The position numbers and the translations under genes were made by a program. Positions 1-64,000 of a stretch of 64,000 bases of DNA are shown piece after piece (the stretch's first letter is position 1; the number at the start of each line of letters is the position of its first letter). Source of the stretch: Lampris incognitus (lineage: Eukaryota > Chordata > Actinopteri > Lampriformes > Lampridae); NCBI RefSeq assembly GCF_029633865.1, contig NC_079217.1, forward strand, positions 59,627,578 to 59,691,577, in the 5' to 3' direction. Under the pieces are notes generated by a model. That model searched no databases. It was not told the origin of the DNA and was given only the letters and a program-made list of their open reading frames with translations.

Positions 1-59
1 AATTGGTATGACCGCTGCAGTACAAACCGGAAGTCAGTGGACTACAGCTATGCACAGAG

Positions 60-352
60 CCTAGTGGGAAGCCGGATGTGGGTATGTGTCCTGGTCGCTG
101 CACTAGCGCCTCCTCTGGTCGATCGAGGATCCTGTTCGGGGGGAAGGGGAAACTGGGGGGAATAGCGTGATCCTCTCACACGCTACGTCCCCCTGGTGAA
201 ACTCCTCACTGTCAGGTGAAAAGAAGCGGCTGGCGACTCCACATGTATCGGAGGAGGCAAGTGGTAGTCTGCAGCCCTCCCCGGATCGGCAGAGGGGGTG
301 GAGCAGAAGAGTGGGGTAATTGACTGGATACAATTTCGGAGAAAAAGGGGGG
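60..352 (+). repeat. tRNA-derived fish SINE, body without head
   Basis: Begins gggaagccggatgtggg and runs to a G-rich tail after caatttcggagaaaa. The same body recurs at 24000, 39030 and, inverted, 41540. The tRNA-like head present in the copies at 38914 and 41884 is missing here. Confidence 0.8.
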
Positions 353-1115
353 GGAAATCCAAAAAAATAAAATCCCCAAGTAAGGCGAAAGAGAAAGCTT
401 ATGCTCAGACTATGGAAATACTACAATCCCATTTCTCCCTGTAACCCACTGTGATATCTGAAAGATATGGCTTTCACAAAAGAAATCAAGTGGAGAGGAG
501 ACAACAGCACAGTATATCGCAGATCTGAAAAAATAAACTGTCAGAGCACTGTGAGTTTTGAGCTTATCTGCAGGATGCATTGAGGGACAGGTTGGTCTGC
601 GGCCTCAACACCAAGTATATACAGAAGAGACTACTAAAAGAAGCTGCCCTTACCTACCAGAAAGCGGTGGAAATCGCCATCTCTATAGAGACGGTGGCAA
701 GGGAGTCCCAGCCGCTTTCCAGCTCCATGAAGGTGAATGCCACATCCCTCATCAACTCCAGGGAGGACATGCACCCGGAGTGGTAGTTCAAATCATACTG
801 AAAGTGACTGCTTCTACAAAGATCAGATCTGCCACCGCCCTGATAAGAAAGGCCACCTTTCACGCACATGCAAAGAGAGAAGCAGGGAAATAAAGCAGCA
901 AACACAGTGAGGGAGAAAAAGGAAAAGGAAGGAAAATTCAAAGACAGGTTAATAAGCTGGACACTAGTGCTGAGCCGAGTGACACTGATACGACACTCAG
1001 ACGCTGAATTAGCCCTGAACATGGTAGATGTAGCTAATGATGGGATGTGGAGAAGAAATGTCATACAGCGGGACAATCCAGCCTCTTCTGCAATCTGGGT
1101 CAGGCCAGAAATAGA

Positions 1116-1600
1116 GGGGCAAACAGCAGAGATGGATCTAGACACTGGGGCAGCAGTCTCCCTTATTTCAGAGAAGCTGAAAGTGCCTACAACAGCTCTT
1201 GGTGATTTCCCCAGTTCAGTGAATGGGCCAACCCCATCGTGCCAATCACAAAGAAAAAGGGGGTGTGTGCATCTGCAGGGATTTTAAAGTAACCATCAAC
1301 CCCATCCTCTGTGCTGAACATTATCCCATCCCCCAGATAGAGGACTTGTTTGCTTCTTTAGCGGGGCACTAGGGTTTCAGCAAACTTGATCTCTCAGGTG
1401 CCAGTCCGGGAGAGCTCCCACAAATACCTCACCATCACAACATACAAGGGAATGTTCCGTTACAACCGGCTGCCTTTAGGAATAACGTCAGCGCCCTCTG
1501 TCTTCCAGCGAGTCATGACCAAGTTGTTCAGGGGATCCTCAATGTGCACTCTTTTCTGGATCACGCCCTAGTAACTGAATGTGATGACACTGATCACCTG
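1116..1600 (+). pseudogene. Gypsy protease and start of reverse transcriptase (fragments)
   Basis: The aspartic protease motif LDTGAAVSLI lies at about 1135-1170. It runs almost directly into reverse transcriptase segments spread over frames (KLDLSGA near 1385, then YNRLPLGITSAPSVFQRVM). Much of the normal linker is absent and the catalytic YxDD region is damaged. Confidence 0.75.
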
Positions 1601-1607
1601 AAAAACA

Positions 1608-2234
1608 GTGCTGAGTCGCTTGGAGAAACTTGACCTCTGGGTGCAGCATGAAAAGTGTGAGTTTTTAAAAAGCTCACTGGAATACCTGGGACATATCGAT
1701 GCCACAGGCCTCCACAAATCCCCAGAGGCCCCTGCCCCAATGAATGTAAGCCAGTGCCGCTCTTTTCTGGGATTAATAAACTATTATGGCAGATTTGTTC
1801 CAAACATGGCAACAAAACTCAGCCCCTTGCAAGCATTGCTACACAAGGGGGCACAATGGAAATGGTCTCTGGAGTGCGAAAAAGTGTTCTGTATGGCAAA
1901 AGAACAGCTCCTCTCAGAGAGAGTACTGACTCATTATGATCCCCAACTGCAGATCAGACTAGCATGTGATGCCTCGCCTTATGGCATGGGCATGGTGTTT
2001 TCTCATATGATGTCTGATGGTCAAGAGAGACACATGGCGTTCACCTCCAGAACCTTGAGCAAAGCAGAGCAAAACTATGCTCAAATCGAAGGGGAAGCCC
2101 TTGAAATATTTGGTGTATGCAAATTTCCTGCATATCTGTATGGGTGTCATTTCACCCTACTTACTGGCCACCGGCCACTGACAACAATATTAAGCCCCAG
2201 CAAAGCTATTCCGTCTGTCTATGGCAGCTGCTAG
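1608..2234 (+). pseudogene. Gypsy RT thumb and RNase H (fragment)
   Basis: A 208-codon frame covers the end of the RT (FLGLINYYGRFVPNMATKLS) and the RNase H domain (LACDASPYGMGMVFSH, then FTSRTLSKAEQNYAQIEGEA). It stops early in the last RNase H helix. Confidence 0.85.
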
Positions 2235-2303
2235 GCTTCAACGATGGGCCCTTGTATTAACAGCTCACAACTACACGATTCAGTACAGGAATGATCATGG
2301 CAC

Positions 2304-2897
2304 GTGATCACATGTGATCATGGCAGTGCGGATGGCCTGTCATGCCTGCTGCTGCAGGTAGCACACAAGGACAGACCAGGTTCAGTGGATACAGTGGTGA
2401 TACAGCACCTGGACTCCCTGCCTGTATTCTTCACAGACATTCACAAAGAAACAAGGTATGACCCAGTGCTCTCTCAAGTGGTGGACATGATTTTGTCAGG
2501 GCAGTTTCCTGTGGTGAAAGGGCAGGACACTGCCTTGACACCCTTTTACTTAAGGAAAGATAAGCTCACAGTGGTCCAGGGGTACCTTCTGTGGGGCAAC
2601 CGGGTAAATGTGCCCCCAAAATTGAGACAATTACTGAAAGAGCTGCATCTGGGGCACCCGGGAGTGGTTAAAATGAAAGCCATTGGTCGTAGTTACATCT
2701 GGTGGCCGGGGATTGACGCTCAGATTGAACAGCAGGCCAAAGTGTTTCGTTCATGTCAATGCAGCCAGAAGTCTCCCAGTCTCTCCCCACTGCATTCATG
2801 GCCATTGCTGGGGACGCCATGGCAGAGAATCCATGTGGAATTTGCTGGTCCTTTGGATGGACGTATGTTTCTGGTTGTGGTGGATACTCACTCTTAA
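2304..2897 (+). pseudogene. Gypsy integrase, zinc domain and start of core (fragment)
   Basis: Contains the H2C2-type zinc region (HLGHPGVVKMKAIGRSYIWW, then a degenerate CxxC) and the first core strand (RIHVEFAGPLDGRMFLVVVD). In the first catalytic position E replaces the usual D. The frame stops at 2897, so the other catalytic residues are absent. Confidence 0.85.
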
Positions 2898-2945
2898 GCA
2901 GCTGGAAGTGCAGCTGATGGAATCTGCCACAACCTCGAGCTCACC

Positions 2946-3293
2946 ATGCAAGCAGAGGACTGGGACTCCCCACTTCCCAAAGACATGGAGACTAAGTGGA
3001 CTAGATGGAGGAAGTCGCTCCAAGACTTAGAGGCGCTCCAAATACTGTGCCCTTACACATCTTTCTCCACCACAGGCACACAAAGAAGAGAATTCTGCGT
3101 CTTCGCAGACGCATCAGTGAAAGCGATTGCAGCTGTAGCCTACATCAAGGTGATAAGCCAAAAAGAACAAACTGAAGTTGGTTTCGTCTTTGGAAACGCG
3201 ACGTTGGCCCCCAGGCCTGGCCTAACGATCCCAAGACTGGAACTGTCTGCGGCTGTACTCGCAGTGGAGCTCGCCGAGCTGATAGTCACATAG
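2946..3293 (+). pseudogene. Pao-type RNase H region (fragment)
   Basis: Encodes KDMETKWTRWRKSLQDLEAL, then FCVFADASVKAIAAVAYIKV and TIPRLELSAAVLAVELAEL, the hallmark end of the Pao RT and start of RNase H. Downstream, frames to about 3720 still read YTDSNIVLEYIHNQSRRFYV, as expected for the same domain. Confidence 0.88.
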
Positions 3294-3731
3294 ATGGATG
3301 TGACATTTGACAACATACTACACGGACAGCAATATTGTACTAGAATACATCCACAACCAGTCAAGGAGATTCTATGTGCATAACAGGATTCAGCGTATCC
3401 GTCATCATCCTGTCCTAGCCAATGGAAGTACGTCTGTTCCAACCTGAATTCTGCCGACATTAGATCAAGATCGGTGCCACCAGCCATCCTTAGCAGCACA
3501 ACGTGACTTACAGGACCAGATTTTCTTCGGAACACATCTTTTTATCCATATGAGCCACAAGAGATTTACGACCTCATCGACCCTGCCTCTGACACTAAGG
3601 TGCATCCTCAGGTGACTACAAATCTCACGCATGTTTCCAGAGGTGTGGTACACCCTCAACGCTTTGAATGCTTCTCCATGTTTAGCACTCTTGTCACTGC
3701 TGTGGCTCACCTGATCTAAGTAGCTCGCACC

Positions 3732-4486
3732 TTCACATTACATTACATTACAGTCATTTAGCCGACGCTTTTATCCAAAGCAACTTACAATAAGTGCATC
3801 ATTTAACGTAGGAAATCAGGAGAACTACTAGTCATCAGATGTCATAAGTGCATCTAAACAAGCATCTAAGAGCAAAACCAGTGCTAAAGTAAAAACGCAA
3901 GAAAGAGATTTTTTTTTAATGAGTGAATACAATAAATGCTGAGAACAAGTAACAGGGTAGTAGTTCTTGACGAAGTGAGGTTTCAACCTGATGGGCAGCG
4001 ACTCTGCTGTCCTGACATCAGTGGGGAGTTCATTCCACCACTGTGGGGCCAGGACAGAAAAGGGCCTTGACTGGGTCGATCGGCAGCAGGGGCCTCTGAG
4101 CGACGGGGCAACCAGGCGTCCCGAGGCAGCAGAGCGAAGTGGTCGGGCGGGGGTGTAGGGCTTGACCATGGCCTGGAGATAGGAAGGAGCTGTTCCTTTC
4201 ACTGCCCTGTAGGCTAGCACCAGAGTCTTAAACTGGATGCGAGCAGCTACTGGGAGCCAGTGTAGGGACATGAGAAGGGGAGTTGTGTAGGAGAACACCA
4301 GACGAGCTGCAGCTTTCTGAACAAGTTCCAGAGCTCTGATGGCCGACGCCGGGTCGCCAGCAAGGAGGGAGTTTCTGTAGTCCAGCCGGGAGATGACCAG
4401 AGCCTGGATGAGCACCTGTGCCATCTCGTCGGTGAGGAATGGGCGAATCCCCCTGATGTTATAGACCCGCTTTGTCCAAGACAAAT
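3732..4486 (-). mobile_element. L2-like LINE, 3' end of ORF2 and tail
   Basis: A 218-codon minus frame (4484-3828) matches the RT C-terminus of fish L2-type LINEs, including PARPLRSAASGRLVAPSLRG and FSVLAPQWWNELPTDVRTAE. The 3' tail on the plus strand reads gtcatttagccgacgctttt, a very common fish motif; the same tail lies at 29820-29870. It splits a BEL/Pao pol. Confidence 0.8.
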
Positions 4487-4539
4487 GTCACGGGTGGCAC
4501 ATCTGTCGTCCTACAGAGGAAGAGCTGATAAAGGCCAAA

Positions 4540-6072
4540 GTGTGGATTGTGAAGAGCGTCCAGAATGAGTGCTACGCAGAAGAGCTCAGGTGCATAGCCT
4601 CGGGGTCCAACATCTCACCCTCCCTGAGCCTGTGGAAGTTGCACCCCGTCATAGACCATGACACACTTCTGAGAATAATAAGTCGCATAGGACGGTCGAG
4701 ATTGGCCATGGACGAGAGTCACTCTATGATCATTCCTCGCCAGCACCATCTGGCAGCCCTTCTGGTGCACCATTATCATGAAGCCGTGAAACACCAGGGG
4801 AGGCATTTCACTGAGGGTGCTATTCGAGCTGCTGGATTCTAGCTGGTAGGTGCAAAATGCGGTATCAGTAGTCTACTTTTGAAATGTATCACCTGTACGA
4901 AGCTGCAGGGAAAAACAGAACATCAGGAGATGGCAGACCTACCATCCGAACAACCGTAAGTAGCACCTCCCCTCACCTACGTAGGTGTCGATGTGTTTGG
5001 GCCGTGGGACATTGTGTCACGTCGCACAAGAGGAGGACATTTCAACTCTAAACGGTGGGCTATGATGTTCTCATGCATGTGTTCGAGGGCAGTACATATT
5101 GAAGTGATCGAGGCAGTTAGTGCCAGACGCTTCATCGATGCTTTAAGAGGGTTCTTCACAGTCTGGGGCCCTGCAAAACATACGATCTGACTGTGGCACA
5201 AACTTTGTCGGCGCCTCCATAGAGCTGCAGATGGACAATACAAGTCTGAGCTTCAATAATGTGGAGAAGTACCTGAGCACAGAGAACTGCACCTGGGTGT
5301 TTAATACATCCCACGCGTCCCACATGGGTGGTGTGTGGGAACGTATGATTGGCATCGCCTGTCATGTTTTGGACTGCATGAATGATGCTTGACCAGAAAT
5401 AATCCCGTCTGACACACTAAGTTCTGATCAGTGGCACCGGCAGCCGTAATCCTGTACGCACCTTGCGCTATTAGCCAGCGACTTTAACACCAATCATCGG
5501 CCTTCAAATGTATTTGCGTCAAACGGCGTGAGTGGCCAAAAAAAAAAAAAAAAGCGAACAAAATCTTTAAAAAAATGTACACACGGTGCGTACAGGATTA
5601 TGGCTGCCGGCGCCACTGGTTCTGATAACACCATGGCTGAAGTAGCAGCAATCATGAACACCAGACCTCTCATCCCAGTGGCATTGGATCCAGAATCACT
5701 CTCATTCTCACCCCAGCAATGCTCATGACCCTCAAAACAGGGTCTGCACCTCCTCCTGCTCCGGGACACGTCAAAGAAGCAGATCTCTTCAAAGATGAGT
5801 GGAAATGGGTTCAAAGCCTGGCTGACACCTTTTGGAACAGGTGGAGGCACAAATACCTCAAAACGTTACAGCTTCACCACAAGCGGCAAGGGAAAAGGTC
5901 AAACCTTCAAGAAGGGGACATCGTTCTTCTGAAAGACAATCAGGTGAGAAGAAATGAATGGCCCATGGCCGTCATCACAAAAACTTTTCCAGGAGGATAT
6001 TGCGGAAAGTTTAAGCACAAGTCGTCAAAGGTGGAACTAAAAATACTTTCTCTCGTCCTATTATGGAAGTAG
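4540..6072 (+). pseudogene. BEL/Pao integrase and C-terminal domain (fragments)
   Basis: Segments in order: the integrase zinc domain (HYHEAVKHQGRHFTEGAIRA), the core (TYVGVDVFGPWDI, SRAVHIEVIEAVSARRFIDA), SHMGGVWERMIG, IMNTRPLIPVALDPESLSF, and the C-terminal WNRWRHKYLKTL and GDIVLLKDNQVRRNEWP. The first catalytic aspartate is visible in GVDVFG. Several frameshifts are present, one near a small inverted duplication at 5428-5627. Confidence 0.85.
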
Positions 6073-6117
6073 TCCTGCTTCTGTCTCCAAAGACTGGTTC
6101 TTGTTTGTTAACGTGGG

Positions 6118-7129
6118 CAGTGGCACCCCCAGAAATTTGTCATAGGGGTGGCCAAATGGGGCCACTGAAAATCTTGGGGTGGCACACCAAAACCAAAAGG
6201 CATGACTGCATTTCAGGAATTCTGTTATGCTGTTGTAGTATACTGTATTGGCTAGTTGAAAACTGTCAATATGAGAGTAATGCATGTGGGCTCTTTAGGT
6301 ATGACAAGTAGGTTGTACATTTAGGCAATGTTCCTTGTGTTTTGGTGCTCTTGGGTAAACGCAGCTGTAGGACGAAGCAGCATTTATCTTTAAGATATCA
6401 ATAAGGTAATGAATTGGGGTAAGTTACAAATTTATTGTTCGTACCATATTGTTTTTCGATTTCTTAAAGATCACTTTCATGTTAGTAAGCTAACATATGA
6501 TAGATGAGGTAAATATTGATTGTCATATCTAAACCGTTTTTGATGGTTTATTGAGCACTATTTGGGGAAAAATGTATACACATTATTGAACATAGATCAT
6601 TTTAGTATTTAAAATACGAGTGGACGGGATAATTGATTGGATAAGCTTTACTGCCTCGCGAAACATTGCGGGGTATATGCGAGCCATGGCGCATGTAGCA
6701 GACCCAAAAAGCACTTCTTATATGATGTAATTTATGGAGTCGAGGAGTCGATTCCATCGATTCTCATATTCTAAACCAGAGTCGGAGTCGATTCCAAAAA
6801 CTTGAGAGTCGTGCACCCCTATAGCAAGCTAGAAACAGAAGCTGCTCAGCTGCTGTCAGAGGCAGACTGTGCATGAGGGAGGGAGTGTGACGCAGTGATG
6901 TACGATCGAAAGCGGCTGGCTGCCTGGCTACGCATTTTCTTTGACATGAATTATTATGAAAAATATACATTGTTGATTTAAATGAACAGCACCTAATGTA
7001 AAATATCAGATAGAAGCATATTATGCATATTCTGCATATGCGACTCGTGGCTGGGGAGGGCCAGGGGGGGGCAGGGATAGTATCAGGGTGGCCGTGGCCA
7101 CCCCTGGCCACCTCTTGAGGGCACCACTG
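6118..7129 (+). mobile_element. non-autonomous hAT-type DNA element
   Basis: Ends are cagtggcaccccc and gagggcaccactg, imperfect terminal inverted repeats. They are flanked by 8-bp duplications aacgtggg (6110-6117) and aacatggg (7130-7137), differing at one base. No transposase is seen. A nested fragment near 6735-6825 (ggagtcgattcc.. gtgcacccctata) looks like the end of another hAT element. It lies just beyond the BEL/Pao pol. Confidence 0.7.
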
Positions 7130-7211
7130 AACATGGGATCTGTAAAGATCCCAAGCATGGAGTGTTCTGCCCCTACAAAGGTAGCTTAATATGTTTAAAT
7201 TGTTTATTTTG

Positions 7212-7499
7212 TGTAGTAGTACCACCCTGCGGTAGTTCATGTACAAGGTCGTTTCTTGCTTGTTTAATTCCTGTGTGAGACAGACTTTAGCAACCGTGCT
7301 TCCGGAAGTAAACTCATTGTTCACCATATGCACTGCCATCGGTCATCAGCTCTTCAGTTTAAACGCCGTTCTTCTATATTCTGCTCCTTTCACAAGATTC
7401 TCAGTAAACTTCATACAAATCGATACCCTTGCTGTGGAGTTTTCTTGGGAGTGTTTTTCTGGTTGGATAGTTAGCGTCATCGGCTAACGAGGCCTACAC
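7212..7499 (+). repeat. candidate LTR of the BEL/Pao element
   Basis: A 288-bp segment starts tgtagtagtaccacc and ends ggcctaca, giving matched TGTAG/CTACA ends. It follows the BEL/Pao pol once the hAT insert is removed. No second copy was found in the window, so the call is tentative. Confidence 0.35.
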
Positions 7500-8620
7500 A
7501 GTCATTTCCAAGCAAATGAAATTAATGCTGCGTCCCAGGCACCTTCAGAAATAGGGAAATATCTGATATCCCATTTGAAATAGTATGATGGAAGTGAGTC
7601 CCGGCTTGAATTCAGCATGTCACCAATCTTAATCCATGCAGTGTTTAGTAATTTGCATTTTTGTGTTAACTATAATGTTTGGCAGAGATAGAAAGAATGA
7701 AAAGAAAGGGACAGGTGAACATTCAGTGGTTTTTAGCCAAAAATACATCCAGCCAGCCAGCCGGCCAACATTAGTCAGAGCAGTATCAGAGCAGAGAGAG
7801 AGAGCAACAGAATCCAGCAGGAGTCAGCCAAGAGCAGGGCAACTCCAACTGCTCTTCACCAGGCCAGATACATTTAGGCACAGCAAGATAATGACAACAG
7901 GTAAAAAAATAACTGCATTCTATATAACATGACACTGAAGTCCACAAATGGACATACTGATGTGAGATTATTTAAGCAAATGCCTGATTTCTTGTACCTT
8001 ATGGTGGCTAGGCTGAGCAGTGCATGCCCATGTCTACCAGAGCTTTCACTGAATGTTTCAAGCATTGAGTTGTTTCCTAAATTTTTTTACTAATAGTTGT
8101 GATGGTATAGTTGTTAGATGGCATGGTTTTAGCTGAATACAAGCATAGGTTTTTGTGACGTGTATTTGTCTTTTAGCTACAAACTTGGATGACTCGGATT
8201 CAGATGAAGACAGCCAGAGTGAGGTGGGAGCAGAACCATCGTCTCCAGAACCTCTCGTCTCAGAGTCAGCAAGCAGTTATGCTGCTGCTGTAAGACCTGC
8301 TGGCAAGCTATTGTTTTCATACCGCTATTTTAGTGAGCGGAATATAAATTAGATAGGATACTTCTGGATCAACGTTTAGGTAATTACTGTTTGTGTATGT
8401 CATGATAACAGTCGGGTTATGGAAAAGGACGTGCATTAAAATTTGAGTAAGAGTTAAGTAAGTCTTATTTCATTGGCTTCTTTCCAGACATTTCCCGGTA
8501 TGTTTTCTATGCACCCTAGTTTAAAATGAAATAAATATGAAAATTCAGAATGTTTCTTTCTTTTCTAAGCTTTTTTTTAAGTACACAATGAGCTTGAACA
8601 AGGCACAATTTGCAAAATAT
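7500..8620 (+). other. mostly unassigned; possible hAT transposase N-terminal exons
   Basis: Near 7697 a frame begins MKRKGQVNIQWFLAK, resembling the N-terminus of ZMYM/TTF-type hAT transposases. At 8175-8289 an acidic stretch (NLDDSDSDEDSQSEVGAEP) is preceded by a pyrimidine-rich CTTTTAG and followed by GCT|GTAAGA, so it looks like an exon. No catalytic domain was found, and the rest shows no recognisable feature. Confidence 0.25.
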
Positions 8621-9059
8621 ATTCAGTGATGTCGGTCTTTGCTCAAAGCTATAGAGCCAACAGCAAACAAGGAATGACCGGTGAAATGTTTAAACACCTC
8701 ACTGAATAAAGAATTGTGCATGGATGTTGGACATATTCTTGGCCCCTCTGTGTAGAACGTGGCCCCTTTTGCTGGTAATTCATATAATTTGTCCAACTCC
8801 AGGTATAATTTCATGTGGTTATTGTTAATATACATAAAAGTCTGTTGTACCAGTCGCTATTTTAGTTGGATTACATAACTTGATTTGTTGTCTATTGATG
8901 TCCTTGTGTACCTTGTACCTTGTCCTTGTGTACCTGCCTTGCTGTGGCGGAGAGGCTTGCACGTCCTTACGATCCCGAGAGCTATGCCAGCGGGGGACTA
9001 GTGCCCCTGGCAGGTGCAACCAAGATGGACAGTCTTAAACACTGACCCCTTATAGTATC
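8621..9059. other. no gene recognised; flank of minus-strand Gypsy
   Basis: Contains short repeats of ccttgtgtaccttgtacc (8900-8935) and an unassigned GC-richer block (8940-9025). The 3' LTR expected here for the minus-strand Gypsy is absent: the sequence does not match its 1.58-kb LTR. Confidence 0.5.
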
Positions 9060-11149
9060 TTATCTGAAAACACAGTCCTCCCTATAACTGGTGGGAAGTG
9101 TACCTCTATTCTGTCTCTCTGAGCATCTGGGTTCAGGGGCACATTCACTGTCTACATCTGACTCATCACTCTCATCTGACCCTTCTTCTGATGTTGCCCC
9201 CATCACCACTACCTCTTTTTGAGCTAGTATATCCTCTGGTACTACTTGGTCTACTACTCCATACCCCACTACTGTGTTTGCGTTAGGTGCATTTGTGGTG
9301 GCTGGAACGCAGACTATATCAGTGTACTCAGTATCAGACTCTAACTGTTCTCCAGATGTGTGCCTAGATAGAGGTTCTCTTGCCAGAGACTGAAATGTGC
9401 AGTGCTTGAGCTGGTCTCTGTGCACAACTTTTGAAGGACCCCCCTGTTCCGGGCGAATGGTTAATACAGATATGTCTGAGTGGTTCTGCTTCACTACAAG
9501 GTAAGGTATGGATTCCCACTTATCCTGTATTTTGTTTCTTCCACTAGGCTTGTGGTTGCGGAGTAAAACCCCGTCACCAGGTCTCAAGAGCACTCCACTT
9601 GACTTGCGATCATAAGCTACCTTCCGTCGTCTTGAGGCTTCTTGTGCTGCTGAATTAGATACTTCCACAGCGGTCCTCAGTCGTTCATGGTGATTCCACA
9701 CCCAGTCATCCAGGTTCTCTGTATCATTATCATCATCAAGATCCTTCCCTCCGAGAAGATCCATGGGCAACCTTGCATCCCTCTCAAACATCACGTAGAA
9801 TGGCGAATAGCCCGTGGAGGAGTGGACACGGCTATTGTATGCCATAACCAGTTCTGGAAGGTGTTCTTTCCAATCCCTTTTCTGTTCAGGAGGTAATGTC
9901 CGCAACATGTCATGCATAGTCCTGTTGAACCTTTCACACTGGGAGTTGCCCTGGGGGTGATAGGGACTGGTCTGGCTTTTGGCTATGCTGTAGACATTGC
10001 ACAGTTCCTTAATGACACCTGCTTCAAAACATCGCCCCTGATCAGAATGCCAATGGGCTGGACGTCGTTGGTCATTGTTGTCCAGTGGTAACCCTGTCTC
10101 ATGTCTTCAAGGGTACTCCGCTCCCCAAAATGCCCTCTATGCTCATGCTGACTCTCATATTTTTTATGTTTCAGGGATTCGGGGACGACTAGCTGCCACA
10201 CCTCCTCCCCATCTCTTCGATGTAAAATACACCGCCACAACACCCCATGGCGTATCTTGAGTCGTTCAAACTGTCTGACCAGTCGTTTCAGTTTTGGCTC
10301 CATGGCACGCTGTTCCGCAGGACTCGGCTTGTTACCTCTTTTCACAGCACTGTAGATGGGTCCGATATTGGGATAACTCTTTTGCTGCTCTTCAATCTCA
10401 CCCCAGCTGTTTCCACCGATTCCCTTTCTGATCGATGCTTGCACTGCAACTCGTACAGCCGGTTCACTTTTTTCTTTATTCTCACTCGGCCACAAGCATG
10501 TGCGCACTTCCTCTGTACTCATCCATATGAAGTCTTTCCCTGTGTCTTCTTCTTCAGGCTCTTCCGTGGATGGAAGTCTTTAAAGGGCGTCTGCGTTTGT
10601 ATTCAGCCGTCCTGGTTTGTAGCTGACCTCAAAGTTGTACTCTCCCAGCTGTGCTACCCAGCGCAGCTGAAGCTCACTTACGACATTCATGCCAACGATG
10701 CCAGGAAGCTCCTTCATCGCTTGCACATCCTGGTTGGTGTCGGTTAGCACAAAGACGCACTTCCCGTGCAGTGTCTTCCCCATACACTCTATGTCCGTTT
10801 CCAAGCATCCTAGGACACGAATGTCTCACCCATTCGCTGTAGTGAGCTTGACCCAGTTGGCTGATGACAGTGTTCTCTCTCTAAAGTGCTTTCTGAAGTG
10901 GGATTCGGTAATGGTAGTCACTTCTGATCCCGTATCTAGGAGACAATTTGTCTTCACACCAGCTATCTTCACTTCAATGGTAAGACAATCTCCGAAGGCG
11001 CTTTCTTTAAGGGTTTCAGCTACCTCATCAGTGACCCACTCAGCTGTGCGACTCCCAATTACGGATGGACCAGGGTTCTTCTGCACATCCTCTGTAGGGC
11101 CTTGGTGTGCAGCCTCATCTGCCCCCGGGGACCGCCTGGGGGTAACCAC
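9060..11149 (-). pseudogene. Gypsy protease to integrase with two internal deletions
   Basis: Protease with LLDTGSEVTTITESHF runs to PGIVGMNVVSEL. It is followed at once by LRWVAQLGEYNFEVSYKPGR, the end of RNase H, so the whole RT is missing. The integrase zinc domain ([16 protein letters not shown]) then jumps to the second catalytic position, so the first core aspartate is lost. The SDQG aspartate and the CERFNRT glutamate survive out of frame near 10045-9930. The C-terminal 285 codons (9917-9060) are open. Confidence 0.8.
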
Positions 11150-11221
11150 TCTTCTCCCTGTTCCTCTGGTCTGTAGGCAACGTCGACTTATATGACCTGG
11201 CTCTCCACAGGTGTAACAGAT

Positions 11222-12161
11222 TTACCTTCCCTCGCTGTCCTTTTGAGGTGGCTTCTTATGATCGTTCTGCTGAGCCTTGACTTTCCCACTGCTGTGTACT
11301 GCTTTAAAGAGTTCTTCCTGGTGAGCAGAAATCTTCTGTATAGCGTCATGGCGCATCTCCAGCGTAAGAGCGGATGAAGTGTCATCTGCTGCCACTGTGG
11401 CATGTATGGCCCCTCTGCTACGAGTACTGTTTCTCAGCTCGCGTTTTGCTTGCACTTCCTCCTCCTCAGACCAGGAGATAGCAGCCTGCATCAGCTGGGC
11501 AAAAGTCAGGGTCTGGTCCTCTTTAAACTTCCTCTTCATCTCGCATCTTAGGAAGTCGTCTCTTAGCCCCAAAACCAACTGTTCCTTTAATACCGTGTCA
11601 GCATCAGGGACACGGCTGGGCTCTCTGTGCTGGATTTGGTCTAGCGTTTCTTGTAGGTCATATGCATAGAAACGTACTGTTTCTCCTGACATTTGTTTTC
11701 TGTCATAGAATTCCTTTAGCCTTGTGCCAATGGAGACTTTATCACCACAAGTCTTCCAGAGGACTTCAAAGATCTTGTTGACATCTCTCTTTTCCTTTAA
11801 GCATGAACTTCACAGTTGCTCTTGCTTCATCTTTTAAGTGCTGTTTGACGAGTTCCACACAATCCTCTTCAGATACTTTCATGACCCGGAATGCAGGCTC
11901 CATGGATGTAACCCATTCTTTAATGTTAAGTTCATCATGCTTTCCAGAGCACCCGCTGAAGTCTTGGAGCTTGCGATCTCGACGGATATAGATAGTGGCA
12001 GGGGTGTTTGGAGCAGCAGCCTGTTGGTCAATAACAGCTTTTGCCAAAGCAAGGGGTTCTCTTTGCTCCGATCTGGCCTGTTGCATTGCTCCGGACTGCT
12101 CTTCGAGCCTCCGCTGCATCTCTTTAAACTGCATTCTTAGTTCGTCCAGCTCTTCAGACAT
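11222..12161 (-). pseudogene. Gypsy gag (frameshifted)
   Basis: Starts MSEELDELRMQFKEMQRRLE at 12161 with a coiled-coil N-terminus. The core segment has LQDFSGCSGKHDELNIKEWV. It shifts frame near 11766 and continues as MSGETVRFYAYDLQETLDQI to a stop at 11222. The next frame carries the zinc knuckle CYTCGEPGHISRRC. Confidence 0.8.
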
Positions 12162-13322
12162 TTTTCAGCTCTGGCCTGGGACCGGTGTTACTAACTCGGG
12201 TTCTACTAAAACTTAAGCAAAATAATCCTATCCTGTTCGTGACGTCAAATATGTAGCGGGCATAATAAGCCACGCCTTGTAGGGGTAGTAATAGCACTTA
12301 TTTACCTTGAAAGATTAGGTTAATGAAGGGATCAGGGTCCCCATTCCCAATGCAATTAGTCTCAGTACTTATGTGGGTAAGTATGTGGATGCCTGTCCTG
12401 CTGAACAGAGTGGTTAGTACCTTACACCCTGTAAGATATCGTGAGGTGGGCTTCACACTAAGGTATTTGACACGGCGGCCCTGACATGTAGAGTGTATGC
12501 TGTGCTATGGGTCCAACTCAGCATAACCCTCCCTCCCCAGAACCAACAGGACAGTTGAGACGCCCCTACTCCAAGGTAAGTACACAACTCCAAAATACTT
12601 ATAAACCCTCAGGTAAGTATTGTAATAAGCCCTAAACTCCAAACACAGTGAAGATGAATCAATAGGCAAGAACAGTTTAGTATTAATTGAATGTAATACT
12701 ATAGGATGACAATAGCAAAAAAATAAAATATAAAATGCAAAAAAACAGAGTTTGACTTTCTTTGTATACACAGTATCTCTTGGTATACACCATGTCAACA
12801 CAACCTCAGATGAGAAACTCACTCTAAATGTTGAGTATCAAAACCAATGAATGATCGAACATAAACAGTGATGTTCGGGTTTTTTTTAACACAGTCTAGT
12901 AATGACTAAAAACGAAATTGCAACAAATACCAGTCTGATGGATCCTGGGCACACGAGATGAGCCGCTGGAGAGACGCCTGTACGGCAGGGCAAACCACGT
13001 GACGTGCGTGTAGTCTACGTGACTCGCTGTAGAAGTTAGATGGCGCCAACAGCAATGCAATGCGTTCAATGTTCACACTGCTCTTGAAATAACTTCCACT
13101 CAGGCAAGCAATCTTCCGTCACAAAACTAGAAAAACACGACTGTCCTCCGAGTCCTCGTCTCAGCATCCAACAGTTCATCCGAACACGTGCAGTCCCAGT
13201 ATTGAGAACTAACGAGCCGCTACGACCAGTGAGCTAGCTAGCTTCACTGACAAATAGACTAACGTTAGCACTGTAAACTACTAATAACACACATTAGCCC
13301 CTAGCTAACGGGTCTGACCCTT

Positions 13323-13378
13323 TAGCCGAGCGGTTAGTGATGTCGCCTTGTGGTGCAGTACACCCCGTATCGAATCCC
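13323..13378 (+). promoter_or_regulatory. Pol III-type A and B boxes in TRIM LTR 1
   Basis: TAGCCGAGCGG at 13323-13333 fits the A-box consensus at every position. Gtatcgaatccc at 13367-13378 is a B box with two mismatches. LTR 2 repeats the pair at 13561-13571 and 13605-13616. Confidence 0.6.
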
Positions 13379-13406
13379 ACACCGGGCAAGAAAATAACCG
13401 GTTACA

Positions 13407-13425
13407 TTGCTGGCAGCGGTGGGAT
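13407..13425 (+). promoter_or_regulatory. tRNA-Leu-type primer binding site of the TRIM
   Basis: TGGCAGCGGTGGGAT follows the first LTR after four bases. It is the complement of the acceptor and T-arm end of vertebrate tRNA-Leu(AAG) as I recall it. The CCA-complement is tgc rather than TGG. Confidence 0.65.
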
Positions 13426-14288
13426 CCGGAAGTGTGCAGATCCTCAGAAGTCTCTTCGGAGCGCGGGAATAACAAAGCACGAGGGCGTGCTTCCGGGGAG
13501 GGTGACGACTGTAAACTACTAATAAGACACGTTAGCCCCTAGCTAACGGGTCTGACCCTTTAGCCGAGCGGTTAGTGATGTTGCCTTGTGGTGCAGTACA
13601 CCTCGTATCGAATCCCGCACCGGGCAAGAAAATAACCGGTTACAGCACTATAGGCTTATCCAGTGCGGTGCTAAGCTAGTGCTGGAGATAGTCCAATCAC
13701 TAAACACTAATGTCTACTACTGTCTGTCTAGAATCCTCTTCGTGCCTCATGCACACTACAACAATGGCAAATGTTCCTCTTAACTCACGGCACCGACGAA
13801 GCACTGACTTCCACATCCTCAGTCCATGACCATTTCAAACACTCCATTGCTAGTCGGGGGGAATTCAAGCTAGCTGGTGGTCACTCGCAGCCTCCAAGCA
13901 GCACACCTTCTCCGACGCACCCCAGGAATCAGGAATTCGTCCCAAAGGATTCTTGTAGACGGCAACACATTCACTCCACGTACAGTACGTGTCTGTCTCT
14001 CTCTGGATTTCATATTTTTTCTATTAGAAAAAAAAATTGTTGAGCGAACCACACACACCCGCAAAGCTTTCGCACACCGCGCCTCTCTTCTTCCCCTCCC
14101 CCCTCCCCCGTTGTGTTAGAGAGCCTCACTCTGATTGGCTACAATGGAGGGGGCTTGCCTGATACTAACCCAATCATACACGACTATACTCAGAATATCT
14201 GCATCCCTACATAAATGTGAAACTCTCCTCACAACCATCTCAGAAGAGACACCACCTGAGGAATTATGGCAAAGCATCAAATCCATAT

Positions 14289-14364
14289 TGTGACATGCAT
14301 GGATAAGTAGACATGTTGGCCGCTGGCTGACGTATCCCGCCCCCCCCCCCCCGAATTCGCTGCA
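14289..14364 (+). repeat. shortened solo LTR related to the TRIM-like family
   Basis: Starts tgtgacatgcatggat and ends cgaattcgctgca. It is flanked by atat on both sides (14285-14288, 14365-14368), and removing it restores the LINE frame. Compared with 14777-14933, the tRNA-like middle has been replaced by a C run. Confidence 0.65.
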
Positions 14365-14776
14365 ATATATTTGCCCGCCACAGACACAACATTAGGGGAA
14401 AAGAAACGAAAGAAGACAAGGCCATGGGTAAGCGATGAAACTAAAAACTGCAGAACAAAGAGATAGGCTTGAACAAGCGGAATGTAAAGGAATATAAGAA
14501 TCTCAAGAGAAAAGTACAGCGCCGCATTTGGCGAGATAAGCGTACTTGGCTGGAACATGAATGCCAGAAGATTGCAGAATTCGACAAAGAGAACAAATCA
14601 AAAGAATTCTTTGATCGAATCAAGTCTGGGAAACGAAAACCCTTTTCACCCAACCAACTATGTGTGAAGGACAAAGACAAGAACAAATCAAGCGACCCAA
14701 ATTACCAGACCATAGCTTAGCCACACAAGCAAAATCTTACTTTATATCGTTTTAAACAGACTTAAGTTCAAAATAT

Positions 14777-14933
14777 TGTAACGTGCATGAATAAGAAGAC
14801 ACGCTGGCCGCTAGCTCGCGGGTCTGAGCCTTTAGTCGAGCGGTTAGCGATGTCTCTTGCGGTGCGGGCGATACGGGTTCGCTTCCCGGCCGCGGCAGTT
14901 CCTGTGGTTGCGTTGTTCCCCGAATTCGCTACA
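14777..14933 (+). repeat. solo LTR with tRNA-like core, related to the TRIM
   Basis: A 157-bp block starting tgtaacgtgcatg and ending cgaattcgctaca. The flanks are atat and atct, a 4-bp duplication with one change. The middle has an A box TAGTCGAGCGG (14833-14843) and ggttcgcttcc (14876-14886). The region cctttagtcgagcggttagc matches the TRIM LTR. Confidence 0.7.
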
Positions 14934-15060
14934 ATCTAGACTGAAATTGCAGAAGAACAACTTGGTTTCAGAGCCGGAAGAGGAACAGCTGATATGCTAT
15001 GTGGATTACAAGTCCTCATTGAGAAGATCAACGAATACAATGAAAAAGAGGGGTACATAG

Positions 15061-15680
15061 TTTTCATGTACTGACACCCACAAGGACGGCGCTGGATGAG
15101 TGAGTGATGATAGTTGAGTGACAAATGTATCATATTTGGGTTGTTTCTGCAGATATCTGAATATGTTTGGCAGAGATAGTGTCTCGCTTTTTTATGCTAG
15201 ACTGTTTGGTTGGAAAAGTGCCCTGGCTGGTTAGCTGGTCACGTGCTCAGGTTCACGTCAAATTGAGTGGATGTTGCCTACCTGAAAATACTGTGTTTTG
15301 TTGTTTTAATGTTTTTGCAGTCATTGTATTTGACAATGTGGTTGCTGTGGAAATGTCCTGGAAAATATATTGCATATCTTTGTGAATGTACACTTACCTG
15401 CAGTGTACCTTTCATATGGAAGCAAATAACCACACGTACAACTAATTGTAATCAGATCTATTTTGTTTATATGTTTTGTTTAGTTTTACAAAAAAGAAAG
15501 GATTCAATGACAAAGCTGGATAAACAAGGAAACCAAGTAAAGAACCTAAACTTTTTCAAGCCTTAAGTCTTTATTGGATCAACCATGTTAACTATCTGTC
15601 TAGTCTGATACTGGAATGTTAGATGAGGACAGAATACCCCTTTATGGCCTCTGCTTTAGAAAAGTCCTAGATCCGCCCCT
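15061..15680. other. unassigned, ending in a hAT-like terminus
   Basis: No coding match. The stretch ends at 15668-15681 with agatccgcccctg, which reads on the other strand as caggggcggatct, a common hAT terminus. The partner end was not found. At 15686-15765 a small LINE RT fragment follows (EWRRNVLVLIFKNKG). Confidence 0.4.
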
Positions 15681-15881
15681 GTAAGGAGTGGAGAAGAAAT
15701 GTACTGGTACTGATATTCAAGAATAAGGGGATGTGCAGAGCTTTAATAACTTGTACAGAATTCCCTCAGGAGTTTCATGCACTGCCCTCTGTGTGGCCAG
15801 TAAGGGGAGGCGCCGACATTGTCATTATCGTAGTGCCACATGGGAATTGAGCGACTGTCTGCTGTTAGTTGCTGCTAGATA

Positions 15882-17335
15882 CTGTAGGCAGTAAAGGGGT
15901 GAGGACATTCTGTGTGAGTATTCGCCCTGTAGTCTATGATTTCTTTTGTCACATCATTGTCCTTGTGCCACAGGAATCTTAGATAGTTCCTGTGTTCTTC
16001 TTGCACCAAGAAACAATGAAACATCTGCTGTATAGCTGCCAGGACAGCAACCGTTTCCTTCCAGAACCGCATCAGAACTCTAAGAAGTGAGTTGTTGAGG
16101 TCGGGGCCTGTAAGGAGCACATCATTGAGAGAAACACCTGAGTGTTGGGCACTTGAGTCAAGCACTACCCTGATTTGACCTGGTTTTTGTGGGTGGCACA
16201 CCCTAAAAGTCGGCAGGTACCAGCATTCTTCATCTTCCTCCAGTGATGGTGCTCCCTCGGCATGGTCGTTCTCAAATATTCTCCCCATGAAGGCCACATA
16301 TTGCTGTTGCATCTCTGGCCTCCTTTTTAGGCTTCGTTTGAGTGATGCAAAGCGTTGGACTGCTTGTTCTCGATTGTTAGGCACGTGACGTCTTGGTTGT
16401 CGGAATGGGAGCCGAGCTACCAAGCTATGTGAGTCATTTCTGTAGACTTCTTTGTCCATCAGTTTCAAGAAGACCTCATCTTCAGTTGAAGATGCCAGCT
16501 TGTTTTCGTGTCCTGTGTGATTGAAGACGGTTTGTCCCAACATTTCCTCCGCGGCTTTACTGGACTCTGCGATCCTGTCTTGTGCCTGATGAATCTTTTC
16601 TTTGATGTGTAAGAAGCTTGTCCAGGGTTGGAGGAGTGAGGGCCATCCATTGTCGAGCACAGTTGTTTTGAAAGTGTAGACTGTTGGCTTGTGTGTATTC
16701 CCCAAGCAGATTTCTCCAACAAGCACCCAGCCTAGGTCTAGGCAATGGGTGAAGGGGGCGTTTGTGAGGGCAGTTGACTTGTTCCCGTACCTAATTATGT
16801 CTTTGCCGAGTAGCAGGAGGATCTCAGCAGTAGGGTCAATCTCTGGGATGTGCTCTGTTACCGTGACAAGATGCGGGTGATGTAAAGCCGCATTTGGCAT
16901 TGGGATTTCGGGCCGATTGTCGAGTATATCATTGCACCCAATGAGTGGTGGGAGAGGGATTGTGACCTTTCCATTGAGTGACTCAACCACAAAGTCTTCA
17001 GCCTTTTGTCCGGATGTTTCCATTGTGCCATTACACGTTCTCAGATAGTAAGAATTTGGTTCACACTCGACGTTGAACAGCTTGAAAAAACTGGACCTTG
17101 CTAGCGACTAGTTACTTTGGTCATTCAGGATGATGTAGGCCTTGATAGCTTTGTCCGGTTGTCCATTGCGATATACCTTCACAAGGCAAAGCTTAGAACA
17201 TGACCGGCCGACTTGTCCTGTGCCGCAAACTTCTCTGCAGTTCGAGTTGACAATAGCTTTGATGTCGTTGCTTTCTTCTCCCTCTCCTCCCTTCGAATAA
17301 CAGGAAGTGAACTTGTAACTCTTTACGCTTGACAA
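15882..17335 (-). pseudogene. BEL/Pao protease and reverse transcriptase (fragment)
   Basis: A minus-strand frame of about 380 codons (17023-15875) follows a short upstream frame (17335-17108) with CLVKVYRNGQPDKAIKAYII and LNDQSN, a degenerate protease. The large frame has the Pao linker (GKDIIRYGNKSTALTNAPFT), LGWVLVGEICLG, the basic segment RRHVPNNREQAVQRFASLKR and the RT start (QIRVVLDSSAQHSGVSLNDV). It is cut off after EIIDYR, before the catalytic YxDD. One stop separates the two frames. It is not the element at 2900. Confidence 0.85.
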
Positions 17336-17670
17336 ATGCTTATCAAAATAAGAGTCTGTAGAATATTATCAAAATAAGAGTCTATCCATATTATGCATTC
17401 AAGGCAACACAAGGATTAATCACCGTCACCAGATGGAAATCATCTCAGTAGATACAATAAAACAGGAGCGATGTTTTCTTACATTTTTTTATTACATTAG
17501 AATGAATGAAAGTCAATTTTCTTAATATTAGCAGAACTCTGAAATCTCATGTGCAGTAGTGCTAAGACATGGCTGACTTATCCGGGGTCATACCAGGTGA
17601 TAGGCGTTGCAAAACTATGTTAGATGCTCCTTTTGACCTGAAAAAATGTGAATTTCAGCACTCACCAACA

Positions 17671-17781
<111 letters not shown>

Positions 17782-17857
17782 CCTGCTCTGCCATACCATG
17801 AACCCTGATTCCCTGAGTCGCAACATCAAGTGTGGAACAACAACTCACTTGAGAATT

Positions 17858-20040
17858 ATTTTTTTTCACAACTTTTTTTTATTGAAATCTTACAATCAAT
17901 ATATTATACAGACATATATGAAGTCAATGTCTATATTTACATAAAAAAACAACAGCAACCAAAATTCAACATAGAAAAAAAAAGACAAAAAAAACCAAAC
18001 AGACATATAGCCCGGCCGCCTAGCCAATCAGAAAAAACACAGCTTGTATACTCAAGACAAATAAACAACATTCTAAAATGAAATTATAGATATACAGAAA
18101 AAAATATATAATTGTAAAAAAAAGTTAAAGGATACACCCATATCACCACACATGTAAATAAACTTAGCACAAAAAGTAAGGAAATTTGTGTTTGGTAGAT
18201 TATTTCTTTGTTGTAACAATGCTTCTTGGCAATAAATCTTGTATCAGGCACCTGATTGTCAGCACCTGGGGTACCAGAAGCTCAAAACAAGAGTCAATAG
18301 CAACAGCAAAATAAGCTGTTTGGCATTGGCAAATTTTTCCATGGGCACAACCCACATACTCCGCTCTGCTGCTCGTCCCACAAATGCATGTTCCTTACAA
18401 ATGTGGCACCATTTAAAAGGGGAATAAACAGGCTTTCCAACGGTATACGATTTATTGGCAAAAAGCAATGTTACAACAAAGAAATAATCTACCAAACACA
18501 CATTTCCTTACTTTTTGTGCCAAGTATAGATTACCCCAAGTTTATGGGGTGTCGAGTGACTGCATTTCCTTAACAATTTTCCAGAAAGGATCCCATGTTT
18601 TATGGAGTCTGGTTGTTGAACCCTTTGAAACACATCTTATTTTCTCCATCTTAATAAAATACAAAATGTCCCTGAGCCACATAGACTGAGATGGAGGTGT
18701 GGGTGATTTCCGGTGTAATAAAATGAGGTGTCTGGCCAGAAGAGTTGTGAAAGCTACCAGGTCTGCTTCATGCGATGGCCATGGCAGGTCAGCAGGAGGG
18801 ACACCAAAACAAGCTGCTAAAGCTGTCTGCCTGATTGAAATCTCAACACTATTTGAAATTGTTTTAAAAATTTCTGACCAAACATTGAATAGGGAAGGGC
18901 AGGACCAAAACATGTGGCTATATGTGGCCAGGGCCTGATGGCATCTGGCACAGGTGGGATCAATGTTATTGTAGAGCTTAGCTAACTAGCTAACAGACTA
19001 GCTTGGTCTAGTCAGAAAGGCACGAGCTGAGGAAGCCTCTTGGATGAGAGGCGAAACGTCTTCACGGATATATACCAAGTCCAGTTGCACTTGATTCAAC
19101 TCCTTTGGATAACCATGACCTGGATGAATGAGAACATTCACAGACAGCTTAGCTAACCTAACTTTAGTTCAATGTGTACGGTGTACAATTTCACATTGAA
19201 CCAGTCCATGTCTAGCACACATTGAAGAGGAGTGGACCCGCCGTAGAATTACCTCCCACTGGTCGTCGGTGATCTCTACTCCCACGTCCTCCTCCCATCC
19301 CCTCTTTATAATCCCCTTTGTGCAAGGTGAGGGTCTTAAAAAGGGGTCAGTAGCAGTGGCATCCGGGAGATTGGGAAATTGAGAACAAATATTATAGACA
19401 AAACTACGGATTTGCAAGTATCTAAAAAAAATTTGGTTTTAAAAGTGAATATTTCTCAGATAGTTGTTCGAATGATGCAAACATGTTTCCTATATATAAA
19501 TCTCTGAACGTTCTGATACCCAGAGTAGACCAGTGCAAAAAAACCCTCCATCCATCAGGGAGGGGGGGAGACAGGGTTAGCTGCAACTGGAGCCCATAGA
19601 GAAAAAGACTGTAAACCAAAATGTCATCTAAACTGGTTCCAGATCCTTAATGATGATTTAACAATAATATTTTTAGAGTACGAAGAAGAAAAGAAGCTTA
19701 AAGGTGCGTATGCAAGAGCTGTCAATGAGGCAGGACTAGAAGAAGAGGTTTCTAAATCCAACCATGCAGGGGATGAAGGGGCCTACTCACACTGAGTCCA
19801 ATACTGTAATACTCTTAAGTTGGCTGCCCAATAACACAATCTAAAATTTGGCAAAGCCAAGCCTCCCAAAGATTTTGGTCTTTGTAATGAAGTTCGACCA
19901 AGCCTAGGGACGTTTTTATTCCGGATGAACTCTGACACCAAGCTGTTAATTTTGCGAGAAAAAAAAAAGATTGTGTAAGAAAAATGGGTAAACACTGAAA
20001 AGGTATGAAAATTTTGGTAGGGAGTTCCTCTTTACTGAAT
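17858..20040 (-). mobile_element. L1-like LINE, 3' part of ORF2 and 3' UTR
   Basis: Minus-strand coding pieces: INSLVSEFIRNKNVPRLGRT then GGLALPNFRLCYWAANLRVL (19995-19783), and the C-terminus MFWSCPSLFNVWSEIFKTIS (18913-18542). Both match fish L1 ORF2. The 3' end at about 17860 has AATAAA and an A-rich tail. A Penelope-like piece interrupts it at 18960-19165, and a local inverted repeat lies at 18165-18526. Confidence 0.8.
18960..19165 (+). mobile_element. Penelope-like element terminal fragment with hammerhead-like core
   Basis: Contains ctgagga (19027-19033), a perfect 6-bp hairpin gcctct/agaggc and then gaaac (19053-19057). This order fits a hammerhead ribozyme core, known from Penelope-like elements. 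The rest of the fold is not convincingly complete. Confidence 0.5.
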
Positions 20041-20263
20041 TAACCCATTTGAGGATATTTTATTTCAGAAGCTAGGACAGGACACCCCCCCCCTTCATTC
20101 GGTCATATATAGTATATATATTTATAATATTTTTTGATATTATAATCTAGTTTCTTCAAGTGCAATCCCTTTGGGATGTAGGAATGTACTAAGAGAGACA
20201 CAAGCACACACACACAAAGCTATTACTCCTATTTCTTCCTCTTGATTGGGGAGTTCGTCTTAC

Positions 20264-20317
<54 letters not shown>
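20264..20317. repeat. (CA)n microsatellite
   Basis: About 54 bp of CA just downstream of the GT92 stop codon. Confidence 0.97.
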
Positions 20318-20318
<1 letters not shown>

Positions 20319-20366
20319 CCGCTTTCTCTCACATAAGCACTCCCCCACACACAAGGACCCTTCCAG

Positions 20367-20505
20367 CTATTGTGTATCATCTTCCTGAACGAGTCCTGTC
20401 TCTTTGAGGACAGTGTTGACAGCAAGGATCAGGCGGTCACTGTAAACAAGCAGTCGGCTATCATATATGAGCTGATCTGGAGTCAGCTTGGTCTCCATCG
20501 GAGCT
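20367..20505 (-). CDS. GT92 exon 9: C-terminus and stop
   Basis: A 139-nt terminal exon with acceptor CTCTCCAG. It encodes an amphipathic tail ending VQEDDTQ; the TAG stop is at 20369-20367. A decayed Tc1 transposon starts within about 130 bp of its acceptor. Confidence 0.85.
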
Positions 20506-22664
20506 CTGGAGAGGAGGGAAATAAAGCTTGATTACGGCACTGGGATATGTATGCACTGAGTGTACCAAACATTGGGACCAGTACCAGTAATGAATAAATT
20601 TCAACAGGGTCACAAGGGAAATGATCCAATATTACATGTCTGTCAGTGGCAAAAGTATGTGAACCTTTGTTTTCAGTATCTGGTGTGACCCCCCCCCCCT
20701 TCTTCCCTTGTGCAGCAAAAACTGCAACTAAACGTTTCTGGTAACTGTTGATCAGTCCTACATATCGGCTTGGAGGAATTTTAGCCCATTCCTCCGTACA
20801 GAACAGCTTCATCTCTGGGATGTTGGTGGGTTTCCTCACATGAACTGCTCGCTTCAGGTCCTACCACAACATTTGGATTGGATTAAGGTCAGGACTTTGA
20901 CTTGGCCATTCCAAAACATTAACTTTATTCTTCTTTAACCATTCTTTGGTAGAACAACTTGTGTGCTTAGGGTCGTTGTCTTGCTGCATGACCCGCGTTC
21001 TCTTGAGATTCAGTTCACGGACAGATGTCCTGACATTTCCCTTAAGAATTCGCTGGTGTAATTCAGAATTCATTGTTCCATCAATGATGGCAAGCCGTCC
21101 TGGCCCAGATGCAGCTAAGCAAGCTCAAACCATGACACTACCACCACCATGTTTCACAGATGGGATAAGGATCTTATGCTGGAATGCAGCGTTTATCTTT
21201 CTCCATACATAACGCTTCTCAGTTAAACCAAAAAGTTCTGTTTTGGTCTCATCCGTCCACAAAACATTTTCCCAACAGCCTTCTGGCTTGTCCACGTGAT
21301 CTTTAGCAAACTGCAGACGGGCAGCAATGTTCTTTCTGGAGAGCAGTGGCTTTCTCCTTGCAACCCTGCCATGCACACCATTGTTGTTCAGTGTTCTCCT
21401 GATGGTGGACTCATGAACATGAACATTAGCCAATGTGAGCGAGGCCTTTAGTTGCTTAGAAGTTACCCTGGGTTGCTTTGTGACCTGGCCGACTATTACA
21501 CGCCTTGCTCTTGGAGTGATCTTCGATGGTGGACCACTCCTGGGGAGGGTAACAATGGTCTTGAATTTCCTCCATTTATACACAATCTGTCTGACTGGAT
21601 TGGCAGAGTCCAAACTCTATAGAGATGGTTTTGTAACCTTTTCCAGCCTGATGAGCATCAACAACGCTTTATCTGAGGTCCTCAGAAATCTCCTTTGTTC
21701 TTGCCATGATACACTTCCACAAACATGTGTTGTGAAGATTAGACTCTGATAGACCCCTGTTCTTTAAATAAAACAGGACGCCCACTCACACCTGATCGTC
21801 ATCCCATTGATTGAAAACACCTGACTCTAATTTCACCTTCAAATTAACTGCTAATCCTAGAGGTTCACATACTTTTGCCACTCACAGATATGTAATAATT
21901 TTCCTCAACAAATAAATGACCAAGTATAATATTTTTGTCTCATTTGTTTAATTGTGTTCTCTTTATCTACTTTTAGGACTTGTGTGAAAATCTCATGATG
22001 TTTTAGGTCATATTTATGCAGAAATACTGAAAATTCTAAAGGGTTCACAAACTTCCAAGCACCACTGTAAGTAGCTGTCATTCCTGTTGTAAAACTTGGT
22101 GCGTGGTACTAAATACAATGGAAAGTGACTAAATGAACGGATGAAACCTTTCTTGCACTGGAGGGAATTTGTCTTGCACACACACGTCACACACACACTT
22201 TTCCAATACCTTGTATGGTACATGTGTGCAATGTCGCCGCTAACCCAAACGTGGCCCTTCTGTGAGCTCAGCAGGCCATGGACAGTGGGGCGGAACACAG
22301 CTCGGGGGTTGATTATCATCTTAAAGTTGCTGTGAGTCCACTGGTTGACGGGTTCGTGGTGCAGGTGTGCCAGGATGTTCACGCCGGGCACATCCTTCCA
22401 GGCGGGGCAGCAGCCATGCGGGAGATTGGGGGACAGCGAGGACGGGGGAGGAGGGAGGCTGGCGGTGACAGGAAAAACGCTGTTCTCGAACAAGTAACCG
22501 AAGTCGGAGCCAAGCTTTTGCTCCAGAAGAGGAAGCAGCTCCCCCCAGCTGGAAGAATAAAGATGTCATCCCAATCACCTGAAATACTCATTTAACTCGT
22601 GATATACCTGTTGTGTTTGTCTTTCTGACTGTCTCTCGATCCCCCCCCCACACACACACATGCA

Positions 22665-22698
<34 letters not shown>

Positions 22699-24811
22699 TA
22701 TACAGAAGACTACCTGTCCACCGTTTGTGGCAGTATGAGCTCATCCATATCGTGGAGGGCCAGGTATTTGGAGCGGTACATGTATCTGTAGACGCAGTCA
22801 GTCAGGGCAGGGATCTGACCATAGTAGTGCATCTGACCGGGGCTGTACTGAGGCTGCCAACCCCTAGACACATTCATCAGGCTGGACAAGTGCCATGGAA
22901 TCACCTCCACAAGACCTGGTAGCATGTAACCACACAAAAAAACACAAAAAACAAAACAGAGAAACATCAGCAAAGCAAATAGTACTTTTCTTGGAGAGAA
23001 TGTGTGGAATAACTGAAAGCATTGGAAAGGTGTTTACTACAGACATGTGAAAAGCCAATCCTGAGACCTAACATTACATTTTAATGGCAAAAACTCACAG
23101 CGAGAAGATTTTGTGTTGATTTCTATTACAGGCCATTCCATATGCAGAAATAACCAAGTAGCATACAAGTAAAACTTACTGGGTAATATGAGTAAAATAG
23201 GGTCTTTTCTATATCTCTGGTTTGTTTCCTTGTCATTATAATGTGATGTTAAATATAATCCACATCAAACACTGTATGGGATACATACACACATCACATT
23301 GTACCAAACAGTGTTGTGAATCCTTTGTATCACAGGGTAAATAGTAATTATGTGCTAAACTGGAATATAAGGTCAATGTTGGACATCCTGCTGAGTAACA
23401 TAACCACAGTAAATATAATACTACATCTGTTTAAGTACATAAAACCCTGAACGTTGTTTCACATGTGCATACTTCAACACCGATTAGAAAGACCACTTAA
23501 GACAAAGGAGCAGCTGATCACGTGACTACATTCCCACTTCATATTTTTTGATTGTCAAAGGAGTTTCCATGAACCATTTGGTGCAAAAACTCAAACACAA
23601 AAACCACCTCAAGTGAGGGTTCAGAATGTTTGGCAATAGGACGTCCGGGCAGCGTGGCGGTCTGTTCTGTTGTCTGTCAACATGGGGATCGCCAGTTCGA
23701 ACTGAAGCTGTGTTGCCTTGGTTGGGCGTCCCTACAGACACGAGCAGAAGCGAAACTTCCCAGCAAAGGGAAGTCAGACATTGGATGCACCAAACTACAT
23801 TAGAAGTAAGCAGTTTGTTGTAATTTTCGTCGTTTTTTGCCTAACTTTTTTTCAGTTTTCACCTATTTTTTCTAGTGTGCCATGGTGTACAGAAAACACA
23901 GCCATGCTGTACTGTGTAACGTGCTCCGCATGTCTGACTTCCTGTGACGCGTCCATAGCGACAGCGATGCTGTGACATCACTCGGACTCTTCCCCATTGG
24001 CCGTGTCTGTGAGTGGGAAGCCGGATGTGGGAATGTGTCCTGCTCGCTACACTAGCGCCTCCTCTGGTCGGTCGGGGTGCCTGTTTGGGGGGGAGGGGGA
24101 ACTGGGGGGAATAGCGTGATCCTCCCCTGCGCTACGTCCCCCTGGCGAAACTCCTCACTGTCAGGTGAAAAGAAGTGGCTGGTGACTCCACATGTATCGG
24201 AGGAGTCTGTGGTAGTCTGCAGCCCTCCCCGGATCAGCAGAGGGGGTGGAGCAGCAACCGGGACAGCTCGGAATATTAGGGTAATTGGCTGGATACAATT
24301 GGGGAGAAAAAGGGGAGGGGGTTTGTAATATTGAGGAAGTTTGATTGAATGTTGCCGGTTCCATCAAGCTTTTCCAGTGTGACACTCCACTTCTTCTTTC
24401 GTCTTGTTCCCTGTTTCTCAGGGGTCGCCACAGCGGAATTTGCAGTTTCCATCGGTACCCTGTGAGGGCACAGCACCAATGGTGGCTGTTGTTAACCCGG
24501 GCCTCGACTAATCCGGTATGGAGCCTCGGTATGGTCTTGTTAATCCGCATACTGATTTGGCAAATTTGTACGTCTGATGTCCTTCCTGACACAACCACTA
24601 AGCCTATGGACGGGGTCACAGGTAAAGCGCTGGACGCCATCCCAGTATTCATGGAGTTACGCCACGCCTTTCGCTACTAATGTGACACTCCACAATGCAC
24701 ATAATGATGTTTTGATGGAAAAACGGCTATTAATATCTATTTTACTTGTGTCATGTAGTTATTTCTGTGTAATTTAAAGGGTTACTGAGGATTTGATTAC
24801 AGACGGGGACT

Positions 24812-24857
<46 letters not shown>

Positions 24858-27529
24858 TGTTTGTGTACAAACAAACCTATGGTGGTGCCAGGCCAACAGC
24901 CTCTCCCTGAATGTCAGTAAACCCAAGAAGCTTCAGCAATAAGGAACATTTATTTGTCATTAATTTGATGTACGCAAGGACATGTGTACTTATGTATATA
25001 TGTACATATGTGGGCTGGGGAGAAACACAGCAGTGTAACACAAAGACAAAAACACACATCCAAAACCTACAAGAACACATATACCCAAACTAAAATTTTT
25101 TTTAAAAAAAAATACAAAAACATATATTCAACAAACAAAAAAAATCTACTGCCAAAAAAATTCCACTTTTCCAAGAGAGTGAACGCCAGCCAGGATGACT
25201 GTCAGAACTGCCGGTCTGCATGGGCTGGCAGTTAGCTTAGCCTGCCCCGCTTCCGCATCCTGTCAGACCGCCCTCGGTGTTTTCTCTTTGGGTGCAGCTC
25301 CGGGCAGGGCCGTGCTCCCTGGGTCCACCGGACGCAGAAGACCAGGCTCCCCCAGCCGATCCAATGTCAGCTCTCCCAGCCAGACACCCCCGACACACCT
25401 CCCTGCACTTCCCACGACGACACCAAAAACACATTCAACGCCTGGCGAGGCCACCACCAGACCGCCCTCGGTGTTATCGAGGTTAACTTAGCTTGTTGTG
25501 GATTTTAGAAAAACATGGCAAAAGACCTACACACCTCTCTGTATCAACAGGGTCCCAGTAGAAAGGGTGAGCAGCTTCAGGTACCTCAGTGTTCACGTTA
25601 CTGAGGACCTAACATCGACACTTCATACAGACACGTTGATGAAAAGTGTCTGTATGAAGGCAGCGTCTTTATCACCCTAGGCAACTGAAGAAGTTCAGTG
25701 TCTCCAGATCCAGAGAACCTTTTATTCTGGTGCAGTTGAGAGCATCCTGGAAGGGTGCCTCACTGCCTGGTATGGGAAGTGCATCTCTCAAGACCATAAA
25801 GCCCTGCAGAGCGTGGTATGGTCTGCTGAGCATTCCTGGTCCGCACTCATCCCACTATAGGACTTGTACTTCAGGCGGTGGACCAGGACCAGGGTTAAAA
25901 GGGTAGTTATGGATCCCCATGATCTCAATAATTTTTCAGCTGCTGCAGCCAGCAAGATGCCTCCGCAGCCACAACGCCAACACAGAGAGCCTCATAAGGA
26001 GTTTCTTCCCAACGGCCATAAGGACACTAAACCCAAGTAAACAACAATTATATTTGTAATACTACTGCCAGTTTTACCTCTTTATTATGCCTCGGACACT
26101 TTACTCATCCAGTCTTTTTGCACACTTGTACTTACTTGTACATAGCATATATACCTACGTCTCATTATTGTATTCATTTCTCTTGTTGCACAGCGTTGTA
26201 TTTGCCAAGAAATAATTTCACTGCTTATTGTACTTGTACATGACACATGTAATAAACCTTTCAATCTTAGAATCTGTACCTGTGTTTTGGTAGTAGTCCA
26301 ATAGCACCTGTGTTTTAGAACTGCAGTTGGTCTTGTAGACGACTACTCGAGTGACACCCAGGAGTCGAAGCATCTCGATGCTCTGGACCAGCTGAAAGGT
26401 CCACATGACAGGGTTATCACACTCCCATTCACATGACATACCTCACATACAGTGTCACACAAGGCCAGTGTCTGATGTCTTGATGCAAGCTCAATAATCC
26501 AGGTAAGAAAATCCCTGAAAGTTGAATCAGTTCATCATCAAACGCCCAGTTAGAATAACCACACACACCCAGGGCCACATTGAAAAGGGCTTGGTTAAGG
26601 GTGGTTATCCTAACTGGACGTTTGTCAAAGCCAGGAAGACGGCCAAACAGTGTTCCAGCCTATTGAAGAGAGGAGATGGTCAACAGCTGCCCAAGCATAA
26701 ACAAGTGGTGTATTTGTATGTGGCGGGAGTGTCGGGACAGTTGAGATGCATATTTTCTGAGCACTGCGTCTCGGTTGCGTTCAAATCCAAAACACGCTGC
26801 ACCAGAAGTTGGTCCACCCCAAGGATCATGTCCCTCGGCACAAACAGAGCAATATAGTGTACCCTGTTAAGTACCAGGAGGATTGCCGTGACTTGAACAT
26901 TGCGGAAACTGAACAGACGCTGGCCAAGAGGATGACACATCACAGGAGAGCTAACATGTCAGACCAGGACTCCACAGTCTATACCCACCTACACCATCTA
27001 CAGACCAGTGGCCCACTCCTTCAAGGATGAGGATGGGCACACCCTTGATAAGGAAGAACGCTGGTTTGAACGGGAAGTCAGAGGCTAGAGGGAACGACCA
27101 TCCCTGAACCGGGGGGGGGGGGTGAGAGTACATCTGTAGCCTTCTTACAATGCTGTGATTCCCAAATCCTCTGAATATTACACATGGTCATTTTAACTCT
27201 AGTTAATGGTCACGGCAATTTGCATATGAAACCGATCACTGGTTTCGGTTGTGACACAACTGTATTGTTTATAAGGGTGGGGATACCTGCAGCCAGTTGA
27301 GACTGATGAAGTCCCTTACATGAGTGACGAAAAGGTCTCTCCCACTAAACGTTGTGTCCAGATGAACTGATTCAACAGTCTGGGCCAGTGTCTGAATTCA
27401 TAATTGTGATAATCACTGGCCAAAGTCTCGATGTCCTGACTGTGACTTGTAAAAGTTCTCTATTTAACCTTTTGAAATGCAGTATGCAGCTTATTATTTC
27501 TGTGGAGGGGGAAGGATTATGTGTTTGGT

Positions 27530-27560
<31 letters not shown>

Positions 27561-30500
27561 CCATGGCTAATCTCACAGACTGCTATATCTATCAACCTAA
27601 AAAAATGTTGTGCCCAGTTATGAGTGTGTGATGAAGGACCTCTCGTGGGTGCAATAATTTAAATCCTTCGAAAAAATGATTGCTCTCACTATCGCCCTTC
27701 CGTTTCTCCATTCTCTCTCTAGCTCACTTGTCCAACCCTGCTCTGCATCGCTGACCGATCTCAGTCAACCATGCGCATGCACGACTTGCATCTACGTTTG
27801 AGTCAAAAGATCAGGCAGTGATAGTGTCAACACCAAAACATTATGTATCCGGGTGGGAGTCTTGAAAGTACATGTAGGGTATGCAACTATTCTGAGTATA
27901 GTCGTATATGATTGGGTTAGTATCAGGCAAGCCTCCTCCATTGTAGCCAATCAGAGTGAGGCTCTCTAACACAACGGGGGAAGGAAAAAAAAGAAGAAGA
28001 GAGGCACGGTGTGCGAGAGCTTTGCGGCTGTGTGTGTGTCACTGAACATTTTTTTTTCCTAATAGACAAATACGAAATCCAAAGAGAGACAGACACGTAC
28101 TGTACGTGGAGTGAGTGTGTTACCGTCTACAAGAATCATTTGGGACGAATTCGTGTTTCCTGGGGTGCGTCGGAGAAGGTGTCCTGCTTGGAGGCTGCGA
28201 GTGACCACCAGCTAGCATGAATTCCCCCGACTAGCAATGGAGTGTTTGAAATGGTCATGGACTGAAGATGTGGAAGTGAGTGCTTCATCGGTGCCGTGAG
28301 TTTCAGGGGAACATTTGCCATTGTTGTAGTGTGCATGAGGCACGAAGAGGATTCTAGACAGACATTATTAGACAATAGTGTTTAGTGATTGGACTCTCTC
28401 CAGCACTAGCTTAGTACCGCACTGGATAAGCCTATAGTACTAACGTTAGTCTATTAGTCAGTGAAGCTAGCTAGCTCACTGGTCGTAGCGGCTCGTTAGT
28501 TCTCAATACTGGGACTGCACGCGTTCAGATGAACTGTTGGATGCTGAGAAGAGGACTCGGAGGACAGTCGCGTTTTTTTAGTTTTGTGACGGAAGACTGT
28601 TTGCCTGAGTGAAAGTTATTTCAAGAGCAGTGTGAACATTGAACGCATTGCATTGCTGTTGGCGCCATCTAACGTCTACAGCGAGTCACGTAGACTACAC
28701 GCACGTCACGTGGTTTGCCCTGCCGTACAGGCGTCTCTCTAGCGGCTCATCTCATGTGCCCAGGATTCATCAGACTGGTATTTGTGTCAATTTCGTTATT
28801 ACTCATTACTAGACTGTGTTAAAAAAACGAACTGAACTATTTATGTTTGAACATTCATTGGCTTTGATACTCAACATTGAGAGAGTTTCTCATTTGAGCT
28901 AGTGTTGACATGTTGTATACCAAGAGATACTGTGCACACAAAGAAAGTCACACTCTATGTTTGGTTTTTTTTTGCATTTTTTTTTTGTGCTATTGTCAAC
29001 GTATAGTATTACATTCAATTAATACTAAACTGTTGTTGCCTATTGATTCATCTTTACTGTGTTTGGAGTTCAGGGCTTATTACAATACTTGCCTGAGGGT
29101 TTATAAGTATTTTGGAGTTGTGTACTTACCTTGGAGTAGGGGCATCTCAACTGTCTTGTTAGTTCTGGGGAGGGAGGGTTATGCTGAGTTGGACCCATAG
29201 CACAGCATACACTCTATACGTCAGCGGCCGCCGTGTCAAATACCTTAGCATGAAGCCCACCCCACGATATCTTATAGGGTGTAACGTACTAACCACTCTG
29301 TTCAGCAGGATAGTCATCCACATACTTACCCATGTAGGTACTGAGACTAATTGCATTGGGAATGGGGACCCAGATCCCTTCATTAACCTAATCTTTCAAG
29401 GTAAATAAGTACTATTACTACCCCTACAAGGCGTGGCTTATTATGCCCGCTACATAAACAAGAAGTCGATCGTATTTTGCAAGCCAGCAAAATCATTCAC
29501 TGCTGATCTCAGCACGAGAACTGGAGGAACTCTGGATGAACCAAAAATGATTCACCTGATTCATCTCATTCGTGCAGATCTCCACCAGTCGCTGCCCATC
29601 TTTCGGCGAAGCTTGAAAATTCACCTCTTCAAGAACTACTACCCTGTTACTTGCTCATAGCACTTATTGTATTCACTCGGTAAAAAAGTTAAAAAAACTC
29701 TTTCTCGCGCTTTAACTTGAGCACTGGTTTTGCTCTTAGATGCTTGTTTAGAGAGGAGATGTACTTATGACCTCTGATGACGAGTAGTTCTCCTGATTTC
29801 CTACGTTAAATGCACTTATTGTAAGTCGCTTTGGATAAAAGTGTCGGCTAAATGACTGTAATGTAATGTGATTCGTACACCTGGTGGAGATCTGCACTCT
29901 ATTGAGTGTACTCCTCTAGTTAGTGTCTTTATTATCATATCAATAGTTTTTATTGTGTTATTGTGTCCAGTTCCTGGTTTGAGCTGTCTTCTCCAATGCA
30001 CAGAACTATGGTAAATGTTAGAAACAAAACAACAAAATCTAGATAAGATACTACAAGATAAGATACTACATATCAAAGCAAAACAGGACACACAGGACAA
30101 TCAAAAGAGGGAACACTACAGAACAGAAGATAAAAATCAAAGAACAGAAGAGAGTAGATGAATTAATGAAATAACAGAAGTAAGCTGATGGTAGTCTACC
30201 TGCAGTGTGTTGGTGAAGTCAAACATGGTTGAGAAGCAAACGGTGAAGTTGTGAGGGAAGGATTCACTCTTCATCTCCTGGTTTAACACCTCCAGGAAGA
30301 CCAGCGGCTCTCCCCCATCTTTCTCTAAGAGGCCACAGAGAAGACCCAGAGTTGACCGACCAATTTCAACAATATTGACATTCAGGTTGGTGCAATGCAC
30401 ATATTTCTTTCTGTTCACTAATTGTACATGTGATGTGAGAGCTAAGTATCAAAGTAGAAAACTATGATGGTAATAAAGTGGTCCAGCCATGTCATTATAT

Positions 30501-33500
30501 TGCAAGGCAAGATGGCTGCAAAGTTGTAGCTGCAAGGTGGCGGATGAATCACGCACTAAAATCCCCGTCACGCTTTCTCCATCTGAAAAAAATTATGTCT
30601 CCCCAAATAAAATCTGTTTCTAACACAGCTAAAGCCACCAACTGATTTTTGTTCTACGAGTCGAATACTGTCTTATGGAGGCACTCGTGAATTTTGAAGC
30701 AGTAATTTCATCATGAGCAATGTTGATTCCTAATATTATTGCTTCCTAATATTGTTGACTCCATCCCTGTGTCAAATAAATCTGAGATGCTTAATCGTTT
30801 TAACAAATATTTTATAGCCTCCTCTTTGGCACATTATCTGATGGCATACCATCCATACACCCCCCCCCCCCCCCCGCGCCAGTCATGCCTCTAATACTCA
30901 CACTTTCTCCTTCACCCCCTTTTCTGTTAAGGAGGTTTGTAAGGCCTTAAAAGGACCTTGACCCTAGAAAGTCGGCAGGCCCCGACAGTCTCCCCCCTTA
31001 CTTTTTATGCCTGGCTTGTAGTATCCTGACTACATGAAATAAGCACACACACAGGATTTGTTTACTTATATATTGATGAAAACGTAGAGAGCACTACACA
31101 GCACAGCCATCTCAGCAGGCATTCATTACATAACAGAACTACATCCGGGGGAAGGTCCTAGGTAGTAATGGGTAAACCAATTTACTGCTACTGCCACCTA
31201 GTGGACATACAGGTAAGTGGATCTGGTTTATTACACAAGTTACTACACTCCCCCACCGTTAGGCTAACAAAAAGTTTCTGCACAGGGATCAACAATACTA
31301 ATAACGAGAAACACAGTAGGCATGTGCCAAACGGGACCTCCAACTAGTGTAATGTGATTCAAAATGACTCATTCTAGTCAACATTTAACAGGCACTTTCG
31401 AGTAAACAATTGTTTGTTTGTTTTTTGCTTTTTGTTTTTTTCTAACATGTTTTCAATACTACCTAGGAAGTTCAGGGTGAACTACCTGACTCCCGTGAGA
31501 TCAAGGCACATTCTTGCCTTTCCTGGAACATGATCTCACCACTACCTATCATAGTCTTTCAGATAAGTTGGGGAACGCTTCTGCCGGGTGGACTGACAAA
31601 CCTCCTGTGGCGGTGGTGCGACAGGTAAGACCACTCTTTCAGGGATCACCCTCTCTGGCCCCCGGGGTTCAACCGCAGGCTTCTGTTCGACCCCCAGGTT
31701 CTCTGATAGTCTCACAGGAGCTACTTCTGAACTGCATTCCAGCTCCTCTGGAGGTTCCATAGGTTGGTCTGGAGATTGGCAGGACTACAGGTGACGTGCT
31801 CGCACCTGGTCAATGTGTCTCCTCATCCTCTGTCCACTGCCAAGAATCACCGTATAGGAAACAGGACCAGAAGACGACTCAACTGCAGCTGGAATTCATT
31901 TTGGTCCTAAGCCGTAATTCCTTGTGTATACAGCATCCCCGGGTGCAAATCTTCTCAGCTTGGCCGTTTTGTCATGATATTCTTTCTGTTTCAGCTGTTT
32001 CTGTTGAATTTTCAACTTTAGGTCAGGTTTCAGTAGGTCAAACGCAGATCTCAGTCATCTGGACATCAACATTTCTGCAGGCGACAACCCTGTCGTCGCC
32101 TGAGGGGTGATGCGGTAGCTGAACAAGAACCTGGAAACTGGCCTCGATGCTATCTCCTCTCATTTTTTTCATCCCTTCTTTAAAGGTCTGCACCGCCCGC
32201 TCCGCTAAACCGTTAGAGGAGGAGTAGAACGGCACTGAGGTGACATGCTGAATCCCGTTCTGTGACATAAAATGGCTGAATTCCGCACTTGTGAAGCAAC
32301 TGCCGTTGTCAGACACCAACATCTGTGGCAATCCATGGACTGCGAAGCACTGCCGTAGCTTTTCAATTGTTGCATGTGTTGTAGAGGCATTCAGCGGATA
32401 AACCTCTAGCCACTTCGAATGTGCGTCAATTATTACCAAGAACATCTTGCCCAAGAATGGCCCTGCGTAGTCCACATGAATGCGAGACCATGGCAGCTCG
32501 GGCCATTCCCAGGGGTGCAGTGGTGCATTAGGTGGCGATTTTCTATTTTGCTGGCATTCCACGCATATGCTGGCCTCCTTTCTGATATCCTCGTCCATCC
32601 GCGGCCACCAAATGTAAGACCTTGCTAAACCTTTCATACGAGACATGCCCGGATGTGACTGATGGAGCATCTTCAACAGAGCAGACCACCCCTGCGGAGG
32701 AATCACTGTTCTGGCTCCCCACAGGACACACCCATCTCGCGTACTCAACTTCAGACGGTGGGTGTGATATGGCATGAGTTGGGGATCCTTCACCTCTGGC
32801 CAGCCATTCAAGACATAGCTGTGCACCAGGGACAGTGTGGCATCCCTCGCCATCCACTTCCTGACTTGTGACATGTTCACCGGTACATCATCCATATGAT
32901 CCATCATCAGCACTTGATCCTGTAGACCGTGATCCTCAACCAGCTCTGGAACCGGGAGTCAACTGAGAGCATCGTCGTTACTATGATACTTGCCCGGCTT
33001 GTAGATTATCTGATACATGTATACTCGAAGTAGAACTGCCCATCTCTGAATTCTTGGGGAAACCATCTGGGGGACAGGTTTCATCTCATGGACTAAGGAT
33101 AGTAAGGGCTTATGGTCAGTGGCGATCGTGAATCTACGACCATAGAGATATTTATGAAATCTCCGTATTCCAAAGATCACGGCCAGGCCCTCTTTATCTA
33201 GCTGAGAGTACCTTTCTCAGAAGGAGTGAGTGTCCTTGACATAAACCCTAGTGGTTTTTCTGTGCCATCGGGCATCTTGTGCGAAAGCATTGCTCCCACC
33301 CCATACGATGAGACGTCACATGCTAGGATCAATTCTCTGTCCACAGAGTAATGGACTAGCACGCTTGCTGATTGGAGAAGCTCTTTTGACTTTTGGAAAG
33401 CTTCATCTCACTTTGTAGTCCTTGCCCATTTTTCATCTTTCCAGAGGAGCTGGTGCATCGGCGCAAGCAGCGTGGAGAGGTTGGGAAGGAAACGGTTATA

Positions 33501-36500
33501 GTAGTTAAGTAAACCAAGATATGCCTTGAGCTCTGTGACACTGGACAGGGACGGAGCTTCCACAGTGGCTTTAACCTTCGACTTCATGGGATGCAAACCC
33601 TGCGCGTCTACTTTATGTCCCAGATAGTACACCTCATTTTCCAGCAGTTGGCACTTGCTTCGTTTTAGCTGTAACCCAGCCTCCTCCAGCCACCTAAGCA
33701 CTTCATTCAGGTTTCGCAGATGTTCTTCCTTGCTAGCCCCAGTGACGAGAATGTCGTCTAAGTATACTGCAACCATGGGTATGCCCTGTAGAAGACCCTC
33801 CATAGTTCTCTGAAACACGGCCAGCGCTGACGATACCCCAAAGGGTAGGCGGTTGTAAGTAAAAAGGCCTTTGTGAGTATTCACCGTGAGGTACTTTTTA
33901 GACTCATCATCCGTGAGAATTTGAGCACATGCATGGCTCACGTCTAATTTAGAAAATTGCTGCCCCCCCGACAAGGCCACAAACAAATTGTCAATTCTCG
34001 GAATAGGATACTGCTCTAGCGGAAAGACACGATTGCCAGTTAGTTTGTAGTCTCCACAGAGTCTAATTGAGCCATCCGGTTTCAAAACTGGAACCACGGG
34101 ACACGCCCACTGTGAGTATGACTGGCGTAATGATCTGCTCTTTTAACAGTCTGTTGATCTCTGCTTCCACTTTAGGGCGCATTGCGAATGGAACAGATCG
34201 TGGGTGGAAGAATCTGGGCGTGGTGTCAGGTGCAACATGGATTGTGGCCTGAACCCCCTATAAGGTCCCAAGCTCATCTTTAAAAAACATCCTCGTGCTT
34301 TGCAAGCACCTGTTGCAATGTCAGCTCTTCTACTTTCATATGCTTAATTTCTCCCCAATTAAGGTTTATTTGCTCCAGCCAACCTCTACCTAGCAGAGTT
34401 GGACCAGTACCACCCACTACATAGAGAGGTAAGATTTTCTGCTGGTTCTGGTATTGGACAATTACCTCTGCGACCCCTAACACCTTTATGCTTTCCCCTG
34501 TGTAAGTCTTTAATTTAATTGCTGATGGCTTTAATTAAGGCTTTTTTGCATTTGTCCACTGCACTTTAAATTTTGACTCATTCATCAAAGTGATGCTACA
34601 TCCAGTGTCCAGCTCAAATTCCACCATTTTCCCATTGATTTGCATGTCCACTGTAAAGGGTTTCACTTCTGCGTGGCTACTTTGTACGCTGTACATTGAA
34701 AACGCCTGTTCCGAGCCCTCTGATTCGTCTGAATCAACTGTGACATGATGTGAGCGGCTGCTGTGGCCTCTGCCCTGCGCATTGCTACGGTGCCTTCGAT
34801 CTCTGTTCGTTTTAGCTTCACTGCGCTTTTTCTTGTTTCTACACGCCCGCGCAATGTGGCCCATCATTCCACACGAATGGCATTTTTCTTGTTTAAATCG
34901 GCAATCCGACGGTGCATGTTTGCCTTTGCAACGGTAACAGTCTTTCATTTCACCCTCTGCGCGGTTCTCAGTTCTCCTTTGCGATGCCAGTAGCTCGCTA
35001 CTGTGTTCCCCTATTCTATTGCCTGCCGCTTTCCCCTGCAAATCTTGAGCATGTTTTTCGGCGGACTCCATGGCTATAGCTGTTTTAAGTGCGTACTCAA
35101 ATGCGAGATTGGTTTCCGACAATAACCTCCTCTGAATGCGTTCGTTGTTTATTCCGCATACAAGCCGATCACGGAGCATTTGTAAAAGCGTTTGTCCGCA
35201 ATTGCAGTCTTGAGCTAATCTCTGTAGCTCTGCCACAGACTCAGCAACAGACTCGTTTAGTTGGGCTTTCTCATGCGCGAATCCAATTTAAAGCGCTGTA
35301 CGGTTTCGCTGGGTTTTGGGTTAAAGTGGTATTTAAACAACGTCACTAACTGTCACAGCCCCTCTCCCTTGACACCTGCTGACCCCCCCTTCACCCCGGC
35401 ACACCAGCTGGCCATCAAAGCAATCGCCCAGCTGGCCATCAAAGCAATAGCCCTCTCTCCCTTGACACCTGCTGACCCCTCCTTCTCCCTGGCACACCAG
35501 CTGGCCGTCAAAGCAATCGCCCTCTCTCCCTTGACACCTGCTGACCCCCCCTTCACCCCGGCACACCAGCTGGCCATCAAAGCAATCGCCCTCACCCTTA
35601 AAAAGCCTCCACTGTGGACCAGTCTTCGCTGGAATGTAGCCATTCATGGACTTCTGCCTGCCAGTCTACCTGCCACTGAGCCAACTCCTGCTCTACCCCT
35701 GGGATCGGCCACTTCAATAAAGACTTGATTTCTTCCCTTACCTAGTTGTCCCATCTGCTTTTGGGTTCTTTCCAGATACATGACAGTAACTCTTGGAAAG
35801 TGTGTTCTCCTGGCTTATCAGGGCTTAGTAAACTGCGCATCAGACGATACGTTTGTGCACCGACAACACTTATGAGAACTGACTTCTGTTTGGCTGCATC
35901 CTCTGTTACGTTTGCGATAAAAAAAATGTTTCACAACCTCACAGTATTCTTCCCAGGTTTGAACATTTTGATCAAACGCTCCCAGAGCTCCTATTGTCCC
36001 GGCCATTTTCAATAAAGTTAACTTTTGTTTCTTCCTCCCCCCTCGTTCTTCCAGGAAAAAAAAACCCTCACCCACACGCTCCTCTCGTACAAGCAGCGCT
36101 GTCCGGCTCGAACCTCGTCGCCAAATATGTAGTATCCTGACTACATGAAACAAGCACACACACAAGATTTGTTTACTTATATATTGATGAAAACTTCAGG
36201 AGCATTATACAGCACAGCCACCTCGGCAGGCATTCATTACACAACAGAACTACATCCGGGGGAAAGGTCCTAGGTAATAATGGGTAAACCAATTTACTGC
36301 TACTGCCACCTAGTGGACATACAGGTAAGTGGATCTGGTTTATTACACAAGTTACTACATGGCTGCAGATATTATAGCTGACCTAGTGTTGCAGGTTTTA
36401 ACCTCTTTATACAATTCCCGATGTTTAGAAAACTGCCTATGTTCTCCCTTTACTGAAAGGCGGTAATCACATGGTGTTGAATAACTACAGACCCATTTAC

Positions 36501-39500
36501 AAGCTCTCTGTTTTAGGTAAGGTCCTTGAAAGGCTGGTGAATGACGGGATCAAGGAATACATGGGCTTGAACAACATTTTATCTCCCCACCAGTCTGGTT
36601 TTAGGAAGAAGAACAGTACAGTCATTGCTGCCATGAAAGTAGTAAATGATATTGTGGAAGCCTTGGATGCCGATAACTGTTGTACTGCACTTTTTATTGA
36701 TTTGTCCAAGCCATTTGATACTGTTGGCCATGGCATGTAATGCCAGAGATTATCAGATATAGCAATGTCAGACCAAGCATGTTGTTTGGTTTTCAAATTA
36801 CCTCACCAACCGTAAACAATGTGTGCAGTTCAGTGGTATTTCCTTCAACTTTCTTAATATCACCAAAGGTGTGCCACAAGGTTCAGTTCTAGGACCCACC
36901 CCTTCAATATTTATGTAAATGACGTGGGTCAAAATATTAACGTTTCTGTACATCTTTATGCTTATTGTATATTGTTGTACAAGCACTGTTGCCCTGACAT
37001 TTGGACATCTGCAGTCTGCATTTGATGCTATTTAGTCACATCTGTTCCATCTCAGACTAGGGTTAGATGCAGACAAATTCAAGGCAATGAGATTGTGACC
37101 ACCTACAAATATTTAGGGATTACGATTGATTAAAGTCTTTCTTTTAAATTTCAGAATGATTACCTTCTAAGGAAATTTAAATTGGGCTTCTTTTTAGGAA
37201 CAAATCCTGTTTTTACTTTAATGCTAGGAAACAGCTTGTTGCTGCCACTTTCTTGCCTTTCCTAGCTCGCTCTCTTTCATCTGTTCGATGGTGTCTATCA
37301 CAGAGCTCTGAGAATCATAACCAAGTCCTCAAACACCATTGTAGTCTGTATTATTTAGTTAATTTGACATCATTATCCATGCGCAGAACTTTGCACTGGT
37401 ATAAATTCATTTATAAATCCATCCTTGGACTGCTGCACACTTATTAACCACTTACATGTCATGTAAAGAGTGCTGCCATAGTTTATGCTACCAGGGCTTC
37501 TTCATCGCCCTCGCCATTCCCTCAGTCCATACAGAATTTGGTAAAAAGTCCTTCTCCTACCCTGCCCCATCAACCTGGAACACACTACAGCAGCAACTGA
37601 AGCTGTCCAACATGATTCTCCCAGGGGATTTTACACTACTTTTATGACATCTGAAGAGAACATCCTTGGGGGTTTACTTTTGTACATAGTATTTAACATC
37701 TGACTACCAATCTGACTACCATTTTGGCACTTTTGCACTTATCAATTTTATGATTTGTGTTCTATTTTTGTCTCTGTATTGATTGTCCTGTCTGTCTGTA
37801 ACTTGTTTGTTTGTTGTGTTACTACCGTTGTTTTGACCAGATTTCTTGAGAATGAGACCCCATGTTTCAATGAGATTACCTGTCAAAATAAAGGTTTAGA
37901 AAATGGTTGACTGGACTGCCACCCACGTTACTACAAAATGACATCAGTCTGGGTGGGTTACTTGATATTTTGTATTTTCTTATTCTTAAATGACAAAATT
38001 TTGTGGTTCATTGTTGCCGACCTGCCGCCTGATGTCACGCCCAGTGCTACCTTTCATAACAGTTGTGCCAACAGCTGTCAGGGCAATACAGGAGGCGCCG
38101 TCACAGCTGGCTGGGAGTGGGCACATGATGTCCGCTGTTCCATATTCAAAATCAAAGTGGTCCTGGTGGACATCCACATAGCCATCTGAGACATGGAGTT
38201 GCTCCTGGCAACAGATATAGCAGCGGTATGCTACAGCCTCACTCCTTAACACCACAGCTATAACACGGACCTGGACGATAGGGAAAATGGAAAATCAAGA
38301 TGTTTAATTTGAAATTTGATTGATGAAAGGTATGAAGAAGGTTTTATTACTTTTATTTGTTTTACTTTATCTATTGGAAACATTAATTCCTCAAGATTTC
38401 AGTTTAAGTTTGTGAAAAAATAATCTTATTTACGGTGCCACAAGTGCAACCCAGCCACGGGGAATGCACAAACCAGTGCACTCTTCGTGCTGGTCCCAAG
38501 CCTGGAAAAATGAAGAGGGTTGTGTCAGGAAGGGAAACCGGCATAAAACCGGGTTACCAATGACTGCCACTGGTACTGTTGACCAGCAGGGTGCTGGTGG
38601 AAACTATGGTACTGTTGAGCGAAGGAGAAAGGGGAAGGTGTGTCCAGAGGCAGTGGGAGAAGAGGAAGGGTAGGATGTGGAGGTGAGAGTCGGATATTTG
38701 AATGTTGGGACTATGACTGGTAAAGGGAGAGGGCTGGCTGATATGATGGAGAGAAAGAAGGTAGCTATACTGTGTGTGCAAGAGACTAGGTGGAAGAGGT
38801 GGAAGGCAAGGAACATTGGAGGTGAGTTCAAACAGTTCTACCATTGTGTGGATGGAGGGAGAAATGTGGTAGCGGTAATCCTGAAGGAAGAGTATGTCAA
38901 GAGTGTGTTGGAGGGGCGTCCAGGTAGCATAGCGGTCTATTCTGTTGCCTACCAACACAGGTATCATCAATTCGAATCCCTATGTTACCTTTGGCTTGGT
39001 CGGGCATCCCTACAGACACAATTGGCTGTGTCTTTGGGTGGGAAGCCAGATGTGGGTATGTGTTCTGGTCGCTACACTAGCGCCTCCTCTGGTCGGTCAG
39101 GGAGCCTGTTCAGGGGGAAAGGGGGAACTGGGGGGAATAGCTTCATCCTCCCCCGTGTTATGTCCCCCTGGCAAAACTCCTCACTGTCAGGTGAAAAGAA
39201 GTGGCTGGCAACTCCACATGTATCGGAGGAGGCAGGTGGTAGTCTGCAGCCGTCCCCGGATCGGTAGAGGAGCTGGAGCAGCAACTGGGACCGCTCGGAA
39301 GAGTGGGGTAATTGGCCAGAAACAATTGGGGAGAAAGGGGGGGGGGCGGAGATGAAGAGAGTGTCAGGCAGAGTGATGAGTATGAAGCTGGAAATCGAAG
39401 AGATGATGATGAATGTTGTCAGTGCATATGTCCCACAGGTTGGGTGTGAGATGGAAGAGAAAGAAGAATTCCGGACTGAGCTGGATGAAGTGGTGGAGAG

Positions 39501-42500
39501 TGTGTACCCAAGGAGGAGAGAGTGGTGATTTGAACAGACTTCAATGGGCATGTTGGTGAAGGGAACGAAGGTGGTGAGGAGGTATGGTGTAAGTATAGCG
39601 TCAACGAGAGGAATGTGGGAGGACAGATGGTGGTGGATTTTGCCAAAAATAGTAGAAATTGCTGAGGTGAGTACATATTTCAAGAAGAGGGAAGAACACA
39701 GGGTGACGTATAAGAGTGGCGGAAAGTGCACACAAGTCGACTATATCTTCTGCAGGAGGTGTAATCTGAAAGAGATTGGAGACTGCAAGGTGGTGACAGT
39801 AGAGTATATAGCTAGGCAGCATCGGATGGTAGTATGTAGGATGACTTTGGAGATCAAGAAGAAGAGAGTGAAGGCAGAGCCAATGATCAAATGGTAGAAT
39901 GTGAAGAAGGGAGACTGTTGTGTGGAGTTCAGGGAGGAGTTAAAACAGGCAGGTGGTAGTGAAGAGTTGCCCGATGGCTGGGAAATACTGGGAGACAGCT
40001 AGGAAGGTACTTGGTAGTGGGATGAGGAAGTACAGTAAAGTATACAGAGGAAGAGGTTGGCGAAGAAGAAGTGGTAGAGAGCAGGTGGAGGAATGCCTGG
40101 AGAGGTGGGGTATGCACTAAGATTTTCATTGGGAGTGATGAAGATGGACAGGATTAGGAGTGAATATATTAGAGGGACAGCTCAGGTTGGACGGTTTGGA
40201 GACAAATTGAGAGGCGAGATTGGGATGGTTTGGACATGTACTGATGAGAGATGCTGGGTATATTGAGAGAAGGATGCTGAATATGGAGCTGCAAGGCAAG
40301 AGGAAAAAGAGGAAGGCCAAAGAGGAAGGCCAAAGAGGAGGTTTATAGATGTTGTGAGGGAGGACATGCAGGTGGTTGGCGTGACAGAGGAAGAAGCAGA
40401 GGACAGGAAGAGATGGAAACGGACGATCCGCTGTGGGGACCCCTAACGGGAGTACCCAGAAGTAGAAGGAGAAGAAGAAGACAGTGCCACAAGTGCATGT
40501 ATCTTTAGTTTGGGGGTCTGAGTTGGAATTGAACCCTTAAACCTAGAAATTCCCTACACATTGAACTACAGATTTGAATACAGGAATTGAACTCCCAACC
40601 CTGACTGTGTTAGTGCTTTGCTTTTGTGTTAGTGCTTTTGATTTGCTTTTTTCTGGATAACTGACCTCTTTCTTGTTGGTGCGATGCTCCAGGTACGCCG
40701 ACACCAGCAGTGTCTGTGTCCCATTGACCTCCAGCAGGGGCACCGTATGTTTATGTGGGGCTGAATGGGTAAAAAGCATTGAAGTGGAAAAAAGAAGACA
40801 ATCCGAGATTAAACAGTAGAAAACAATAAAACAAATACGGTTATAGTCTTAGTGTAATCTGTAAAAATTTGCCTCACAGCAAAATAAGTCTACCCTGAAT
40901 CAATCCCACATTAATATCTGTCAAATAACTTGTTAACCTAACTCGTTGGCTAACCCAAGGCAACGTTCAAAACAACATAAAACCCATGCTAATGCTAACA
41001 GGAAATGTGTATGTAGTGTTTACACTGTGTAGTATGTGGATTTTGTGTACCTGAGTATCAAGCCTCAAGAATGGCTCAATGCAAACAATGACCTTTCACC
41101 TGTCTAATCCCTCGAGCTCTCCCTCTCTCAACAAACTGGCACACTCTCACGCAAACAATAACTCCATCGAAATATAGAGCTAATTCGAAGCAAAGATTTG
41201 AAAAGTTGAAAAAAATTAAAAAGACAACGTGTATTTCCATTAGGTTTTACATACAAACAATCTTCCTGTACGAGAGAGACATTTCCAACTATGCGATGGC
41301 ACCGTCACTGAATACTATAGAATCATGAAGTGCCAGTGACGTCAGATATACCACGATAATGTAAGACGGGAACAGGCAGACAGCTGAGCATCAACATCTC
41401 ATCTGAGTTGATGTGCCAACTAGTGTACACTGGGATACAGCTGCAGGCGCTGGTGTATTTTACCGCAGTTGTTTATAGTTGGATGAAACTCTTCTTTTTT
41501 TGTGTGGATCCCCCTCCCCATCCCTCGCCGATTGTCTCTTGCTAATTACCCCACTCTTCCGAGTCGTCCCGGTCGCTGCTCCACCCCCCTCTGCTGATCC
41601 GGGGACGGCTGCAGACTACCACGTCTACTTCCATACATGTGGAGTCGCCAGCCGCTTCTTCTCACCTGACAGTGAGGAGTCAGGTGAGAAGGCACCCCAA
41701 CCGACCAGAGGAGGCGCTAGTGCAGCGACCAGGACACATACCCACATCCGGCTTCCCACCTGCAGACACGGCCATTTTTGTCTGTAGGGACGCCCGACCA
41801 GGTCGGAAGTAACACGGGGATTCGAACCGGTGATCCTTGTGTTGGTAGGCAATGGAATAGACAGCCACACCACTCGGACGCCCTAGTCAAGTCAACAAAT
41901 CAATTTTATCTGTATAGCCCAATATCACAAATTACAAATTTGCCTCAAGGGGATTTACAGAAACACAACATCCTCTCCGTAGACCCTGACACCGGATAAG
42001 GAACAACTCGCTAAAAAACACTTTAACAGGGAGAAAAACTAGAAAGAAACCTCAGGGAGAGCAACACAGGAGGGATCTCTCTCTCCAAAGACCGACAACG
42101 TGCAACGGAAGTTGTGTTAACACAATTTACTCAATACAACACTGAAAGAGGATAACGCAATTATCATGGAATTATAAAATATATGAAGAATATGATGAGG
42201 AGGATGCCAAGTAGTGTCCAAACGCCATCGGAACAGCCCAGGACCCGAGCCACGTGACCAGCATCACCATGGGGGGAAAAAGCCCTAGCTGAACCATTTT
42301 GTATAGCAGAATAAGATGATGGTAACATGACATGATGCTCCCTGTGCTCCGTGTTCTGATGCTTTAGTCGTTTTAATTTAATAGTCCTCATCCCAGTGGG
42401 TGAAGAGGCGTTCTGTCTTTTTCATGTTTCATGTGATTCCACAACCCATGATGATAAATCCAGCTCTACACCTTTCAGCCAAATTACTTCTTCTCTGATG

Positions 42501-45500
42501 AGCATGCTAGCTATATAAGCTAGTATGCTAAAACAGCCCACTGTGAAAACACAGTGCATTGAACTTTAACCAGTCTGACCCAAAATTAGGTAATTTTGAC
42601 AATAGCAAAATTACACTCAAAATATTGCAGTGCACCTGGAATGACAGAAATGTTGGCAAATGACAAGAGATAGGGAGAGAGCTAAGGGGCAGAAGAGGTT
42701 TTAGTTCTGTCGTCACAAGAGCACGTCAGAACGGCCAGAAGAGGAAGAGCTACATAAGAATTAGATTTCAGATTTCTAAAACGTCCCTCTCAGACATGGA
42801 AAAGTACTTAAGAAGACATGGCAGGGCTGAAAAGTTTCCCAAGGTTGAGTTTACCTGATGATGCTCGTCCATATTCTGTGTGTTGGTCGGACTGAAATAG
42901 GATCTGAGCCAGCCAGGGTCTGTAGAACGGTACACATCAACACACTCATGTACAAGCACACACATGAAAGCCTCTTCATTTGACTTTGTATTCTTACAAC
43001 AAATTTGTTGTCTGCATTTAACTCATCCAATTGTATAGGAGCAGTGGGAAACTGCAGCGCCCGGGGACCAACTCTAGTTCTTTCTATTGCCTTGCTCAGG
43101 GGCAAAGGCAGGAATATTGACACTAACATGCATGTCTTTTTGATGGTGGAAGGAAACCGGAGCACCCGCAGGAAATCCACGCAGACACGGGCAGAACATG
43201 CAAACGCCACACAAAGGACCTGTGATGGCCTGGGGTTCGAACCCAGGACCTTCTTGCTGTGAGGCAACAGTGCTAACCACTGGGTCGCCATGCTGCCGCA
43301 TGCACTTAGTTCTAACACTAACCAGAGTTCATGTCCACCATCTGTGTGTTTGTGTGGGCGTGCAGATGGTACCATTTATACAAAGATCCAACAAAGACCT
43401 CAAAGGCAGAACTGGTGGAAGATGTCTCCAGGTCACAACAGCATTAACAGTGGATGAAGGCTGCAACAGAGGGCGGTCCCCAATCGTCTTGGTTCTCCAT
43501 GCCATTGGACTCTGGCCACCCCCTGTCAAGGACTGTGTGGTGGCTGCAGGCGCATCAGTCGCTCCACATACAAAGCTGTCACACCCAGGCGTCCTCCCCT
43601 TATGCGGCTCCAGGATCAGCCTCTATACCCATCTGAGGACCCAGAGGGAGGATGGTCAAACTCGATGCCGAGTGGCCGCCAATGATGACGATGACCATTT
43701 ATATAGGAGCCATTTATGTAGTCAAATTTATTTATATAGCCAAATTCACTAGGTAGTCATGAAGGGCTGCACAACCAGAACAATATATTTTGGGGCAGCA
43801 CAATGTCCAAATGGTCAGCACTGTTGCCTCACAGCAACAAGGTCCTGGGTTCGAACCCCAGGCTGTCTCAGGTCCGTTCTGTGTGGAGTTTGCATGTTCT
43901 CCCCATGACTGCGCGGGTTTCCTCTAGGTGCTCCGGTGTCCTCCCACCATCCAAGAGACATGCATGTTAGGATTAATACTCCTGCCTGTGCCCCTGAGCA
44001 AGGCAATAGGACCTGGAGTTGGTCCCCGGGTGCTGCAGCTGCCCACTGCTCCTATACAATAGGATGGGTTAAATGCAGAAAACAAATTTAATTGCTAGCA
44101 TGGTAGCTGGAAATGTAGTTAGGTGGATGTGACTGATGTTTCATGTATACTGCAGTGCTGTATTTAAAGGAAAGAGATTGTGGTTATTGTCAAGCCTTAT
44201 TTCCCGAATGAGTGATATCCTCAAATCTAGTAATGTGCTAGTGGAGTACATTAAGGAATTATTTGGTTGTGGGATCATATGCCCATGTATGGTTGTTTGT
44301 TTCCGTTTGTATTTTCAGATACCACAGACATCTATATACTTTGTACCCCTCTCCAAGTGCCAAGATAAAGTTTGCAAGCTATTATCTGCTTCCATGTCCA
44401 CTCCTTAATCTGAGTCCCACTGTAGATGGATATCCACCTATAACACATTTCTTCCTGTCCTCTGTCACACCAGCCACCTGCATGTCCTCCCTCACCACAT
44501 CCATAAACCTCCTCTTTGGTCTTCCTCTTCTCCTCTTCCCTGGCTGCTCCATATTCAGCATCCTTCTCCCACTATACCCAGCATCTCTCCTCCACACATG
44601 TCCAAACCATCTCAACCTTGCCTCTCTTGCTTTGTCTCCAAACCGTCCAACCTGAGCTGTCCCTCTAATATATTCGTTCCTAATCCTGTCCTTCTTCATC
44701 TCTCCCAATAAAAATCTTATCTTCACCTCTGCCACCTCCAGCTCCACCTCCTGTCTTTTCATCAGTGCCACTGTCTCCAAACCATATAACATAGCTGGTC
44801 TCACAACCGTCTTGTAAACCTTCCCTTTAACTCTTGCTGGTACCCTTCTGTCACAAATCACTCCTGATACTCCTCTCCACCCACTCCACCCTGCCTGCAC
44901 TCTCTTCACCTCTCTCCTGCACTCCTCGTTACTTTGGACAGTTGATCCCAAGTATTTAAACTCAACTGCCTTCGTCACCTCTACTCCTTGCATCCTCACG
45001 ATTCCGCTGTCCTCCCTCTCATTCACGCATATGTATTCCGTCTTGCTCCTACTGACTTTCATTCCTCTTCTCTCCAGTGTATACCTCCATCTCTCAACCC
45101 GCTCCTTACTGACGCTACAGGTCACAATGTCATCCGTGAACATCATAGTCCACGGAGACTCCTGCCTGATCTCGTCCGTCAACTGTCCATCACCATTGCA
45201 AACACAAAAGGGCTCAGAGCCGATCCTTGATGTAATCCCACCTCCACCTTGAACCCATCTGTCATTCAAACCACACACCTCACCACTGTCACACTGCCCT
45301 CATACACATCCTGCACCACTCCTACATACTTCTCTGCAACTCCCGACTTACTCATACAATACCACACCTCCTCTCTTGGCATCTGTTACGTTTCCCGTTA
45401 AAGGTCCAGGAGATGAGGGGAAGTAACAAAGAAAATAAAAGTATCCCGGGGGAATAAGAAAGGTGGGAGGCGGAACCAGGTGTAAAAACAGATTAACAAA

Positions 45501-48500
45501 ATTAACTCTTAGTCAAACTACAGAATAAACAGGTAACTAAAGATGCTGGCTCTTAACTAACCAGGCTTTAACCAAAACTCAGATCAAACCAAACCGAAAC
45601 AAGAACACTAATAAGTTTCACCCTCCTTCTCAAGGAGTCTAGACACAAGAGCTTGCTCTCTGGTTGGCAACAATGGCCCACTGGCCGTCTCTCTCACTCT
45701 AGCTGCCAACAATGGCCCACTGGCCCTGTTGGGTGTCTCTCTCCAAGTTACTATATACCCAGCTGATGAGGAATTGGGGTCACCTGGGCTCAATCAGCAG
45801 TTCCATAGGAGGCGGGGCATTACTTGGAGAGGGAAAATTAGACACACGGCACTAGGGCCGTAACACCCCCTCCCATAAGTACAAACCCTAGGTTTGTATA
45901 TATGAGAGGGTAATCACATACACAACACACGGCATTGGGGCCGTAACACACCCTCTCATAAATACAAACCCTAGGTTTGTCTACAAGAGGGTAATCGCAT
46001 ACACAACACACGGCACTGGGGCCGTAACACCCCCTCCCATAAATACAAACCCTAGGTTTGTCTACAAGAGGGTAACTGCAACACACGGTACTGGGGCCGT
46101 AACACCCCCTCCCATAAATATAAACCCTAGGTTTGTCTACAAGAGGGTAATCGCATACACAACACACGGCACTGGGGCTGTAACACCCCCTCCCATAAAT
46201 ACAAACCCTAGGTTGGCATTCAAGAGGGTAATCCTCTTCACTCCCTTGGAAGTTGGCTTCATTCTTCCCCCTGAGCAAGGCATCCTCCTGTTGTTTCGCT
46301 ATTGAAAGCTTCTTGTTGAGGATGTCGACCTGCTCCTTTACAGAGCGAATCTTCCTCAGGGCCTCTTCGTCAGCCATCTTCTTGCCTTCTCTTCGCTCCC
46401 TCTCTTCCAGGTCCTTCAGCCCCAGCTCCTCTGCCTCGGTCTTCTCAGCCGCCATGAGCTGGACTTTGTCCCTCTGCTCCTTGGGTGCTGAGCGGTACAT
46501 ATCAAGCAGCAGCTTCAACTCCCGCTGAGACTTCTGGGCTTCTTCGAGTTCTACATGGACAAACTTCAGCAGCTCCATATCTTTACTCCTCTGATTCGCC
46601 AGCTCCAAACGAAGCTGCTCTGCCTCAACCCGCATTGCATGGCACTGGCGTGTGAGGTCAGCGACGGCAGACTCGAGGTGTGCAATTCTCACCTCCTGCT
46701 TCCTGGGCTGGTTTAGGTCCTCCCCATTCCCTCTCACCTGGGACACGGCCGCCCGCCGACTGCGGTTCTGCCGCTTACATTTTAAGGCCTCACAATGGGC
46801 AACCAAATGTCCAGGCATATGGCAGAAAAAACACAGTTTCTCCACTTTAGGTTTTGGAGGGGTACCAACACGTGAAGCTTGAGTAACTGGCAAGTTAGCA
46901 TTTCGTGAGTCGTCGCTGCAGGGGAAGGAAATATTACGCGGTACAAAGATGTTTTTATGTGGGAGCGCGAATTCGTCCGCCAACACTGCTGCCTGATGCA
47001 GAGTAGACACTTTTTGTTCATTCAAATAAGTGACAATGCGGTCAGGCACACAGTTTTTAAAATCCTCCAACACCATCAGCTCTTTTAAGGACGCCAAGTC
47101 GTGGACCTTGCAAGCCGAACACCATCGTTCAAAGAGAAGGCTTTTCCCCCGCGCAAAGTCAGTATACATCTGATTTGGGCTTTTCCTGAGGCCTCTGAAA
47201 CGTTGTCGCTACGCCTCTGGCACTAACTCATATGCCCGCAGAATGGCACTTTTGAGTTTTTCATAGACAATGCTATCCGCGGTGGGAAGTGAGGCGCAAG
47301 CTTCCAGAGCTTTCCCAGTTAGTTTACACTGGAGCAATATAGCCCAGGCATCCTGCGGCCAGCTCAAAGCGGCGGCTATGCGCTCAAACGCACCGAAGTA
47401 GGTTTCAACTTCGGCCTCACGGAACACAGGGACCAACGTGATGTTTTTGCTCACATCAAAAGCAGCGGTAGAGCTTGGTGTCGGCAACTCACTCGTAACA
47501 GCCGAGCCAGGTCCTAACTGCAGCTCTAACTGTCGCATTGTGACGGCTGTCTCTGCCTCCAACTTCCTCAACTCCAACTTCCTACGAAGCTGAAGTTCCC
47601 TTTCCTCTTTTTCCAACTGGAGACGAGCAAGACGGACTTGTAACCGCACATCCAGTTTAGAACCAGGCGTGGACTCTACGGAGAAAGGTTCGAAGGGGGG
47701 TAGGGTAACCGGTTTCTTCTGTGTCACACCACGGGAACCCGGAGTAAAACTAACCGGTATTTGCTCAGCCGGCTCCTCTGCCGGAGAATCAGGGCGGCTG
47801 TCAGCCGAGAACAATGCGGCTTCTCTACGAGGCGCCGGTAAGCTAAGAACCCCTCCAACAATCAGTGCATCTATAAGCGCAGCTTTCAGGTCCCTTTTAG
47901 AAAGAGAACCTGAGATGGAGATGCCATAATGCAGCGCAATATCACATAGCTCTTTTTTCCTACAATCATCCAGCTGAGCTAATGTAGGATTAGCTGTAAA
48001 TTCACACAAATCAAACGTAGCCATAGTTGAGGACACCACAACACCACGTACAGGCCTCAGCTACCGCCACTCAACCTCACACCTTCAAAAGGTCACATCC
48101 ACCAGTGGCAAATTACGGCAAACTGAAATTAGACGTATGGCTAGCCCAACAAACAAACTTCCCCCATTCCTACCTGGTTGAAGCTTCGCCTATCTGTCTT
48201 CTCGGAGCGTGCCGGGCTAGAGGCGGCTTTAAAGGCTGAACTTCGGCGGCCTGAGCCCCGAAAAGCCTACCCCCGCCAGGGAGCGTTGTCCCCGCCCAGG
48301 ATTACTCCTAAAACAAGAAAGGCAAAATAACAAGAGTGTCTGATGGAAGGACTGATCACAGCCAGCTGGACACTCCCCTATTCTAACCAGGGATGCTGCC
48401 TGAGACACCAACCGAAGTGCAATATTCACCGCGCCCGCCACCGGAGACAAGCTGCACACAGCAACAATTAACACACACCAGGAATCCACCTCCTTACTGT

Positions 48501-50827
48501 CTTATTCACACGAGCCCCCAATTGTTACGTTCCCCGTTAAAGGTCCAGGGGATGAGGGGAAGTAACAAAGAAAATAAAAGTATCCCGGGGGAATAAGAAA
48601 GGTGGGAGGCGGAACCAGGTGTAAAAACAGATTTATTAACAAAATGAACTCTTAGTCAAACTACAGAATAAACAGGCAACTAAAGATGCTGGCTCTTAAC
48701 TAACCAGGCTTTAACCAAAACTCAGATCAAACCAAACCGAAACACAAATAAGTTTCACCCCCCTTCTCAAGGAATCTAGACACAAGCGCTTGCTCTCTGG
48801 TTGGCAACAATGGCCCACTGGCCCTGTTGGGTGTCTCTCTCCAAGTTATATACCCAGCTAATGAGGAATTGGGGTCACCCGGGCTCAATCAGCAGTTCCA
48901 TAGGAGGCAGGGCATTACCTGGAGAGGGAAAATTAGACACACGGCACTAGGGCCATAACAGCATCCCATCATATGCTTTCTCTAAATCCACAAAGACATA
49001 GTGTAACTCCCTCTGGCCTTCTCTATACTTCTCATCAACACTTTCAAAGCAAACATCACATCTGTGGTGCTCTTTCATGGCATGAAACCATACTGCTGCT
49101 CGCTGATCCTCACCTCTCCTCTTAACCTAGCTTCCATTACTCTTTCCCATATCTTCACGCTGTGGCTGATCAACTTTATAGCTCTGTAGAATAGAAATGT
49201 TATTCTCAGCACTTTGAAGACCAGGTCCAGGTGTATATATGAAACGACTTGTGTGAAATAAAGGCGCAGACCACATCCCCTCTTGATTCAATACGGGATG
49301 CAGCATCCTATTTTCCAATACAAGATGGCCCTGTATTATAAGGGACGGGTGGCAACCCTGGTTGGTGTCCAGGAGAAGAGTTTCTCAAGGAGCTTCAGTC
49401 AGATTTTCACAACAAGAGATCTAATATTTTGGATAAATTAACATTGAAAACAAATGTTCCATAGCCCTCAGGATTGACTTAAGTCCTCAATAGATGAGAG
49501 CGCTCACTAATAACTACCTAATGTTAACCATGAACTTAACTGCTATCTAAAATGAACCCTAAACTTGACCACTACCTAACCTTAACCCTAAACTAAACCA
49601 CCCTAATTCTGCTTACCCACTTGATAAGACTTAAATAACGCTTAAAATGTTACAATTATGAATGAATAAATGAGTCTACCGTTTTTAATGTTACTTTTTC
49701 TAAACTTAATTATTTCAACATACACAAAGTTGAATTGCACTTTTGTGTCTGTTAGTGGGACAATTTGGAATGGCTAGTTTGTCTTAGGTAGAGAGTAAAC
49801 AGGATGGTGTGTTGGTCAGAACACAGGAATGAAGAGGAGACGCGGACTTCGTTTGTGTGAGCTGCACTGAAATCCAGCATAAATTATAGCGAGTTCTGCA
49901 ACAACAAAAAGGGGAATTGCCATTAGGCACTAGCATGGCAACATTACAGTTAGGGTAGGCCTATTACTATCATATAACGACACAATGGCGACATCTGCTG
50001 GAGAGATGAAGAACAACAAAATGGAGTCCGCGCTGGACGATCAACACAAACGGCCAAACCAACACACGACGGCATAAACTGCACGCTAGCCTATGACAGC
50101 TTATAGGGAATCACCTTTGCTAAGCTAGCACTTGACCCAAGGAATAATGCAGGACATGCTAACATGGAATATGTCTTCCCCACACTTTAGAACCCACGGG
50201 TGCGCAGCGAGCTAGCAACAACTACATAGACTAGCTAAACATAACGAGGCAACTCAGCCTGGAACACTTACTTTTCGTCGGTGACCCAAAGAACAAGCTG
50301 GACCGCAACAAAGGACAAAAGAGGACAAATTCACTATACACGTAGACACAAGAATTGCAGGGGAAAACTACATGCACTGTGTACTTATAACACAGGGCCT
50401 CTAGCAAAACTACAACTAAACCCAGGCTGCGTCACTCACAGCAGGAGAATCTGGCCAGAGTCTTAAAGGGGCAGGCACCTATAAATGTCAGAGCCTTTTT
50501 TACAGTGTCATCATCTGAGCAAGATTGTGTGAGATGTGAACATCGAATCTCCCTACCTCTGTACCGTGTACATGATTATTAACGACGACTTAATTGAAAA
50601 ACCTGCCTTAAAAAAAACTGCATTTGGAATGCAACCAATCAGCCCTTATTTAGGCTCCGTAGTTTAAGTTTATGTAGTAAAAGCCTCCCCCACTGTCGCA
50701 GTAAGGCCTACCTGTATAGCCAGAACAGCAGCATCACAGACAGGACGGTGAGGACAGGTATCAGGTAGACGATCCGTTTGAAGCTCCACAGTTTCGGCTG
50801 CTGGTGATAATATTTTGGATGAGACAT
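20367..50827 (-). CDS. GT92-family glycosyltransferase, type II membrane protein, 9 coding exons
   Basis: Host gene read on the minus strand by joining 50827-50712, 42919-42855, 40760-40666, 38270-38051, 30324-30200, 26391-26280, 22915-22714, 22548-22210 and 20505-20367. The total is 1413 nt, a 470-aa protein plus stop. Every junction is GT..AG and every phase agrees; no frameshift or stop is needed. The product starts [10 protein letters not shown] and has a membrane anchor at about residues 19-38, typical of a Golgi type II enzyme. A lumenal stem follows, then a family 92 domain with a cysteine cluster (109-113), the segment SFPHNFTVC (187-195) and an acidic DMD motif (300-302) as the likely metal/sugar-nucleotide site. 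Sequons lie near N73, N191, N229 and N260. The family includes C. elegans GALT-1, a galactosyltransferase; the acceptor here is unknown. Teleosts carry several such uncharacterised genes. The exon model is my reconstruction. Confidence 0.88.
20580..22067 (-). mobile_element. Tc1-like DNA transposon, degenerate, in GT92 intron 8
   Basis: The transposase (21613-20483) is split by frameshifts. It has the paired-like N-terminus, [20 protein letters not shown], the first catalytic D in WTDETK, and the second in QQDNDPKHT. The right end reads ccaccactg followed by TA (22068). Inner direct repeats tgagtggcaaaagtatgtga occur in both arms (20645 and 21880), but the left outer repeat was not found. Confidence 0.88.
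22210..22548 (-). CDS. GT92 exon 8: C-terminal half of the domain
   Basis: A 339-nt exon with acceptor CTTCCAG and donor CAAG|GTATTG. It contains a proline-rich insert (PPPPSSLSP) and the typical segment [18 protein letters not shown]. Intron 7, upstream, is only 164 bp, the shortest in the gene. Confidence 0.9.
22645..22695. repeat. (CA)n microsatellite in intron 7
   Basis: CA repeats interrupted by tgcatg, lying 20 bp past the exon 7 donor. Confidence 0.9.
22714..22915 (-). CDS. GT92 exon 7: acidic (DMD) active-site motif
   Basis: A 202-nt exon with acceptor TACCAG and donor ACAG|GTAGTC. It encodes [20 protein letters not shown] followed by ALHDMDEL, the expected position of the DxD-like motif. 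Confidence 0.92.
22926..23635. other. intron 6 sequence, nothing recognised
   Basis: AT-rich intron with no long frame and no repeat family I recognise. Confidence 0.5.
23642..24320 (+). repeat. tRNA-derived SINE split by a 250-bp insert
   Basis: The head (ggacgtccgggcagcgtggc, with gccagttcgaact as B box) ends at about 23742. The body resumes at about 23995 with attggccgtgtctg. In the copy at 38914 these parts are contiguous, so 23743-23994 is an insert. Confidence 0.75.
24380..24690 (-). mobile_element. short non-autonomous derivative of the RTE-like LINE
   Basis: One end matches the 3' tail of the LINE at 60663 (ggggtcgccacagcgga). The other matches its 5' region (ttaacccgggcctcgac, gatttggcaaa). 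Both ends are kept and the coding middle is missing. Confidence 0.6.
24817..24855. repeat. (GA)n microsatellite
   Basis: About 38 bp of GA. Confidence 0.95.
24860..25490. other. unassigned; GC-rich block at 25170-25480
   Basis: An A-rich stretch is followed by a GC-rich segment in which accgccctcggtgtt occurs twice (25268, 25460). It abuts the Rex1-like LINE and may be its upstream part; no convincing coding match. Confidence 0.3.
25490..26268 (+). mobile_element. Rex1-like LINE, 3' end of ORF2 and tail
   Basis: The plus frames read [40 protein letters not shown], then across frameshifts [20 protein letters not shown] and [13 protein letters not shown]. These match the RT C-terminus of fish Rex1/Babar elements. 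The tail ends tgtaataaacctttcaatctt. It stops about 10 bp from the GT92 exon 6 donor. Confidence 0.8.
26280..26391 (-). CDS. GT92 exon 6
   Basis: A 112-nt exon with acceptor CTTTCAG and donor ACAG|GTACAG. It encodes [20 protein letters not shown], the Rossmann-like strand-helix of GT92. The 3' end of a Rex1-like LINE lies about 10 bp inside the following intron. Confidence 0.9.
26461..27380 (+). mobile_element. Penelope-like element, RT end, GIY-YIG domain and 3' region
   Basis: The frame from 26522 has VRGY-like [12 protein letters not shown], then [20 protein letters not shown] and [20 protein letters not shown]. The next frame continues [20 protein letters not shown] and the segment WFEREVRG. 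This is the linker and GIY-YIG endonuclease of fish Penelope elements. The YIG core is mutated (LNIAET). The ends carry inverted copies of gttgaatcagttcatc, as pseudo-LTRs do. A hammerhead-like core lies at 27303-27355. Confidence 0.82.
27381..27872. other. unassigned intron 5 sequence with (TG)n
   Basis: Holds a TG repeat at 27533-27560. No frame or known repeat recognised. Confidence 0.5.
27873..29454 (+). repeat. solo LTR of the 9060-14211 Gypsy family
   Basis: Starts tgtagggtatgcaac and ends gcccgctaca. It matches the LTR at 12252-14211 in inverse orientation along its whole length, but lacks the TRIM insert. No internal region follows. The flanks (gtaca, taaac) do not form a clear duplication. 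Confidence 0.85.
29455..29870 (+). mobile_element. L2-like LINE 3' end
   Basis: The frame reads [20 protein letters not shown], and the tail has taagtcgctttggataaaag and gctaaatgactgtaatgtaa. Same family as 3732-4486, opposite strand. Confidence 0.8.
30200..30324 (-). CDS. GT92 exon 5
   Basis: A 125-nt exon with acceptor CCTCTTAG and donor CTGCAG|GTAGAC. It encodes the family signature [15 protein letters not shown]. Confidence 0.88.
30420..30770. other. intron 4 sequence, nothing recognised
   Basis: AT-rich, with no frame or repeat match. Confidence 0.5.
32038..32913 (-). pseudogene. Gypsy integrase
   Basis: A 291-codon frame with the zinc domain ([25 protein letters not shown]) and all three core residues: D in IHVDYAGP, D in [10 protein letters not shown] in [11 protein letters not shown]. 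It shifts frame after DSIEASF; the C-terminal part continues at 31760-31542 (YLKDYDR). Confidence 0.9.
33408..34097 (-). pseudogene. Gypsy reverse transcriptase
   Basis: A 229-codon open frame with [44 protein letters not shown], the catalytic YLDD in [12 protein letters not shown], and [17 protein letters not shown] frameshift at about 33415 separates it from RNase H (to 32959, with [20 protein letters not shown]-like sequence). Confidence 0.9.
34535..36010 (-). pseudogene. Gypsy gag and protease, with repeat insert
   Basis: Gag starts [20 protein letters not shown] near 36005. It is interrupted at about 35740-35345 by a minisatellite block. It resumes [17 protein letters not shown], then [20 protein letters not shown]. 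Two zinc knuckles follow ([27 protein letters not shown]), then the protease motif [16 protein letters not shown]. Confidence 0.85.
35350..35600. repeat. minisatellite inside Gypsy gag
   Basis: Tandem units of about 74 bp (tctcccttgacacctgctga, then caccagctggccatcaaagc), about three copies, plus an extra 24-bp subunit duplication near 35409. Confidence 0.85.
38051..38270 (-). CDS. GT92 exon 4: cysteine-rich part
   Basis: A 220-nt exon with acceptor CGTCCAG and donor AAAG|GTAGCA. It contains YRCYICC and the segment [12 protein letters not shown], which matches the cysteine pattern at the start of GT92 catalytic regions. It ends on one base, completed to a GAG codon by exon 5. Confidence 0.87.
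38449..40483 (+). mobile_element. RTE-like LINE, internally deleted, holding a SINE
   Basis: Flanked by a 14-bp duplication gtgccacaagtgca (38435-38448, 40484-40497). The 5' part encodes an endonuclease start ([40 protein letters not shown]). After the SINE come [19 protein letters not shown] and [10 protein letters not shown]. The 3' part reads [13 protein letters not shown]-like sequence in other frames. Compared with 60663-63816, most of the RT is missing. Confidence 0.85.
38914..39350 (+). repeat. full-length tRNA-derived SINE in the RTE LINE
   Basis: The head gggcgtccaggtagcatagc has an A box (tagcatagcgg) and B box (caattcgaatccc). The body is the same as at 60-352, with a G-rich tail. 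It splits the LINE endonuclease frame after SVLE. Confidence 0.85.
40666..40760 (-). CDS. GT92 exon 3: start of lumenal domain
   Basis: A 95-nt exon with acceptor CATTCAG and donor GAG|GTCAGT. It contains [10 protein letters not shown], the entry strand typical of GT92 proteins, and an NGT sequon. Confidence 0.85.
40780..41510. other. intron 2 sequence, nothing recognised
   Basis: No frame or repeat match in this AT-rich stretch. Confidence 0.5.
41535..41884 (-). repeat. full-length tRNA-derived SINE
   Basis: Read on the minus strand: head ggcgtccgagtggtgtggct, B box ccggttcgaatcccc, then the shared body ending near aagagtggggtaat. Confidence 0.88.
41886..42395. repeat. common fish interspersed repeat (family not assigned)
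   Basis: Begins caattttatctgtatagccc and aatatcacaaattacaaatt, a sequence found throughout percomorph genomes. No coding. Confidence 0.55.
42855..42919 (-). CDS. GT92 exon 2: stem region
   Basis: A 65-nt exon with acceptor TTCTACAG and donor CAG|GTAAAC. It was picked because it alone meets both phase constraints: it takes two bases from exon 1 and gives one to exon 3. It encodes a 21-residue stem segment beginning [10 protein letters not shown]. Being short and divergent, it is the least certain coding exon. Confidence 0.7.
42965..43305 (-). repeat. tRNA-headed SINE, second family
   Basis: On the minus strand: gcggcagcatggcgacccag, tggttagcactgttgcctca, B box gggttcgaaccccag, ending near ggatgagttaaatgcagac. 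A plus-strand copy lies at 43793. Confidence 0.75.
43340..43790. repeat. unassigned repeat-like block
   Basis: Frames here look coding-like on the minus strand, but the sequence (gacagggggtggccagagtc) resembles a repeat I recall from other fish. No GT92 exon phase fits. It lies between two inverted SINEs. Confidence 0.35.
43793..44090 (+). repeat. tRNA-headed SINE, second family
   Basis: ggggcagcacaatgtccaaa, tggtcagcactgttgcctca, gggttcgaaccccaggctg, ending gatgggttaaatgcagaaaa. Confidence 0.78.
44100..44395. other. intron 1 sequence, nothing recognised
   Basis: No repeat family or frame that I can support. Confidence 0.4.
45838..48039 (-). CDS. gag-BRE1 coiled-coil fusion ORF, one in-frame UAG
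   Basis: The first ATG is at 48039 (MVSSTMATF), and a frame of 734 codons runs to 45838 with a single TAG at 47211-47209. Residues 1-100 resemble a DNA-binding SAP-like N-terminus ([14 protein letters not shown]). Next is a charged coiled coil ([20 protein letters not shown]), then the SCAN-type capsid region ([20 protein letters not shown]). After the UAG the frame continues with CHDLASLK-like capsid sequence and the knuckle [14 protein letters not shown]. From 46581 to 46273 it has [20 protein letters not shown] and [18 protein letters not shown], close to RNF20/RNF40. The end is encoded by an 81-bp tandem repeat. The ATG choice is uncertain. Confidence 0.82.
45866..46235 (-). repeat. 81-bp tandem repeat of the purine tract and LTR start
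   Basis: About five units, spaced 83, 81, 75 and 81 bp. In element orientation each contains atttatgggaggggg followed by tgttacggccccagtgccgt, that is, a polypurine tract and the first 22 bases of the LTR. The 81-bp unit keeps the reading frame. Confidence 0.88.
48509..48522 (-). promoter_or_regulatory. tRNA-Pro-type primer binding site
   Basis: Directly after the 5' LTR end (minus strand): attgggggctcgtg. TGGGGGCTCGT is the start of the classic tRNA-Pro primer site. Confidence 0.7.
49191..49362. repeat. DNA-element-like repeat fragment
   Basis: Reads on the minus strand ccagggttgccacccgtccc and ttataatacagggccatctt. I recall this as a widespread vertebrate repeat; the class is uncertain. 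Confidence 0.4.
49363..50700. other. intron 1 sequence, mostly unassigned
   Basis: A region with many taaccctaaac-type words (49500-49610) looks like degenerate simple sequence. No exon or TE frame found. Confidence 0.4.
50712..50827 (-). CDS. GT92 exon 1: start codon, cytoplasmic tail and membrane anchor
   Basis: The ATG is at 50827-50825. The exon encodes 38 residues plus two bases: a short basic tail (KLWSFKR) and then a hydrophobic segment ending FWLY. The donor is AG|GTAGGC. An acceptor-like CCACCACAG lies about 15 nt upstream of the ATG, so at least one 5' non-coding exon probably exists. Confidence 0.85.
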
Positions 50828-50841
50828 TGTGGACCGTTTCT

Positions 50842-51350
50842 GTGGTGGGGGACCACAATTGCAAGACTTGGTCAAATAGTACAAACCCCCCCCCCCCCAG
50901 AAAATCTTGGCAGATTAGTTTTCAGTGATTTTGTCGTCCTCCTTTTCCCCCGGACAGTTCTCGCTCCACTGTTCCAGGGGAAATGCTGCGTAGTCCACCC
51001 GTCAGGTGTAACGGAAATGGAAATGGTGCAATGACAGCTGATACTAGCTGTAATAAATCTCTATGAGGAAACAAAATTCAAAACAGCTGCACCCATCTGA
51101 TATCATTAATCCCCATCTATTTCTAAACCTGTTAGTCCTGTGTTCATTGTTACACTTTCCCCAAACTGACTTCCAGTCAAGGCTTTTGGAAAGGCCCAGC
51201 GAGAACCTGTCTCTTCACATCTGTAGTCCGTCTCGTTTTTGTAGTTTCAATCAGATGGACACCTTGATGCACTCAGTGTTCCTGGTGCCAACGATGTAGC
51301 GAGTTAAAATGCTTCATCTTGCAGGACCACGTGGTTGGTCAGCTCACCTA
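50842..51350. other. upstream of GT92 exon 1, nothing firm
   Basis: C run at 50886-50898. No exon or repeat that I can support. Confidence 0.4.
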
Positions 51351-51357
51351 GTGGAAA

Positions 51358-51365
51358 ACACACAC

Positions 51366-51450
<85 letters not shown>
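51358..51450. repeat. (CA)n microsatellite
   Basis: About 90 bp of CA. Confidence 0.97.
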
Positions 51451-51452
<2 letters not shown>

Positions 51453-51824
51453 GATTTGCTTATGCTGTACATGGGTCCATTGTGGCTTAAAGGGGATCTA
51501 TATGACAGGGTATAGCAGCTAAGTGACTGCTCAAAGGTAGCAGTCAGTCAGGCAGTAAGAGTAGAAAAAAATAACAAGCGGCACCACATACTACAGTTCC
51601 TCATCTAATATAACCAATAACAATAACTTCCTGGCTTTTTAAAGTACAATATTTAAGATATGGTGCCAACCTTGTGGAGAGCAGACCAAAAAGGCTGTAG
51701 TTGTTACCAGAGATGCTTCCACCAAGAACTGACGTGGGGGGGGGGGATACTTACATTTCAGTATTGTCAATTAAATGCTCCCCTCTTTTTCAAATTAAAA
51801 TGAATTCATTGCACTCATAAGATA

Positions 51825-51825
<1 letters not shown>

Positions 51826-51870
<45 letters not shown>
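51826..51870. repeat. (CA)n microsatellite abutting a Tc1 element
   Basis: A CA run on the left of the Tc1. A TG run follows on its right (53515-53582), so the transposon sits in or beside a CA/TG tract. Confidence 0.95.
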
Positions 51871-51884
51871 CTCGTGTGTGTATA

Positions 51885-53510
51885 CAGTGCATCCGGAAAG
51901 TATTCACACCCCTTCACGTTCCCCACATTTTGTTATGTTACAGCCTTATTCCAAAATAGGATTAAATTCCTTTTTTCCCTCATCAATCTACACACAATAC
52001 CCCATAATGACAAAGTGAAAATGTTTTGTTGAAATTTTTGCAAATTTATTAAAAATAAAAAACTGAAAAACTGCATGTACATAAGTATTCACACCCTTTA
52101 CTCAGTACTTGGTTGAGGCACCCAGCCTCAAGTCTTCTTGGGTATGAAGCTACCAGCTTGGCACACCTATATTTGGGGTATTTCTCCCATTCTTCTCTGA
52201 AGATCCTCTCGAGCTCTGTAAGGTTAGATGGGGAGCATCGCTGCACAGCTATTTTCAGGTCTTTCCAGAGATGTTCAATGGAGTTCAAGTCTGGGCTCTG
52301 GCTGGGCCACTCAAGGACATTCACAGACTTGTCCCGAAGCCACTCCTTCGTTGTCTTGGCTGTGTGCTTAGGGTCGTTGTCGTGTTGAAAGGTAAACCTT
52401 CGCCCCAGTCTGAGGTCCTGAGCGCTCTGGAGCAGGTTTTCATCAAGGATCTCTCTGTACTTTGCTCCATTCATCTTTCCCTCGATCCTGACTAGTCTCC
52501 CAGTTCCTGCCGCTGAAAAACATCCCCGCAGCATGATGCTGCTGCCACCACCATGCTTCACTGTAGGGATGGTATTAGCAAGGTGATGAGAGGTGCCTGG
52601 TTTACTCCAGATGTGACATTTGGCATTCAGGCCAAAGAGTTCAATCTTGGTTTCATCAGACCAGAGAATCTTGTTTCTCATGGTCTGAGAGTCCTTTAGG
52701 TGCTTTCTGGCAAACTCCAAGCGGGCTGTCATGTGCCTTTTACTGAGCAGAGGCTTCCGTCTGGCCACTCTACCATAAAGGCCTGATTGGTGGAGTGCTG
52801 CAGAGATGGTTGTCCTTCTGGAAGGTTCTCCCATCTCCACAGAGGAACGCTGGAGCTCTGCCAGAGTGACCATCGGGTTCTTGGTCACCTCCCTGACCAA
52901 GGCCCTTCTCCCCCAATTGCTCAGTTTGGCTGGGCGGCCAACTCTAGGAAGAGTCCTGGTGGATCCAAACTTCTTCCATTTACGAATGATGGAGACCACT
53001 GTGCTCTTCGGGACCTTCAAAGCTGTAGAAATTCTTTTGTACCCTTCCCCAGATCTGTGCCTCGATACAGTCCTGTCTCGGAGGTCCACAGACAATTCCT
53101 TTGACTTCATGGCTTGGTTTCTGCTCTGACATGCACTGTCAACAGTGGGACCTTATATAGACAGGTGTGTGCCTTTCCAAATCATGTTCAATCCATTGAA
53201 TTTACTACAGGTGGACTCCAATCAAGGTGTAGAAACATCTCAAGGATGATCAGTGGAAACAGGATGAACCTGAGCTCAATTTTGAGTGTCATAGCAAAGG
53301 GTGTGAATACTTATGTACATGCAATATTTCAGTTTTTTATTTTTAATAAATTTGCAAAAATTTCTGCAAAACCTTTTTCACTTTGTCATTATGGGGTATT
53401 CTGTGTAGATTGATGAGAAAAGAAAGGAATTTAATCAATTTTGGAATAAGGCTGTAACATAACAAAACGTGGGGAAAGTGAAAGGGTGTGAATACTTTCC
53501 GGATGCACTG
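51885..53510 (-). mobile_element. full-length Tc1-like DNA transposon
   Basis: Ends are cagtgcatccggaaagtatt and its inverse, with TA on each side (51883-51884, 53511-53512). The inverted-repeat arms are about 200 bp. Each arm has an outer and an inner copy of the aagtattcacaccctt-type motif, so it is of the IR/DR type. The transposase frame inside is uninterrupted. Confidence 0.95.
52049..53110 (-). CDS. Tc1-like transposase, uninterrupted 353 aa
   Basis: Cut-and-paste DDE transposase acting in the nucleus on its own TIRs. It starts MKSKELSVDLRDRTVSRHRS at 53110, followed by a first helix-turn-helix (YKRISTALKVPKSTVVSIIR), a GRP-like linker (VGRPAKLS), a second HTH region, and the catalytic triad: D in WSDETKIELFG, D in FQHDNDPKHTA, E in SPDLNSIEHLWKDLK. 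Length is close to the family norm of about 340. The last 15 or so residues read into the inner repeat (CEYLCTCSFSVFYF), typical when the stop has drifted. Activity is untested. Confidence 0.93.
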   Translation of the reverse strand: MKSKELSVDLRDRTVSRHRSGEGYKRISTALKVPKSTVVSIIRKWKKFGSTRTLPRVGRPAKLSNWGRRALVREVTKNPMVTLAELQRSSVEMGEPSRRTTISAALHQSGLYGRVARRKPLLSKRHMTARLEFARKHLKDSQTMRNKILWSDETKIELFGLNAKCHIWSKPGTSHHLANTIPTVKHGGGSSIMLRGCFSAAGTGRLVRIEGKMNGAKYREILDENLLQSAQDLRLGRRFTFQHDNDPKHTAKTTKEWLRDKSVNVLEWPSQSPDLNSIEHLWKDLKIAVQRCSPSNLTELERIFREEWEKYPKYRCAKLVASYPRRLEAGCLNQVLSKGCEYLCTCSFSVFYF

Positions 53511-53514
<4 letters not shown>

Positions 53515-53572
<58 letters not shown>

Positions 53573-53582
53573 TGTGTGTGTG
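53515..53582. repeat. (TG)n microsatellite
   Basis: TG run directly right of the Tc1. Confidence 0.97.
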
Positions 53583-53642
53583 TTCATGGTGTCTCTATTT
53601 AGTCTTCAGAGCTCATTCCAATGAGTAAAACTGATACTTACT

Positions 53643-53745
53643 GAAAATCAATAACTTGTAGAGCCACGACGTGTCCGCTCATGTCAAAGCAGCACTTGTT
53701 CCTTTAGAGCCCACACCAGTTTACGGTGATTTAACCGGCTACCTC
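53643..53745 (-). other. possible 5' non-coding exon of the GT92 gene
   Basis: On the minus strand a strong donor (TTTTCA|GTAAGTATCAG) sits at about 53643, upstream of GT92 exon 1. The frame before it contains a short ATG reading MSGHVVALQV, and no TE signature was seen. It may be an upstream non-coding exon, but nothing proves the link. Confidence 0.25.
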
Positions 53746-53749
53746 AGTA

Positions 53750-54298
53750 GGCCATGGCAAAATGAGACACCGATTACAACAACTGAACAACAGGACACAA
53801 CAACAACCCCACAAAAGTGTGCTGGTGCCGTGAACACCTAGCAGGGGAGCGGCTCAAGCAAACAACCCTAGAGCTGTTGCGGGGTCCACGTGGCCTCGGC
53901 GTGCAATTACATCTTTGAGGAGGTGAGTGTAGGCTACAGCGTGGCTAATGTGCCAAGCCACGTCGATACCACCGAGACACATGGCGGACTCCCAGCATCG
54001 CTCCCCTTAGAACCATAAATCAAGTGTCCCGTGAAGGCGACCCTTGTTGGGATTGTACGCTCGTGCTGCATTAAAAGGATGGTAATGTGTCAGACCATCT
54101 CCTCTCAGGTGCTTCATAGAGGTGGATCGCGAGATAAGAGAAGGGCGTGTAGAGCACAGTACTTGTACTTGACTCTCCGTTTGCCTTGCTGAGCCCCTAG
54201 TCTGGGGAAGAGTCGAGAGCATTTCTTTCCAGATAAGATCTTTCTCATACGAACCATGCAATTATATGCCTGTGGCGTTTTTGAATGTCTGTTCGTGC
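53750..54298. other. unassigned
   Basis: No gene or repeat that I can name. The minus frame at 54261-54007 has no recognisable domain. Confidence 0.4.
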
Positions 54299-54591
54299 TG
54301 TTACGGCCTCTTCTTCCTGCCTGCTGGCTTTGTCTCTGCTTCCGTTTCAGGTTGGCAGGTTTCGCGCTTGGTTGTTGTTTCGCGCTCCGAGGGAGGCTTC
54401 CGGTGGATCTGCGCGCTTCCTGAGACTTCCTGATCCCACCGCTTCCGCTCTCCAACCAGCACCTTGTTTTTTTAACTTTATTCATCTTTTTTCTTTTATT
54501 ATTATTATTATTATTATTATTAAATATTTTGATTGCAACCCTCGACTTGTCTCCCTGCTTTTGTTACTTCCCTTGAGCCGGGGCTGTAACA
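54299..54591 (+). repeat. candidate solo LTR
   Basis: Starts tgttacggcctcttc and ends ccggggctgtaaca (293 bp). It contains an (ATT)n run at 54504-54523. No clear flanking duplication. Confidence 0.4.
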
Positions 54592-54657
54592 GTACCACCT
54601 GGACCACCGGTTCCTCTAAACTCAGTCCGGGTTCCTCTTTAGAGACTTTTGAGCCAA

Positions 54658-56400
54658 TGTAACCCGTGGAAATAGGTACCACACAGGACACAATTGCTAC
54701 TTTTGGGATTCTTTATTTTTTTGTGTTATCACTCTAAATTGAATTGAGTAATTAAGTTCCGCCTTTATGGTTTACGCAGAAAGATTTAATGAAAAACAAA
54801 TAGCCCCCCAAAAAACCCCCCCAAAAACAAATCAAAATACGGCAGTGGGCTTATCAATTCCATTTCCCTTCACAGGGACCTCCAAGTTGAGCTTCTGGCT
54901 TTGTTCAAAAATCCCAATATCTTGCTAATCACGTTAGGGAATTCCTCAAACAGTCTGTACATCCCACGACAGTCATCGCGCTATTTGCACCCATGGGTTT
55001 CATTAGATGGACCCAGAATGCATTTCGCCTGCATCGCTCAGCCCACTCAACCTGAAAAAGGACCAGAATCCCCGAGCACAAGAAGAAGAAATTCGCCAAT
55101 CTCGTCCTCTAGTGGCACCAGATGGTAACAGCTAAGAGTTAACCCTTTTATGATATTTGTTGTCCCCTTAGGTACAATCTTACTTTTTAAAATGGTTTGT
55201 ACATATGAATTATATTTTAACATAACAATAACTGTAAATACCTCTTCCCTTGTACATAGTTAAACCAAAATAAAATCTATTCTCTTTTTGATACTAAACA
55301 TATTTGCACAGGTTACATGGGATTTACCACCTGGCTACATTCTCCCCTGCAATAAGTCAACGCCATCGATGAGTGACTAACCCACCTGAGCGGACCCCAT
55401 TGCTCCTTGCAATGCTTTTTCAAACAGAGCTGTACGCAGACTGGTCAATACTTGTGCAACCATATCTGTGCTGACCGTAACAGCATTACAAGTTGACTTT
55501 GGTACATGGAAAGGGTTAGTATGGGTCCCTGCAGTATCTCGCTTGCTCCTTCTAACAGCAGGAACAGGTGCATTACTTGTCTTTTTATGAGCACGGCTTA
55601 CATCTGATGTATGAACATCACTGACTGCAGTATGCAAGTCCCTATCTGCTGACTCCTCTGTTTGAGAACTATCACTATGCAAATCTGGACTATCAACATT
55701 AGCACGCTCTGTCTCTCACACTTGACAGTCACTTAACCCTGTCTTGGCTACCACTGGTGTATCAGGCACTTCACTTTCAACAGGTATACTAAGTACTTCC
55801 TCTACCACCACACAATCAGGTTCAAAAGACTCAGGTGTCCCCTTTGCCCTAGGCTGACTATCAGGGTGTAATCTTGTTCTTGTCCTCGGTTTGGAAACAG
55901 GGGGAGGACAGGGGCGCAACTCTGACCTATGGACTCTTTTGATAGGACCCCCTTCAAGAGGCTTGACAGTGTGTGGTACCCTGGATGTGAACTACTCTGT
56001 AAACTGTAGGACTCCATGTATCCTGAATCTTGTTCCCTCCTAGGGGCCTGTGACGTAGATAAACAAGTTGGCCAACGCCTACAGAGGGACAAAACACCTT
56101 CTCATTCTGCATTGAAATCCTCTCAGCTGCCTTTTGCTCAGAGTACTCCCTGGCTCGCTTGTGTGCCTGTTTGAGCCTCTCCTGGTACACAGACAACCAG
56201 TCAAGTTTATTGTCTGGCCCATTCTCATGCCCCAGTAGTGCATCTACTGGCAAATGTGGCGGTACTCCAAAGAGTAGGTAATAGGGTGAATACCCCGTGG
56301 GGGAATGTGGAGTCACATTATAGACATGAACTAACCTGGGCAGGTACTCTGGCCACCGTCTTTTCTTTTCCTGCGGGAGAGTGCATGAAGCGTCCTATTA
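54658..56400 (-). mobile_element. Gypsy 3' end: integrase C-terminus and 3' LTR
   Basis: Integrase tail (56316-55954): TPHSPTGYSPYYLLFGVPPH, QLVYLRHRPLGGNKIQDTWS. A frame with RSKRDTAG follows. A purine tract gcaggggagaa precedes the LTR (55339-54658 on the minus strand, starting tgtagccaggtgg and ending cgggttaca). The 5' part is missing beyond 56400. Confidence 0.8.
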
Positions 56401-56577
56401 TATCTCTCACACCCGTTTCTATTTAAAGAGGGACAAATAGATACTTGGTTACATACTGAATAAGGAAAACATTTGTTCACTGAGTTTGGTGTGTGGATTT
56501 ATTGATCACTTCAGATTATTGGCAATGGTTTATCTGTATGTTATTGTCCTGCTGGTTTACATATTCGAAATAAATCA

Positions 56578-56620
56578 TCATTCATTCATTCATTCATTCA
56601 TTCATTCATTCATTCATTCA
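56578..56620. repeat. (ATTC)n microsatellite
   Basis: About ten copies of attc. Confidence 0.95.
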
Positions 56621-57175
56621 ACTGCTGCTTAGGGAATCTTTCCTGATGAATCCACAAAATAAAACCCAGAAATATGTACTATAAATCGCTTATTTGGTTA
56701 CTTTGAGTGATTATTTCTGGAAAAACAGAGGTTATGACTATCGGGCGGTGATGGCTGGAATAAAACAAAGCCAGTTTATTTTATTCCCCATCTTGAGACT
56801 GGGGAGGCTCCTGAGGAATAAGTCAGACCCGCTCTCCCAGCGAGTTGAGTGAGGGGCTGAGGTTGTCGGCAGAGGGCTCCTCGTACAATTACAAGACCGT
56901 TTTGACAGACGGCCTAAACGATGAAATTCCTTGTTGAATTAATTCAGCGTTTACTTAATATAGATTTACAATTTTGGCCATCGAGTCGCCGATTAAAAGA
57001 CGGGTTTGAATAAATTATAAACAATAATAATAATAATAATAAAACGTATTAAACGTTTGCTCCCCCGTTTGAACTTTGACCACGGCCCCTAAAACCGCTT
57101 CGGCGTTCAGCTCTGGCTGGGAGCAAATGATGGATTGGAGACGATGGTTTTTAACTCGTCACTCAACAAACAGGC

Positions 57176-57645
57176 TACACGGAAGGATAACAAGAGGGCT
57201 TTGACAGAATCTCCGCCGTCTGATATCTTGGTTTGTTAGGGTGAAGTAGTCCTGAGCGTGTGACCGTAAAGGCGCCAGCTAGTTTATGTCTCTACGCAAG
57301 ACTTTCCTCCTACCTTCCCAGTTAATAATTTTCACACCGTTTTTTGATCGAGTCTTACTCTTTTGACGAAATTATCCATCAAATTTAGTCAGATTTTAGT
57401 CGAGTCATATCAATTAATTTTAGTCAAATGATCAGCGACTGTGGGGTTTCCGCTATGTCGGGACCAGCGGCGGACCGGCGGCTGCGGGGCGCAGGTACAC
57501 GGCAGGGTAACAAGAGGGCTTTGACAGAATCTCCGCCCGTCTCACATCTCGGTTTGTTAGGATGGAGCAGTCCTGAGTGCGAGACTATAAAGACGTCAGC
57601 TAGACAAGTTTATGTCTCTATGCAAGACTTTCCTCCTACCTTTCA
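57176..57645. repeat. 150-bp direct duplication
   Basis: 57176-57320 and 57495-57645 share aacaagagggctttgacaga and gcaagactttcctcctacct with scattered differences, about 320 bp apart. Function unknown. The flanking 56640-57175 shows only an (AAT)n run at about 57028-57050. Confidence 0.75.
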
Positions 57646-58620
57646 TCCGCCAGTCGGTCCCTCGAATGGAAAGTGAAAGTGAAAGAAACGTGAGGAAGAC
57701 GCTCCTCGGCGTGGCGGACACGCCGCTCTTCTGGGATGGGAAGTTGCAGCAGCCGCGACAAAACAATAAAGAAGGGGGGGGGAGGGAGGGAGGGGAGACG
57801 CCTTTTCTCCCGGGCCATAAACATGAGGTGATGAAACGCGTCGCTCCGTTAGTGGAACCATCACAATTCTGCCTAAAACACCGGACGTCAATGAAAGAGT
57901 CCATCCCATTCAGAGAGACCCCCTGTAGACCCAAGCTGATCCGCACAAGAAACGAGGTGTAAACTAGTAACAGACCTCCTATCCGGGACAGTCATGTGGT
58001 TTTTTTTTTTACCAGACCCCCCCCCCCTGCAAACATCCGACGAGAGAGGGGAAAAAAACTCTAATTTCCCCAAGCAACATTATTCGGACATGACCTCTTG
58101 GGTGAACTGGGTTTGATGCAGGTTTCCCCGCAGCATAAAGCATCAGCAGACTCGGTTTGTCTCTAGTTGATCTGCACCTGAACGACCAGCAATACTAAGT
58201 GCTGATGTGCCCTGTGGGGAGAGACTCCTCTTTGCACAACGGTTCCGAGTCGGCGGAGGTTAGCTTGTAGTTCTCAATCAGGTCCTCAGGTACCACCAGT
58301 ACTGCTGTTTGTTTGGGGTTTTTTTTTCACCCTTTCATGTAAATGTAATGATGTTCACCTGCTGTTCCAGGCCTGAACCACAGGTGCTTTAGCCTGAAGC
58401 AAAGGTGCGCCACTCTGAAATTGGCCACTAGGGGGGGCTCAACGCACGGTATAAAATGGGGGGTGAGGGTCAACGGTCGAATTTAAAAAAAAAAATCACA
58501 AACCATCACAATTTTAGGCAACTATATCTGCTCATTTCTGTGAAGAATGTGTCCGAGCTAGACAGACATGTATTAAAATGCAACTAGTAAAGTGCAAAGT
58601 AAAGCGATTTTAACACGATC
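57646..58620. other. unassigned, GC-richer
   Basis: A 116-codon plus frame (57612-57962) has no domain I recognise. C and G runs make frames here unreliable. Confidence 0.35.
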
Positions 58621-58624
58621 TAAG

Positions 58625-59205
58625 GCAGGTCAATACTCAATAATCCAGGTAAGGAAATACCAGGAAGTTGAATCAGTTCATCTGGTATATTCAGTCTCAG
58701 CTGACTGCAGGTATCCCCACGCTTATAAACAACACCGTGGCACAACGACCCAAACCATGCCAAGTTCTGTGACCATTAACTAGAGTTAGAATGGCCATGT
58801 GTACTATTCACAGAGGATTGGTGAATAATTGCACTCTCTCAAGGATGAGGGTGTGAACATCCTTGATAGGTAGAAACGTTGGTTTGAGTCAACGAGGCCA
58901 TCTATGTGAAGAGGGACCGGCCATGCCTGAACCGGGGGGGGGGGGGCTAAGAATACATCTGTCACCATCTTACAATGCTGTAGTTGCAACTATTCCCCAG
59001 TCCTCTGTGAATAGTACACGTGGCCATTGTAACTGTAGTTAAAGATCACAGACATTTGCATGGTTTCGGTCGCTATGCCACTGTACTGTTTATAAGGGTT
59101 GGGTACCTGCAGTCAGCTGAGACTGAAGAGGTCACGTAGATGAGTGATGTAACGTTTCTCCCAATAAAGGTTGTGTCCAGATGAATTAATTCAACTTTCT
59201 GGTAT
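58625..59205 (+). mobile_element. Penelope-like pseudo-LTR fold-back
   Basis: The left arm (58641-58830) is an inverted copy of the right arm (58975-59205). Shared words are gtctcagctgactgcaggta and tactattcacagagga. The right end matches the 3' region of the Penelope copy at 26461-27380 (ggttgtgtccagatgaa). No coding domain remains. Confidence 0.7.
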
Positions 59206-60415
59206 GAACCAAAGCATGTTATGCAACTAGTATTTATACAGTATACATATTAACACATGACTGGCTGTAATGTGAGCGTCTTTTTTTTTCTTCAAAAATG
59301 AGATATTCAAGTTGAGGTGAGTCTCCTTTGCTGATAACCAGTAGCTCAGTATAGAAGCCAGCTTTAGCGTGGGAAGTGGGGGACCGGGACGGGTGCAGCC
59401 CCCCCCCCCCACAGTAGTGGCAGGTGGCTGTGTAACATCTTAGACCGCACACTATGCCTAACTTTTCATAACGTTCAAATGTAAAAAAAACAAATCAAAC
59501 AAACAAAAAACAAAACAAAACGTACCTTTATGTTATACAGTGGACTCGGGCTGTGTGGAATGTCCATTTTTAATAATAAAGTGAGTAAACACTCCATTCC
59601 GAATCTGCTACACATGCGCCTTACAAACAAAACAATGACGTCATACTGCAGCGACCGGGGGGAGGCGGTCGCTTAGACTGTCGGCGGTTCCGCGCTGGGG
59701 GAGCGCAATGGCTGATGGGACTGTTAACGTTAGATTTAACATTGTGTTTTAGTGACGTGCAGAGCCTTAGAAAGAGAGAGGTACGTCAACTCCGTAGACG
59801 TCAATGGGCCAATTATTTAACAGCAATGGCGGATCATGGGGGCCCCGGATAGTTCCAAACAGTGCGCATAGAATATGTGTCACGTTGGAATACATCTATA
59901 TCTATATATAAATGTAAAAATCTGAAAATATTGGTGAGTGGTTACCAAAAATCGCGGCTAAGCAGTTCATTTAAATGACCCGCCAAGCTTCGTTTGGGAC
60001 TATTCGGCAGCTACATGAACCACGTGACCCTCTCGCGTTCTGACCCCTCATTGACGCAACTCGCTCTTTCTAGGGCTCTGGTGATGTGGTCATTCTTGTG
60101 TTGTGGTTTTTGGGGTTCGACTCAGACTAAGTCGGGGATCGTTTACTGACTAACTGACTGTAGCAGCGTGACTGGGACTGATGTCGCCACTTGGGGGGGT
60201 GGGGGGGGCTCGTTACGTTGTTGTCAGTTCTGGTCCGTTCTGGCCGGTGTGAATAAAAGCACTTCTGGGATCGTGCGGTGTATGGGGCACGGGACGGGAA
60301 TTGTGAATAAAAGAGATCTCTGCTTCTCGACTTATTCTTCCTCGCCAGCTCGCCACAATACTTTTCGTTTTAGTTGGCAGCCCCCCCCCCCCCGACATAA
60401 AACATCTTCCCGCGC
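59206..60415. other. unassigned
   Basis: No convincing gene. Contains C/G runs and a block with ctatatctatatataaatgt near 59895, weakly reminiscent of Helitron-type repeats. Confidence 0.3.
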
Positions 60416-60424
60416 GCGCCTGGA

Positions 60425-60600
60425 AACCAGTGCATCCATCCATCCAGTCATTATCCAAGCCGCTTATCCGAATTCGCGGAAATGCTGGAGCCTATCCCAG
60501 CAGTCATTGGGCGGCAGACAGGAAGATAACCTGGACAGGCCGCCAGTCCATCACAGGGCAATGTATCTTCTTCGGCAGTCCATCTAAACGATGATGACTG
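60425..60600. repeat. common fish repeat (class unassigned)
   Basis: catccatccagtcattatcc, aagccgcttatccg, then gctggagcctatcccagcag and caggccgccagtccatcaca. I recall this as highly repeated in fish genomes. Confidence 0.6.
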
Positions 60601-61190
60601 TGATGCAATTTAAGCTCGGCAAGCACACCTGAGGGCCATCAGGCCCGCATTAGAGCGACAATCTACTACTACTACTTTCGGCTGCTCCCGTTAGGGGGCG
60701 CCACAGCGGATCATCCGTTTCCATTTCTTCCTGTCTTCTGCGTCTTCCTCTGTCACACCAGCCACCTGCATGTCTTCCCTCACCACATCCATAAACCTCC
60801 TCTTTGGCCTTCCTCTTCTCCTCTTCCCTGGCAGCTCCATATTCAGCATCCTTCTCCCAATATAACCAGCATCTCTCCTCCGCACATGTCCAAGCCATCT
60901 CAATCTTGCCTCTCTTGCTTTGTCTCCAAACCGTCCAACCTGAGCGGTCCCTCTAATATAATCGTTCCTAATCATGTCCTTCTTCGTTACTCCCAGGGAA
61001 AATCTGGAGGTGGCAGAGTTGAAGATGCTAAGAGTTGAAGATGCAGCTCCACCTCCTGTCTTTTCATCAGTGCCACTGTCTCCAAACCATATAACATAGC
61101 TGGTCTCACAACCATCTTGTAAACCTTCCCTTTAACTCTTGCTGGTACCCTTCTGTCGCAAATCACTCCTGACACACTTCTCCACCCACT

Positions 61191-62522
61191 CTACCCTGCC
61201 TGCACTCTCTTCTTCACCTCTCTACTGCACTCCCCGTTACTTTGGACAGTTGACCCCAAGTATCTAAACTCAAATGCCTTTGTCACCTCCACTCCTTGCA
61301 TCCTGACCATTCCACTGTCCTCCCTCTCATTCACGCATAGGTATTCTGTCTTGCTCCTACTGACTTTCATTCCTCTTCTCTCCAGTGCATACCTCCACCT
61401 CTCCAGGCTCTCCTCAACCTGCACCCTGCTCTCGCTACAGATCACAATGTCATCCGCGAACATCATCGTCCATGGAGACTCCTGCCTGATCTTGTCCGTC
61501 AACCTGTCCATCACCATTGCAAACAAGAAAGGGCTCAGAGCTGATCCTTGATGTAATCCGACCTCCACCTTGAACCCATCTGTCATTCCAACCGCACACC
61601 TCACCATTGTCACACTTCCCTCATACATATCCTGCACCACTCCTACATACTTCTCTGCAACTCCTGACTTCTTCATACAATACCACACCTCCTCTCTCGG
61701 CACCCTGTCGTATGCTTTCTCCAAATCTACAAAGACACAACGCAACTCTTTCTGGCCTTCTCTATACTTCTCAATCAACATTCTCAAAGCAAACATCACA
61801 TCTGTGGTGCTCCTTCGTGGCATGAAACCATACTGCTGCTCGCTGATCATCACCTCTCCTCTTAACCTAGCTTCTATTACTCTTTCCCAAATCTTCATGC
61901 TGTGGCTGATCAACTTCATACCTCTGTAGTTGTTACAGTTCTGCACATCGCCCTTGTTCTTGAAAATCGGTACCAGTATGCTTCTTCTCCACTCCTCAGG
62001 CATCCTCTCACTTTCCAGGATTGTGTTAAACAATCTAGTTAAAAACTCCACTGCCATCTCTCCTAAACATCTCCATGTCTCCACAGGTATGTCATCAGGA
62101 CCAACTGCCTTTCCACTCTTCATCCTCTTCATAGCTGCCCTCACTTCCTCCTTGTTAATCCACTGAACTTCCTGATTCACTATCCCTTCATCATCCAACC
62201 TTCTCTCTCTCTCATTTTCTTCATTCATAAGCCCCTCAAAGTATTCCCTCCACCTTCTTAGCACACTCTCCTCGCTTGTCAGCACATTTCCATCTCTATC
62301 CTTGATCGCCCTAACTTGCTGCACATCCTTTGCAGCTTGGTCCCTCTGTCTAGCCAATCGGTACAAGTCCTTTTCTCCTTCCTTAGTGTCTAACCTGTCA
62401 TACAACTCACCATACACCTTTTCCTTTGCCTTTGCCACCTCTCTCTTTGCTTTATGCTGCATCTCCTTGTACTCCTGTCTACTTTCTTCATCTCTCTTAC
62501 TATCCCACTTCTTCTTTGCCAA
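61191..62522 (-). pseudogene. RTE-like LINE reverse transcriptase
   Basis: A 443-codon open frame. RT motifs in order: [99 protein letters not shown] and the catalytic MFADDIVICSES. It ends VKKRVQAG at a frameshift; the C-terminal part continues at 61175-60650 ([20 protein letters not shown]). Confidence 0.92.
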
Positions 62523-62768
62523 CCTTTTCCTCTGTATACTTTGCTGTACTTCCTCATTCCACTACCAAGTCTCCTTGTCTTCCTTCCTCTGTCCTGATGA
62601 CACACCAAGTACCTTCCTAGCTGTCTCCCTCACTATTTCTGCAGTGGTTGCCCAGCCACCTGGCAACTCTTCACTACCACCCAGTGCCTGTCTTAACTCC
62701 TGCCTGAACTCCACACAACAGTCTTCCTTCTTCAACTTCCACCATTTGATCTTCGGCTGTGTCTTCAC

Positions 62769-63698
62769 TCACTTCCTCTTCTTGGTCTCCAAAGTCATCC
62801 TACAGACCACCACCCGATGCTGCCTAGCTACGTTCTCCCCTGTCACCACCTTGCAGTCTCCAATCCCTTTTAGATCGCGCCTTCTACATAAGATATAGTC
62901 CACCTGTGTGCACTTTCCTCCACTCTTGTACGTCACCCTGTGTTCCTCCCTCTTCTTGAAATATGTATTCACCACAGCCATTTCCATCCTTTTCGCAAAA
63001 TCGACCACCATCTGTCCTTCCACATTTCTCTTCTTGACTCCATACCTTCCCATCACCTCCTCATCACCTCTGTTCCCTTCACCAACATGTCCATTGAAGT
63101 CCGCTCCAATCACCACTCTCTCCTCCTTGGGTACCCTCTCCACCACGTCGTCTAACTCACTCCAGAATTCTTCTTTTTCATCCATCTCATACCCAACTTG
63201 CGGGGCATATGCGCCGATAACATTCAGCAATAAACCTTCAATTTCCAGCTTCATACTCATCACTCTGTCTGACACTCTCTTCACCTCCAGCACGCTCTTG
63301 ACATACTCTTCCTTCAGAATGACCCCTACCCCATTTCTCCTCCCATTCACACCATGGTAGAAGAGTTTGAACCCACCTCCGATACTCCTGGCCTTACTCC
63401 CCTTCCACCTGGTCTCTTGCACACACAGTATGCCTACCTTTCTTCTTTCCATCATGCCAGCCAGCTCTCTCCCTTTACCAGTCATAGTGCCAACATTCAA
63501 AGTTCCAACTCTCACCTCCACACGCCTAACCTTCCTCCTCTCTAGCTGCCTCTGGACATGCCTTCCCCCTCTCCTTCTCCTTCGCCCAACAGTAGCATAG
63601 TTTCCGCCGACACCCTGCTGGTTAACAGTACCGGTGGCGGTCGTTGGTAACCCGGGCCTCGACCGATCCGGTATGTAAGTCTTATTTATGATCCGCAT
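62769..63698 (-). pseudogene. RTE-like LINE endonuclease region
   Basis: A 309-codon open frame. The AP-type endonuclease signature includes [53 protein letters not shown] and [20 protein letters not shown]. The conserved E in QETRW and the D and N in GADFNGH are present. The frame breaks after ETKKRK. Confidence 0.9.
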
Positions 63699-63832
63699 AT
63701 TTGATTTGGCAAAGATTTTACGCCGGATGCCCTTCCTGACGCAACCCTCCTCATTTGTCCGGGCTTGGGACCGGCACTAAGGATGCACTGGCTTGTGCAT
63801 CCTCAGTGGCTGGGTAGCATTAGAGCGACAAT

Positions 63833-64000
63833 ATCGTCCACATTTGTCACAGACAAATGTTGTTTGAGTTGGTCTGCTATGTCTTGCATGGTGGGCCTAA
63901 TCTCTTCTTGTGTATTTTGTTCAACAGCTGTTCTCGATTGCCTTACTGTGGAGCACCATCTCTGTCTGTCCAGGGCCACTGTCTCCCAGCTGGAGTCAAC
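63833..64000 (-). pseudogene. C-terminus of an older LINE, runs off the window
   Basis: Minus frames read SSWETVALDRQRWCSTVRQS and, after a shift, the zinc motif CDKCGRYCRSNAG ending near 60612 once the RTE insert is removed. A terminal C2-type motif like this is common in several LINE clades; the clade is not assigned. Confidence 0.6.

Follow-up and report, generated by a model that had tools for sequence, protein, structure and literature searches.

In-frame gag fusion with pieces of two host coiled-coil genes, CCDC57 and RNF20, in a non-autonomous LTR retrotransposon family of the fish Lampris incognitus, probably formed by serial capture

The analyzed stretch of the Lampris incognitus genome (64 kb, hereafter the window) carries an LTR element on its minus strand, spanning positions 48960-45384. 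Its 438-bp 5' LTR (48523-48960) was delimited by alignment with the 3' LTR (45384-45865, both on the minus strand), which contains a 39-nt stretch absent from the 5' LTR; the pair shares 421 identities over 434 ungapped positions (13 mismatches, 97%). The pentanucleotide GCATC stands on both flanks as a 5-bp target-site duplication, at 48961-48965 on the 5' side and, identically, at 45379-45383 on the 3' side. A primer-binding-site-like sequence, TGGGGGCTCGT, was read on the minus strand 2 nt inside of the 5' LTR (48510-48520), and we take it to resemble the tRNA-Pro type of primer-binding site; a polypurine tract, GGGAGGGGG, also found by reading, adjoins the 3' LTR at 45866-45874 of the same strand. 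On its sequence, the element is classified as an LTR retrotransposon, since it combines direct LTRs at both ends with a target-site duplication, a primer site and a polypurine tract. No pol-like frame was seen among the open reading frames between the two LTRs. Both the bounded LTR element and its non-autonomous, pol-less character, proposed in an earlier sequence-only reading of the window, are thereby borne out. At 45842-46233 of the minus strand an 81-bp unit is repeated 4.9 times in tandem (repeat computation, motif by eye); every unit has a sequence resembling the polypurine tract and LTR edge, matching sequence is present in other copies of the family, and the array may provide several candidate plus-strand priming sites. 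The frame is open across the array, and its translation would append a cysteine-rich repeat peptide.

An older open frame, presumably LINE-like, was observed at 44382-45299 and from 48966 onwards, and the element lies beside and probably inside it. Positions 43001-44089 hold inverted repeats whose arms (80, 93 and 130 nt) are 84-90% complementary and lie 490-929 nt apart, and 52049-53152 is covered by a long open frame (367 residues stop to stop), which we take to be a Tc1-like transposase. Pol-type frames at 1602-2897 and 32038-34142, presumably Ty3/Gypsy-like pol pieces (reverse transcriptase and integrase-like), are separate from the element described here.

Between the LTRs there is a single gag frame, cut by an in-frame TAG (47209-47211, minus strand, open-frame reading) into 48060-47209 and 47208-45838; residue numbers given below without another reference (e.g., 144-168, 207-312) count along the second half. 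The 5' part of gag, from the ATG to this stop, corresponds to 47212-48024 and is matched in related elements, while the 3' part (46783-47208), recognized by Pfam and by gag relatives, comprises a SCAN-type domain (residues 1-84, Pfam E 3.9e-11) and a linker to the CCHC zinc knuckle (46792-46833), which was read and aligned with relatives; all these parts are on the minus strand. Fish gag relatives are 38-68% identical to the window gag, and the succession of SCAN and CCHC knuckle places it, as far as sequence can tell, in the SCAN-type Ty3/Gypsy (Metaviridae) gag lineage. In eight of the nine aligned relatives the knuckle runs into an LRDTG-like motif, which we assume to be a protease motif; in the window family host sequence stands there. 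The earlier view that gag continues in frame past its knuckle into a coiled coil was correct, but the TAG splitting gag at 47211-47209 had been missed. Though broken, the gag of the window copy is the fullest among the compared RNF20-bearing copies.

The larger host-derived piece (46273-46590, minus strand, residues 207-312), delimited by protein matches and alignments, runs across three host exon junctions. Its product matches the RNF20 structure PDB 8gui (E 2e-30), and the residues encoded by 46581-46273 match residues 623-731 of human BRE1A/RNF20 with E 2e-30, compared with 8.6e-27 for BRE1B/RNF40; fish BRE1A-type proteins match the captured piece at 72-79% over 98-106 residues and at up to 85% over 82. 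Since RNF20 scores higher and the host gene at 28.47 Mb of contig C1 matches BRE1A, RNF20 is taken as the source and RNF40 is rejected. The RNF20/RNF40 coiled coil named in the sequence-only reading, together with its strand, frame and coordinates (46581-46273), is therefore confirmed. RNF20 similarity probably resumes at 46272-46243 of the minus strand, beyond an in-frame deletion of about 72 bp that is private to this copy, as is supported by sequence and by spacing in other copies; taken alone, this tail (residues 312-331) is a weak match, its score being reached by 15 to 57 of 2000 shuffles. The C-terminal RING finger has no Pfam match in either half of the frame, and only the coiled-coil part is present; the fused frame consequently does not appear to belong to the RNF20/RNF40 (BRE1) ubiquitin ligases, which carry this RING. 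The captured part had no match in Pfam or NCBIfam, and scans of IMG/VR and prokaryote contigs yielded no relative. Among the 120 of 198 protein matches listed (7995 candidates scored), none displayed both gag and RNF20 similarity: gag-similar proteins end by residue 184 and RNF20-similar ones start at residue 193 or later, except for two BRE1A-type proteins (P0054 and P0109) with weak alignments back to residues 103 and 108.

The stretch between the knuckle and the RNF20 piece (46779-46591) proved to derive from a second host gene, CCDC57, which the sequence-only reading had missed while assigning the RNF20 part correctly. The second of its two pieces (46591-46704, minus strand, residues 169-206) spans a host intron and was recognized through four fish proteins. 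A search with residues 146-212 among proteins of about 250-800 residues gave no relative at E up to 10 among 21 candidates, and a wider length range gave 4 matches among 34 candidates, with 68-73% identity and E from 1.9e-7 to 2.3e-4 among 5.8 billion sequences. Two of them, from Gadus morhua and Gadus macrocephalus, are named CCDC57; those from Lota lota and Dallia pectoralis lack this name and show the same alignment pattern as the Gadus CCDC57. Residues 169-209 scored 131-152 versus shuffle means near 35, and 0 of 1000 shuffles reached the score for each of the four proteins. The first piece (46705-46779, minus strand, residues 144-168) meets the second through an in-frame loss of CCDC57 sequence. 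Residues 143-168 resemble CCDC57 further upstream (0, 0, 4 and 5 of 2000 shuffles), but they also scored against the gag relative P0008 (11 of 2000 shuffles), so their assignment relies mainly on sister elements, which carry a longer collinear CCDC57 stretch covering this region. In an excerpt of a zebrafish study, Ccdc57 is described as localized to basal bodies and controlling polarity in ependymal cells, and CCDC57 is termed a centrosomal satellite protein (PMC10013924).

Both source genes were found in the same genome (1.48 Gb, 537 contigs). The host RNF20 gene (L011, C1:28471000-28480900) extends to the last exon and matches BRE1A; inside the captured stretch it is interrupted by GT..AG introns of 518, 1502 and 235 nt, all three of which are missing from 16/16 aligned element copies. 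This alignment comprised the window copy and 15 fetched loci taken from the best-scoring matches, so it favors well-preserved copies; excluded from it were L010 and L012, which are broken or masked, and L025, whose CCDC57 match starts elsewhere than residue 143. DNA identity between the 16 copies and the joined RNF20 host exons ranges from 89.5 to 92.7% (alignment columns 193-498). Host CCDC57 exons lie between C22:15757577 and 15783421, and an intron of about 250 bases separates the exon ending LTQQ from the exon starting CHAKQ, whereas the elements have both joined. Capture from mRNA, previously suggested by the intron-free coil, is in line with these data; with host exons joined without introns inside it, the element can be counted among host-gene-transducing ones, and it combines an in-frame gag fusion with the loss of pol, the window copy having the upstream gag stop. 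Two further candidates were discarded: the region C5:35.87-35.88 Mb, considered as the host RNF20 gene, is a single copy of the element in two separate parts, and a 1907-residue frame at C11:62.38 Mb results from masking, L012 containing 4536 N.

A genome-wide search, in which match counts are lower bounds, revealed a multicopy family, as the sequence-only reading had proposed to check. The RNF20 segment gave at least 107 matches, merging within 2 kb into at least 81 loci, one of which is the host gene, and the CCDC57 segment at least 93 matches in at least 91 loci merged in the same way; both segments occur within 2 kb on one strand at no fewer than 71 loci on at least 21 contigs. Among the matches listed, 10 loci are RNF20-only, counting the host gene and part of a copy that is split, and 20 are CCDC57-only. 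Of the listed RNF20 matches, 44 cover 90 or more of the 103 residues, and 32 of these are stop-free within that stretch. LTR mismatch amounts to 1.0-2.9% in nine dated copies with two LTR matches. Six of the nine have a perfect 5-bp duplication, different in each (GCGAC, GAGAG, GGGTA, GTGGG, GCGAG and GACCC); in the remaining three there is one mismatch (L019), a 4-bp repeat (L018) or an outer LTR edge that was not reached (L013). The six different duplications speak against the loci being segmental duplicates with shared flanks, and, with at least 71 loci, they indicate transposition after the capture.

Reading covered nine of the 20 CCDC57-only loci (L029-L035, L037 and L040); all of these contain gag and CCDC57, gag being co-oriented in eight and opposite in L034. 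Eight of the nine have no RNF20 match, and the ninth, L035, combines trimmed CCDC57 with just the beginning of RNF20. The possibility that the coil is ancestral in this gag clade, named in the earlier reading as a ground for refutation, is rejected for the relatives and loci examined: eight of the nine relatives have the LRDTG-like motif, and no protein matching both gag and RNF20 is among those listed. L030 and L031 retain a long collinear CCDC57 stretch (residues 486-671 of P0122, with gaps). In L037 (C13:38878500-38882000), CCDC57 486-708 is joined to CCDC57 363-456, and in L040 (C3:106018500-106021500), CCDC57 552 to about 708 is joined to the same 363-456 piece; the order of the pieces in both is the reverse of that in the mRNA, with the join at ACTGTTGCC, and a circular RNA template could be an alternative source of this permutation. 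L038 and L039 carry RNF20 flanked by CCDC57 pieces; the match starts at residue 352-356 of P0037 and reaches about residue 539, with gaps. In the 16 aligned copies, CCDC57 is trimmed and the 3' end of RNF20 is shorter. At three joins the host transcripts share microhomologies of 7, 8 and 9 nt (AAGAGGA, AGCTGGAG and ACTGTTGCC, respectively). The chance of such a match is 9.5%, 4.4% and 1.6% in length-matched coding stretches (5000 draws each) and 4.9%, 1.2% and 0.2% in genomic 34-mers (2000 draws); the length-matched control is thus the less striking one, and by it no single microhomology is rare on its own.

Joins could be read directly and an order of events proposed owing to the presence of the intermediates and of both intron-bearing source genes in one genome. 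The joins would have been made by template switching of the reverse transcriptase onto spliced host mRNAs at short microhomologies. The CCDC57-only and nested elements, few loci considered outside a rooted tree, suggest that the capture of CCDC57 preceded the nesting of RNF20 within it, after which in-frame losses would have shortened both. As protease, reverse transcriptase and integrase are all missing from its coding capacity, we infer that the element is mobilized in trans by a putative pol-bearing relative. In the lineage that replicated, the frame would have encoded a gag with one long terminal helix, a possible oligomerizing tail; given that most fetched RNF20-bearing copies have lost most of SCAN and kept the knuckle and helix, this helix may substitute for SCAN. 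Host-gene capture by a non-autonomous fish LTR element is well supported, and the capture was probably serial. Taken together, the window very likely harbors one copy of a non-autonomous LTR family in which two host-gene pieces, acquired by serial template switching, occupy the place of pol and which is mobilized in trans.

Two other origins of the fused frame were weighed against this one. Unrelated coiled coils do cross-score at a low level, and the likeness to the host genes might have arisen by chance or convergence; however, the DNA identity of about 90% to host exons, extending across four exons, the E value of 2e-30 and the 0/1000 shuffles are at odds with such an origin, which is rejected and to which we ascribe a practically negligible probability. 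A true host fusion gene gag-CCDC57-RNF20 would leave intronless retrocopies that look identical in the captured part, with no template switching between transcripts. The copies, however, are complete elements with LTRs, target duplications, a primer site and a polypurine tract, and elements with CCDC57 only or with RNF20 between CCDC57 pieces exist beside them. Host RNF20 and CCDC57, searched exon by exon, are located on separate contigs (C1 and C22); exon-by-exon searches alone are insufficient against a fusion gene. Retrocopying of such a gene is considered very improbable.

Whether the fused protein serves the element was approached through the gag of the fetched RNF20-bearing loci (L013-L028, n = 16) and the pattern of substitutions. 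A gag deletion of exactly 495 nt (by BLAST edges) was found in 10 of these loci and a deletion of 497-500 nt in 4, L017 and L025 not being aligned that far. The 495-nt deletion reaches residue 63 or so in the second half, so that most of SCAN is gone, and it leaves the knuckle and coils in place; the sister elements L029 and L031 retain the SCAN region deleted elsewhere. An AlphaFold2 model of residues 169-326, built as a monomer from one sequence, predicted helix at 2-72 and 75-153 (mean pLDDT 88, pTM 0.39), with the long helix crossing the CCDC57-RNF20 join unbroken. The hydrophobic periodicity did not stand out, as 124 to 866 of 2000 permutations reached it. NG86 dN/dS of the 16 copies versus host exons was 0.34-0.59, a value that includes the constrained host branch. 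Between copies, pN/pS was 0.60 for RNF20 (bootstrap 0.33-1.13), 0.57 for CCDC57 (0.27-1.35), 0.58 for both together (0.36-0.99) and 2.9 for residues 144-168 (1.09-10.79), and private changes comprised 51.5 non-synonymous to 23.5 synonymous ones versus a neutral expectation of 2.5-2.9 to 1. Indels common to several copies measure 9 or 3, 6 and 3 nt, all in frame, and private frameshifts in the captured part occur in 3 of the 16 aligned copies (L018, L026 and L027). When change was simulated with RNF20 from other fishes as the reference, none of the 500 neutral runs made for each setting was as conservative for the RNF20 part; the own-genome tests are relied on instead, since the simulation mixes in host evolution. 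The comparison of dN/dS across copies, recommended in the sequence-only reading, yielded a ratio below 1 with an interval extending close to neutral, and past constraint on the fused protein appears to have been weak.

These data bear on two readings of the captured part. The host pieces may have been caught by accident and do nothing for the element, and such riding along is feasible because a non-autonomous element needs only LTRs, a primer site, a packaging signal and a polypurine tract; we consider the probability of this to be evenly balanced. It agrees with the near-neutral pN/pS between copies, the stop in gag of the window copy, the frameshifts in 3 of 16 copies and the lack of most of SCAN in most fetched RNF20-bearing copies, while the shared indels and the 495-nt deletion being multiples of three, as well as the 32 of 44 stop-free long RNF20 matches, argue against it. 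Alternatively, the captured helix could be a selected module. SCAN is a dimerization domain, and the long host helix would give gag an oligomerizing tail in its place, or a part that enters or poisons helper particles. The SCAN deletions, the predicted continuity of the helix at the CCDC57-RNF20 join and the pN/pS of 0.58 are consistent with this, but the constraint is weak and the helix is predicted for a monomer from a single sequence, and selection of the module seems rather unlikely to us. The fuller proposal, that serial capture of two coiled coils created a new oligomerization domain that replaced the capsid-like SCAN domain and let the element parasitize helper particles, is somewhat more doubtful still.

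Gag capture of host genes is known in kind. The gag of the family resembles the fish SCAN-type Ty3/Gypsy gags, reportedly treated by Emerson and Thomas in 2011, in its SCAN-type domain and zinc knuckle (at the 38-68% identity given above), and differs from eight of the nine aligned ones in having host sequence in place of the LRDTG-like motif. Maize Bs1 is said to have been studied by Jin and Bennetzen in 1994 and by Elrouby and Bureau in 2001 and 2010. In the portions of the literature consulted, Bs1 is an LTR retroelement with three host-gene fragments fused to gag (PMC8616336; PMC5408686), as in the Lampris family; however, it is a plant element with other host genes, whereas here a vertebrate SCAN-type gag has taken up coiled-coil pieces of two genes, the one lying within the other, with surviving intermediates and at least 71 loci. 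The avian leukemia virus E26, excerpted as carrying the tripartite fusion gag-myb-ets (PMC4276956), likewise has gag fused with two host genes, but it is a leukemia virus with transcription-factor genes and not a retrotransposon with coiled-coil pieces. LTR-mediated retroposition in metazoans, including zebrafish, proceeds by template switching to cellular mRNA at microsimilarities (Tan et al., 2016, as summarized in part of PMC5408686), the process we infer for Lampris; by that description it yields retrocopies, whereas the Lampris capture is in frame with gag, has been amplified and was probably serial. LTR loci of zebrafish with the internal part replaced by cellular genes, in a genome that also has SCAN-coding gags (PMC8672886, main text), are similar as fish LTR elements with host genes between the LTRs; that text names other genes, and the words "coiled", "RNF" and "chimeric" are absent from it. 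Searches of open-licence literature yielded no report of this combination, nor of RNF20 or CCDC57 carried by a retroelement.

Gene capture by retroelements is usually visible only as an end product. In L. incognitus, a single genome contains gag-CCDC57 elements, elements in which CCDC57 is joined to itself, others in which CCDC57 pieces enclose RNF20, and trimmed forms that were amplified. Caution is needed with fish gene models in which fragments of BRE1A or CCDC57 occur, as they may be retroelements. Host-gene acquisition by retroviruses and retrotransposons, and later selection on the captured pieces, can be tested here on tens of vertebrate copies.
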